Of a stretch of 39,532 nucleotides of DNA, positions 1 through 39,532 are shown piece by piece. The position numbers and the translations under genes are program-made. The notes under the pieces were generated by a model that saw nothing but the letters and a program-made list of their open reading frames with translations, did not search any database and had not been told where the DNA came from. Where the stretch lies: positions 1 to 39,532 of the forward strand of contig JAIRZI010000041.1 of NCBI GenBank assembly GCA_031267295.1, in the 5' to 3' direction. The DNA is from Propionibacteriaceae bacterium. Its GTDB lineage: Bacteria > Actinomycetota > Actinomycetes > Propionibacteriales > Propionibacteriaceae. How positions within the stretch are numbered: the stretch's first letter is position 1; each line of letters starts with the position of its first letter.

Positions 1-53
1 CCCCCCCCCCCCCCCCCCCCCCCCCCCCGCCCCCCCCGCCCCCCCCCCCCCCC
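1..53. repeat. Near-pure poly-C tract at window edge
   Basis: The first 53 bases are all C except for G at positions 29 and 38. Nothing codes here. A tract this long, at the very edge of the sequence, may be a real homopolymer or a sequencing or assembly artefact (poly-G reads at a contig end). The sequence alone cannot decide between these. Confidence 0.9.
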
Positions 54-188
54 AACCACTCGCACCATAAACCCAGACATCAACAATCACTTCAGTATCG
101 CACAATAAGTTGAATACCGAAAGTAATACTAACACCAAACGCATCGATTAAGTTAACGATGAGCTGGGGGGCGTTCAGTTAGAAAGCT

Positions 189-205
189 TCATGCGCAACG
201 CATGA
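189..205 (-). terminator. Hairpin after the moeA-like gene
   Basis: A perfect 7-bp stem (TCATGCG/CGCATGA) with a 3-nt loop lies 12 nt beyond the stop of the minus-strand MoeA-like gene. No good U-tract follows on that strand, so termination by it is plausible rather than certain. Confidence 0.4.
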
Positions 206-217
206 TTAGTCAGTTTC

Positions 218-1543
218 CTAAAACTGCCATATTTGCACCGGCTCGCCGGCAGCGATCTCTGTTTTATCCTCAGGTAGCGCCATCATCGCATCCGCCTGCG
301 CTAAGTCAGCAAGCGTTGCTAAGCGAGAACGCCCACACTGCGTTGCCAGCAAACGTCCGCCAGCTTGCCGCAATTTAACTGGGCATAACTCGAACACACC
401 AGCCTCAGAGTGCATATCAGCAGTGGTGAAACCCAACTGCGGTTGCAGTCTATGCGGCAACACACCCATCAACTTGCGCAACACAGGACGAACGAACAGG
501 AGATAACTACACAATGCCGCCATCGGATCGGCAGGTAGTAGAAACACCGGAACCTTGCGTTCGCCGATCAAAGCAAACGCCTGATCGCTACCAGGTTCCA
601 TAGCTACTTGGCAGAAATCGGCGGCACCGACCCTAGACATCTCATCTCGTAACGCTGCAATACCGATAGCCGAAGTGGCAATTATGATATCGGAACGCAC
701 CAGTTCGCTATCGAACAACTCCCGCATATCAGCTGGTTCAAAAGTCGTAACATCAGTACGCCACACCGTCGCCTTGTCGGCACGCAGTGCAGAACTGATG
801 AGGAATGAACAAGCCGAGCGCAGATGACGTCCCCGCCGGTCACTGTCTGCAACGACATCTAGTTCATTGATACCGTCAAAGCTCAACACCGCTACTCGGG
901 CAGCCGGGCGAGCTAACACACGATCAAATCCAGCAGCAGATAGCACCCCTAATAGCGTTCCAGTGATCTCCTCACCAGGGTGCGCAAAAATTTCACGGTC
1001 GGTAACATCCGCCCCTACACCGCGTACCCAATCGCCGGAGTGTTTCACTTGAAGCAGCGCAATGCTGTCATTGACACGTTCTTCAGTCTCTGCTAGCGGC
1101 ACCACGGCATCCGCGCCCAACGGCAGCGGTTCGCCAGTAGCAACCCGTACGGCAGTACCTTTCTGCAGTACCGGGGTACGCGGTACCACTGACAACGTGA
1201 CGAGTTTCCCCACCACCTGCAAATCTTCGTCAGCGTATTCAGTATCAACGGCGCGCACCGCGTAGCCATCCACTTCAGCTAAATCGGTGTCGGGCACATT
1301 GCCGTCACCCCGGATGCTCTCGCAAAGGGTGAGGCCCAGCGCATCAAATAACTTGATACCGAACTCGGGTTGCGGTTCGACAAGCTCCAGCAGATAGTCG
1401 CTATGGTCGATCACCGCCCGTCGTCCGGCAGCATCTGTGGGAGGGGGGGGCGGGAGAGTTATCGGGGTTACTGCCCCGGTTGAACCGAAATCAGTAGTAT
1501 CACCTGCGGATTGATTTGCAAACAGCGCCATGCCATCTACCAT
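218..1543 (-). CDS. MoeA-like protein with degraded active site
   Basis: The overall fold order is that of MoeA, the enzyme that inserts molybdate into adenylylated molybdopterin. The N-terminal core has VDGYAVRA and the TGEPLPLGADAVV loop, the RGVGAD segment follows, then a MogA-like domain, and the C-terminal barrel comes after VRPVLRKLMG. The catalytic MogA-like motifs are eroded. STGDEL is replaced by SFDGINEL, the SGGVSVG-D loop by TSAIGIAAL, the KPGK lysines by EPGSDQ, and LPGNP by LPADP. The family is clear but molybdenum insertase activity is doubtful; no other cofactor genes lie in the window. The first 45 residues (with a PPPPP run) precede the conserved domain. A GTG at 1414, next to the domain start, is an alternative start, and no clear ribosome site precedes either. 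The gene is divergent from the folate cyclo-ligase, 6 bp away if the longest starts are used. Confidence 0.8.
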   Translation of the reverse strand: MVDGMALFANQSAGDTTDFGSTGAVTPITLPPPPPTDAAGRRAVIDHSDYLLELVEPQPEFGIKLFDALGLTLCESIRGDGNVPDTDLAEVDGYAVRAVDTEYADEDLQVVGKLVTLSVVPRTPVLQKGTAVRVATGEPLPLGADAVVPLAETEERVNDSIALLQVKHSGDWVRGVGADVTDREIFAHPGEEITGTLLGVLSAAGFDRVLARPAARVAVLSFDGINELDVVADSDRRGRHLRSACSFLISSALRADKATVWRTDVTTFEPADMRELFDSELVRSDIIIATSAIGIAALRDEMSRVGAADFCQVAMEPGSDQAFALIGERKVPVFLLPADPMAALCSYLLFVRPVLRKLMGVLPHRLQPQLGFTTADMHSEAGVFELCPVKLRQAGGRLLATQCGRSRLATLADLAQADAMMALPEDKTEIAAGEPVQIWQF

Positions 1544-1549
1544 AAACGC

Positions 1550-2539
1550 ATGTCTATGTCAGATACGAATACAGACACGGCCAAAGCCACAATACGTCGT
1601 GCCACGCTTTCATCTCGGGCGGTTACCGCTGCCACAATTAGACAGCAGCGCGACATGTTGCGTTGCGTAGATGTCGCAGTTATAGCCAGAGGTGTACATG
1701 ATGCTGCTTCACATCACGAGCGAACACCGAGCAGCGCTACCGTTCCCGAAACGCTAGCCGGACGCACGTCAATTCTTACTCAAGTCAGCCAGCAGCAAAA
1801 CAACCGCCCTAACCCAACCAATCAACCCACCCCCACTCAAAACCCCAGCAACCAACAACAAAACAACAACCCAATCAACACACACACCCCCACCACCTTG
1901 AACCCCAACAACCAAACAGCAACAGTAACCCACACCACCCAAAACCCCAGCAGTAGCAGCAGTGAGCAAAATCTTCAAAACCCATGTTTCGCTAACTCTT
2001 ACTATCCAGCTAACACCAACATCGCCCACCCAGACACCAGCGACCTATCTGAGGTGCTCGACGAACAGAAACTGCTAGCTGGCATGATCGTTGCGGTGTA
2101 TCTGTCATACGGCACAGAGCCAAGCACTTTAGACATCGTCAACTTGTTCAACGATTTAGGTGCAACGCTGTTGGCACCGGTTATCGTTGACCCGCTCAGT
2201 GGGTTAGCTATGCCAGCGCCAGCGTGGGCGTGGCACCGCGGTGAAACCATGCAAACTCGTAGCGGTATAGCGCAACCAGTAGGTGAAGCGTTCGGCCCGG
2301 AACTGTTGACACTAGCCGACTTGATTATCATTCCCGGATTAGCGGGCGGCCGTGACGGTTCCCGGCTTGGTGTCGGCGGCGGATGGTATGACCGTGCACT
2401 GCACTACGCTCGCCCTGATACCCTCCGGCTACTACTATTGAACGAAAATGAGGTATACGACACCGTGCCGCACATCGCCCATGATCTTCGAGTAGACGCA
2501 CTCATCACCGAAGTAGGCTTGACGCTAACAAAACCATAA
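1550..2539 (+). CDS. 5-formyltetrahydrofolate cyclo-ligase with Q/N/P/T-rich insert
   Basis: Predicted to convert 5-formyl-THF plus ATP to 5,10-methenyl-THF in cytosolic folate metabolism. The family hallmarks are the C-terminal SRLGVGGGWYDR nucleotide/folate loop, VYLSYGTEPST and LIIIPGLA. The N-terminal basic helix (about residues 12-45) also fits. Family members are usually near 190-200 residues, while this one is about 329 because roughly residues 50-165 are extra. That insert contains a low-complexity Q/N/P/T stretch (about 81-145) between the first helix and the catalytic core. The frame stays open throughout. ATG 1550 is chosen because the N-terminal helix is needed and the reading frame before it overlaps the divergent MoeA-like gene; ATG 1556 is equally possible. 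No strong ribosome site is visible. A phylogenetic link to the neighbouring MoeA/GNAT genes is known from other actinobacteria. Confidence 0.88.
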   Translation: MSMSDTNTDTAKATIRRATLSSRAVTAATIRQQRDMLRCVDVAVIARGVHDAASHHERTPSSATVPETLAGRTSILTQVSQQQNNRPNPTNQPTPTQNPSNQQQNNNPINTHTPTTLNPNNQTATVTHTTQNPSSSSSEQNLQNPCFANSYYPANTNIAHPDTSDLSEVLDEQKLLAGMIVAVYLSYGTEPSTLDIVNLFNDLGATLLAPVIVDPLSGLAMPAPAWAWHRGETMQTRSGIAQPVGEAFGPELLTLADLIIIPGLAGGRDGSRLGVGGGWYDRALHYARPDTLRLLLLNENEVYDTVPHIAHDLRVDALITEVGLTLTKP

Positions 2540-2708
2540 GCCGACATACCGGTGCAACGCTTAACCATAGTTAAAGCCAAACGTCAACGAATGTTTTTCA
2601 CAGCGATAGCGGCAGTGGATACGTATGTAACACCTAGCCATAGGCGAAAACAAACACCAATGGCACAAAAACAGCAGATTTATCAATATCTTCGCGGCAC
2701 TAAGACAG

Positions 2709-2758
2709 TTTTCCACAGTTAGTCGAGTTGCTGATGGTTTGCCAAGAAGTTATCCACA
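2709..2758 (+). promoter_or_regulatory. Pair of DnaA-box-like sites
   Basis: TTTTCCACA at 2709-2717 and TTATCCACA at 2750-2758 lie in the same orientation, 41 bp start to start. The second is an exact match to the classical DnaA box and the first differs by one base. They sit in a 269-bp gene-free spacer (2540-2808) that is otherwise featureless apart from A/T-rich patches. No dnaA, dnaN or rpmH is near, so a role in regulation or DnaA titration is more likely than an origin. Confidence 0.5.
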
Positions 2759-2808
2759 ATTTACGGATTCAGTGACCTATTTTGGTTACTGAGCACTAGA
2801 GATAGAAC

Positions 2809-3435
2809 GTGAGAAAAATCAGTATTGCCGGGCTTATCAGATTAGTTCGCTGGCACCGCCTCGGCTTGGGGTTGGCGGCAGTAGCAGTGAGCGTGTTAGC
2901 TGGAGTGTCAATGATAACGACGGCTATTCGCGGCTCTACCACGCCCATCGTGGTAGCCGTTCATGCAATCTCCCCAGGCGCTCAAATCAGCGCCACTGAT
3001 GTGAAGTTGGTGGAGTGGCCAGTTGAATACGCACCGCCGGAAGCATTTAACACGCTCGCGGAAGTAGTGGGACGCCGGATGGTGAGTCGGGTATCTGAAG
3101 GAGTGCCTTTGACGAATGACGGTTTCACCATAGCTGCCATCCGTGACGACACCACCGCCGAAGTGTTGGTGCCGGTACGCACCCGCGACACCGCGATGCT
3201 CACACTGCTACACCCCGGGGCGCTGGTAACCCTAGTGGGCGTTGCGCCGGAGGGATACGCAGAAACATTAGCCACTCAGGTACGTGTAGTTTCGCTACCC
3301 GATTCAATTGAAGAAGATGCCATTATGGGTGGCAGTATCGACAGCGGCGCACTCATTGTGATTGCTTGTCGCCGTGCAGATGCTATTACTATCGCCGGAG
3401 CGGCCGGAATGACAATCACTATCATCATTGAATAA
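2809..3435 (+). CDS. SAF-domain membrane protein (CpaB/RcpC-like)
   Basis: A 208-residue protein with a basic N-terminus and one membrane helix (about residues 18-40), then an extracytoplasmic SAF domain (about 46-110). The SAF features are the VVVAVHAISPGAQISATDVKL start and the VGRRMVSRVSEGVPLT strand-turn. A C-terminal beta-rich segment follows. SAF domains occur in CpaB/RcpC pilus assembly proteins and in short actinobacterial proteins coded beside 5-formyltetrahydrofolate cyclo-ligase, which is the context here; no pilus genes are nearby. The start is GTG at 2809, shortly after a weak purine-rich stretch. The gene converges on the minus-strand ORF ending at 3453, leaving 17 bp. Exact function unknown. 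Confidence 0.75.
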   Translation: MRKISIAGLIRLVRWHRLGLGLAAVAVSVLAGVSMITTAIRGSTTPIVVAVHAISPGAQISATDVKLVEWPVEYAPPEAFNTLAEVVGRRMVSRVSEGVPLTNDGFTIAAIRDDTTAEVLVPVRTRDTAMLTLLHPGALVTLVGVAPEGYAETLATQVRVVSLPDSIEEDAIMGGSIDSGALIVIACRRADAITIAGAAGMTITIIIE

Positions 3436-3452
3436 TCGCGATATTGCTAAGT

Positions 3453-3962
3453 TCAACCCACCGAGCCATGATGCGGAGGCACTTCGGCCAACAGTCGAGC
3501 GTCCCCAGCAGTTAGCGCAGTGGAAGCGTCACGTAACCTCACCTTAGCTGGCGCCGTTAAGGCCATCACGGCAGCACGAGCGGAAACGAACTGAGCAGCG
3601 CTACCTGCATACTCATTCGCCGCTACCGGCAATGGCCAGCGGTTACCAGCAGCTCTCCTAGCGTCACGTAACGCGGTAATGCGCCGTGAACTCCACCCTG
3701 CTGTGGCTAGCCAAGCCGCTACAGCGGCAGCGTCTTCTGGCGACACTCGTTGCGTAGGCAACGCCACTAGTTCACCAGTCAACGATTTGGCCAACGCCGT
3801 CAATAGTGTGCGGGCGGCGGACGGAAACTCGCAAGAAACCGCGTTGGAAACTTGAGCGTCGTAACTACACTCTTTAGCAATATCGCTAACTTGAGGTACT
3901 TCGCACGGAAACTTAGCCGCTCCACTTACCCCATTCGTTTGTTCAAGTTGTGTGCCATCCAT
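3453..3962 (-). CDS. Hypothetical alanine-rich protein downstream of tRNA-Arg
   Basis: An open frame of about 170 residues fills the otherwise empty space between the SAF gene and tRNA-Arg. The C-terminal two thirds is Ala/Arg-rich and helical in character (for example PEDAAAVAAWLATAGW and RRITALRDARRAAG), while the N-terminus is less regular. I recognise no family. The only ATG (3962) lies two bases beyond the tRNA discriminator base, so a normal ribosome site is impossible unless the true start is an internal TTG or GTG. The message could come from tRNA 3' processing, or translation may start further in. It could also be a decayed gene. Confidence 0.4.
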   Translation of the reverse strand: MDGTQLEQTNGVSGAAKFPCEVPQVSDIAKECSYDAQVSNAVSCEFPSAARTLLTALAKSLTGELVALPTQRVSPEDAAAVAAWLATAGWSSRRITALRDARRAAGNRWPLPVAANEYAGSAAQFVSARAAVMALTAPAKVRLRDASTALTAGDARLLAEVPPHHGSVG

Positions 3963-3963
3963 G

Positions 3964-4036
3964 CGACCCCGGGGCGACTCGAACGCCCGACACATGGTTT
4001 AGGAAACCACTGCTCTATCCACTGAGCTACGGGGTC
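3964..4036 (-). tRNA. tRNA-Arg (CCT)
   Basis: A 73-nt cloverleaf: acceptor GACCCCG/CGGGGTC with discriminator G, D arm GCTC/GAGC, anticodon loop TTCCTAA (anticodon CCT), and T arm with TTCGAGT. The 3' CCA is not encoded. Confidence 0.96.
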
Positions 4037-4125
4037 AAGTCCAGTCGCGGCTCGACCAAGCCCTAATTCTACAAGTTAGTTGATCGATTCTTGGCAGAGC
4101 GTCGCTTTTGGTACGAACCTCTCGG

Positions 4126-4593
4126 CTAGTTCTTAACAAGCAGGATGTCATCATCATCGGGGGCGGGCGTTTCAACAGCATCGCGACGCGACAATTCAAC
4201 GAAACCACAGTTCTCCAGCACCGCCAAAGCTCGCGGGTTAGTAGAGAGCACATGAGCATGAATCGGACGGCTGTGATCCAGACTGAGTATTCGAGCCATA
4301 GCTTCCGTAGCCAAACCTCGACCCCAAGCTATTCGGCGAATCCAGTAGAACACTTCTCGCCCAGCCGGCCCGTCAAAAGTCATAATAGCTCCGACAAAAT
4401 GCCCCGCCACCATCATGGAGTAGAGCTTGATACTCGGGTCGGCTTTTAGCTTTTCAATATGAGCTTCAAACTCGGCGCGAGTATCCGTGTCTATAATCAC
4501 GAAAGGTGCCATTTGTCGAGAATCTGGGTCGGAGAGCATACCAAACATCGCATCCATGTCGGTACCCTGCACGGGACGCAAAACCACTGCCAT
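4126..4593 (-). CDS. GNAT-family N-acetyltransferase (RimJ/RimL-like)
   Basis: A 155-residue single-domain GNAT protein, expected to move an acetyl group from acetyl-CoA to an amine such as a protein N-terminus. The N-terminal VLRPVQGTDMDAMFGMLSDP fits the first strand and helix of the fold. The acetyl-CoA-binding turn is RIAWGRGLATEAM (about residues 86-98), and the closing NPRALAVLENCGF is the typical RimJ/RimL motif. The short acidic tail (PAPDDDDILL) is not conserved in the family. A MoeA-cyclo-ligase-RimJ neighbourhood is seen in other actinobacteria, which supports the subgroup. It lies 89 bp upstream of tRNA-Arg on the same strand. Its substrate cannot be read from sequence. Confidence 0.85.
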   Translation of the reverse strand: MAVVLRPVQGTDMDAMFGMLSDPDSRQMAPFVIIDTDTRAEFEAHIEKLKADPSIKLYSMMVAGHFVGAIMTFDGPAGREVFYWIRRIAWGRGLATEAMARILSLDHSRPIHAHVLSTNPRALAVLENCGFVELSRRDAVETPAPDDDDILLVKN

Positions 4594-4835
4594 GTTTACA
4601 TGCTACGGCAACTAACTTATAGAAGCACCGATTAATCAAGCGTAATTGCATGAAATGAACAGATTGAGCGGTCTTCTCTCGTCTTACCAGCAGCGGAGCT
4701 AAGTAACGTTTCTATTCTCAAACACCTTATCCAAACGTTATTAACGCGGTTTTGCCGTTTGCTTCCTGCTTCCTAGAAATTATTTAGCGATGCGCGCACG
4801 CCCTCGCTGCTAGCGATGAAACCTAACTTTTATCA
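4594..4835. other. Gene-free spacer
   Basis: About 240 bp between the GNAT gene and the small acidic protein, both on the minus strand. I see no convincing ORF or RNA. AACGTTT near 4707 and AAACGTT near 4733 form a loose inverted repeat. It probably contains the GNAT promoter. Confidence 0.5.
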
Positions 4836-5129
4836 CTACAGCTTTGCAAGTTCTGCGAGCTGCTCTTGCGCGCCAGAAAGTGCTTCAACGGTGAGTACCC
4901 CAGTGGGTGAGGCGACCAACTCCACCACTTGCGCACCCTGCGTATTCACCCCCACTACCGTGTCTGTGATCATCCAATCGACGGTGTTTAACCACTCCTC
5001 AGTTTCGTTGAACTGCTCATCTGTCGCCGAATCGGGCAACACCATGAACCCCTGCCCCACCTCAGGGCACAGAAAGACAGCTAGCGGTGTATCCACTCCC
5101 ACCACCGGAGGCCACTGTGTGCTTGCCAT
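4836..5129 (-). CDS. Small acidic hypothetical protein coupled to MmpL-like gene
   Basis: A 97-residue soluble, acidic protein without a signal peptide or membrane helix. The ATG lies one base past the TGA of the MmpL-like transporter (arrangement TGATATG), so it is almost certainly co-transcribed and probably translated by termination-reinitiation. Features are a central DEQFNETEEWLNTVDWM segment, a VVELVASPTG strand and a helical end AQEQLAELAKL. I do not recognise a family. Its position suggests an accessory role for the transporter, which is inference. Confidence 0.65.
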   Translation of the reverse strand: MASTQWPPVVGVDTPLAVFLCPEVGQGFMVLPDSATDEQFNETEEWLNTVDWMITDTVVGVNTQGAQVVELVASPTGVLTVEALSGAQEQLAELAKL

Positions 5130-5130
5130 A

Positions 5131-7404
5131 TCAGTGTATTATCTTAAACTTTTCATACAGCCAGGCAAGTGGTTTCGGTGCCCACCAATTCCAGCGTCCA
5201 AGTACTGTCATAGTAGCGGGCACTAACAACATTCGCACCAAAGTCGCGTCCGTCAACACTGTGATAGCGAGCGCCACTCCGATTTCCTTGATGGCAACCA
5301 TGTCACCAAAAGTAAACCCGACGAACACCGCGACGATGATAGCCGCAGCCGATGTGATGATACGCCCAGAGCGCTGTAATCCGCGTTCCACCGCTTCGTC
5401 ATTTGTGAACCCAGCATCCCAATATTCTTTGATGCGCGCCAACAAGAACACCTCATAATCCATAGCTAACCCGAACCCAAATGAGATCGCGCAGACAATG
5501 ATGAACGTCTCCAATCCCAACACTTTTGGCATCCCTAACCACCCATGCTCGAAGATGAAAACCGTTGCCCCCAAAGATGCCAACAGCGACAATGAATTGA
5601 TGAGTAACGCCTTAAACGGCACTATCAAAGAGCCGGTCATTAGGAACAACAACACCAGCACTGAAATCAGCACGATAGCGCCCGCTAATGGAGCATTTCG
5701 CCAGATAGCCGCAACGAAATCATGTTGCTGCGCCGCCGCACCACCTACCAGAATCGGGTACTCAATATCTAAACCATCACCGGCACGCAACGCAAGCACC
5801 ATGTCGGTGATCTTCTCACCAACCTGATCTTGTGCAGCGACGTGTAACGAAATCAGCGTGCGAGTGGGGTCGGACGCTAAAGGTTGCGGTGGCATTACGA
5901 AATCCACGTCCGGCAGTGAACCCAGATACTGATACAGCGGCAATGCACTATCAGCCGTGGTGTCAGCCACCACCACAATCGACTGGCTACGCAGTGCCGG
6001 ATACTGGTTCTGCACAATATCGTATGCCGTAGCCACTGGAGCATCAGGCGGTAAGTATTCGTCAAACGCCGTGCGAGCTTTAAGGTCGCGAATCGGCCAA
6101 GCCATCGCAGCAAGAATGGCAGCAACCACCGTCATAATTATCCAAGGATGACCGTGCACAAAATGCGCCAGTTTAGAGAACACACCATGATCGCCAGACG
6201 AATCACTCATCGCTTTAGACAACTGTTTCAGCCCAGGCACACGCGAAATCAGCGCCGGACGTACCAAAGCGTTCCCAAGCAACACGATCACTGCGGGCAC
6301 TAAAGTAACCGCCGTAGACACTGCGAGCACCGTCACCACCACGGCACCAAAAGCGATAGTTTTGAAGATGGCCGATTCCATAACAAACAGACCAGCTAAA
6401 GCACAGGCGATAGTCAACGCAGAAAATGACACCGTACGCCCCGCAGTGGCAACGGTATTACGCACCGCTCGAACCACCACCGCAGGTACATCCACTTCGG
6501 AGTGATGAGCTTCCGGGATAACGGTCGGCACATCATCACCGGAGAGAATCTCGGCCAACTCTTCGCGGTAACGCGACACCACTAGCAGACCATAGTCGAT
6601 TGATAACGCCACACCGATGATAGAGATCACGTTCAAGTTAAACGAATCCACACCTCGGTAGAACGTCAGCGCCCACACCGCGCCCAACCCCACCCCGATT
6701 GAAACCAATGCGCCTAATAGCGGCAATCCGGCGGCGATAACACCTCCGAAAACAATAATCATTAGCAGTAGCGCAATTGGTAGCCCAACACTTTCAGAAC
6801 GGATGAGGTCTTCACGTACCAGTTCGTTGATGCTATCGCCCACTTTAGCGTTGGAAAGTTCGTACACCCGCGCATCGGGCAGGGTTTGACGTAACGCTGT
6901 CTGCAATGTGGCAGCCGAATCATCCAACGTTTTTCGTGCGGTATGCAGCGCTTCGCCGTCTAAGTCGGAAAACTCAGGTTTTAAGGTGACTACGGCAGCA
7001 AAACCCGCGCCCTGCGACGAGTAGAACCCCAACGCCTGTTGACCTTGCGGATCGGGGAAACTGAATGGGCTGGTCACTGCGGATATCCATTCGTTGCTCA
7101 TCATCCCGTACAGCGCCGTCACCATAGCGCCAACTTTTGTTTGATCAGTGAATAACTGCGCCACCGGCACACCGTCGACTACCAACACCACAGATTCGCT
7201 ACCATCGGCAGCCCGCGTCAACCGTTCCACTTCAGACGATTCGGTGCCAGTCGCCATAGTTTCCGACGATTCCATACGATCAAACAACCCACCTTGTCCA
7301 AACCCGAAGAATGCCCCCCCGACGGCAGCGCCCAATATCAACAGCCAAAAGAAGATAAATATTCGCGGGTGCTTAGTAAGACCGTTCCCCAGTTTTGTGA
7401 ACAT
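5131..7404 (-). CDS. MMPL-family (RND superfamily) transporter
   Basis: A 757-residue integral membrane protein with the internal duplication of the RND superfamily. Each half has one helix (about 13-35 and 418-438), a large extracytoplasmic loop and a five-helix bundle (about 205-385 and 575-745). The Asp-Tyr proton-relay pairs are intact in both halves: LSIDYGLLVVSRYRE (D270-Y271) and LAMDYEVFLLARIKE (D649-Y650). MmpL proteins export lipids or siderophores using the proton gradient; short ones like this also act in general efflux. The cytoplasmic stretch between the halves (near 385-415) is short. A good ribosome site (GAGGA) lies 9 nt before the ATG. The downstream small acidic gene is coupled. 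No regulator gene is adjacent, and the substrate is unknown. Confidence 0.92.
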   Translation of the reverse strand: MFTKLGNGLTKHPRIFIFFWLLILGAAVGGAFFGFGQGGLFDRMESSETMATGTESSEVERLTRAADGSESVVLVVDGVPVAQLFTDQTKVGAMVTALYGMMSNEWISAVTSPFSFPDPQGQQALGFYSSQGAGFAAVVTLKPEFSDLDGEALHTARKTLDDSAATLQTALRQTLPDARVYELSNAKVGDSINELVREDLIRSESVGLPIALLLMIIVFGGVIAAGLPLLGALVSIGVGLGAVWALTFYRGVDSFNLNVISIIGVALSIDYGLLVVSRYREELAEILSGDDVPTVIPEAHHSEVDVPAVVVRAVRNTVATAGRTVSFSALTIACALAGLFVMESAIFKTIAFGAVVVTVLAVSTAVTLVPAVIVLLGNALVRPALISRVPGLKQLSKAMSDSSGDHGVFSKLAHFVHGHPWIIMTVVAAILAAMAWPIRDLKARTAFDEYLPPDAPVATAYDIVQNQYPALRSQSIVVVADTTADSALPLYQYLGSLPDVDFVMPPQPLASDPTRTLISLHVAAQDQVGEKITDMVLALRAGDGLDIEYPILVGGAAAQQHDFVAAIWRNAPLAGAIVLISVLVLLFLMTGSLIVPFKALLINSLSLLASLGATVFIFEHGWLGMPKVLGLETFIIVCAISFGFGLAMDYEVFLLARIKEYWDAGFTNDEAVERGLQRSGRIITSAAAIIVAVFVGFTFGDMVAIKEIGVALAITVLTDATLVRMLLVPATMTVLGRWNWWAPKPLAWLYEKFKIIH

Positions 7405-7465
7405 ATTGTGCCGTCCTCATACGAGATAAATATTCAGTAGTCAATAATCGGTGCCCGATACTGCA

Positions 7466-7533
7466 AGAGGTGGTCGCGTTGCCGCTAAGGTTGAACGCTG
7501 TAGCGCACCCGACGGCCGTCATCAACCACCTCT
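7466..7533. repeat. Separated 9-bp inverted repeat upstream of MmpL-like gene
   Basis: AGAGGTGGT (7466-7474) and ACCACCTCT (7525-7533) are perfect inverted arms with a 50-bp spacer. They sit 60-130 bp upstream of the MmpL-like start and before tRNA-Thr. They could be an operator pair for the divergent promoters or chance. Confidence 0.3.
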
Positions 7534-7556
7534 GCTCTAGTGTATCCGTCCTTGGC

Positions 7557-7585
7557 TTGACTTTGGGAGCTAGCGGCAAAATACG
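7557..7585 (+). promoter_or_regulatory. Possible tRNA-Thr promoter
   Basis: TTGACT at 7557-7562 is a good -35 element. The -10 match (AATACG after a 17-bp spacer) is weak. The placement, about 35 bp before the tRNA, is right for a stable-RNA promoter. Confidence 0.35.
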
Positions 7586-7619
7586 GCAGAATATACCAAG
7601 TGCGATGCGCACGCTTGCC

Positions 7620-7692
7620 GCCTCCGTAGCTCAGCGGTCAGAGTTCTCGCCTTGTAAGCGAGCGGTCGAGGGTTCGACTCCCTCCGGGGGCT
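7620..7692 (+). tRNA. tRNA-Thr (TGT)
   Basis: A 73-nt cloverleaf: acceptor GCCTCCG/CGGGGGC with one T-G wobble, anticodon loop CTTGTAA (anticodon TGT), T loop TTCGACT. The 3' CCA is not encoded. A CTTTTTAT run follows directly and may terminate the transcript. Confidence 0.96.
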
Positions 7693-7739
7693 CTTTTTAT
7701 AAGGATTTAATATTAGCTTTATCAGGTATCGTTATCTCT

Positions 7740-8072
7740 GTGGCACTCCCAGCAGTAGCAATCGACATCAGCAGGCAGCTCAAGGCGGAACTGGAAACAA
7801 GATACCGTCGCGGCGAGATAGACAAAAACCGCTACCTTATCGAGAAGAGCAAACTGCAAGAACGCATCGAAAAAGGACTAGCGATCAAACGCACTCCATT
7901 CGGCATGGGGGTAAAGGTGTTCCTAGTGGTGCTGTTGTTGATATCTGCCGCATTCTTTGGATTTTTGACGTATTACTATCTCGGAGCCACCGGCGGTTTC
8001 AACATGTTCATGGGGTATATTTTCGCCGCCGCCCAGTTAGGTAGCGCCGTCTGGGTACTGCTGCGTCCTTAG
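7740..8072 (+). CDS. SHOCT-like small membrane protein
   Basis: About 110 residues. A short N-terminal hydrophobic stretch is followed by a charged helical hairpin (LKAELETRYRRGEIDKNRYL) that matches the SHOCT pattern, a small helical module often found at the ends of membrane proteins. Two membrane helices then follow (about 50-75 and 83-105). The frame is open back through tRNA-Thr, so the true start is uncertain. GTG 7740 is the first normal start codon after the tRNA. An AAGGA at 7701 would suit a start just upstream, but only ATA or TTA codons are there. No function can be assigned. Confidence 0.6.
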   Translation: MALPAVAIDISRQLKAELETRYRRGEIDKNRYLIEKSKLQERIEKGLAIKRTPFGMGVKVFLVVLLLISAAFFGFLTYYYLGATGGFNMFMGYIFAAAQLGSAVWVLLRP

Positions 8073-8134
8073 GCTACGACCACATCTTTCAAAATCCTTC
8101 TGAGTTCACAAATCCAGAAATAAGGCGAAGCTTG

Positions 8135-8160
8135 ATCTTGCGGAATGAACCGCGCAAGAT
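8135..8160. terminator. Hairpin between convergent genes
   Basis: ATCTTGCG (8135-8142) and CGCAAGAT (8153-8160) form an 8-bp stem between the convergent SHOCT-like gene and manA. There is no strong U-tract, so it is a possible bidirectional terminator. Confidence 0.4.
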
Positions 8161-8173
8161 GACGTTTGCTCAG

Positions 8174-9370
8174 CTACCCCGCGACGACAAAAGCTAACGC
8201 TTCGCCAGCCAACCATATCTGCTCCTCAGCGAAGATAAATGCAGCTTGCCCCTGCGAGAGGGTCAAAGTCGTGCCATCATCATTGCCGCATTGCAGTTCG
8301 CCGGATACCACCAGTAACACGCGATTTGCAGTAGAACCCGGTAGTGTCCAAGTCGGCTTGCCGGTTACTTCAAGACGCCACAAACTGAATTCGTCCGCCG
8401 GCACTGGATAACGGCCGCATCCTACGGCTTCCATCACTGGTGCCACTAGCACCGGTGAGACGGACGAGAACTGCATCACGTCCGCCAGCACTGCATGGTC
8501 GATGTGTTTGTGGGTGAGACCACCGCGCAACACGTTGTCGCTGGCGGCCATAACTTCAATGCCGGTACCTCTCATATAGGCATGTAACACGCCCGCAGCG
8601 GTATATAACCCCTCGCCAGGTTGCAATACCACATGATTTAGCAGCAAAGCAGCCAGCAGCGACTGATCACCTGGGTAATGCTCATCGAGCGTCAAAATCA
8701 CTCTGGCGAACTCCCCTAACTCGCCAGAGTCGTTCTCGTGTGCTACCGCAGCCACCACCACTTCCGTGAGCAGTTCGGCACGCGAACCGGTGAGCGCATC
8801 AAGGAACACCTCGGCCATTGCCGGTTCACCTTCACGCATTCTAAGCGGCGCTAGGAACGTCTCTAATACACTTTCGTCCATTCCAAGCCCGCTGAATAAG
8901 CGCAGCGTTTCACGCGGTGCTCGAAATCCAGAAAGTGCCTCAAAGGTAGTGAGCGCCACAACTATCTCTGGTTTATGGTGCGGATCGCGAAAATTACGCT
9001 CCGGTGCGTCAACCGGCACTCCAGCAGCGTTCTCAGCAGCGAACCCAGCAGCCGCTTGCCGCGCATCAGGGTGGGCTTGCAAACTGAGCGGCTTCTCCGC
9101 AGCCAAAATCTTTAGCAAGTACGGCAACCCGGTACCATAATCGGTGTTTGCAACGCTAGAACCGCTTTCCGCGCTGAGCAAATCTGCACGAGCGGACATG
9201 AAATCGCTTAGCGGCATTTCGTTTATGCCAACCAAAGCAGTACCTGCCGGGTGGGTGCCCAGCCAGTACTCCGCATAGCGCAAACCGTCTTCGGGCAATC
9301 CAAGAATGGCGGGAATAGCAGTACGCGAACCCCAATCATAGTGCTTTACTACACCTTTGAGTTGTTGCAT
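8174..9370 (-). CDS. manA: Mannose-6-phosphate isomerase, class I
   Basis: Interconverts fructose-6-phosphate and mannose-6-phosphate in the cytosol, feeding GDP-mannose and cell-envelope glycans or mannose use. This is a cupin zinc enzyme. The zinc-binding segments are visible as SLQAHPD, HKPEIVVALT and LHAYMRGTGIEVMAASDN. The start VVKHYDWGSRTAIPAILG is typical. About 398 residues is normal for actinobacterial ManA. ATG 9370 is preferred over GTG 9373 because GAGAGG lies 4 nt upstream. The gene stands alone on the minus strand and converges with the SHOCT-like gene. Confidence 0.95.
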   Translation of the reverse strand: MQQLKGVVKHYDWGSRTAIPAILGLPEDGLRYAEYWLGTHPAGTALVGINEMPLSDFMSARADLLSAESGSSVANTDYGTGLPYLLKILAAEKPLSLQAHPDARQAAAGFAAENAAGVPVDAPERNFRDPHHKPEIVVALTTFEALSGFRAPRETLRLFSGLGMDESVLETFLAPLRMREGEPAMAEVFLDALTGSRAELLTEVVVAAVAHENDSGELGEFARVILTLDEHYPGDQSLLAALLLNHVVLQPGEGLYTAAGVLHAYMRGTGIEVMAASDNVLRGGLTHKHIDHAVLADVMQFSSVSPVLVAPVMEAVGCGRYPVPADEFSLWRLEVTGKPTWTLPGSTANRVLLVVSGELQCGNDDGTTLTLSQGQAAFIFAEEQIWLAGEALAFVVAG

Positions 9371-9373
9371 CAC

Positions 9374-9650
9374 ACCTCTCCCCTTTGTCGCATTCGTCCG
9401 TTAACCTATCCAATACTTAACCATCACGCCACGGCGTAAACTTCGCCCATAACCCTCACCATCTACCAACTATCGCCCCATCAACCTCCGCGGCGCACCA
9501 CATACCCACACCATCTCACCCATTCGAACAACCGTCACTCACTCCCCCGCCCAATGACGACGTTTCACCAATCACCACACACCTCATACTTCGCCGCGCC
9601 CATTGCATAGCAAACTTCTGCATACCGGTTCAACCTGGCACGCCAAATCC
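9374..9650. other. C/A-rich, G-poor intergenic island
   Basis: About 275 bp between manA and the pit operon end, with no ORF or RNA that I can support. The plus strand is strikingly rich in C and A and poor in G. Short motifs such as CACACC, ACCAC and CCATC recur without an exact period. It must contain the manA promoter. Confidence 0.6.
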
Positions 9651-9881
9651 TCAGTGGAAGTATGGAATCACTAAATAAAGCCCAAACAGCCCGATCGCCC
9701 CAACCGTACCAAACATTATTTTAGCCAGCACGGCGTTCCAACCCGCCGGACGACCTTCAGTTTGTGCCTGATGTGCCGCCGCTAATTTAGCTGCCCCGTA
9801 AGCAAAAATCGTCACTACTACCGTCGCTACCCCCACAGTTACGACGGATACCAGTAACAGTGCGCTCCAATCAATATTCAC
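9651..9881 (-). CDS. Small membrane protein coupled to pit
   Basis: About 76 residues with two membrane helices (about 7-29 and 50-73) joined by a short basic loop (HQAQTEGRPAG). The GTG start overlaps the pit stop codon by four bases (GTGA), so the two are translationally coupled. An upstream in-frame ATG lies inside pit and is ignored. Small two-helix proteins in this position are seen behind PiT genes in other actinobacteria. An accessory or stabilising role for the transporter is inferred. Confidence 0.7.
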   Translation of the reverse strand: MNIDWSALLLVSVVTVGVATVVVTIFAYGAAKLAAAHQAQTEGRPAGWNAVLAKIMFGTVGAIGLFGLYLVIPYFH

Positions 9882-11191
9882 TTGGCACCTCCCGAAGGAG
9901 CCAGCGCGTCGACCACGCTGATAGCCGGACGGTGCACAATGATCGGTGCCCAACCTCGCACGCGCGCGCTGGGAATCTGCCACACATCGTCACTATCCGT
10001 TGTTTCTCCAATAACCTTTGAGCGAACAACCGGCTTAAAATCATCATCAGAATCTAGGTACTTCACTGTGTACGGCGCGTCATCTCCGCTAAGATCAGCG
10101 CCTTTGATGTCGTTGACGTTGGTGTGATCAATACGGTCTTTGTTGGCTCGCCATACAATAACTCCAGCCAGCACAACAATCACGGCCAGTACACCGACAA
10201 AACCGACGATACCTTGATGAGCGATGAGTGAGGAGAATGCGCCGATCAATCCAGCGGCGGGAAGCGTCAACAACCAAGCAATGCCCATCCGTCCGGCGAC
10301 CGACCAATTCACTTTGGTGCCGCGCCCTAACCCAGAGCCTAAAATTGCACCAGTAACAACATGCGTTGTCGAAAGACCAAAACCGAGATGTGACGAAACC
10401 AGAATCGCGGTGGTCGCCGACGCTTCGCAAGCGAACCCTTGTGTCGGTTCAATCTCCACCAAACCTTTGCCCATAGTACGCATGATGCGCCAACCACCAG
10501 AGTAGGTGCCGAGTGCAATAGCCGCCCCAGCGGCGCAGATCACCCAGAAGTGCGGGCCGGTTCCCGCCTCTTGAAAACCTCCAGCCACCAGAACTAACGT
10601 GATGATGCCCATCGTTTTCTGTCCGTCTGAGGTGCCGTGCGCTAACGCCACTAAAGAACCTGTGAGACGCTGCCCCATCTGGAACGCATCTTCAACTTGC
10701 CGATGGTTCTGGTTAGCCGCTGAGTAGGCGATCTTCGTGGCAATCACCGAAGCGAGACCGGCAACAACCGGCGCAACAAGTGCCGGCAGCAAAATCTTCG
10801 ACAGCACATTGCCCACATACACCCCGTTCATGCCATGCCAAGCGACCACCGCCCCAATAAGACCCCCGAACATTGCGTGTGATGAACTGGACGGCAAACC
10901 CGCAAACCATGTTATGAGATTCCATAGTATTGCCCCCGCAAGACCAGCGAATACTGCCTCCGGTGTTACCAGTTTGTCGTCCACCAACCCATGCGAGATA
11001 GTTTTAGCGACCTCGGTGGACATCGCCGCACCCGCAAAGTTGAGCACTGCTGCCACCGCAACCGCTGCTTTCGGGCTGAAAGCTCCAGTAGCAACGGAGG
11101 TAGCCATAGCATTAGCCGAGTCATGGAAGCCGTTGGTGAAGTCGAACACCAAAGCTGTAATGATAACAATAATGACTACAATCAAAGCCAC
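9878..11191 (-). CDS. pit: PiT-family inorganic phosphate transporter
   Basis: A low-affinity, proton-coupled phosphate (metal-phosphate) importer in the cytoplasmic membrane. It is 437 residues with about ten hydrophobic helices. The two inverted PiT signatures are intact: DFTNGFHDSANAMATSVATG in the first helix region and the repeat copy around FGLSTTHVVTGAILGSGLGRG. A charged tail (residues about 355-437) is predicted to be cytoplasmic. The start is GTG at 11191 with GGGAGG 6 nt upstream. It is divergent from a PhoP/PhoR-like pair, which suggests phosphate- or PhoP-linked control. Confidence 0.95.
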   Translation of the reverse strand: MALIVVIIVIITALVFDFTNGFHDSANAMATSVATGAFSPKAAVAVAAVLNFAGAAMSTEVAKTISHGLVDDKLVTPEAVFAGLAGAILWNLITWFAGLPSSSSHAMFGGLIGAVVAWHGMNGVYVGNVLSKILLPALVAPVVAGLASVIATKIAYSAANQNHRQVEDAFQMGQRLTGSLVALAHGTSDGQKTMGIITLVLVAGGFQEAGTGPHFWVICAAGAAIALGTYSGGWRIMRTMGKGLVEIEPTQGFACEASATTAILVSSHLGFGLSTTHVVTGAILGSGLGRGTKVNWSVAGRMGIAWLLTLPAAGLIGAFSSLIAHQGIVGFVGVLAVIVVLAGVIVWRANKDRIDHTNVNDIKGADLSGDDAPYTVKYLDSDDDFKPVVRSKVIGETTDSDDVWQIPSARVRGWAPIIVHRPAISVVDALAPSGGAK

Positions 11192-11230
11192 TCGCTGCCT
11201 CCCTGATCGTGGTAACCGACAGCAAAACCG

Positions 11231-11245
11231 GTGGGGTCACCCCAC
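11231..11245. promoter_or_regulatory. Hairpin in pit leader
   Basis: GTGGGG-TCA-CCCCAC is a perfect 6-bp stem, about 40 bp upstream of the pit start. It could shape the pit 5' leader or serve as a protein-binding palindrome. Confidence 0.35.
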
Positions 11246-11417
11246 TTATCCGCTGCACCACAGTACTGGGGCATCAAATGAGCCACGTCCTCCAGAATAA
11301 CAGCAGGTGAACAAATTGCCATGAATAAATGAACAAAATCTGTTACTAACAATGTTGCGTTGTAAAAACAGACGGCAGTTCCGCCGCTGTAGGATACTCT
11401 CATGTCTGTTCAAAATA

Positions 11418-11446
11418 TTCACAAAGTTTTCACAGGTTACACAAAG
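11418..11446 (+). promoter_or_regulatory. Candidate PhoP-binding direct repeats
   Basis: TTCACA occurs at 11418 and again at 11429, exactly 11 bp apart, giving TCACAAA-GTTT-TCACAGG. A third related element (CACAAAG) is at 11440-11446. Mycobacterial PhoP binds two TCACAGC heptamers separated by 4 bp, the same geometry. The site is 32-60 bp upstream of the PhoP-like gene, which suggests autoregulation, and it is shared with divergent pit. Confidence 0.6.
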
Positions 11447-11478
11447 CTGTAATCGCCTACTGCTGCCACAATAGAGCC

Positions 11479-12213
11479 ATGACACAGCTATCCGCTGAAA
11501 TATATACTCGCCCCGACGGCACTCCAATCCGTATTTTGGCAGTAGACGACGAACCGAGTCTCACAGAGTTACTTTCGATGGCTTTCCGTTATGAAGGATG
11601 GCAAGTAACCACAGCAAACTCCGGGTTGGCTGCCGTACGAGCCGCCAAAGAAACGAAACCTGACGCTATTGTGCTCGACATAATGATGCCGGATTTTGAC
11701 GGGTTGGAGGTGATGCGCCGTATCCGCAACGACCAACCCAACATGCCAGTAGTTTTTCTAACTGCAAAAGATGCGCTAGTCGACCGCGTAGCCGGGCTGA
11801 CGGCTGGTGGGGACGATTATGTAACTAAACCATTCAGCTTGGAAGAACTAGTAGCGCGTATTCGAGCGCTGCTCCGTCGGGCTGGGATGACGCGAGTAAC
11901 TGACGAATCGCTGCTGCGAGTAGGCGAACTCACTATGGACGAAGACAGCCACGAGGTGTTCCGAAATGGTGTTGAAATCAAACTCACCGCCACTGAATAC
12001 GAACTACTGCGGTTTATGATGCGCAACCCGAAACGAGTGCTCTCCAAAGCACAAATCCTGGATCGAGTGTGGAACTATGACTTCGGCGGACAGGCAAACA
12101 TTGTCGAGTTGTACATCAGTTACTTGCGTAAAAAAATTGATGCCGAGCAAGAGCCGATGATTCACACTTTGCGCGGTGTCGGGTACGTGCTACGCCCAAC
12201 GAAAGGTCAGTGA
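11479..12213 (+). CDS. phoP: OmpR-family response regulator, PhoP-like
   Basis: A 244-residue DNA-binding response regulator. The receiver domain (about 17-130) has the acidic pocket D23/D24, phospho-acceptor D67 (VLDIMMPDFDG), T95 and K117 (GGDDYVTKPFSLEE). The winged-helix effector domain (about 145-240) has VLSKAQILDRVWNYDFGG and HTLRGVGYVLR, very close in wording to mycobacterial PhoP. It is expected to bind direct-repeat sites when phosphorylated by the kinase encoded next. The stop overlaps the kinase ATG (TGATG), so the pair is coupled. The ATG has only a weak ribosome site. The PhoP name rests on sequence similarity and the pit context; the sensed signal is unknown. Confidence 0.85.
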   Translation: MTQLSAEIYTRPDGTPIRILAVDDEPSLTELLSMAFRYEGWQVTTANSGLAAVRAAKETKPDAIVLDIMMPDFDGLEVMRRIRNDQPNMPVVFLTAKDALVDRVAGLTAGGDDYVTKPFSLEELVARIRALLRRAGMTRVTDESLLRVGELTMDEDSHEVFRNGVEIKLTATEYELLRFMMRNPKRVLSKAQILDRVWNYDFGGQANIVELYISYLRKKIDAEQEPMIHTLRGVGYVLRPTKGQ

Positions 12214-13748
12214 TGGCTTCCAGTGCCGCTGGGCTGGCTTGGCTACGTACTCGGTACGCATGGGTAAATGGCAAAATCACTCAATTTGCCCAAACGCTCA
12301 AACCTGTGGCGCTGGATTTAGGGCTACTACCGAAAGGCACCTTAAGCAGGCGGTTAATTCTGCGCACCGCAGCTATCTTGGCGGCACTGTCCATCGTGCT
12401 TGGCATCACCACTTCAATAACAATGCAGCGCATCATGGAGCGCAATATTGATAAATCGCTCGCCGCCAGCCAAGCCGCTTTCTGGGGACGGCCTCCAGTG
12501 ACCCTCCCCGGCGGACATGCGATGAACGGGCCGGGAGAAACTGGCTTGGAAGTGGTGATTCGCGCTGGTGTCGTCTACGTGTCGCAGGTGTATAGCCATA
12601 GCGCCACTGTGGGGTTGAGCATCGAACAGATAGCGCAACTTAGGGTGGTACCCCCCAACGGAGAACCGGACAATGTGAGCGTTTCCGGGTTCCGCGAATG
12701 GCGGGTTTCCCGGCAGATTCACGACGATGTTGAATACATAGTCGCTATGCCCACTCGCGGGCTATATGAGTTCACCAATGAGGTGGTGTTCATCGAAGTG
12801 GTAGTGACGTTGATCTCTATCGCTATCGCCGCTGTCGTGGTAAACGTCGTAGTGCGCAACTCGATGCGTCCACTTTCACAGATGGCCGAGACCGCCGGAC
12901 GGGTCGCAGCGTTGAACTTGGGACGCGGCGAAGCACGTATCGCCGAACGGGTGCCGATAGACCCAGACGGTGCCACATCCGAAGTGGGACAAGTGGCGTT
13001 AGCACTCAACACCATGCTGGACAACGTAGACAATGCTCTAGTAGCCAGGCAACTATCTGAAACTAAACTACGACAGTTTGTGGCCGACGCTAGCCATGAG
13101 TTACGCAACCCACTAGCGTCGATCAGAGGATACGCAGAACTCACTCGCCGGGAACGCGCCGACCTGCCAGCAGACACAAGTTTCGCGCTGACACGCATCG
13201 AGAGCGAATCAAAGCGCATGAGTAAATTGGTAGACGATATGCTGCTGTTGGCTCGACTCGATGCCGGACGCGAACCAACGCTAACCGAGGTGGACCTAAC
13301 TGAACTGCTAGTCAATGCGGTATCCGATGCCCAAGTGGCCGATCATAACCATAGTTGGTCGCTCGATGTGCCGGATATGCCTGTACTGGTACATGCCGAT
13401 AGTGGACAGTTACACCAGGTATTAGTGAACCTGTTATCCAACGCGAGAAAACACACCCCTGCTGGCACAAAAGTTGCAGCAGCGGTGCGAGTGAGCGCCG
13501 ACAATCAGTGGATAGTACTTACCATCACCGACGACGGCCCAGGAATCTCCGCCGACGCGCTACCTAAAATCTTTGAACGTTTCACCCGTGCCGACACCGC
13601 TCGCACCCACAATGCCGAAGCCTCCACCGGACTAGGGTTATCCATCGTCGCCGCAGTGGTGTCCGCCCACGGTGGCCAAGTCTGGGCGGAATCCGTGCCC
13701 GGACGAACCGTATTCACCGTAATGCTACCCGGCGCAGTTAACCTTTAA
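12213..13748 (+). CDS. phoR: Sensor histidine kinase, PhoR-like
   Basis: A membrane histidine kinase of about 511 residues. Numbered from the GTG at 12210, it has an N-terminal cytoplasmic segment of about 48 residues, helix 1 (50-72), an extracytoplasmic sensor loop (73-190), helix 2 (192-216), a HAMP domain (217-271), HisKA with the phospho-acceptor H296 (FVADASHELRNPLASIRGY) and HATPase_c. The latter shows the N box NLLSNARKHT, G1 DDGPGIS and G2 STGLGLSIV. It should phosphorylate the PhoP-like regulator. ATG 12213 overlaps the regulator stop and AAAGG precedes it; the adjoining GTG 12210 is also possible. All catalytic boxes look intact. Confidence 0.93.
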   Translation: MASSAAGLAWLRTRYAWVNGKITQFAQTLKPVALDLGLLPKGTLSRRLILRTAAILAALSIVLGITTSITMQRIMERNIDKSLAASQAAFWGRPPVTLPGGHAMNGPGETGLEVVIRAGVVYVSQVYSHSATVGLSIEQIAQLRVVPPNGEPDNVSVSGFREWRVSRQIHDDVEYIVAMPTRGLYEFTNEVVFIEVVVTLISIAIAAVVVNVVVRNSMRPLSQMAETAGRVAALNLGRGEARIAERVPIDPDGATSEVGQVALALNTMLDNVDNALVARQLSETKLRQFVADASHELRNPLASIRGYAELTRRERADLPADTSFALTRIESESKRMSKLVDDMLLLARLDAGREPTLTEVDLTELLVNAVSDAQVADHNHSWSLDVPDMPVLVHADSGQLHQVLVNLLSNARKHTPAGTKVAAAVRVSADNQWIVLTITDDGPGISADALPKIFERFTRADTARTHNAEASTGLGLSIVAAVVSAHGGQVWAESVPGRTVFTVMLPGAVNL

Positions 13749-14032
13749 CGCAGTTGCGAAGCAACCCATCCGAGCAGCGCTACTCGGAGCCGCCAGCGCG
13801 GTGCTATTCACCCGCGAACAGCACTTATTCCGCTACTTCAAACAACGCTAAACGTAAAAGATGCGCTGGCTAAAACTGTAGGTACCCACGTTCTTGATGT
13901 GTCGCGCTCCGCACTCAGCTTTCTGCTGAGTTTTATTACGGGGATTATTCCGAACTTATTACGTTGCCACACCCGTGCTTCGATCTGCTGTTTCTTGATG
14001 CGGCATAGGGGTCGTGAACAAAGAAACCGCCG
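13749..14032. other. Spacer between convergent phoR and permease gene
   Basis: About 280 bp. The first 100 bp holds two small stems, GTTGC/GCAAC near 13754 and TCCGAG/CTCGGA near 13770. A short plus-strand frame ending at 13851 reads LLGAASAVLFTREQHLFRYF, which could be a gene remnant. The rest contains the terminator listed separately and nothing else I can support. Confidence 0.45.
13913..13935 (+). terminator. Rho-independent terminator after phoPR
   Basis: ACTCAGC / GCTGAGT, a perfect 7-bp stem with a 5-nt loop, is followed by TTTATT on the plus strand. It fits an intrinsic terminator of the phoP-phoR transcript, 165 bp past the stop. Confidence 0.7.
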
Positions 14033-15121
14033 TTATGGAGTGCGTAGTACGGTTACTGGGTCTCGGGTGGCTGCTATTACCGCGGGGCCGATCGCAGCTA
14101 TTAAAGCAGCAAGTAAGGTGAGAATTACGGTACCTGCGATGAAAGGCAACGGCACGCTGACATTCCAAGTTGCCAGCCGGGTAAGGGATGCGACTACTCC
14201 GAGCGCCACCCCGGATAGGGCGGCGATGAGAGTACGAAGCATGACCAGAGTGATCAGGGTTTGACGGGTGGCTCCTAGGGCGCGTCGTCTGCCCAAATCG
14301 GAGCGGCGCAGGAGTACGTCAGCTAATACGACCACACCGGTGAGTATCGCTCCGGCTCCCAACACGAGTAGCAGGAGTTGCCTGCCGAACAGGCCAAGGT
14401 CGTTTACTATTTCTCCCTGGAGTGTGGCTAGTGCGGCGGCGGATTTGACGGTGATGTCTTCCAGTTTGGGTGCGGCCACGATAGCTAATGTGAGTTGCTG
14501 CACAATGGCGACGCTGGCGGCATTGCGAGCGATGACATGTAGCGTGCTAGCGGTGGCATCGGGTTGGGCGGCAATTACGATGCCGGTTGCCATGTTAGTA
14601 AAGGGTTCGCGGGCGCTGAATGCACCAACAATCGGATACTCCTGCGCTCCTTGCATCGCATATCCGGTGGGATGGTCGTGGCCTAACGAACTCATAGCGG
14701 CTGCGGACACTAACGCTTCTCCTGGCAATGGGAAACGCCCGGCAGTGAGGGTAACTACGGCGCTAATATCTCCGACCACACCCCAAGCGGGCACTTGGGT
14801 GCCCCCGTCTGGGAGGGTGCCGGAACGCACATCTCGCGCTGTGGTGAACCCCACCGCACGCTCCACCACATCCAGCGCTGCCACAACGGACACCACGGAA
14901 GCACTGAACAAGTCGTTTTTCTTAATATCGCTGACGACGAGTTCCAGACTGCCTGCCTGCTCCATGCGAGCCATCATGTCGGCTTCCGCGCTAGCGGTAC
15001 GCCCCACGGTGAGCAGCGTGGTAACACACATGGACGCGCACAGCACCGCCACCATAAGCGCAGGCACTATACGGGTGCGGGTAGACACCCACACCTCATG
15101 TAACAACATCTTAGGTTTCAT
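14033..15121 (-). CDS. ABC transporter permease, FtsX/MacB-like
   Basis: About 362 residues in the MacB-type layout. There is one N-terminal helix (about 17-38), a long extracytoplasmic domain (about 40-240) and three C-terminal helices. The loop after the second helix reads RRSDLGRRRALGATRQTLIT, the classic FtsX-domain signature. Such permeases do not form a normal channel; they transmit ATPase movement across the membrane to drive envelope machines or peptide efflux. ATG 15121 is chosen because the protein proper starts MKPKMLLHEVW; 13 upstream in-frame codons look non-coding. It is the last gene of the operon and is separated from the ATPase by a 188-bp spacer flanked by direct repeats (listed separately). 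Confidence 0.85.
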   Translation of the reverse strand: MKPKMLLHEVWVSTRTRIVPALMVAVLCASMCVTTLLTVGRTASAEADMMARMEQAGSLELVVSDIKKNDLFSASVVSVVAALDVVERAVGFTTARDVRSGTLPDGGTQVPAWGVVGDISAVVTLTAGRFPLPGEALVSAAAMSSLGHDHPTGYAMQGAQEYPIVGAFSAREPFTNMATGIVIAAQPDATASTLHVIARNAASVAIVQQLTLAIVAAPKLEDITVKSAAALATLQGEIVNDLGLFGRQLLLLVLGAGAILTGVVVLADVLLRRSDLGRRRALGATRQTLITLVMLRTLIAALSGVALGVVASLTRLATWNVSVPLPFIAGTVILTLLAALIAAIGPAVIAATRDPVTVLRTP

Positions 15122-15335
15122 AACCGCACCCCAGCAGCACACTCCACCCCAAAGGAACAACGCTCCCCTCGCATTCGCGAACTATTCAACTCCACAACAC
15201 CCATCTGATAAACACCCATACTCCGAACACCCACAAGAACAGGAAGAAAAGCACCACTAACCATCATCCCCCCAAACGACACAACACTTTGCTTCCACAA
15301 TCAACCGTTTCATAACCGCACCACATCAGCAGCAC
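15115..15335. repeat. Direct repeats bracketing the ATPase-permease spacer
   Basis: TTTCATAACCGCACC occurs at about 15117-15131 and again at about 15308-15322. Each copy is followed within a few bases by AGCAGCAC. On the coding strand each copy carries GGTTATGAAAC, so each could serve as a start. The upstream copy overlaps the ATPase stop (TTATGA) and the downstream copy starts the permease. The roughly 175-bp spacer is C/A-rich and G-poor on the plus strand. Confidence 0.75.
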
Positions 15336-15945
15336 GTTCCACCACATAAGCGTTATGGGTAGCGACTAGTACCGTGCGTCCCTGGCGGGCGGCAGCACTT
15401 AAGGCAGCTAACACTATCTCGGAGTTTTCCATGTCAAGGTTGCCGGTGGGTTCGTCAGCCAAAATAATGCTGGGATCAGTGACCAGCGCCCGACATAAAG
15501 CGACCCGCTGTGCCTGACCACCCGAGATTTGGCCGGGACGATGCGCGCCACGATGCGCTAACCCGAACTCGGCTAACAGTTCTAACGCCCGGGGTTTCAC
15601 CTCAGCAATAGTGTGTCCCGCATATAACGCCGGTTCTATTACCGCATCCAAAATGGTACGGCTAGGGTCAAGTACGGCATCTTGAAACACAAAACCAATA
15701 CTGGAAGCCCGGATACGGGAACACTCCTCGTCTGCTAAACCGGAAACACTCACCCCATCAATCAACACCTGCCCAGTGCCAGGGCGTAGCAACAATCCCA
15801 ACAGATACAACAATGTGGATTTCCCCCGTCCGGACGCCCCAGTAAGCGCCGTCAATACCCCAGCCGTAAACTCCCGCGTCAATCCACCAAACAATTCCTC
15901 GCCACCTTTTCGATAAGCGAATGTCAAACCATTAACCGCTAACAC
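15310..15945 (-). CDS. ABC transporter ATP-binding protein, LolD/MacB-type
   Basis: A 211-residue ATPase with all motifs intact: Walker A GASGRGKST (36-44), Q loop FVFQD (Q88), signature SGGQ (141-144), Walker B IILADEP (160-166), D loop NLD (169-171) and switch histidine H197. The short size and the wording around DEPTGNLD fit the LolD/MacB/FtsE group that partners FtsX-like permeases. One substitution is notable: the usual P-loop GxSGSGKST has Arg in place of Ser (GRGKST). The GTG start at 15945 has a strong GGGAGG ahead of it. It powers the permease coded downstream and the adaptor coded upstream. Confidence 0.95.
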   Translation of the reverse strand: MLAVNGLTFAYRKGGEELFGGLTREFTAGVLTALTGASGRGKSTLLYLLGLLLRPGTGQVLIDGVSVSGLADEECSRIRASSIGFVFQDAVLDPSRTILDAVIEPALYAGHTIAEVKPRALELLAEFGLAHRGAHRPGQISGGQAQRVALCRALVTDPSIILADEPTGNLDMENSEIVLAALSAAARQGRTVLVATHNAYVVERAADVVRL

Positions 15946-16024
15946 GCACCCACCTCCCGATTCAAAACAACGCGACGGAAACCACCAGCAAGCAGCAAAC
16001 TAGTGGAAATTAGCATGCTACTCA

Positions 16025-17107
16025 TCACCCGTAAACCACGACCTCATCACCAACCGTCACCCCTGAGAGAACAGCCAACCCTTGCCCAGAACCCAATACC
16101 GTCACATCACGCTCACCACCGGCGGCCAATCGAACATAAACCCGCCCAACAGCATCAGTGCGCACCGCCCCCACTGGTACCACCATTCCGCTCACTTCCG
16201 GAACAACAACCGCCTCGGCTCTAAGTGATAACTGCTCATCCGCAGGCAGCCGGGCGCAATCTGCGCCGCACACCAATCCGCCGTCGGGGGCGCTCAATGT
16301 TCGTACCGTATAACCATAAGAATCAATCGTGCTCCCCGTCACCAGAGCTTCCCACATCAAATCCTCAAAATACACCCGCAACACAACGTCGGTGGCGATA
16401 GCAGCCGCCTGATCATCGGAAAGCACCGCAACGAACCCCAACGCACCGCTGTTCGCCAACACCGCCGCCTCACCGCCGCTAACCAATCGTCCGGTGCAAA
16501 TATCATCACCCAAACGGATGGTAGCGGGAAGACTGGGAACCGCCAGCACCTCACCCAGCAACACTGTGCCGGTGCGTTCCACACCAAGAACCTGCTGCCA
16601 GGCACGCACCGCGTTATACGTAGCCGTACCGAAATAATCACCACTATCGACGCTCAAATAACCCAGTTCTACGAGCGCCGCATTAAGCTGCGCCACATCA
16701 ACACCACGCGCTTCACGCGACAGATTACGATAAAACGGGATCGCTCCCGGCACCACTCGCACCGGTACACCTGCCACCTGAAACACCACATCACCAGTAC
16801 TTGCTTCACCAGCAGCAGCCACCATAGTCACCATGCCATACAGCGTATTGGTGGCCACCACTTCCATCGGTTGCCGTACGCTCACTCCGATACTCAAACT
16901 CCGACCAACCGCACCTGCTACCACACTCACATTCACACTCTCACTGCGGTTTTCGTCGGTACCGCCGCCGACAGCACCAGTCAACGTCATCCGCCCCGCC
17001 CACCAACCAGCAGCAACAGCCAATACCACCAAAACTACAGTAACCAGCAGCGACGCATGACGGCGCACCCCGGCAATAAACCGTAGCGCCGTCTTAAGGG
17101 TATTCAT
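16025..17107 (-). CDS. Membrane-anchored adaptor with peptidoglycan-binding domain
   Basis: A 360-residue protein with one N-terminal membrane helix (about 19-38) and an extracytoplasmic body. Residues about 133-182 form a PG_binding_1 domain (VDVAQLNAALVELGYL, then FGTATYNAVRAWQ). It is inserted where HlyD/MacA-like adaptors carry their hairpin. The C-terminal part (about 300-360) resembles the membrane-proximal domain of periplasmic adaptors (VPVGAVRTDAVGRVYVRL, GDEVVVYG). Such proteins accompany MacB-like ABC transporters in Gram-positives and may tether the complex to the wall. A CGADC pair (near 283) hints at a disulfide. GGAG precedes the ATG, 25 bp after the lipoprotein gene; the ATPase follows 79 bp later. 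Confidence 0.85.
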   Translation of the reverse strand: MNTLKTALRFIAGVRRHASLLVTVVLVVLAVAAGWWAGRMTLTGAVGGGTDENRSESVNVSVVAGAVGRSLSIGVSVRQPMEVVATNTLYGMVTMVAAAGEASTGDVVFQVAGVPVRVVPGAIPFYRNLSREARGVDVAQLNAALVELGYLSVDSGDYFGTATYNAVRAWQQVLGVERTGTVLLGEVLAVPSLPATIRLGDDICTGRLVSGGEAAVLANSGALGFVAVLSDDQAAAIATDVVLRVYFEDLMWEALVTGSTIDSYGYTVRTLSAPDGGLVCGADCARLPADEQLSLRAEAVVVPEVSGMVVPVGAVRTDAVGRVYVRLAAGGERDVTVLGSGQGLAVLSGVTVGDEVVVYG

Positions 17108-17132
17108 CTGCTCCGCCTAGTAAAGTAGTTCG

Positions 17133-17846
17133 TCATCCATTCGGCCACAGTATCTCGTTCGATGGGTTTTGTGGACATGCAATATTTAACTCTTCCCATG
17201 CCGTTTCGCTATAAGTGCTTGCTTTAACCGAACCGTATGGGAACCAGGCATCACTCCCAGCGGAAAATCCGCCAGAGCCGTCCGACACCCAACTATCACG
17301 GAACACCTCCCATGTCGGCGGTTCTGCAACTCGAATATTGCGCTCGGCCAAACATGGGATCAACACATTCACGTAATAATCAAACACCACCCTAATCTGA
17401 TCACCACCAAACACCTGAACTAACCACGGTGGTATGGGGAACTGCGCGAAACATACATATTCGTCTAAGTAATACGCACTTAACTGATCCGATGGCAAAT
17501 CATCCGGGGGTGCCATACCCGAATCAAAAGTGAGATAAACCGCCCAACCGGCAGCGAGCATACACTCTTTCCACGCCTCGGGGCGTTCAGCAGGTGCAAC
17601 AAAGCGAACAACCTGTACTTTTGGGAACTCCGTTAGCAATCCGAAATACATTGTTTGAAGTTCTTTGAGGAACCCCCCATAATCAAATTCTTCTTCCTGT
17701 GACGATACGGAACCAGTTGACTTAGGCGGTGTAGCAACATCCCCCTGGTTGCTGCACCCACCCAACATCGCAGCGCACAAAGCCGCCGCAACCAACAAAA
17801 CAGCGTAACGACTAAGTCTTAAACAGCGCACGGATATGTTACGCAT
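17133..17846 (-). CDS. Lipoprotein of the peptide-export operon
   Basis: About 237 residues. The signal peptide has a basic n-region, a hydrophobic core (VLLVAAALCAAM) and a lipobox LGGC, so Cys about 31 should be lipidated and the protein held on the outer face of the membrane. A Ser/Glu linker leads into a folded domain rich in aromatics with four further cysteines (KECMLAAGW, YVCFAQFP, LIPCLAERN, NIACPQNP), likely two disulfides. I recognise no family. ATG 17846 has GGGG upstream; a GTG two codons earlier is possible. It overlaps the secreted-peptide gene by 28 bp, so the two are coupled. Position suggests immunity, capture or chaperoning of the peptide, which is inference. Confidence 0.8.
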   Translation of the reverse strand: MRNISVRCLRLSRYAVLLVAAALCAAMLGGCSNQGDVATPPKSTGSVSSQEEEFDYGGFLKELQTMYFGLLTEFPKVQVVRFVAPAERPEAWKECMLAAGWAVYLTFDSGMAPPDDLPSDQLSAYYLDEYVCFAQFPIPPWLVQVFGGDQIRVVFDYYVNVLIPCLAERNIRVAEPPTWEVFRDSWVSDGSGGFSAGSDAWFPYGSVKASTYSETAWEELNIACPQNPSNEILWPNG

Positions 17847-18169
17847 ATACACGCCCCGCCATGACTATTAAGCGCACCAGTTGTAGTGATCACCACTTCG
17901 ACACTCCCAGACTGAGATGTAAAACCGCGGAGCGTATTAGTTGCGGTCAAGCCCCATAGCGGGGATAGCACATTATTATGCGAGTGACGTACGGTTTGAG
18001 ATGATGTACCAGATGTCACTGATTCTGAATAGCATTTCTTGGTTCCTTCGCATGTTCGATACTGGATACCCACATCTGCCATCGCATCAGAAGACGGTAC
18101 CGTAGTTGCTATTCCGGAAGCTACTAACGCAACAGCAGCCAACAAGCTGCCAGTTTTCTTGTTAAACAT
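17819..18169 (-). CDS. Small secreted five-cysteine protein
   Basis: A 116-residue precursor. The Sec signal has n-region MFNKK, hydrophobic core to about 24 and an AMA-D cleavage site after residue 31. The mature part is about 85 residues with Cys at 40, 46, 107, 109 and 114 (CEGTKKC near the start and CIC-CAV at the end), so disulfides are likely. The middle is Ser/Thr/Val-rich with alternating beta-strand character. ATG 18169 has GGAAAGGG before it, better than the earlier in-frame start at 18199. It is the first gene of a five-gene operon with a lipoprotein and MacAB-like ABC parts. Size, secretion and context resemble lactococcin-972-type bacteriocin clusters, but the cysteines are unlike that family and I do not claim homology. 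Confidence 0.75.
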   Translation of the reverse strand: MFNKKTGSLLAAVALVASGIATTVPSSDAMADVGIQYRTCEGTKKCYSESVTSGTSSQTVRHSHNNVLSPLWGLTATNTLRGFTSQSGSVEVVITTTGALNSHGGACICVTYPCAV

Positions 18170-18275
18170 TTTTTGCCCTTTCCAAACAGCCCTAAACACC
18201 TGTTGTAAGAGACAAGCGCTTTAGGGTATGCAAACAAGAACCTATTATTGGCTCTCATCTGTTTGGCTACTTGCG

Positions 18276-18304
18276 ATGATAGTTAATAAATACAAACCGG
18301 TCAA
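18276..18304 (-). promoter_or_regulatory. Promoter of the secreted-peptide operon
   Basis: On the minus strand TTGACC (18304-18299) and TATCAT (18281-18276) are separated by exactly 17 bp, close to the housekeeping sigma consensus. Transcription would start near 18269, giving a leader of about 100 nt before the ATG at 18169. Confidence 0.65.
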
Positions 18305-18330
18305 TAGTTCGTGGCTAATACCATAAAAGT

Positions 18331-18350
18331 TGTGGTAACAAGTGGTAATA
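18331..18350. promoter_or_regulatory. Tandem 10-bp repeats upstream of the peptide promoter
   Basis: TGTGGTAACA and AGTGGTAATA stand back to back, sharing GTGGTAA at a one-helical-turn spacing. They start 27 bp upstream of the -35 element, the usual place for an activator dimer. Confidence 0.5.
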
Positions 18351-18403
18351 CCCGCAATTCATGTTGAAGTTAGGGCAATGTCACAAAACTGCTTACTGTG
18401 TTG

Positions 18404-18476
18404 TGCCCCCAGCGGGACTCGAACCCGCGACCTAAGGATTAAAAGTCCTCAGCTCTGCCAACTGAGCTATAGGGGC
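18404..18476 (-). tRNA. tRNA-Lys (TTT)
   Basis: A 73-nt cloverleaf: acceptor GCCCCTA/TGGGGGC, discriminator A, anticodon loop CTTTTAA (anticodon TTT), T loop TTCGAGT. The 3' CCA is not encoded. Confidence 0.96.
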
Positions 18477-18503
18477 GCAGTTATTCTACTCCAACATGAG
18501 ACG

Positions 18504-19199
18504 ATGGACACTATGGGAATGACCGCTGCCGGGTTTTGGCTTATTCTGGGGGCTGGATTGACGCTGCTTGTTGGTGCCATCTGGGCTGATAGGCGCACTC
18601 GGATGCGTAACGGACGCACCCATTTGGGAGCCTTTGACCCGAAAGATGCCCCAGAATATGTACACATCTCAGACCTGAAATCTCAGAAACTGCCCGGATT
18701 ACCGCCCGAAGTGTTCTCCGCCGAACAGAACGCCCCACACTTGGCATTACGACTGCTAGACACCCGGTTCGCCACATACTCCGGCGGCAACTCGGTTTTA
18801 TACGATGCCAGCGTACTGGTACTCAGCGATACCGGTATCTTAGAAATACGCGAAATAGTGCGCGTGCTGCAACGCGCCGCAGCGTCCAATACACCGTTGC
18901 TACTCGCTACCACTACCGTAGCCTCCGATGTTCATGAGACACTGCTTGCTAACCATTTGGCTGGAAAACTCACCCTACAAGTGCTTTGCGACGATTCAGC
19001 AGACGGAGCCGCACTACGTGAGTTGGCGCTCATCAGCGCTGCCACTTTGATAACTCACGAAGATTTGATCGCCGACGATGTGCCACCGGAAGTATATGGA
19101 CATTTGGCACTGAGTGTAGCCACCGCCGATCCGGTGCGGGCATGGGTGGTAAAAGAACTGGTATCCCCGACCGGATTCGAACCGGCGTTACAGCCTTGA
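18504..19199 (+). CDS. Membrane-tethered GroEL-apical-domain-like protein
   Basis: A 231-residue protein with one N-terminal membrane helix (about 8-27), a basic flank (DRRTRMRNGR), a linker, and a domain from about 95 to 215. The domain follows the GroEL apical domain in order. ASVLVLSDTGILEIREIVRV corresponds to the strand and helix before GKPLLIIAEDV. NTPLLLATTTV and LLANHLAGKLTLQVL correspond to GKPLLIIAEDV and the VVNKLRGTLKV segment. ALRELALISAATLITHEDL corresponds to the DIAILTGGxVISEE segment. Equatorial and intermediate domains are absent, so it is not a chaperonin. ATG 18504 is chosen; 18513 and 18519 are alternatives. The last 12 residues are read antisense through tRNA-Glu, with which the gene overlaps by 38 bp. 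Function unknown. Confidence 0.75.
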   Translation: MDTMGMTAAGFWLILGAGLTLLVGAIWADRRTRMRNGRTHLGAFDPKDAPEYVHISDLKSQKLPGLPPEVFSAEQNAPHLALRLLDTRFATYSGGNSVLYDASVLVLSDTGILEIREIVRVLQRAAASNTPLLLATTTVASDVHETLLANHLAGKLTLQVLCDDSADGAALRELALISAATLITHEDLIADDVPPEVYGHLALSVATADPVRAWVVKELVSPTGFEPALQP

Positions 19200-19234
19200 A
19201 AGGGCTGGGTCCTAGACCTCTGGACGACAGGGAC
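19162..19234 (-). tRNA. tRNA-Glu (TTC)
   Basis: A 73-nt cloverleaf: acceptor GTCCCTG/CGGGGAT with G-T and T-G wobbles, anticodon loop CTTTCAA (anticodon TTC), T loop TTCGAAT, discriminator A. Unlike the other tRNAs here, CCA follows directly (19161-19159). Its 3' half is antisense to the end of the GroEL-apical-like gene. Confidence 0.95.
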
Positions 19235-19275
19235 TTCTGGCAAGTGGCGCTTAACCGGACACTCGCCTGACAATC

Positions 19276-19390
19276 TTAGCGCGTGTCTGCTAATAAAACA
19301 TGACCCGCAGGGAGAACGAACGTCTTCCCCGGCACTCCAGCCGAGTGCCACACTCGTTCAATCCCTGCGGATGGGTAGACGTTAGCGCGT
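19276..19390. repeat. Nested inverted-repeat element, possible structured RNA or MITE-like
   Basis: CCGCAGGGA (19305-19313) pairs with TCCCTGCGG (19362-19370). The adjoining GAACGA (19314-19319) pairs with TCGTTC (19354-19359), and an inner GGCACT (19331-19336) pairs with AGTGCC (19344-19349). ACGTCT in the arm (19320-19325) is complementary to AGACGT just outside (19377-19382), allowing a pseudoknot. TTAGCGCGT occurs on both sides (19276-19284 and 19382-19390), as in a 9-bp target duplication. There is no ORF. It lies between thrE and tRNA-Glu. Confidence 0.6.
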
Positions 19391-19437
19391 TTTGATGCCC
19401 GGCTGCAAAAGACAGCTTCAAGTTTTGGTAGAGACTC

Positions 19438-19463
19438 TTGCCGGAGAAGTAACTTTCCGGCAA
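19438..19463 (-). terminator. Hairpin after thrE
   Basis: TTGCCGGA / TCCGGCAA, a perfect 8-bp stem, begins 26 bp past the thrE stop. There is no U-tract on the minus strand. It may stop or protect the thrE transcript. Confidence 0.45.
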
Positions 19464-19488
19464 TCAGCCGAGCGTGCATAACGCCTTG

Positions 19489-20901
19489 TCACTTGAGTCG
19501 ATTGGTTCGCATTCGGTCGTACCAGGTATGTGGCAAAGTCATAATCCGATCGCCCAATGGCCGTCCTAAGAACATTCCGATGGATGCCCCAGCAGCAATA
19601 GCTAACCCAACACCGATCGCCACCCCTAAAGTACTCAAACCATGCCCCAGATCGGGGGCCACGTTGATGGTGCCCACCGCTTGAAACAGCGCATAGTACA
19701 GCCGCACACCGGGCACCAAGGGAATCACTGCCGCCGCTACTACCGCAAAACCCGGAATCGCTGTTTTCCTGAGCAGCAGAGCGGCCACCGTCGCCGAAAC
19801 TAGCGCACCCACAAAACTCGAAGCGATAGGGCCAAAACCCGCCGCTACCGTGGCAGCATACCCCGACCACGACAACGCCGCCATCACACTGGCTACTGTG
19901 ATCGCTCGTCTGGTGGCATAGTTTCCCATCAAATACACCGCACCTAACAGCGTGGCTCCGATGATCTGCGGCCCCAACGCCCCCAGTTTAAGTGGTTCCG
20001 CTGAGATGGTAACCGACATTCCGAACCGATTTAATACAACCAGACCTGACACTAACCCAGTGACAACCCCACCAGTTAACATAATCACCTGCAATAACCG
20101 AGCAGTGGCCGTGACATAGTTCGTATCGATAGCATCTTGCACCGCTGCCACAAATTTCAATCCCGCTAAAAGTTGCCACAAACACCCGATCGCCACCATG
20201 CTGGAGTCAATACCTTCAAAGAAAGCGATATGCCCGTCAGCCCATCCTACAAATGTGGTGAAACTGACGGCTAACCAACCTCCCGCCAACTGTAAAAAGA
20301 ACGGTGGCAGTGCAAGACGCGATAACACGCGCAACGATAGATTCAGTAACACCCCAGTGACAAGGGAAATCAGTAGCACTCGTGGGGAAGTGGTGTACAT
20401 CAACTGCACACTCACACCGATAAGCGACTCGCCAAGAACAGCTACCCAAACTGGATACGGCAAAGACATGGCTCGGATGGTGTCAAACGCCCGCATCGCC
20501 TGCTCCAGAGGTTTACCACGCACAATCTCGTCTACCAGACGTTGCACCGCTTCCACCTTAGTCAAATTAGTCACTGCGGGTTTCACAATACGCACGCTAG
20601 TGATCGGTGGTAGTCCGTCTCCGGGATAGTAGGAAGCAACAAACGACGTGTTAGAGATGTCCACTTGGGCGCGCGCCAACCCATAAGTTTGCAAAATGCG
20701 CCGCATGGTGAGGATAGTGTCCTGTGTATTCATACCGGAGCTGAACAGCAAATCGCCGATGCGCAACGTCAACTCCATCGCCAACCCCTCGGTGGTAACT
20801 GGCAGTTGCCCGCGCAAGCCAAGCTCACTCATCGAGACGTGATGGAACACTTCACTGGCAGGAACCAACATACCGGTGTCTTCGCTGGATGGTTGAGTCA
20901 C
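19489..20901 (-). CDS. thrE: Threonine/serine exporter, ThrE family
   Basis: A 470-residue membrane protein in the size range of Corynebacterium ThrE. A soluble N-terminal segment (about 25-140) contains the family pattern LRIGDLLFSSGMNTQDTILTM and a hydrolase-like beginning. About ten hydrophobic helices follow, in the ThrE (about 140-290) and ThrE_2 (about 310-455) halves, the second with PGFAVVAAAVIPLVPGVRLY. It exports L-threonine and L-serine, and possibly small peptides, using the proton gradient. The GTG start at 20901 is set by the open frame; no strong ribosome site is seen. It stands alone, 160 bp from the acetate-kinase-like gene. Confidence 0.92.
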   Translation of the reverse strand: MTQPSSEDTGMLVPASEVFHHVSMSELGLRGQLPVTTEGLAMELTLRIGDLLFSSGMNTQDTILTMRRILQTYGLARAQVDISNTSFVASYYPGDGLPPITSVRIVKPAVTNLTKVEAVQRLVDEIVRGKPLEQAMRAFDTIRAMSLPYPVWVAVLGESLIGVSVQLMYTTSPRVLLISLVTGVLLNLSLRVLSRLALPPFFLQLAGGWLAVSFTTFVGWADGHIAFFEGIDSSMVAIGCLWQLLAGLKFVAAVQDAIDTNYVTATARLLQVIMLTGGVVTGLVSGLVVLNRFGMSVTISAEPLKLGALGPQIIGATLLGAVYLMGNYATRRAITVASVMAALSWSGYAATVAAGFGPIASSFVGALVSATVAALLLRKTAIPGFAVVAAAVIPLVPGVRLYYALFQAVGTINVAPDLGHGLSTLGVAIGVGLAIAAGASIGMFLGRPLGDRIMTLPHTWYDRMRTNRLK

Positions 20902-21021
20902 GAGTCAATGTTGCCATGTTTGGGGTTATGAAATCTTGCACTTGTCCGCAAAATGGTTTAAGTAATCGCGCCTTGACAATTTTTGCTAACCCTAAACGTT
21001 TCGACTTTGCGCACCCCAGAT

Positions 21022-21052
21022 GCGCCGAGTTGGAACCAAAACCCCTCGGCGC
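21022..21052 (-). terminator. Hairpin after the acetate-kinase-like gene
   Basis: GCGCCGAG (21022-21029) and CTCGGCGC (21045-21052) form a perfect 8-bp stem. An inner TTGG/CCAA stem is also possible. It lies 11 bp past the stop at 21063. No U-tract follows. Confidence 0.5.
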
Positions 21053-21062
21053 TTGACCACAC

Positions 21063-22286
21063 TTACTTCTGAATTGTTTCAGTAGCGGGTCGTTTCCAAC
21101 CGAGCAATATTGCCGTTTCGTGTGCGATAGCGAACGCCTCCCGCTGCTGAATCACTAACACTGGAATGGCTGAGTGTGCAGTGGAGATGATGCGGGAACG
21201 CACCGTGGAGTGCGTCTTCTCATTTATCCCTGCGTCCAGTTCAACGCCAAGGCACGCTAACCGGTCACACACCGCTTTGCGCAATCGATGATCCTGCTCG
21301 CCCGCAGTGCCTGTGAATGAGATGGCTTGCGCACCACCAAGAATGACATGAAAAGCTGCAACATACGACACAATACGGTGAACACAGATACCGATGGCGA
21401 TCTGCGCCCGCTCATCTCCCGCATCGGCAGCCGCCCACACCTCGGGCATCGTCGCTAACCCGGTGAGACCAAGAATGCCGGACTCTTCATTCAATATTCG
21501 ATCAAACTCGGCGATACTCATACCGGTCTGCTCCACCACATAACGGTGGATTCCGGGATCGATAGAGCCGCTGGCGGTACGCATTGGCAACCCTTCAATC
21601 GGCGTAAACCCGGTAGATACGTCAATGGGGTGCCCGGAATCTACGGCGGAAATGGATGACCATCTGCCCAAGTAAATAATGATCTGCTTAAGTTCATGCC
21701 GCCCGGTGAGCAGCGCTACTCGCTCCGCCACATAACGATGAGTAGAGCCATGGAAACCGAACTTACGAAGATGCAGTTGATCAGAAAGCTCTTTTGGCAA
21801 AGCGTACCGTGACACAACAGCAGGCAGTTTAGCGAAAAATGCCGTATCGAACACCGCTACCTGCGGCACGCCAGGTAGCTGCTTCTCCACAGCGCGGACG
21901 CTCTGCAACGCTGCCGGGTTGTGGTGCGGGGCTAACGAAACCAACTCTTCGATTGTCTTGATAACCTCATCATTGATGAAAGTAGCCTTTGAGTACCGAT
22001 CAGCACCATGAGTGACGCGCTGTGCCACCGCTTGCAATGATGCAGTTGAAATACCTTGACTCTTAATCACCTGTAGCACAGCTAGGAATGCTGCTTCCAT
22101 GTCTGGAATATTCTGGTTGGAAGTGCAAGTGTTTTGTTCCCCTACTTCCTGCCAAATCTCGCCAACTTCGGGTTTTCCGATGCCGCGCACTTTCCCTTGC
22201 GTCAATGGTTCTTTCGTATCAACATCAAAGACGTAATACTTCAAGGTGCTGGTAGTTGCTTTAAGTACCAGAATGGGGCCGGTCAT
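21063..22286 (-). CDS. Acetate-kinase paralog with altered active site
   Basis: A 407-residue ASKHA-fold protein aligning end to end with AckA. It keeps several substrate-side residues (R in AQRVTHG, H in APHHNPA, D in VFDTAFF, H in GFHGSTH) but has lost others. The first phosphate loop NxGSSS reads LKATTSTLK. The HLGNG nucleotide motif is YLGRW. MGTR, with the acetate-binding Arg, is MRTA. GVGEN is TAGEQ, and PTNEE is QQREA. Acetate phosphorylation therefore looks unlikely, although scaffold and fold are kept. It may be a sensor of acetyl-phosphate or acetate, or act on another carboxylate. GGGAG precedes the ATG. It follows the antiporter gene by 61 bp on the same strand and is likely co-transcribed. 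A complete ackA lies at 28903-30078. Confidence 0.88.
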   Translation of the reverse strand: MTGPILVLKATTSTLKYYVFDVDTKEPLTQGKVRGIGKPEVGEIWQEVGEQNTCTSNQNIPDMEAAFLAVLQVIKSQGISTASLQAVAQRVTHGADRYSKATFINDEVIKTIEELVSLAPHHNPAALQSVRAVEKQLPGVPQVAVFDTAFFAKLPAVVSRYALPKELSDQLHLRKFGFHGSTHRYVAERVALLTGRHELKQIIIYLGRWSSISAVDSGHPIDVSTGFTPIEGLPMRTASGSIDPGIHRYVVEQTGMSIAEFDRILNEESGILGLTGLATMPEVWAAADAGDERAQIAIGICVHRIVSYVAAFHVILGGAQAISFTGTAGEQDHRLRKAVCDRLACLGVELDAGINEKTHSTVRSRIISTAHSAIPVLVIQQREAFAIAHETAILLGWKRPATETIQK

Positions 22287-22347
22287 GTTTCTCCCAAGTA
22301 GATTTTTCGTTTTAAGAAGCTCGACAAATAGCGATTAAATAGGGCGG

Positions 22348-23667
22348 TCAAACAAAAATGAAAAACCGCAGATAGATGTACACCCAGGCGATGACAACTG
22401 TGAGTAGCGTGACGGGGATACCGTACTTAGCGAACTTCCAGAAGCTGATCCTGTTGCCGTCAGAGGCAGCCAACCCGATAACGACGACGTTAGCCCCCGC
22501 CGCTACGCTGGTCATATTGCCGCCAAGGTCAGCACCGAACACAAAAGCCCACCACAATGGGCTGGCGGCACCGACATGCGAAGTGGCAGCCACCATCTCC
22601 GACACGATAGGCACCATTGCGGTGGTGTAAGGGATATTATCGACGACGGCACCGATACCGGCAGACCCGAACAGTAGGCCGGTGACACCGAGTAGTTCGT
22701 TACCCCCCATTAACTCAGCGGCAAAGTCACCCAGCAGACCGATCACTCCGATTTCCACTAACACTCCCACTAGCACGAACAGCGCCATAAAAAACGCCAA
22801 GGTCGTCCACTCGACTTCTGCTAAGAACTGGTGTGGCTTGGTGCGCGAAACCAAAACCATCAGCCCGGCACCCAGCATTGATACCACTGGCGGGTCGAGC
22901 GGAACCACCTCATGCAATCCAAACACCACCATGATGATGGCGAGTACCACTAGACAACGCACTAATAACCCGACGTTCGGAATAGCGTCCGCCGGGTCAA
23001 TGTCTCCCAGTGCCTCATCCACATCGATAACTTTTTTCATATCTTTGCGGAACATAAAAGCGAGTACTCCCACCAACACCACTAGCAAAATGACGGTGAG
23101 CGGTAGTGAGTACACCAAAAAATCTGTAAAAGTGAGATCGGCTCGGGAAGCGATGATCAGGTTCGGCGGATCACCGATCAAAGTAGACGTGCCCCCAACA
23201 TTAGCTGCAAAAATCAGTGACAACAGGTACGGGATAGGCGAGATTTCTAGTCGCTTACACACCGACATAGTTACCGGAGCAACCAACAACACCACCGTCA
23301 CGTTATCAAGAATTGGCGAGAAAAACGCGGTGACCAGTGTAAGTACGATTAGCAGCCGGATTGGGCGGCCTTTAGACATGCGCGCCGCCCACAGCGCGAT
23401 GAACTCGAATAAACCGGTATGGCGCAACACGCTGACAACAATCATCATGCCGAACAGTAAGAAGATAACGCTCCAATCAACACCGGTATGTTCACTGAAA
23501 AACGCAGATTCTGCACTGACAAGCGGCCCTTCTTTGCGGAACAACCCCAAAATCGCCATAACCGCCACCCCCCCAAGCGCCGCCGCCACCCGATGGATTT
23601 TCTCCGTAGCGATCAACGCATACGAGACACCAAAGACGACTAATGCGATGCTGGGGATTAGACCCAT
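22348..23667 (-). CDS. ArsB/NhaD-type ion antiporter (SLC13-like, P-protein group)
   Basis: A 439-residue protein of the ion transporter superfamily (CitMHS/ArsB/NhaD/P-protein) with about 11 membrane helices in two repeats. Typical segments are FFSPILDNVTVVLLVAP and ANVGGTSTLIGDPPNLIIA in the first half, and the second-repeat counterparts AVVDNIPYTTAMVPIV and GADLGGNMTSVAAGANVV. The duplicated D-N and GG-T/S motifs form the ion site. Likely a sodium/proton antiporter; arsenite or dicarboxylate substrates cannot be excluded. AAGGAG lies 4 nt before the ATG, a strong site. It is followed by the acetate-kinase paralog. Two tRNA genes lie upstream on the same strand. Confidence 0.88.
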   Translation of the reverse strand: MGLIPSIALVVFGVSYALIATEKIHRVAAALGGVAVMAILGLFRKEGPLVSAESAFFSEHTGVDWSVIFLLFGMMIVVSVLRHTGLFEFIALWAARMSKGRPIRLLIVLTLVTAFFSPILDNVTVVLLVAPVTMSVCKRLEISPIPYLLSLIFAANVGGTSTLIGDPPNLIIASRADLTFTDFLVYSLPLTVILLVVLVGVLAFMFRKDMKKVIDVDEALGDIDPADAIPNVGLLVRCLVVLAIIMVVFGLHEVVPLDPPVVSMLGAGLMVLVSRTKPHQFLAEVEWTTLAFFMALFVLVGVLVEIGVIGLLGDFAAELMGGNELLGVTGLLFGSAGIGAVVDNIPYTTAMVPIVSEMVAATSHVGAASPLWWAFVFGADLGGNMTSVAAGANVVVIGLAASDGNRISFWKFAKYGIPVTLLTVVIAWVYIYLRFFIFV

Positions 23668-23733
23668 GCCACTCCTTCACAACTAGGCAACGGCTCTACA
23701 CGCGAGCAAAGCAAAATAGCCATCTGACTACGG

Positions 23734-23807
23734 TGGTCAGAGGCGGGATCGAACCGCCGACCTCTTCCTTTTCAGGGAAGCGCTACTACCGGCTGAGCTA
23801 TCTGACC
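23734..23807 (-). tRNA. tRNA-Phe (GAA)
   Basis: A 74-nt cloverleaf: acceptor GGTCAGA/TCTGACC, discriminator A, anticodon stem CTTCC/GGAAG around CTGAAAA (anticodon GAA), T loop TTCGATC. The D stem is weak (GCTC against TAGC, one mismatch). CCA is not encoded. Confidence 0.93.
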
Positions 23808-23809
23808 AA

Positions 23810-23859
23810 GGTGGGATGATCCCACCATAGCGAGAAGTGATGTAACATGCGTCACTTCT
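23810..23859 (-). other. Two hairpins between tRNA-Asp and tRNA-Phe
   Basis: GGTGGGA-TGA-TCCCACC (23810-23826) and AGAAGTGA / TCACTTCT (23833-23840 and 23852-23859) are both perfect stems in the 54-bp gap between the two tRNAs. They probably act as processing or spacer structures; neither has a U-tract. Confidence 0.5.
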
Positions 23860-23861
23860 TG

Positions 23862-23935
23862 CGACCCCGACGGGACTCGAACCCGCGACCTCCGCCGTGA
23901 CAGGGCGGCGCGCTAACCAACTGCGCTACGGGGCC
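23862..23935 (-). tRNA. tRNA-Asp (GTC)
   Basis: A 74-nt cloverleaf: acceptor GGCCCCG/CGGGGTC with one G-T wobble, discriminator G, anticodon loop CTGTCAC (anticodon GTC), T loop TTCGAGT. CCA is not encoded. Likely co-transcribed with tRNA-Phe. Confidence 0.96.
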
Positions 23936-24009
23936 ATTCATGCGCTTGCGCGAAAATGGCTGCCTAGACAACCAAAGAATCATAGCGTGAGCGCAACAGC
24001 AAACGGAAA

Positions 24010-24222
24010 TCAATTCGCGCCGTCTGCCGCCTCTTCATCATGCACTTCGTAACGCGCGGCAATATCCGCCCATTTGTCCGGTGCGTCATCAAATACATCA
24101 TCACCATCGTGAGACTCACCGCGGAGTTCACGCGCCAATAACGCGAAGTCGGTATCTATTGGGCGATACTTCAAATCACGGGCTACTTTGGTCTGCTTTG
24201 CCTTCTGTCGGCCGCGCCCCAT
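24010..24222 (-). CDS. DUF3073 protein
   Basis: A 70-residue, actinobacteria-specific small protein. It starts MGRGRQKAKQTKVARDLKY, the hallmark basic DUF3073 beginning, and ends in an acidic half (DDVFDDAPDKWADIAARYEV). The basic start suggests nucleic-acid contact, but the function is unknown. It commonly lies beside purM and purF, as here. AAGGGGG stands about a dozen bases before the ATG. Upstream of it, 24223-24481 is a gene-free spacer likely holding its promoter. Confidence 0.92.
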   Translation of the reverse strand: MGRGRQKAKQTKVARDLKYRPIDTDFALLARELRGESHDGDDVFDDAPDKWADIAARYEVHDEEAADGAN

Positions 24223-24481
24223 ATTTCGGGTCGACCCCCTTAGCTCAAGTCACGGTGGGGCTGCCAACAGCCCGCGCAAACACGATCAATTTTATTCGTA
24301 CCCACAAGAGTATCGAATCTGAGTGCCGAACCAAAGCTGAACTGCCCATCTTGGACACCGTTTCGCTGCAAGAAAACTAACGATTCGCAATTTAACCTCC
24401 CGCGAAAGTTTATTTGATCAGTTAATACCCTAGTTGTTTACCGCGATTTGAAAAGAGCAACGGCATTATTAACTTTGTCAA
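24223..24481. other. Gene-free spacer
   Basis: About 260 bp between purM and the DUF3073 gene, both on the minus strand. It is A/T-rich near purM. I see no ORF, RNA or clear terminator; a GGTCGACC palindrome lies just before the DUF3073 start. Confidence 0.5.
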
Positions 24482-25543
24482 TTAACAATGTTGTCCCACT
24501 AGCCGCACTGCCGCAGATTCGCCGACATTTTCAAACGTTCTACCACATATCCACGCCGGCACGCCACGCGCCGTTAACACTGCAACTGCGGCAGCGGCAG
24601 CATTCTCTGGCAGCACAGCAACCATCCCCACACCCATATTTAGAGTGGTTTCCATATCTGACTCCGATAGCTTCCCCAGTTCTTGTACGGTCTGGAAGAC
24701 TGGCGTTAGCTCCCAAGTGGCGCGGTCAATCTCGACACGCACCCCGTCCGGTATCACCCGCACCAGATTGTTAGCCAATCCTCCGCCGGTGATGTGACTC
24801 ATGGCGTGCACCTCCACCGCATCGATCAAAGCTAAAACATCTAGCGCATACACTTTTGTGGGCGTAAGCAACTCTTCACCCAACGTCCGCCCGAAATCTG
24901 GCACATAGCGGCCATACTCCCATCCAGCAGCACTGAACACCCGACGTACCAATGAGTAGCCGTTAGAGTGCAGCCCAGACGATGCCAACGCCACCACCAC
25001 GTCACCAGGACGCACCCGTTCCGCACCCAGTAGTTTGTCAAACTCCACCACCCCGACAGTTGCTCCAGCGACATCGTAGTGCTGCTCAGCAAGTAACCCC
25101 GGATGCTCAGCAGTCTCACCACCGAGCAGCGCCGCACCGGCAGCGCTACAGGCTGCAGCGATACCGCGCACAATCTCAGCTATACACTCCGGCACCACCC
25201 GGCCGCAAGCAATGTAGTCGGTGACGAAGAGCGGCTCAGCGCCACACACCACCAAATCATCTACCAACATGCCAACGAGATCCCAACCGATAGTGTGATG
25301 AACATCGAGCGCTTGAGCGATAGCCACTTTGCTGCCCACCCCATCGGTTGAAGTGGCTAACACCGGATGCCGATAACGTGCCAACGCGGCAGCGTCGAAC
25401 AGCCCTGCGAAACCACCGATACCGCCCAACACCTCAGGACGATACGACTTAACCACATGCTCAGCCATTAACTGCACCGCTAATTCGCCAGCCGCAATGT
25501 CCACTCCGGCCTCGGCGTAGGCTCCTTTAGTGTGAGAACTCAT
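24482..25543 (-). CDS. purM: Phosphoribosylformylglycinamidine cyclo-ligase (AIR synthetase)
   Basis: Catalyses the fifth step of purine synthesis, ATP-dependent closure of FGAM to aminoimidazole ribonucleotide, in the cytosol. About 353 residues, standard length. Typical blocks are AYAEAGVDIAAGE, GGIGGFAGLFD, ATSTDGVGSKVAIA, DDLVVCGAEPLFVTDYIACG and GGETAEHPG, with ASSGLHSNGYSLVR near the C-terminal domain. ATG 25543 is chosen because AAGGAG sits 9 nt before it; a TTG at 25561 would put that site inside the gene. It lies 66 bp after purF, in the conserved purF-purM order, and is presumably in one operon. Confidence 0.97.
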   Translation of the reverse strand: MSSHTKGAYAEAGVDIAAGELAVQLMAEHVVKSYRPEVLGGIGGFAGLFDAAALARYRHPVLATSTDGVGSKVAIAQALDVHHTIGWDLVGMLVDDLVVCGAEPLFVTDYIACGRVVPECIAEIVRGIAAACSAAGAALLGGETAEHPGLLAEQHYDVAGATVGVVEFDKLLGAERVRPGDVVVALASSGLHSNGYSLVRRVFSAAGWEYGRYVPDFGRTLGEELLTPTKVYALDVLALIDAVEVHAMSHITGGGLANNLVRVIPDGVRVEIDRATWELTPVFQTVQELGKLSESDMETTLNMGVGMVAVLPENAAAAAVAVLTARGVPAWICGRTFENVGESAAVRLVGQHC

Positions 25544-25609
25544 AGTTATCGTCTCCTTCAATACTCATGGAGAGTTGTTCTCGCTTATTTACACAAAAAC
25601 ATTCCCCAC

Positions 25610-27109
25610 TCATAATGTCTCCGCAACATCGGGCGCAAGCCAACCACCAGCACTACTGCCAACCAACCCCAACTGCTCAAGCTGTCCTTCCGGCGGACGC
25701 ACTGGATATTGACCGTTAAAACATGCGCGGCATAGTTTAGTTGCCGCTAGTCGGGTGGCCGATGTCAACCCATCCAAACTTACATACCCCAACGAATCTG
25801 CTCCGATTGAACTGCAAATCTCGCCAACTTCTAAACCGGGTGCAATCAGTTCCGCTCGGGTTGCAAAATCAATACCATAGAAGCACGGCCACAACACCGG
25901 CGGGGACGAGATACGCACATGCACCTGAGCCGCTCCAGCACTGCGTAGCATCGCTATTAGTTGCCGCTGAGTGTTGCCGCGCACGATGGAGTCGTCCACC
26001 ACCACTAGCCGTTTGCCAACAACCACGTCACGCAACGGGTTGAGTTTCAGCCTGATGCCAAGTTGGCGTATCGCCTGAGAGGGTTGAATAAAAGTGCGCC
26101 CCACATATGGGTTCTTGACCAGCCCATGGCCGTACAAAATGCCCGATTGCGCCGCATATCCGATAGCAGCCGGGGTGCCGGACTCCGGTACCGGAATCAC
26201 CAGATCAGCTTTGGCGGGTTGTTCCGTCGCCAAAATCTTGCCGATTTCCACCCGCACGTTGTGAACAAGACGACCTTTTAGCACCGAGTCGGGACGTGCT
26301 AAATAGACGTATTCGAAGATGCACCCCTTGGGATGCGCAGGCGCAAACTGCACTGAACGCAGCCCGGTTTCGTCAATGATTATCAACTCACCTGGTTCAA
26401 CTTCTCGTACGAAAGTGGCGCCCACGATGTCCAACGCGCAACTCTCGCTGGCTACCACCCAGCCGTCACCCAACCTTGCGAGACTGAGCGGACGGATGCC
26501 TTGCGGGTCACGGGCAGCATAAAGCGCAGTTTCTGTCATAAAAGTTATACTGAACGCGCCCGCCAACCGGGGTAACACATGTTTAGCGGCATCTTCGACG
26601 CTACCGCAGTAGGTGGCGAGCAGTGCGGTGAGAATCGCAGTGTCGGACGTGGAATCCATCTTGTGCTTGCGCGGCACTTCGTCGTAAGGGAGTAGTTCTG
26701 CCAGCAGGCATTCCAGTTCAGCAGTGTTGGTCAGATTACCATTGTGCGCCAACGCCAAACCACCGTCACGATGTGCTCGAAACGTCGGTTGCGCGTTGCT
26801 CCATACCGAAGCGCCAGTGGTGGAGTAACGGGTATGCCCAATGCCAAGATGGCCTCCCAAAGAATTGAGCGCATTCTCGTCAAATACTTGGCTGACTAGC
26901 CCCATATCCTTATAAACCACAATACGGCTACCGGTGGATACCGCGATTCCAGCGGATTCTTGACCGCGGTGTTGCAGCGCATATAACCCGTAGTAGATGA
27001 GTTTGCTCGCGTTCTCCCCGGGAACGTATACGCCAAAGACACCGCACTCGTCTTGGGGGCGGTCGGCATCGAGTTCCGCAGTCAATAGAGCGTCGGGGCG
27101 CAGCACCAC
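25610..27109 (-). CDS. purF: Amidophosphoribosyltransferase
   Basis: Commits PRPP to purine synthesis using glutamine ammonia. A 21-residue propeptide ends at DE, exposing the nucleophile C22 (DECGVFGVY) after self-cleavage. The N-terminal glutaminase (about 22-250) has LQHRGQESAG and LAHNGNLTN. The C-terminal phosphoribosyltransferase domain has the PRPP loop VVVDDSIVRGNT. Cysteines in KGCIFEY, WPCFYG and LCRACF match the four iron-sulfur ligands of the Bacillus-type enzyme. The start is one of two adjoining GTG codons (27109, 27106) without a good ribosome site. Feedback inhibition by AMP and GMP is expected for the family. Confidence 0.96.
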   Translation of the reverse strand: MVLRPDALLTAELDADRPQDECGVFGVYVPGENASKLIYYGLYALQHRGQESAGIAVSTGSRIVVYKDMGLVSQVFDENALNSLGGHLGIGHTRYSTTGASVWSNAQPTFRAHRDGGLALAHNGNLTNTAELECLLAELLPYDEVPRKHKMDSTSDTAILTALLATYCGSVEDAAKHVLPRLAGAFSITFMTETALYAARDPQGIRPLSLARLGDGWVVASESCALDIVGATFVREVEPGELIIIDETGLRSVQFAPAHPKGCIFEYVYLARPDSVLKGRLVHNVRVEIGKILATEQPAKADLVIPVPESGTPAAIGYAAQSGILYGHGLVKNPYVGRTFIQPSQAIRQLGIRLKLNPLRDVVVGKRLVVVDDSIVRGNTQRQLIAMLRSAGAAQVHVRISSPPVLWPCFYGIDFATRAELIAPGLEVGEICSSIGADSLGYVSLDGLTSATRLAATKLCRACFNGQYPVRPPEGQLEQLGLVGSSAGGWLAPDVAETL

Positions 27110-27252
27110 AGCACTGAGTCTAGCGGTAATGGATAGCCATCTTTGGCGATGTCCGCGTAATTGTCAGCCAAGCGTGAAGCGGGTAACTAACATCGCTACG
27201 CAGAGCTGGGTTTGATTTCAAGCAGTTCGATAACCCTTGATATGTCGCCTTT

Positions 27253-27996
27253 TTAATTCTTGGCTCCTTCGATGGCTGCTAGCTGCGCCATTCGCTCCTG
27301 AGTAGGCATGTCGTACGCCAATGCGGTGGCATCATGCAACTCTATGATGGCGCGGCGTAAACGCTGCGAGAAGTCATGCGCGATTTCGCCGGGGTCTGGC
27401 CACATTGGTTTGCCGATCGCTACATGGACTTTAGGCCGCCCCGGCAACCAACGTGATCTGCCCGCAGGCCAGGCTGCAAAAGCTCCCACCAGCGCCAACG
27501 GCAACACTGGAATCCCACTCTTGATAGCTAAACCTGCCGAACCAGGGTTGAATGAGCCAATCGCTCCAGTCCGGGAGCGGGTACCTTCTGGGAAAATCAG
27601 CAACGGAACGTCGTCAGCTAACAACTGCCCAGCCATGCCCCGCCGGTTACGAGAACCGGAACGATCAACCGGGAAAGCATTGAAAAATAACGCTGTCGGC
27701 CCGGCGGTATACCAGTGTTTGAAAAAGTAGTCAGCGGCAGCACCAGTAGCCATCCGTCCGGCAAGTTGGCGCGGTAGCGCGCCAAAAATCAACGGAGCAT
27801 CGAAGTGTGAAGAGTGATTGGCGATGACAAGAAACGCTTGATCGTCTGCAATGGTGGCGGTGTTTTCCACTCCATGCACTTCGACGCTAAGTTGGCTCCA
27901 GACAGCCGGTTTCAACAACAGCACTTGTGCTGCAAATCGGGCGGCACGATTAACATTCGACTTGTAGCGTGCCTTCGACAGGCCCCACTCGACCAC
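27253..27996 (-). CDS. 1-acyl-sn-glycerol-3-phosphate acyltransferase (PlsC-like)
   Basis: A 247-residue membrane-associated acyltransferase of phospholipid synthesis, converting lysophosphatidate to phosphatidate. The catalytic NHSSHFD (H-X4-D) is at about residue 70, and the phosphate-binding FPEGTRSR is near 136. A GIPVLPLALVGAF block and a hydrophobic N-terminal stretch complete the fold. GTG 27996 has GGGAGG eight bases ahead. The exact acyl donor and acceptor, and whether it is the main PlsC or a paralog, cannot be read from the sequence. It stands apart from the purine genes, with a 143-bp gap to purF. Confidence 0.88.
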   Translation of the reverse strand: MVEWGLSKARYKSNVNRAARFAAQVLLLKPAVWSQLSVEVHGVENTATIADDQAFLVIANHSSHFDAPLIFGALPRQLAGRMATGAAADYFFKHWYTAGPTALFFNAFPVDRSGSRNRRGMAGQLLADDVPLLIFPEGTRSRTGAIGSFNPGSAGLAIKSGIPVLPLALVGAFAAWPAGRSRWLPGRPKVHVAIGKPMWPDPGEIAHDFSQRLRRAIIELHDATALAYDMPTQERMAQLAAIEGAKN

Positions 27997-28125
27997 TTAG
28001 CCGCCCTCCCACAAGTTAAAGACTGAACTTTAGCCTACTCCAAATGCAGACTCCACACAGTTAACAGCGGCGCTCATCAAGTAACGCCGGACTACTGTAA
28101 CCGGAAACCGTTAACCATTTATCGC

Positions 28126-28899
28126 TCACTTCAACGCTCGGGAACGGCTTATTTTGCGTGAAAACCAATGCGTAATACTCTGCGGGCCGTGCTGGGCTAT
28201 CCAAAGTGCGATTTTCCAAGTATGCGATGGAATGGACACCACCTGACCAACCGCCGCACACGACAACGCTTCTTTGGCAACTTGTTCCGGCTTCACCCAA
28301 GCGAACTCTGGCAACTTGGGGCGCGCTACCCCGGAACGTTCATGAAAGCGAGTTTTTGCCCAACCCGGGCAGGTGACCACCACCCGTACACCAGTTCCCT
28401 CCAACTCCAATGCCAACGCTTGCGTGTAGGAAAGTACCCAACGCTTGATAGCTGAATAGTTGCCGGTATATATCCAACTTGATGCCGACGAGACGTTGAT
28501 AATTGTGCCTTTAGCGCGTTCTTTCATCGAACGAGCAGCAGCGTTCGAAAGTAGTAGCACCGCCGTCATCATGGCAGTCATCGCTTGTTCTTGAATGCTC
28601 ATGTCTGCATCCAATAACGGTGTGTGTAACCCAAACCCCGCGTTGTTAACCAAAGTGTCTACTGGATGCGCATCGTCTAATAACCGTAGTCGCACCTTGT
28701 TGATGTCGTTGCGTAACGTCAGATCGGCGACCAATGTTTCGACATTCACCGCAAATCTCGCATGGAGGTCTGCGGCTGTTTCTGTAAGCCGTTCTTGGTC
28801 GCGCGCTACCAGAATCAGATCATCACCCATACGAGCCAATGCTCTGGCAAAAGCCAACCCAATGCCTGACGTACCCCCAGTAACCAGTGCTGTTGCCAT
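28126..28899 (-). CDS. Short-chain dehydrogenase/reductase
   Basis: A 257-residue NAD(P)-dependent oxidoreductase of the classical SDR family. The cofactor loop is TGGTSGIG (residues 7-14), and NNAGFG (about 88) and the Ser of INVSSASS are present. The catalytic pair is YSAIK (YxxxK). The C-terminus has a PGWAKTRF substrate lid and a basic tail (RKISRSRALK). The substrate is unknown; wording is close to the DltE/YdfG-like general group. The ATG lies 3 bp after the ackA stop, so it is coupled to acetate kinase, although no metabolic link is evident. Confidence 0.9.
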   Translation of the reverse strand: MATALVTGGTSGIGLAFARALARMGDDLILVARDQERLTETAADLHARFAVNVETLVADLTLRNDINKVRLRLLDDAHPVDTLVNNAGFGLHTPLLDADMSIQEQAMTAMMTAVLLLSNAAARSMKERAKGTIINVSSASSWIYTGNYSAIKRWVLSYTQALALELEGTGVRVVVTCPGWAKTRFHERSGVARPKLPEFAWVKPEQVAKEALSCAAVGQVVSIPSHTWKIALWIAQHGPQSITHWFSRKISRSRALK

Positions 28900-28902
28900 A
28901 AC

Positions 28903-30078
28903 TTAAACCCCAATCAGTTCTGCTGTTTGTCGCGCCATCGCTAACTCCTCGTTGGTGGGCACTACCATCACCAACAACGCTGAGTCGCCGGCGGAGATCA
29001 CGCGCACCCCGCGCGCTTTGCTCTCATTGGCTTTGACGTTCAATTTGGCTCCGAACACCCCCAACCGTTCCACTACGGCAGCGCGCACCTGCGAATCGTT
29101 CTCGCCAACTCCGGCGGTGAACGTCAACACATCACAACCGCCGAGTAAGGTGATGTAGGCGCCGATATAAAACACCAGCCGACGAACATACACGTCAAAT
29201 GCCAACTGTGCTTGCGCGTCACCCGCTACAATTTTGGCACGCACATCACGCATATCGGACGATCCGGCAAGCGCTAGCATTCCGGAGGATTTGTTGAGCA
29301 TGGTATCAACTTCTTCGATACTCATCCCCACCTGTTCCATGAGATATTTGTGTAACCCCGGGTCAACATCACCAGAACGGGTGCCCATCACCAACCCTTG
29401 ATTGGGAGTCAGCCCCAAAGTGGTATCGATGGCTCTGCCATCATCAACTGCGGAAACCGACGCACCGTTGCCAATATGGGCTACCACTTGCTTCACCGGC
29501 CGCCGCATCACTTCACTCACTTTGCTAGATACGTAATAGTGCGAAGTACCGTGGAACCCATACTTACGAATCGATAACCGTTTTGCTAACTCTGGGTCGA
29601 TAGCGTAGGTGTACGCTTCCGCAGGCAATGTGGTGAAAAACGCGGTATCGAAGATGGCGACGTGCGGCACATCAGGCAGTACCTCACGGGCGGCTCGGAT
29701 ACCATCGATACCAGCCGGGTTATGCAACGGCGCGAGCGGGGAAAGCTCTACTAGCGCTTCTATCACCGCGTCATCGATAAGCGTGGGGGCGCTGAATCTA
29801 TCACCACCATGCACGCTGCGATGTGCCACTGCCACCACACCCGCTAGGTCTGGGCCGTATTTGGTGAACAACTCCACAATTTCATGCAGTGTAGTTGCGT
29901 GGTCAGGCAGTTGTTTCTCGATGACGTATGACTCACCCGCCACAACATGTTCCACATCGCCTAGTGACATTCCGATACGTTGTGCTTGACCACCAGCCAG
30001 CACAACTTCAGATGCAACATCAATGAGTTGGTATTTGATAGAACTGGAACCGCAGTTCAGCACCAGAATTGGCTTCAT
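28903..30078 (-). CDS. ackA: Acetate kinase
   Basis: Interconverts acetyl phosphate plus ADP with acetate plus ATP in the cytosol, completing the Pta-AckA route. 391 residues. All catalytic motifs are present: LNCGSSSIKY, VAHRSVHGG, APLHNPAG, FDTAFF, GFHGTSHYY, HIGNGASV, MGTRSGDVDPG, GVGEND and PTNEE. This is the intact counterpart of the degraded paralog at 21063. An AGGTTCGATG-like context precedes the ATG (AGG about 6 nt upstream). It is transcribed after pta and a lipoprotein gene on the same strand, with a hairpin between them, and is followed by a coupled SDR gene. Confidence 0.97.
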   Translation of the reverse strand: MKPILVLNCGSSSIKYQLIDVASEVVLAGGQAQRIGMSLGDVEHVVAGESYVIEKQLPDHATTLHEIVELFTKYGPDLAGVVAVAHRSVHGGDRFSAPTLIDDAVIEALVELSPLAPLHNPAGIDGIRAAREVLPDVPHVAIFDTAFFTTLPAEAYTYAIDPELAKRLSIRKYGFHGTSHYYVSSKVSEVMRRPVKQVVAHIGNGASVSAVDDGRAIDTTLGLTPNQGLVMGTRSGDVDPGLHKYLMEQVGMSIEEVDTMLNKSSGMLALAGSSDMRDVRAKIVAGDAQAQLAFDVYVRRLVFYIGAYITLLGGCDVLTFTAGVGENDSQVRAAVVERLGVFGAKLNVKANESKARGVRVISAGDSALLVMVVPTNEELAMARQTAELIGV

Positions 30079-30191
30079 CGAACCTCCGTGTCTTAAGGGC
30101 GCGTGCTTGTTGTCAGCCTAGCCTAGGGGAAGCACAGGTGCGACAACTAGCAAACTGAAACCTTGTAGCATGAGCCGCGCTTGGCACGTGG

Positions 30192-30228
30192 AAACTTAAC
30201 AAAGCATTGGATGTGCTTTGTGAAGTTT
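30192..30228 (-). terminator. Strong 15-bp hairpin between lipoprotein gene and ackA
   Basis: AAACTTAACAAAGCA (30192-30206) pairs with the reverse arm 30214-30228 in 14 of 15 positions around a 7-nt loop. It starts 37 bp past the lipoprotein stop. Its A/T-rich stem makes it a plausible terminator, but an operator for ackA is also possible. CCTAG-CC-TAGG and GTTGTC/GACAAC lie closer to ackA. Confidence 0.55.
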
Positions 30229-30264
30229 GTGAAACGATTAACCTCACCTCAAAACGTGTACTCG

Positions 30265-31041
30265 CTACATTGGGGGTTGAATATCTACCGGCACATCGAA
30301 GTCGAAGTAATCAATGATGATATTTTCAACCGACGATTTAATCTCGGCACGAACTACCCGGCCAGATTCCGTCAGCCAGACATCCACCGAATCAATCTGA
30401 GCTTGCTCAATAACGCCATCTCCGATAACACGGGAATGTTGCACTTTCACCCCGTTCAGCGTTGCTACTTCGATGTCTTCTACGATGCCGTTGCCAAATA
30501 GCATTGCCCAGTAATCCGTAGTTACTCCGGCCACACCCAACTCATTGTTACTATCTACTAACACTTCTTGCCACGAATCACCGACATCACGCATCCAACC
30601 TTGGGAACCGATGGTAATCAGTTCGCTGTTAGCGTCTTGCAAAAACAGCGTACCCTGCACTTTTAGGTTGTTCGGATCACTCAAGTCGGCATGAGCCTCA
30701 AAGATGACGTGCGTTGCCGCTGTTTCCGTGGTGGTACTTTCCATGCGAGTGGCGACAAATCTCAGGGTTTCCATCGCCAACCCAATACGACCGGCCAACT
30801 GCGCTGCCGCACTCCGCGGCGGCTCTGATGTCATCATAGAGCTAGGGGCATCGCTCGGAACAGTGACTTTTGGAACAACCGGCTGATCAGTTGATTCCGC
30901 ACCGCACCCGCTGAATAACACAAAAGTTGCCACCATAACCGTTAACAACTTAACTGGCCGCTGCCAAGTGGCTGCGCGCTGCGCTACTTTCCGCAAGCGT
31001 TCTGGCGGCGTTGTCGAAAATTGTGATAGCACAACCCTCAC
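30265..31041 (-). CDS. LppX/LprG-like lipoprotein
   Basis: About 258 residues. A long basic N-terminal region (residues 1-29) precedes a hydrophobic core and a lipobox FSGC, so Cys about 46 should carry lipid on the outer membrane face. The mature domain has a repeated beta pattern and a closing segment VVRAEI followed by YFDFDVPVDIQPP, which is typical of the LppX_LprAFG fold. That family binds acylated glycolipids in mycobacteria and carries them to the envelope. It lies between pta and ackA on the same strand, 71 bp after pta. The GTG start at 31041 has AGGAAGG upstream. A role in acetate metabolism is not implied. Confidence 0.75.
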   Translation of the reverse strand: MRVVLSQFSTTPPERLRKVAQRAATWQRPVKLLTVMVATFVLFSGCGAESTDQPVVPKVTVPSDAPSSMMTSEPPRSAAAQLAGRIGLAMETLRFVATRMESTTTETAATHVIFEAHADLSDPNNLKVQGTLFLQDANSELITIGSQGWMRDVGDSWQEVLVDSNNELGVAGVTTDYWAMLFGNGIVEDIEVATLNGVKVQHSRVIGDGVIEQAQIDSVDVWLTESGRVVRAEIKSSVENIIIDYFDFDVPVDIQPPM

Positions 31042-31112
31042 TTTTCCTTCCTGGCTTTGCTATGGCATTTACCAGATGCGATTCACTGACATGTTATTCA
31101 GAAATCAATCAG

Positions 31113-33203
31113 CTAGCTAACCGCAGAACGGCGCATAGCCGGGAAGCCTGCTGCCTGTGCCTGCACTGCGGTGATAGCTATCGTTGAAACGATGTCGTCA
31201 ACCATCGCGCCGCGCGATAGGTCGGTGACGGTCTTCTTTAGCCCCTGCAGGATCGGTCCGACGGCAACAGCGCCGCAGGTGCGCTGCACTGCCTTGTAAG
31301 CGATGTTACCGGTTTGCAAATCTGGAAATACAAACACCGTGGCTCTACCGGCAACCGGTGAACCCGGCATTTTGAACTCCCCTACCTCCGGATCGATCGC
31401 TGCGTCGAACTGCAGCGGGCCGTCTACCGCTAAATCCGGACGACGGCTACGCACTAAGGCGGTGGCATCCGCTACCATATCCACATCTGGGCCGACACCA
31501 GAACTGCCCGTAGAGTACGACATCATTGCTATCCGCGCTTCGATGCCAAATGCGGCGGCGGTAGTGGCGGTAGCAATGGCAATATCGGCAAGTTGCTCCG
31601 GCGTGGGGTTCGGGTTGACGGCACAATCAGCGAACATCAACACTTGATCTTCCATACACATGAAATATGAACCGCTCACCACTTTCACATCCGGGCTGGT
31701 CTTGATTATTTCAAAAGCAGGGCGGATGGTATTTGCCGTAGTGTGGGCAGCGCCAGACACCATCGCATCAGCATCCCCGCAGTACACCATCATGGTGCCA
31801 AAGTACGCCGAGTCGGCAAGCTTAACTACAGCCTGTTCGTAGGTCAATCCTTTATGTTTGCGCACTTCGGCCATCGTGGTGGCATAGCGATCAACGCGCT
31901 GCGCATCATGTAACGAAATGATCTCAGCTGCGCTGATGTCCAACCCTAGGCCGGTGGCGCGGCAGCGCACCTCGTCTTCTTCACCCAATAGCACAATGTC
32001 AGCAACGTTGCGCTCCAACACGATAGCGGCGGCTGACAATATCCGCGCGTCGGCGCTCTCCGGCAACACCACTCGACGACGCTGAGCGCGTGCTTGCTCC
32101 ATGATGTCATATTCAAATCGATGCTGAGTGCGTAAGCTGCGCCGCGGCGCATCAAGGCGACGCATAATCTCCGGCAGATTGATGTGAGTTTGCAACGCTA
32201 GATGGATTCCGCGCACTTTGCGCGGAGTTGCCATCGCAAACCCCTCAACCTCAGAGAGCACTTGCGCCACCGAATAGGTGTCCAGTGGGCTGGTCGCTAT
32301 GGGCAAATCCAGTTCCAGACCGTCTATGATGTTGCGCACTTGTTTTGGAATCTTATAGCCACCCACCAAAACCAACGCCGACAATTTTGGCATTCCTTTT
32401 GCCTTTTGACTAAGCAGTACGCCGGGCAACAGGTCTATACGGTCAGATGCCATAATCAAGGTAGTTTCGTCGGTGATACGCGCTAACAGGTGCGGAAGCG
32501 TCATGCCGGATACCGCGACATGCAAACTCTCTTGACCAAACGCATCAGCCGAACCGCGCACCACGCTAGCGGAGATAGCATCAAACTGCATCTGCACTGT
32601 CGGCGCGGAAAGCAACGCATCCTCAGGCAACACCCCCACCAGATGCTCCCCTAACTCCAGTAACTCCGTTTTTACCTCTGCGATGCAGGTGGCATCAACG
32701 CGGCTAGCCACTACTCCTATGATGTGGTTATGTAGCCGCACAAACTCATCGATAGTGTAGTGCCCGGCACGTAGCAACTGTTCCGGCGTTTTGTTTCGTC
32801 CGCTGATGAGCGCCAACACCGGAGTGTCGAGATTGGCTGCGATACGGGCGTTAAGTGTGGCTTCGATGGGAGTGGACACATCAGAGAAGTCGGAGCCGAT
32901 GACGACTATAGCGTCGTAACTCGCCCGGAGCGCACCCATCTGGGTAATCATGGTGGCGATAGCGGATTCTTGGTCGGCGGCCATCTCTTCGTAAGTGACC
33001 CCAACGGTGCTCTCGAATAACTGATCGAGATGCGCAATCCTGATGATATTTTCGGTGATCTTATCCGCGTCACGAGTGAGCACCAACGGACGATAAACGG
33101 CTACCCGTAATCCTTCGGCCACCCACGCCTCAGTTATGCCCAGCGATAGCAACGACTTACCTACCCTAGCTTCAGCGGCAGCAACGTAGACAGTTTTGGT
33201 CAT
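31113..33203 (-). CDS. pta: Phosphate acetyltransferase
   Basis: Converts acetyl-CoA plus phosphate to acetyl phosphate. 696 residues, the long three-domain type: an N-terminal P-loop-like (CobB/BioD-related) domain (about 1-200), a DRTGG-type middle domain (about 205-320) and the catalytic PTA domain (about 370-690). The latter has RRRVVLPES, SYSTGSSGVGPDVD and DGPLQFDAAI. The modified P-loop reads AAEARVGKSLLSLGI, keeping GKS. It is transcribed ahead of a lipoprotein gene and ackA, though a hairpin separates ackA. A divergent promoter region with an 8-bp inverted repeat separates it from nfo. Confidence 0.97.
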   Translation of the reverse strand: MTKTVYVAAAEARVGKSLLSLGITEAWVAEGLRVAVYRPLVLTRDADKITENIIRIAHLDQLFESTVGVTYEEMAADQESAIATMITQMGALRASYDAIVVIGSDFSDVSTPIEATLNARIAANLDTPVLALISGRNKTPEQLLRAGHYTIDEFVRLHNHIIGVVASRVDATCIAEVKTELLELGEHLVGVLPEDALLSAPTVQMQFDAISASVVRGSADAFGQESLHVAVSGMTLPHLLARITDETTLIMASDRIDLLPGVLLSQKAKGMPKLSALVLVGGYKIPKQVRNIIDGLELDLPIATSPLDTYSVAQVLSEVEGFAMATPRKVRGIHLALQTHINLPEIMRRLDAPRRSLRTQHRFEYDIMEQARAQRRRVVLPESADARILSAAAIVLERNVADIVLLGEEDEVRCRATGLGLDISAAEIISLHDAQRVDRYATTMAEVRKHKGLTYEQAVVKLADSAYFGTMMVYCGDADAMVSGAAHTTANTIRPAFEIIKTSPDVKVVSGSYFMCMEDQVLMFADCAVNPNPTPEQLADIAIATATTAAAFGIEARIAMMSYSTGSSGVGPDVDMVADATALVRSRRPDLAVDGPLQFDAAIDPEVGEFKMPGSPVAGRATVFVFPDLQTGNIAYKAVQRTCGAVAVGPILQGLKKTVTDLSRGAMVDDIVSTIAITAVQAQAAGFPAMRRSAVS

Positions 33204-33248
33204 AATCTCAACTTTAACCGGTTCTTAGCACCCACTGCATGAATAGTT

Positions 33249-33276
33249 GTTTAGTTCTTAGCTCAGATAACTAAAC
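33249..33276. promoter_or_regulatory. Possible operator between pta and nfo
   Basis: GTTTAGTT (33249-33256) and AACTAAAC (33269-33276) are perfect inverted arms around a 12-bp centre. They sit midway in the 104-bp gap between divergent pta and nfo. Confidence 0.4.
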
Positions 33277-33307
33277 GTAACGAGTTTGGGGCAATAGGCT
33301 TATAGAC

Positions 33308-34111
33308 ATGACTACCGCACAACTACTCATCGGCTCCCACGTAGCGGCCGCCGACCCAATTAACGAAGCGCAGACCCGAGATGCCGATATTGTGCAGTTC
33401 TTCCTAGGCTCACCGCGGCGTTGGAGTGCACCAACAGTGTCATATCCCGGCGGAGCGGCAGCACTGCTAGCTGACACACAAGCCGCAAATATTGGGGTGT
33501 ATATCCACGCCGCATATCTGATAAACGTTGCAACGTCGAACAATAGAGTGCGCATTCCAAGCCGTACTTTGCTGCAAGCCACCTGCACGCTGGCGTCCCA
33601 GATCGGCGCACGCGGCGTAGTGGTACACGGCGGCTCGGTGAGCGCAGACGATGATATTCAAGTTGGTTATGACAACTGGTTCAAAGCCATCGATGCCCTA
33701 GAGACCGACGTGGCGCTGCTCATCGAAAACACTGCGGGCGGGCAACATTCGGTAGCGCGTCACACTGCATCAATAGCCCGGCTCTGGGAACGTATCAGCA
33801 CTGCCAGAGCGTTCAATAAAGTGGGGTTCTGCTTAGATACCGCCCATGCTTTCGCTTCCGGAGAAAACTTTGAAACACTGGTTTCGCAACTCAGCGCCAT
33901 CACCGGACGCATCGACCTAGTACACTGCAACGATTCGCAATCGGCGGCCGGTACCGGTGCCGATCATCACGCCAACTTAGGACAAGGCCAGATACCAGCG
34001 GCCGATTTAATAGCGGTAATTAAAGCCGCCGCCGCACCAGTGCTTGTCGAAACTCCTAACGGAGTTGTGGGACAAACGGCGGACATCGCCTGGCTACGAG
34101 CGCTCAGCTAG
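33308..34111 (+). CDS. nfo: Deoxyribonuclease IV (AP endonuclease)
   Basis: Cleaves DNA 5' to abasic sites in base-excision repair. 267 residues, a TIM barrel with three zinc ions. The ligand motifs appear in order: IHAAYLIN, VVHGG, LLIENTAGGQ, CLDTAHAFASG, LVHCNDS, DHHANLGQGQI and VLVETP. The length is normal. The ATG at 33308 has no ribosome site but a -10-like TATAGA close by, so a leaderless message is conceivable. It is divergent from pta and stands alone. Confidence 0.94.
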   Translation: MTTAQLLIGSHVAAADPINEAQTRDADIVQFFLGSPRRWSAPTVSYPGGAAALLADTQAANIGVYIHAAYLINVATSNNRVRIPSRTLLQATCTLASQIGARGVVVHGGSVSADDDIQVGYDNWFKAIDALETDVALLIENTAGGQHSVARHTASIARLWERISTARAFNKVGFCLDTAHAFASGENFETLVSQLSAITGRIDLVHCNDSQSAAGTGADHHANLGQGQIPAADLIAVIKAAAAPVLVETPNGVVGQTADIAWLRALS

Positions 34112-34150
34112 TCATACCGATTGGCGCGCGTGCGCACCAAAACCATTTAC

Positions 34151-35095
34151 TTACCCGCGCACTCGCAACCCGGAGAGCACCATTTCGGGATGCAACCGGA
34201 ACAGTAACGCCATTTCTGGCCCCATGCCGAACCCGCACTCGTCGCAAACTCCGGCATCTTGCCCAGGGCAGTGCATTATGCGGGTACCATCCGATTCTAC
34301 GAAGTTGGATATCCAGCAGGCGCGATAGTGCGCAAACGATTTAGGGTTGCGTAACAGTTTTATGCCGGTTTTCGAGTTCATAATGGGATAACCGACTCGC
34401 TTTAGCAAGTTGGCGGTAGCCGTAATCTTGGCGCGCACTGCCGGCGGCACCACTAGAGCGCGATCTCCATAGGGCACATAAAAGCTAAACGACATGCGTT
34501 TCAACTTCGGATGATCTTTCACCAACTTTGCCACCTGCGCGAAATCGCGCCAGTTATGTGCCGTCACCGTCATGTTAACGTTCATGTTGGGGTGGGTAGC
34601 TTCGGATATGTGGTGCAATGCTTTAGCGAAAGTGCCGACACCTCGCTGATAGTCATGTTCACTTTCCAACCCGTCAATACTTATCCAAACTAAGTCAGAG
34701 TTCACGTTGATCGGTTGCTGTGCATTGGTGGTGACCGTAGTGGAGAAGAATCCAACTTCGCGCGCCAACTCAACCAGTGTGTTGATGTCGGCACCGTGCA
34801 CTCGATCCCGCCATAACAGCGGCTCGCCGCCCTCAAAATCAACGATACGACTACCCGCGTCATAGCTGAACTGGAGATGCTCGCGCACCTCGTCATAGGT
34901 CATGGTAGAAACGTATGGCCCTTCGCGTACCACATTGCAATGTTTACACTTCAAATTGCAGCGGTCAGTGATGAAGATGACAGACTGCAAAGGCCGCCGC
35001 TCACCTAGCAGTTTGCAACGTACGAACCAGCAAGCGTAGTACGGCAGTTCCTTAACGATACGCTGATTAAGTAACTGTTCTTTTCGCAACGGCAT
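34151..35095 (-). CDS. Radical SAM protein with C-terminal cysteine cluster
   Basis: About 314 residues. The radical SAM CxxxCxxC motif is DRCNLKCKHC (Cys about 45, 49, 52), followed by FEGGEPLLW, which binds SAM. The core continues through VWISIDGLESEHD. A C-terminal extension carries four more cysteines (RACWISNF, HCPGQ, VCDECGFG) that probably hold an auxiliary iron-sulfur cluster, as in SPASM or HpnH-type members. The substrate is unknown. ATG 35095 is chosen because AGGTGG lies 8 nt ahead; GTG 35104 or 35107 would overlap the UbiA stop. Tight coupling to a UbiA prenyltransferase suggests a lipid, quinone or prenylated substrate, by inference. Confidence 0.85.
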   Translation of the reverse strand: MPLRKEQLLNQRIVKELPYYACWFVRCKLLGERRPLQSVIFITDRCNLKCKHCNVVREGPYVSTMTYDEVREHLQFSYDAGSRIVDFEGGEPLLWRDRVHGADINTLVELAREVGFFSTTVTTNAQQPINVNSDLVWISIDGLESEHDYQRGVGTFAKALHHISEATHPNMNVNMTVTAHNWRDFAQVAKLVKDHPKLKRMSFSFYVPYGDRALVVPPAVRAKITATANLLKRVGYPIMNSKTGIKLLRNPKSFAHYRACWISNFVESDGTRIMHCPGQDAGVCDECGFGMGPEMALLFRLHPEMVLSGLRVRG

Positions 35096-35100
35096 GGATT

Positions 35101-36132
35101 TCACCACCTAATAAAGCTGGCTATCGCCAGGATGCTCACAAACATCATCAATAGATTACGCGCAAGATACCAGCGAACCATGAACCAGTCGATGCCAGAA
35201 CTTTTGATGCGTTCCCAATTCCCGAGCGATCCGTACCACAGTTTTGGTGAGTGATCGATTTCGGGATGCCGGACATATCCACAAAGTAGCTTCCAGAACT
35301 CGAACGCCAACGGTAGGCTCAACAGCACACCGAGCGACGCTTTAGTGAGTTCCCCCAACAGCACGCCAACTCCTACCGCAACATATGCGGACGCTAACAA
35401 TCCGAACGTCACCAGCAACCCCCGCTCTTTAGAACCGAGCGCCACCACCAGCGTGATGCGCGCGTGCGCCTTGTCAGACTCGAAATCCATAATGGCGTGT
35501 GCGTTCAAAATGTTGATAGTGAGCAATCCGGTAGGGATAGCAGCCCAGATCGCAACCGAATCCAGTCGCCCACAAGCTACGAAGTAAGCCGCTGGCACCA
35601 AGATAAGCCCGAAAATGATTCCGGTAACAACTTCGCCCAAGGCGTGATACGAAAGTTTCAATGGCGGCCCGGAGTAGAGATACCCCAATACGCCAGCGAC
35701 ACCTGCGAAAATGAGTGTCGCCGGGCCACGAACCAGCAACACCACCACTGCGAACCCCGCCGCCAACCCTAGGAATGCCACCGCAGCCTTGGCGACATCC
35801 TTTGGAGTAGCACCTTGCGCTAAATAGGCGCACTTTCCCATCCGGGCACGCACTCCGCCGTCGCTCAACGCCTGGCGTTGCGCTACCGCACCGCTGGTGT
35901 AATCGAAGTAGTCGTCTAGCAGGTTGAGACCACAATGCGCGAACGCCACTCCTAAAAACCCGGCGATGACGCAAACCACGTTGAAGTTATTTGTTGCGCC
36001 CGTTTCCTCATGTATCCAAGCGGAAAGCGCCAGCAAGGTACCTAGCAGGTATGGGGTCAGCGACTGCCCTAACGCTGGCGGACGCGCTGCCTGAAACCAG
36101 AATCGAAACGATTTATGGGCGATAAACGACAC
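35101..36132 (-). CDS. UbiA-family prenyltransferase (MenA-like)
   Basis: A 343-residue membrane protein with about eight helices. It carries the two aspartate motifs of the UbiA superfamily: NLLDDYFDYTSG (about 88-99), then NAHAIMDFESDKAHARITLV (about 213-232) with D-x3-D. This pattern is closest to MenA-type enzymes that attach a polyprenyl chain to an aromatic ring, but neither ring substrate nor chain length can be read. The N-terminal FWFQAARPPALGQSLTPYLLG is family-typical. The start is GTG at 36132. Its TGA sits inside GTGGTGA just before the radical SAM gene. Alternatives are menaquinone synthesis or a dedicated lipid modification with the neighbouring radical SAM enzyme. Confidence 0.85.
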   Translation of the reverse strand: MSFIAHKSFRFWFQAARPPALGQSLTPYLLGTLLALSAWIHEETGATNNFNVVCVIAGFLGVAFAHCGLNLLDDYFDYTSGAVAQRQALSDGGVRARMGKCAYLAQGATPKDVAKAAVAFLGLAAGFAVVVLLVRGPATLIFAGVAGVLGYLYSGPPLKLSYHALGEVVTGIIFGLILVPAAYFVACGRLDSVAIWAAIPTGLLTINILNAHAIMDFESDKAHARITLVVALGSKERGLLVTFGLLASAYVAVGVGVLLGELTKASLGVLLSLPLAFEFWKLLCGYVRHPEIDHSPKLWYGSLGNWERIKSSGIDWFMVRWYLARNLLMMFVSILAIASFIRW

Positions 36133-36272
36133 TGCTTCAACTCATTCCTGCACTGCTCATTTTTACGAACATACTTTGAAAATAACTACGATTCATAAAC
36201 ATAACTTGACTAACGAACTGGACGGTGCCCGTGAATTAACCGCTAATCGCCTAATTCGCCTCTAACTCGCTA

Positions 36273-36761
36273 CTATTCGGTGTTTACGTTACGCTTGCCG
36301 CTCACCTCAGTGAGTGAAATGCGCACCACTGCCACGCCGCGACCTAGTTGTGTGGGCAGTTCCGCACCCCGTCCCGGAGCATATCGTTCCACCAACAGCG
36401 CAGTGCCATGACGGCGCTGCGCATCATCAGTAAGCACAGCAGCCCGGCCGAACCCGATCACCGATTCATATTCTGCGCCTAACATGCAAACCGCTCCAGC
36501 GGTACCTGTCAGTTTTAAGTACGACGACACTTCAAAGCACACCTGGGGGTTTGCGGCGATGGCAGCAATTTTTCGCCCTACCGGAGCGCCGTGAAAGTAG
36601 AGCGTGATTTGATTATCAAGCACCTCGAACCCGTAGTGCAGTGGTACCACATACGGCCCTTCGTCTGTAGTGAGTCCTAAATGTCCAATATCGGAGCGGG
36701 ATAAAATGCCAGCGATCTCTGCCAGATCGGTGACCGCACGGTCGGCACGTCTTAACTGCAT
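36273..36761 (-). CDS. Pyridoxamine-5'-phosphate-oxidase-fold protein, NimA-like
   Basis: A 162-residue split-barrel flavin-binding protein. The pattern VVPLHYGFEV then ITLYFHGAPVGRKIAAIAANPQVCFEV is characteristic of the NimA/nitroimidazole-resistance-like branch of the pyridoxamine oxidase fold. The ordinary oxidase is unlikely. It may bind FMN or haem and reduce small nitro or quinone compounds, or serve in redox defence; sequence alone does not show which. It stands alone between UbiA and the metallophosphoesterase, with 28 bp to the latter's stop, so it may be cotranscribed from the PBP side. Confidence 0.82.
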   Translation of the reverse strand: MQLRRADRAVTDLAEIAGILSRSDIGHLGLTTDEGPYVVPLHYGFEVLDNQITLYFHGAPVGRKIAAIAANPQVCFEVSSYLKLTGTAGAVCMLGAEYESVIGFGRAAVLTDDAQRRHGTALLVERYAPGRGAELPTQLGRGVAVVRISLTEVSGKRNVNTE

Positions 36762-36789
36762 GAGGTAATTCTATTCATGCAACCTTGAT

Positions 36790-37776
36790 CTAAAACTCAC
36801 CAGTGGAGTTTACTGAACCTACTTCAGTGGCTACTAGATCGATAATACAAGCTCGTGGCGCACAGTTGAGCCGCAACGGTGTATATGGGTTAGTTCCTAA
36901 CCCGGGGCAGACATGCAGCCAAGTGTTCCGGTAGCGATGTAATCCGGATGCCAACGCTGTCGGTAAATCGCAGTTGGTAGTAAGTGCGCGCCCGCCTGGT
37001 AGACATACTTGCCCGCCATGGGTGTGTCCGGCAAAGATCACATCGACTCCATCCGCCGACATGGCATCCAATACTTTGCGATACGGAGAATGCGTGACTC
37101 CGATGACCAGTTCGGCGGAAAGATTCGTTGTTATTTCTTCCCGGCGCTGCGGCGGGTGCTGCATAGCAGAAGTACGCGCACTGATATTTGCACTTTCAAT
37201 AGCTTTGCCGTAGTCGTCTAACCCCAGGTGCGCATCATCGGTGCCTTTGAACGTCACTTGTATACCGCCTAAACACGTTCTCCACGCTTGATTGCTGACA
37301 TCTTTCCAACCGATGTCGTCAAAAGCTGACTTCAACCGCTCCCATGACAACGCTGCGTTAGGGACCCTTGAAGCCGTCGCCCAACGACTGCCAGCCAGAT
37401 AGCGTAGCGGATTCTTAAGAACAGGTTTGAAGTAATCATTTGAACCGAATACAAACACTCCGGGCACGGTGAACAATCGTTGATGCGCCGCGAGATAAGC
37501 ATCCAAAGCCGCATCCGAAGCGAGAGAATCACCCGTAGATACCACCAGATCAGGGTTAAGGCTGGCAAGGCTGGTTATAAAATCAGCTAACTTGTGGTTC
37601 CCAGGCATGAAATGTTCATCGGAGATGTGCAACACGCGGATACGCTGCGCACCAACCGGCAACACCGCTGCTTGATGTGCCGCAACTCGATAGTCATGGT
37701 TGCCATGTAGCGCCGCCAATAGCATCCCGCCAGTGAGCATCCCCGCAGCGGCCACTGCTTTCCCCGCTCGCATCAT
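36790..37776 (-). CDS. Metallophosphoesterase with N-terminal membrane segment
   Basis: A 328-residue calcineurin-type phosphoesterase. After a hydrophobic N-terminus (about 5-23) come the dimetal motifs HISDEHF, VVSTGDSLAS, FVFGSNDYF, GVTHSPY and AGHTHGGQV, in the right order. The motif-3 GNHD is GSND, the form common in actinobacterial members coded next to class A PBPs. It probably acts at the outer face or in the membrane on a lipid pyrophosphate or phosphodiester, by analogy. Start ATG 37776 (a second ATG follows) is 3 bp past the PBP stop, so translation is coupled. The C-terminus is slightly longer than the core. Confidence 0.88.
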   Translation of the reverse strand: MMRAGKAVAAAGMLTGGMLLAALHGNHDYRVAAHQAAVLPVGAQRIRVLHISDEHFMPGNHKLADFITSLASLNPDLVVSTGDSLASDAALDAYLAAHQRLFTVPGVFVFGSNDYFKPVLKNPLRYLAGSRWATASRVPNAALSWERLKSAFDDIGWKDVSNQAWRTCLGGIQVTFKGTDDAHLGLDDYGKAIESANISARTSAMQHPPQRREEITTNLSAELVIGVTHSPYRKVLDAMSADGVDVIFAGHTHGGQVCLPGGRALTTNCDLPTALASGLHRYRNTWLHVCPGLGTNPYTPLRLNCAPRACIIDLVATEVGSVNSTGEF

Positions 37777-37779
37777 TTA

Positions 37780-39532
37780 TCAGGGAACCTCTGTAGTTGC
37801 GGATGTGGCAGGCGCGGACGAAGTACTGGTAGTGGTAGGCGGGATCGTAATCGTGGTGGTAGGCGGGATCGTAGTTGTAGTAGTGGGCATAATCGTTGTT
37901 GGCGGCGGTTTCGACGTGGTTGTGATGGTAGTCGTCACGGACGGCGTGATATACGAAACTGTTAGCGTCGGCGGTTCTGGCTCTTCGGTAGGAGTTGGGG
38001 TGAGACGGTTATTAAACGACCCTCGAATTGGGTTGTAATGCTCGAATGGAATCACCGGTTGTTCAGTTAACGCTTGCGTCATAACGGCTCGCAAAATCGG
38101 GCCTGCCGTGGAGCCGGAACTGTACGGAATACGTCTGCCAGAAGGCAGTAACAAACCCGTGATCGATTTATCACCACCGCGCACGGCATCCCAATACGTG
38201 CTGCCATTATCGGCTGCCACAGCGACTGCCGTAGCATAATTCCTAGTGAATCCCATGATCCAGTAGGCATATGCGTCATCTGTGGTACCAGTTTTGGCAG
38301 CTTGTGGCCAGGAACCAGCTACCCGTCCTTCACTAGCGCCAGAGCCGTATATCACTTGGTTTAATATCTGCGATACTCCATCGGCCACCGCTGGGTCTAT
38401 CACCTGCTGGCAGTTGGCATCCGGCACCGCTCGTGAGTTTCCGTCACGATCTTCCAAAGCATCAATGATGATCGGGTCGCAGTGCACCCCACGAGCAGCA
38501 AAAGTGGCATACGATTCAGCCATGTTCAACGGAGCCACCTCCGCAGACCCAAGAGTAAACGATGGAATACTGTCGTAGTGGTAATCGTCAATCAGATCAG
38601 ATCCGCCGGTTTCTGGATGCACTCTTGCGGCATGTAAACCAGTGTATTTCGCCATATTGACCGTCTGGCACACCCCCACATCACGAATAAGTTGCGCAAA
38701 ATAAGTGTTCACGGAGTCGATCGTGGCGTTGAGGAGGGTGATCTGCCCGTACTCTGAGTCACCGAAGTTGCGTACCGTCCACGGGGTGTATACGGCACCG
38801 TCGCAAGATTGGAACGCATCTTTGCTGAAATCCATATTTTTGGGAGCATCATAATAGTGCCCCAACGACGCACCTTGCGATAAAGCGGTCGCTAACGTAT
38901 ACGTTTTGAAAGTAGAACCAGCTTGGAAACCCCCGGCACCACCCATCCAATTTTCGACCGCATAGTTGTAGAACGTTTCACCAGCTTCAACATTTGAACC
39001 CATAACTGGACGCGACTGTGACATCTGCAAAATACGCCCGGTGCCAGCTTCCACGGTAGCCGACACTGCGATAACGGGGTCGCTGGGAGCAGCCCGCTCC
39101 ATCACAGCGGTGATTGCAGCATCCATGGCTTTAGGATCGATAGTGGTGTGAATCGTTAGCCCGCCACGGTGCAAAAAGTTCAAACGCGCTTCCGGGGTGG
39201 CACCGAACATGGCCATCTGCTCTGATGCAAAAACCTGTTCAATGTACTGGCACACAAACGGATAAGCAGCGAATGCGCAACCAGAATTAAACGATGTCAC
39301 CTTTGATTGATCGAACGACTCCGCTTTAGCGGCAGCCGCTTCCGCTTCTGTAATCATCGCTACATCCGGGTGAGCCATTCGGTTAAGCACCACGTTACGG
39401 CGCGTTATCGCGGCACCCTCATAATTGATTGGGTCGGTGGTTGCCGGATTCTGCACCAAACCCGCGAGCATCGCAGCTTGTGCAAGTGTCAATTCACTCG
39501 CATGAACTCCGAAATAATGGGCGGCAGCCGCT
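37780..39532 (-). CDS. Class A penicillin-binding protein, C-terminal part (runs off window)
   Basis: The frame is open to the right edge; the visible 584 residues lack the N-terminus. It starts in the glycosyltransferase domain at YFGVHASELTLAQAAMLAGL, the usual end of that domain. The transpeptidase domain then follows, with SxxK (GSTFKT), SxN (SVNTYF) and KTG (AAKTGTTDD). It polymerises and cross-links peptidoglycan outside the membrane. A long Thr/Pro-rich tail of about 65 residues, ending in TTEVP, extends past the enzyme domain and is probably wall-exposed or wall-spanning. The tail includes 24-bp tandem repeats. The metallophosphoesterase gene follows immediately. Confidence 0.95.
   Translation of the reverse strand, partial: AAAAHYFGVHASELTLAQAAMLAGLVQNPATTDPINYEGAAITRRNVVLNRMAHPDVAMITEAEAAAAKAESFDQSKVTSFNSGCAFAAYPFVCQYIEQVFASEQMAMFGATPEARLNFLHRGGLTIHTTIDPKAMDAAITAVMERAAPSDPVIAVSATVEAGTGRILQMSQSRPVMGSNVEAGETFYNYAVENWMGGAGGFQAGSTFKTYTLATALSQGASLGHYYDAPKNMDFSKDAFQSCDGAVYTPWTVRNFGDSEYGQITLLNATIDSVNTYFAQLIRDVGVCQTVNMAKYTGLHAARVHPETGGSDLIDDYHYDSIPSFTLGSAEVAPLNMAESYATFAARGVHCDPIIIDALEDRDGNSRAVPDANCQQVIDPAVADGVSQILNQVIYGSGASEGRVAGSWPQAAKTGTTDDAYAYWIMGFTRNYATAVAVAADNGSTYWDAVRGGDKSITGLLLPSGRRIPYSSGSTAGPILRAVMTQALTEQPVIPFEHYNPIRGSFNNRLTPTPTEEPEPPTLTVSYITPSVTTTITTTSKPPPTTIMPTTTTTIPPTTTITIPPTTTSTSSAPATSATTEVP
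37830..37901. repeat. 24-bp tandem repeats in the PBP tail
   Basis: Three 24-bp units start at 37830, 37854 and 37878. The first two share GGTGGTAGGCGGGATCGTA except for minor changes; the third is looser. They code for a Thr/Pro/Ile-rich octapeptide in the PBP tail, so unit number can vary without breaking the frame. Confidence 0.7.

Follow-up and report, generated by a model that had tools for sequence, protein, structure and literature searches.

The window analysed here is a 39,532-nucleotide stretch of DNA from a Propionibacteriaceae bacterium (GenBank assembly GCA_031267295.1, contig JAIRZI010000041.1). Its minus strand carries a compact operon of five co-oriented genes, running from position 18169 down to 14033, after a tRNA-Lys (ttt) gene on the same strand (18403..18476); the 3′ end of the tRNA gene faces the cassette and marks the insertion point. 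The genes encode, in order, a Sec-secreted peptide, a cysteine-rich lipoprotein, an adaptor, a LolD/MacB-type ABC ATPase and an FtsX permease. Such a five-gene minus-strand operon had been proposed from the bare sequence (the original prediction). All five are there, closely packed and in one orientation, and dozens of genomes show this gene order, which places the layout beyond chance. An Rfam scan across the operon found the tRNA only, and the operon contains no genes for modification enzymes. A candidate promoter, TTGACC-17-TATCAT, is located on the minus strand at 18276..18304, about 107 bp upstream of the peptide start; it is a pattern match, and the region holds three such matches against 3.2 expected by chance.

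The secreted peptide and the lipoprotein

The peptide precursor gene (17819..18169, minus strand, stop codon included) encodes a 116 aa protein with a Sec signal. The signal peptide was called by inspection; the predicted cut follows AMA31 and leaves a mature part of 85 aa that begins with Asp32. The peptide contains Cys40, Cys46, Cys107, Cys109 and Cys114, in agreement with the two N-terminal and three C-terminal cysteines claimed for it. A homologue (L002/L032) shares 34% identity (E 7e-4). Within the subfamily to which the window peptide belongs (L070, L032 and L064), Cys40, Cys107, Cys109 and Cys114 are kept in the alignment, and a V.H....V pattern also persists. A small secreted ORF is located directly 5′ of most lipoprotein genes, and most copies of the cassette encode a divergent secreted peptide of about 75–90 aa with a cysteine near the mature N-terminus and a cysteine at the C-terminus; across the peptides, divergence leaves almost nothing else in common apart from these two end cysteines. 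A rule describing the peptides (an AxA signal, a mature part of 55–100 aa, a cysteine no more than 20 residues from the mature start and the last cysteine no more than 10 from the end) gave 22 matches in the 53 kb of strand that lies upstream of lipoprotein genes, against two antisense-type matches in 1,404 kb elsewhere; since it was fixed after part of the set had been seen, it gauges the pairing of peptide and lipoprotein genes and not discovery.

The lipoprotein gene (17133..17846, minus strand) encodes a 237 aa protein, the proposed cognate partner or immunity protein of the peptide. With its ATG at 17846, it overlaps the peptide gene by exactly 28 bp, the figure originally given. The protein has an LGGC lipobox with the lipidated Cys31, as well as Cys95, Cys132, Cys165 and Cys224, the four further cysteines that had been reported; all five are invariant in 27 of 27 aligned lipoproteins.

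The original prediction recognised no motif in the peptide and suggested profile searches with the mature peptide and the lipoprotein. These were run and matched no known family: the peptide had no match in Pfam, NCBIfam or the PDB, either as a single sequence or as a profile of 20 sequences, nor had the lipoprotein in Pfam or the PDB, alone or as a profile of 27 sequences; a scan of the window's own lipoprotein as a single copy against NCBIfam was likewise empty. AlphaFold gave uninformative models, both for the peptide by itself (pLDDT 36) and, with one relative, for the lipoprotein (pLDDT 54); Foldseek returned no meaningful match for the latter.

The adaptor, ATPase and permease

The adaptor gene (16025..17107, minus strand) encodes a 360 aa membrane-anchored protein. 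Residues 134–181 match the Pfam domain PG_binding_1 (E 3.4e-8), which is also detected by PDB profile search, and this bears out the peptidoglycan-binding domain reported earlier. It was the sole domain matched in the Pfam and PDB profile searches, in which an HlyD/MacA barrel-sandwich was sought; the adaptor role is assigned putatively from the N-terminal anchor, the gene order and the sequence pattern.

The ATPase (15310..15945, minus strand; 211 aa) has LolD (5e-49), L_ocin_972_ABC (1.1e-45) and MacB (1.2e-44) among its best NCBIfam models, together with FtsE, all matches being below the curated cut-offs; its relatives in the PDB are LolD and MacB. The LolD/MacB type named for it at the outset therefore stands. 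The permease gene (14033..15121, minus strand) encodes a 362 aa protein; comparison with the relatives L031 and L032 places the start at ATG 15121 and not at TTG 15160. A C-terminal FtsX domain is found by Pfam at residues 263–364 of the ORF (E 6.3e-7), as the claim of an FtsX-type permease implied, and about 220 residues separate it from the N-terminal hydrophobic segment. The pair thus has the features of a MacB/FtsX-type transporter, namely an ATPase of the LolD/MacB/FtsE group and a permease that ends in an FtsX domain and has an extracellular domain following its first transmembrane segment.

The original prediction connected MacB/FtsX complexes with peptide efflux. Because the peptide already bears a Sec signal, no ABC exporter is needed for it and the pump is less likely to be its primary exporter; protection or extrusion is the more likely task.

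Distribution, exchange and loss of the cassette

The family survey, of the kind proposed in the original prediction, used a profile of the lipoprotein and neighbourhoods of up to 18 kb. About 30 of 198 Propionibacteriaceae genomes have the lipoprotein, adaptor, ATPase and permease genes as a group, with the gene order kept. Conservation of the order and the lack of a known family for the peptide are the two points on which the original prediction could have failed, and both results are in its favour. In the phylum-wide sample, the lipoprotein is present in at least four of 396 genomes, the window's own included (a lower bound, as the best few candidates per genome were scored); the other three belong to other actinobacterial families, and in them too the lipoprotein is accompanied by the adaptor, ATPase and permease. 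As searching by the lipoprotein could bias the result, a profile of the adaptor was also used, and the lipoprotein adjoins seven of the eight new adaptor loci. Viral contigs and phages yielded no relatives of the adaptor. In Clavibacter sp. A6099, the genes are on a mobilizable plasmid (NZ_CP083440.1), where the order is adaptor, ATPase, permease, peptide, lipoprotein.

A congener (G005) lacks the cassette: 153 bp separate tRNA-Lys from the end of a histidine-kinase gene, and the DNA on either side is collinear with the window at 68–80% identity, so that this is an empty site. In the nearest relative (L031, in genome G006), with pump proteins 68–81% identical, the cassette lies at a different site, flanked by a RecQ-type helicase region and by ribosomal protein genes (names read from translations). 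The data do not support a tRNA island driven by an integrase; no integrase was found, and the cassette ends share only a 10-bp match at chance level.

The clean case of a peptide and lipoprotein swap is one species pair, L072 and L074, from two species of one genus. Their upstream DNA is 0.79–0.96 identical, the signal peptide 0.89 and the adaptor, ATPase and permease genes 0.90–0.93 (nucleotides), against 0.47 for the mature peptide and 0.65 for the adjacent lipoprotein. The dS value rises from about 0.25 to 1.1 in the peptide and lipoprotein, so that a block was replaced and fast evolution alone does not account for the difference. By these comparisons, mature peptide and lipoprotein were swapped together while the pump stayed. 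In a third locus (L073), the permease is more distant (80% nucleotide identity) and the peptide resembles that of L072 (73% aa identity). Over 18 loci, the similarities of peptide and lipoprotein, allowing for the pump, are weakly correlated (partial rank correlation 0.20, p 0.02). One locus (L069) has two tandem peptide–lipoprotein pairs ahead of a single pump, and an additional lipoprotein without a peptide occurs in both L072 and L074.

The peptide gene has been lost or damaged repeatedly. In L031, it is an 18-codon in-frame remnant, MFKMHRAYCECVSSPCAA, in which both start and cysteine tail survive, beside an intact lipoprotein and pump. The peptide is frameshifted in L067 and truncated in L075, with the rest of both loci intact; in L068, L077, L078 and L093, a broken peptide is accompanied by further genes that are likewise broken or incomplete. 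Several lipoprotein–pump loci have no recognisable peptide. Many cassette copies come from draft or metagenome assemblies, and some of the frameshifted or broken peptides could be assembly or sequencing errors.

Proposed function and alternative readings

Parts of the operon resemble known systems. In Bacillus, the MacAB-like pump YknWXYZ gives protection against SDP, a secreted toxin with a disulfide (PMC4887032). As in the window, it is a Gram-positive set with a MacA-like adaptor, a separate ATPase and a MacB/FtsX-like permease; however, the window operon has no YknW-like (Yip1-family) gene, its adaptor has a peptidoglycan-binding domain, and its peptide and lipoprotein share the pump operon, whereas SDP derives from the separate sdpC gene. 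NisI and NisFEG are similar in that a lipoprotein and an ABC transporter adjoin a gene for a secreted antimicrobial peptide. The window lipoprotein, however, has no sequence similarity to any curated family of immunity lipoproteins, and the pump differs from NisFEG in being of the MacB/FtsX type with an adaptor. The operon does not fit lantibiotic immunity of the LanI/LanFEG kind: there are no lanthionine synthesis genes among the five genes or adjoining them, and the peptide has a Sec signal.

Propionicin T1 of propionibacteria is Sec-secreted, and an ABC gene 68 nt downstream has been suggested to confer immunity (PMC5756557). Together with thoenicin 447, it offers a propionibacterial precedent for a Sec-secreted bacteriocin (mature form 65 aa) with a downstream ABC gene (PMC5756557), although no lipoprotein or adaptor is reported there; the comparison is by description only. 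The Spr0693-0695 pump of Streptococcus pneumoniae, a MacAB-like adaptor–ATPase–permease set of three genes, has been tied to antimicrobial peptide resistance (PMC5768738); its operon, as described, differs in having no resident peptide gene.

Given the LanI-like placement of the lipoprotein, the YknXYZ-like trio and the propionicin T1 precedent, a bacteriocin with an immunity lipoprotein is proposed. The operon is probably a self-contained bacteriocin-type cassette, in which the peptide goes unmodified, the lipoprotein confers immunity and a YknXYZ/MacAB-like pump, anchored to the wall, is protective; the Sec signal on a small secreted peptide is what an unmodified Sec-dependent bacteriocin should have. 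The peptide would be exported by Sec and cut by signal peptidase, and disulfides may staple it outside the membrane, the conserved cysteines lying at its N- and C-terminal ends. Its site of action would be the envelope of related bacteria. The lipoprotein, anchored to the outside of the producer membrane, would bind and block the producer's own peptide, much as NisI binds and blocks nisin. The adaptor, ATPase and FtsX permease would make up a MacAB/YknXYZ-like machine, held to the wall by the peptidoglycan-binding domain. This machine may push the peptide off the membrane, whether free or passed on by the lipoprotein, providing protection and perhaps release. We infer toxicity and immunity here, as well as how the disulfides pair, which way the pump works and what the target is. 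The adjacency of the lipoprotein to the peptide and its co-swap are observed features of the loci, and its immunity role is putative.

At the level of comparative sequence data, the co-swap, peptide loss, tandem pairs, orphan lipoproteins, presence or absence beside the tRNA and plasmid carriage favour a bacteriocin–immunity system. The original prediction had offered a new envelope-acting bacteriocin or signal; the comparative data lean to the former, though the sequence itself accommodates both. The parts are of known kinds; judging by the searches made, neither their combination nor the families of the peptide and the lipoprotein appear to have been described before. The literature search found no description of the five-gene set, an absence that is weak evidence. 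The chances are about even that these loci represent a new class of actinobacterial polymorphic bacteriocins, Sec-secreted and stapled end to end by disulfides, in which a module of peptide and immunity lipoprotein is exchanged before a wall-anchored MacAB-like pump. If so, two unannotated families, the peptide with cysteines at both ends and the four-cysteine lipoprotein, would be a recognisable toxin–immunity pair across Actinomycetota, and there would be dozens of candidate antimicrobial peptides, each with a partner lipoprotein as a built-in predictor of specificity. A monoderm MacAB-like machine with a wall-binding adaptor would then serve a resident secreted peptide, and the role of many orphan Gram-positive FtsX/MacB pumps would become a testable question.

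The main rival, itself unlikely, takes the peptide for a strain-specific signal and the lipoprotein for its surface receptor, with the FtsX-type ABC machine relaying the signal or clearing the peptide. Specificity groups of peptide signals would explain the co-swap of mature peptide and lipoprotein equally well, and two-component systems occur near some loci, including L032 and the window itself (a convergent one at 11479–13748). The conserved unit, however, contains no regulator, and the histidine kinase is kept in the cassette-free G005, so it is not a dedicated regulator of the cassette. It would be unusual for a signalling system to lose its peptide repeatedly while keeping lipoprotein and pump, or to stack orphan lipoproteins, and an 85 aa cysteine-rich peptide is large for a signal.

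Slightly less probable is a role in envelope or surface assembly, with a structural or adhesive peptide, a chaperone or receptor lipoprotein and a MacAB-like machine for release or display. MacAB machines in Gram-negatives expel peptides from outside the inner membrane, and a Sec signal, a lipoprotein and a wall-bound adaptor would suit the transport of a small folded protein through the wall. Such a role is opposed by the patchy distribution of the cassette, which about 15% of genomes have, by a mature peptide that is extremely divergent and is lost from some loci with the rest kept, and by carriage on a plasmid. MacAB machines are the subject of a review (PMC5985334).

The lactococcin 972 family (PF09683) was tested directly, as the window ATPase has that family's ATPase model among its best matches. 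Both systems have a small Sec-secreted, unmodified peptide of similar size and an ATPase of the L_ocin_972_ABC/LolD/MacB group. None of 20 peptides (the window's and 19 relatives), however, matches PF09683, a profile–profile comparison aligns 12 columns only, with no real similarity, and the gene set differs: 0 of 16 lactococcin-972 loci of Propionibacteriaceae have the lipoprotein, the adaptor or a permease of the window type. On the missing profile match and the different neighbourhood, membership was rejected, and a system of this type diverged past sequence recognition is improbable.

Least likely is FtsEX-like control of wall hydrolysis with the peptide as hydrolase or regulator: the FtsX-type permease and peptidoglycan-binding adaptor would fit, but no hydrolase domain was found in the peptide or lipoprotein, and the cassette, missing in G005, is patchily distributed, unlike division machinery.

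Extra DNA between the ATPase and permease genes

In the relatives the ATPase gene overlaps the permease gene, whereas in the window a gap of about 190 bp lies between the two (15115-15321). On either side of this extra piece stands a perfect direct repeat of 15 bp, GTTTCATAACCGCAC (window positions 15115 and 15307); the piece is present in one copy in the genome, and its coding strand is G/T-rich.

Cysteines of the peptides and the adaptor

The peptides of the window (17822-18169) and of the related locus L070 (8237-8560) have an odd number of cysteines, five, and those of relatives L032 and L064 have four. The fifth cysteine of the window and L070 peptides may be free or may link two molecules into a dimer. 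In the adaptor (window 16025-17107), Cys280 and Cys284 are invariant across the adaptor family and spaced by four residues, which suggests that they may form a small disulfide loop.

Peptide remnant and other secreted proteins at related loci

In L031, the nearest relative, the peptide gene has shrunk in frame to 18 codons (5185-5241; MFKMHRAYCECVSSPCAA); the remnant retains the start, the upstream region and the cysteine tail, and is a short ORF, not a plain pseudogene. Upstream of two lipoprotein–pump loci without a short peptide, L099 and L171, lie mutually related secreted proteins of 155-162 aa (5842-6309 and 8834-9322, respectively) with the C-termini SSGWTTW or ATGWTTW; these are possibly a different cargo. 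In L032, the five-gene set is preceded by a histidine kinase and a response regulator and immediately followed by a second secreted protein (138 aa; 4160-4576) and a further ABC ATPase (3428-4150).

Lactococcin 972 homologues in the same family

Homologues of lactococcin 972 (PF09683; loci L102-L135) are common in the bacterial family of the window, being found in 15 of 197 genomes. Several share a genome with the present cassette, and some lie only about 14 kb away from it (G031:C14 and G032:C46).

Follow-up and report, generated by a model that had tools for sequence, protein, structure and literature searches.

A probable transporter-linked pseudoenzyme of the acetate kinase family in Propionibacteriaceae

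Why does a bacterium with an intact acetate kinase gene also keep an acetate kinase homologue whose active site has largely been replaced, and why does this homologue lie next to a transporter gene? The question arises from a Propionibacteriaceae locus in a stretch of 39,532 nucleotides, the whole of which was analysed and is called the window here. A preliminary description had proposed an acetate kinase (AckA) pseudoenzyme in an antiporter operon. The features concerned are the following.

21063..22286, minus strand: AckA-like pseudoenzyme gene, 407 amino acids (ORF; PF00871, E 7.9e-99; active-site losses; orthologues)
22291..22295, minus strand: GGGAG, probable ribosome-binding site for the gene above (read by eye)
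22348..23667, minus strand: CitMHS/ArsB-like transporter gene, 439 amino acids (PF03600, 276.5 bits; PF02040, 67.4 bits; adjacent in four of four genomes)
28903..30078, minus strand: intact ackA, 391 amino acids (TIGR00016, 416.1 bits; 19 of 19 active-site residues)
31113..33203, minus strand: pta, phosphate acetyltransferase (NF004167, 731.9 bits)

The pseudoenzyme frame has 407 codons and an ATG start, with the GGGAG four bases upstream. PF00871 covers residues 5-388 of the protein with a score of 331.4 bits (cut-off 22), and TIGR00016 is passed with 316.6 bits (cut-off 293.4). Thus, the protein is a member of the acetate kinase family by descent. Among solved structures, acetate kinases are closest to it in sequence (2iir, E 1.2e-77). 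An AlphaFold2 model, for which three sequences were used, reached middling confidence (pLDDT 66, pTM 0.63). When this model was used for a structure search, acetate and propionate kinases were the best matches (Z about 30), ROK proteins and pantothenate kinases were far lower (Z 12-13), and nothing new was found outside the acetate kinases. A perfect 8-bp inverted repeat without a T run lies just 3′ of the gene at 21022-21052 and is possibly a transcript end. In both congeners described below, a short gene with the DNA-binding domain of O6-methylguanine methyltransferase overlaps the 3′ end of the pseudoenzyme gene (L034:4104-4625 and L039:3834-4415, both on the minus strand; Pfam on L034). 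The corresponding 20902-21062 segment of the window, only about 160 bp, has no such gene.

Which residues of the active site remain? Residue numbers are those of the M. thermophila AckA, mapped onto the pseudoenzymes by alignment, and some of the 19 positions examined are presumed here to have the roles given. The window pseudoenzyme retains seven of the 19 (K14, R91, H123, D148, F179, H180, and E384), while the AckA encoded at 28903-30078, which is only about 42% identical to it, has all of them. The replacements are N7 to K, S10 to T, and S12 to T; H208 to Y, N211 to R, and G212 to W (giving YLGRW); G239 to R and R241 to A (MGTRSG to MRTASG); G331 to T and N335 to Q (GVGEN to TAGEQ); and D283 to T and R285 to P. 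These results agree with the preliminary description, which had claimed a full-length AckA alignment, the loss of the HLGNG, GVGEN, and NxGSSS motifs and of the acetate-binding Arg of MGTR with the fold core and other active-site residues kept, and an intact ackA elsewhere. Compared with the AckAs of M. thermophila (1g99) and Thermotoga maritima (2iir), with which the full-length homology and the fold are common, the window protein is altered in the PHOSPHATE1, PHOSPHATE2, LOOP3, and ADENOSINE contacts as well as at R241, and its gene is linked with a transporter gene in place of pta.

Neither the window protein nor any of its three orthologues retains one of the six ATP-phosphate contacts (N7, S10, S12, N211, G239, and G331). 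Of the two acetate-binding arginines, R91 is present in all four, while R241 is Ala in three and present in the most distant orthologue only (G180). In contrast, N7, S10, S12, H208, N211, G212, G239, R241, and G331 are found in all 27 AckA rows of the tree alignment. Four further AckA rows were left out of this count as partial or long-branched; two of them (G019 and G015) have all nine residues at the positions covered, and in the other two (G056 and G035), Ala replaces both N211 and G239, while S12 is Thr in G056. N211, G239, and G331 belong to the ATP site of the M. thermophila enzyme, whose activity drops 6- to 200-fold when one of them is changed (PMC4390882). The R241A variant of the same enzyme keeps 0.4% of kcat (PMC6461089). 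Judging from the residues, the four proteins probably do not have ATP-dependent acetate kinase activity.

The G180 pseudoenzyme retains G212, R241, D283, R285, and N335, with Asp in place of E384, but is already without N7, S10, S12, H208, N211, G239, and G331. This pattern in four sequences suggests that the loss of the phosphate contacts may have preceded that of the acetate arginine, which would have followed in the other lineage. Such an order would be unlike that of a new ATP-dependent kinase and leaves room for a non-nucleotide donor in G180. V93 and L122 (window residues 92 and 121), which are acetate-pocket positions according to PMC5517563, are altered in all four pseudoenzymes. The Gly/Ser loop varies inside the clade, and Lys and Arg are interchangeable as the replacement at two sites (9 and 208). 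A more positive cleft charge in the four pseudoenzymes was not significant (permutation p 0.30, 0.19, 0.15, and 0.08).

Is this common in the family? A search of 57 related genomes and 198 family genomes gave three orthologues, two from congeners (G005, 81% identical, and G006, 80%) and one from a different genus (G180, 54%). Thus, the pseudoenzyme occurs in only four of the 198 family genomes, including the window's own (G000). The next matches in the family genomes are ordinary AckAs with at most 353 bits, compared with 452 bits for G180. A profile of the four proteins separates the pseudoenzymes (754-834 bits) from the ordinary AckAs (at most 453 bits) in 391 order genomes, where no further member was found at E 1e-120 or better apart from ordinary AckAs. 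With the same profile, the window's own genome was the sole match among 394 class genomes, a set that overlaps with the others. A scan of genome contigs hit a single locus, L033, but this is the G005 copy and not an additional member. Viral contigs, scanned with the normal AckA, contained no relative. The sample consists of four genomes, three of them of one genus and all with fragmented assemblies; the G180 gene pair lies on a contig of 3,855 bases.

In the tree, the four pseudoenzymes group together as a clade (100/100), with the AckAs of two congeners as its neighbours (96/92), and the stem branch of the clade is long (0.78 changes per column). The AckA of G180 groups with its own genus (95/95), so that the pseudoenzyme and the housekeeping gene have different histories. 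This may reflect either an older duplication with losses or a transfer of the gene pair between genera. All four genomes also have a normal ackA, although the G006 copy, which lies beside pta, is cut in its first codons by the contig end. The pseudoenzyme gene is 6.6 kb from ackA-pta in the window and on other contigs than ackA in G005, G006, and G180. Between ackA and pta of the window, a 258-aa protein with no NCBIfam match is encoded at 30265-31041 (minus strand), and the counterpart site of G006 has a lipoprotein-like ORF (L095:260-1021). On another G180 contig (L057), a butyrate-kinase-like gene, a gene with a phosphotransacylase-family match, and a ferredoxin-type gene lie side by side.

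The pseudoenzyme gene is under purifying selection. Its frame is open in all four genomes, and the dN/dS values (NG86) of the three congener pairs are 0.067, 0.080, and 0.083, which are rough because dS exceeds 1 (saturated) in all of them. For comparison, similar values were obtained for other genes: 0.051 for ackA, 0.039-0.070 for the transporter gene, and 0.077 and 0.113 for ThrE (the third ThrE pair was saturated). Among the congeners, the third codon positions are only 46-52% identical, while the proteins are 79-83% identical. The frame is thus full-length and not decayed, as had been claimed, and the broken frame in close relatives that would have spoken against this was not seen. Identical residues occupy 188 of 407 positions across the four proteins. 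At 23 columns, all four differ from a near-invariant AckA residue; the three congeners agree with one another at 18 of these columns, and all four proteins agree at 11. Since 300 of 407 positions are identical in the three congeners, 18 of 23 indicates about average constraint, not above. The residues fixed in the clade include Y205, P234, R236, G326, Q381, R382, and A384 (window numbering), and the clade-specific replacements include Tyr for His208 and Arg for Gly239. The protein is an enzyme homologue without essential residues that is conserved under selection, and in this sense a pseudoenzyme.

What is the neighbouring transporter? It passes the Pfam cut-offs of PF03600 (CitMHS, 31.9 bits) and PF02040 (ArsB, a broader model; 22.2 bits), but it stays below those of NhaD_1 (39.5 bits, cut-off 80), the NCBIfam ArsB models (97.6 bits, cut-off 457), and NCBIfam MamN. 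Thus, it is of the CitMHS/ArsB type in the sense of Pfam, and the NhaD/ArsB-type antiporter of the preliminary description is not established. The distance of 61 bp between the two genes (22287-22347) was given correctly there, and no terminator-like site was found in this gap in a simple scan. The transporter gene adjoins the pseudoenzyme gene in all four genomes. It lies upstream on the same strand in three of them, with gaps of 61 bp (window), 53 bp (G005), and 50 bp (G006). In G180, the two genes are tail-to-tail, 45 bp apart. The proposed operon is therefore compatible with the same-strand pairs but not with the convergent pair, where a shared transcript cannot explain the adjacency. The co-occurrence itself persists even after the change of orientation.

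The four linked transporters form one clade (100/97) in a 24-row tree that includes 13 rows added to cover the closest outgroups. Transporters at least 60% identical occur in 18 of the 198 family genomes, and 14 of these genomes (60-69% identity) have no pseudoenzyme, which indicates that the pseudoenzyme is dispensable for transport as such. No AckA neighbour was found at the 12 of these 14 loci examined (G204 and G205 were left out, and the downstream side in G210 is cut by the contig end), and the G004 genome has no PF00871 match at all. Thus, the transporter is found without the pseudoenzyme, but in the four genomes the pseudoenzyme is never found without the transporter. Other neighbours of the transporter homologues may be mentioned here. 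In six loci of another family (L044-L049), a CPA1/TrkA_C exchanger gene immediately precedes them (checked with Pfam for L045), and in G004 (L053) the two genes are divergent (also checked with Pfam). Among 13 other loci, tblastn found a CPA1/TrkA_C gene near the transporter gene only in G206. These neighbours are a lead towards a cation/proton role of the transporter.

I consider it fairly likely, with modest confidence, that the protein is a non-catalytic pseudoenzyme derived from AckA, which selection maintains as a partner of the transporter encoded beside it, most likely as a soluble binder of a small anion that adjusts the transporter. The conserved linkage points to a functional partnership, which is probably regulatory; the ligand and the direction of control are guesses. 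The protein retains the fold and a part of the acyl/phosphoryl-site residues (R91, H123, D148, F179, H180, and E384). A small anion such as acetyl phosphate, phosphate, or an organic acid might be bound in the remodelled cleft, and a domain closure on this ligand would adjust the transporter. A closure of the two domains on the substrates has been proposed for acetate kinases (PMC4390882). With V93 and L122 replaced throughout the clade, a ligand other than acetate may be bound. The preliminary description had suggested selection for a new role, for example the sensing of acetyl phosphate, acetate, or propionate for tuning ion exchange; the selection and a conserved transporter link stand, while the ligand and the effect on ion exchange are still proposals.

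The conversion of a kinase fold into a regulator has precedents, such as yeast Gal3. The ROK repressors (Mlc and Lmo0178) have the ASKHA fold in common with the pseudoenzyme (Z 12-13) and keep a sugar-kinase fold for ligand sensing, which is only a comparison of how they work. They belong to another family; the pseudoenzyme has no DNA-binding domain, and its partner would be a transporter. To my knowledge, no pseudoenzyme of the acetate kinase family has been described, and a search of the open-licence literature by titles and abstract openings revealed no AckA pseudoenzyme, although such a negative result carries little weight. A real partnership would connect the acetyl-phosphate node with membrane transport at the protein level. 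In that case, the normal AckA, the G180 intermediate with Arg241, and the window protein without Arg241 would also provide a natural series for the loss of catalysis and the gain of a role. A more specific form, which I offer tentatively, is a dedicated ligand sensor in which the AckA clamp would close on acetyl phosphate or a related anion and gate the transporter, coupling the fermentation state to the ion or pH balance.

Alternatively, the protein could still be catalytic, either as a phosphotransferase that uses a different phosphoryl donor or acyl substrate or as an acyl-phosphate phosphatase, and could make or remove a metabolite moved by the transporter, which is rather doubtful. H180, D148, R91, H123, K14, and E384 (Asp in G180) are retained in all four, and a new acyl substrate would require changes such as those at V93 and L122. 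The PPi-dependent acetate kinase of Entamoeba histolytica (4h0o), like the pseudoenzymes, departs from the ATP-dependent AckAs at N211, G239, and G331 (PMC4390882), so that a PPi-type enzyme is conceivable, above all in G180, where R241, D283, R285, N335, and the Asp at E384 might allow residual or different catalysis. However, the replacements are Thr, Ser, and Gln in the E. histolytica enzyme (sites taken from the literature and not from an alignment), compared with Arg/Lys, Arg, and Thr/Ser in the pseudoenzymes, and 4h0o is a weak sequence match of the window protein (E 2.2e-40). The pseudoenzymes are additionally changed at N7, S10, S12, and H208, although the E. histolytica enzyme was compared at its three sites only. 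R241 is absent in three of the four, and the PHOSPHATE1 changes together with the variable Gly/Ser loop look relaxed rather than re-tuned.

A regulatory subunit of the normal AckA, which would tune the acetyl-phosphate pool through mixed dimers with the transporter link as secondary, seems unlikely. This idea is consistent with the normal ackA in all four genomes and with the Salmonella dimer-pocket residues, which are largely kept (R174 and R304 in all four, Y308 in three, and Asp or Glu at 222; pocket according to PMC3475010). However, M230 of the pocket is Thr in all four, the gene is linked with the transporter gene and unlinked from ackA-pta, the identity with the own AckA is low, and the retained interface would equally fit a homodimer. 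Finally, a decaying functionless duplicate, which would suit the long stem branch and the narrow distribution, is highly improbable and was rejected since the four frames are open, dN/dS is below 0.1, the proteins are much better conserved than the third positions, and 188 of 407 positions are identical.

Elsewhere in the window, the ORF at 18342-19199 (plus strand) encodes a protein that begins with a membrane-spanning segment and matches GroEL weakly (E 7e-6). The opening codons of this ORF lie antisense to the tRNA-Lys at 18403-18476, and similar ORFs lie near ThrE in the congener loci L034 and L039.
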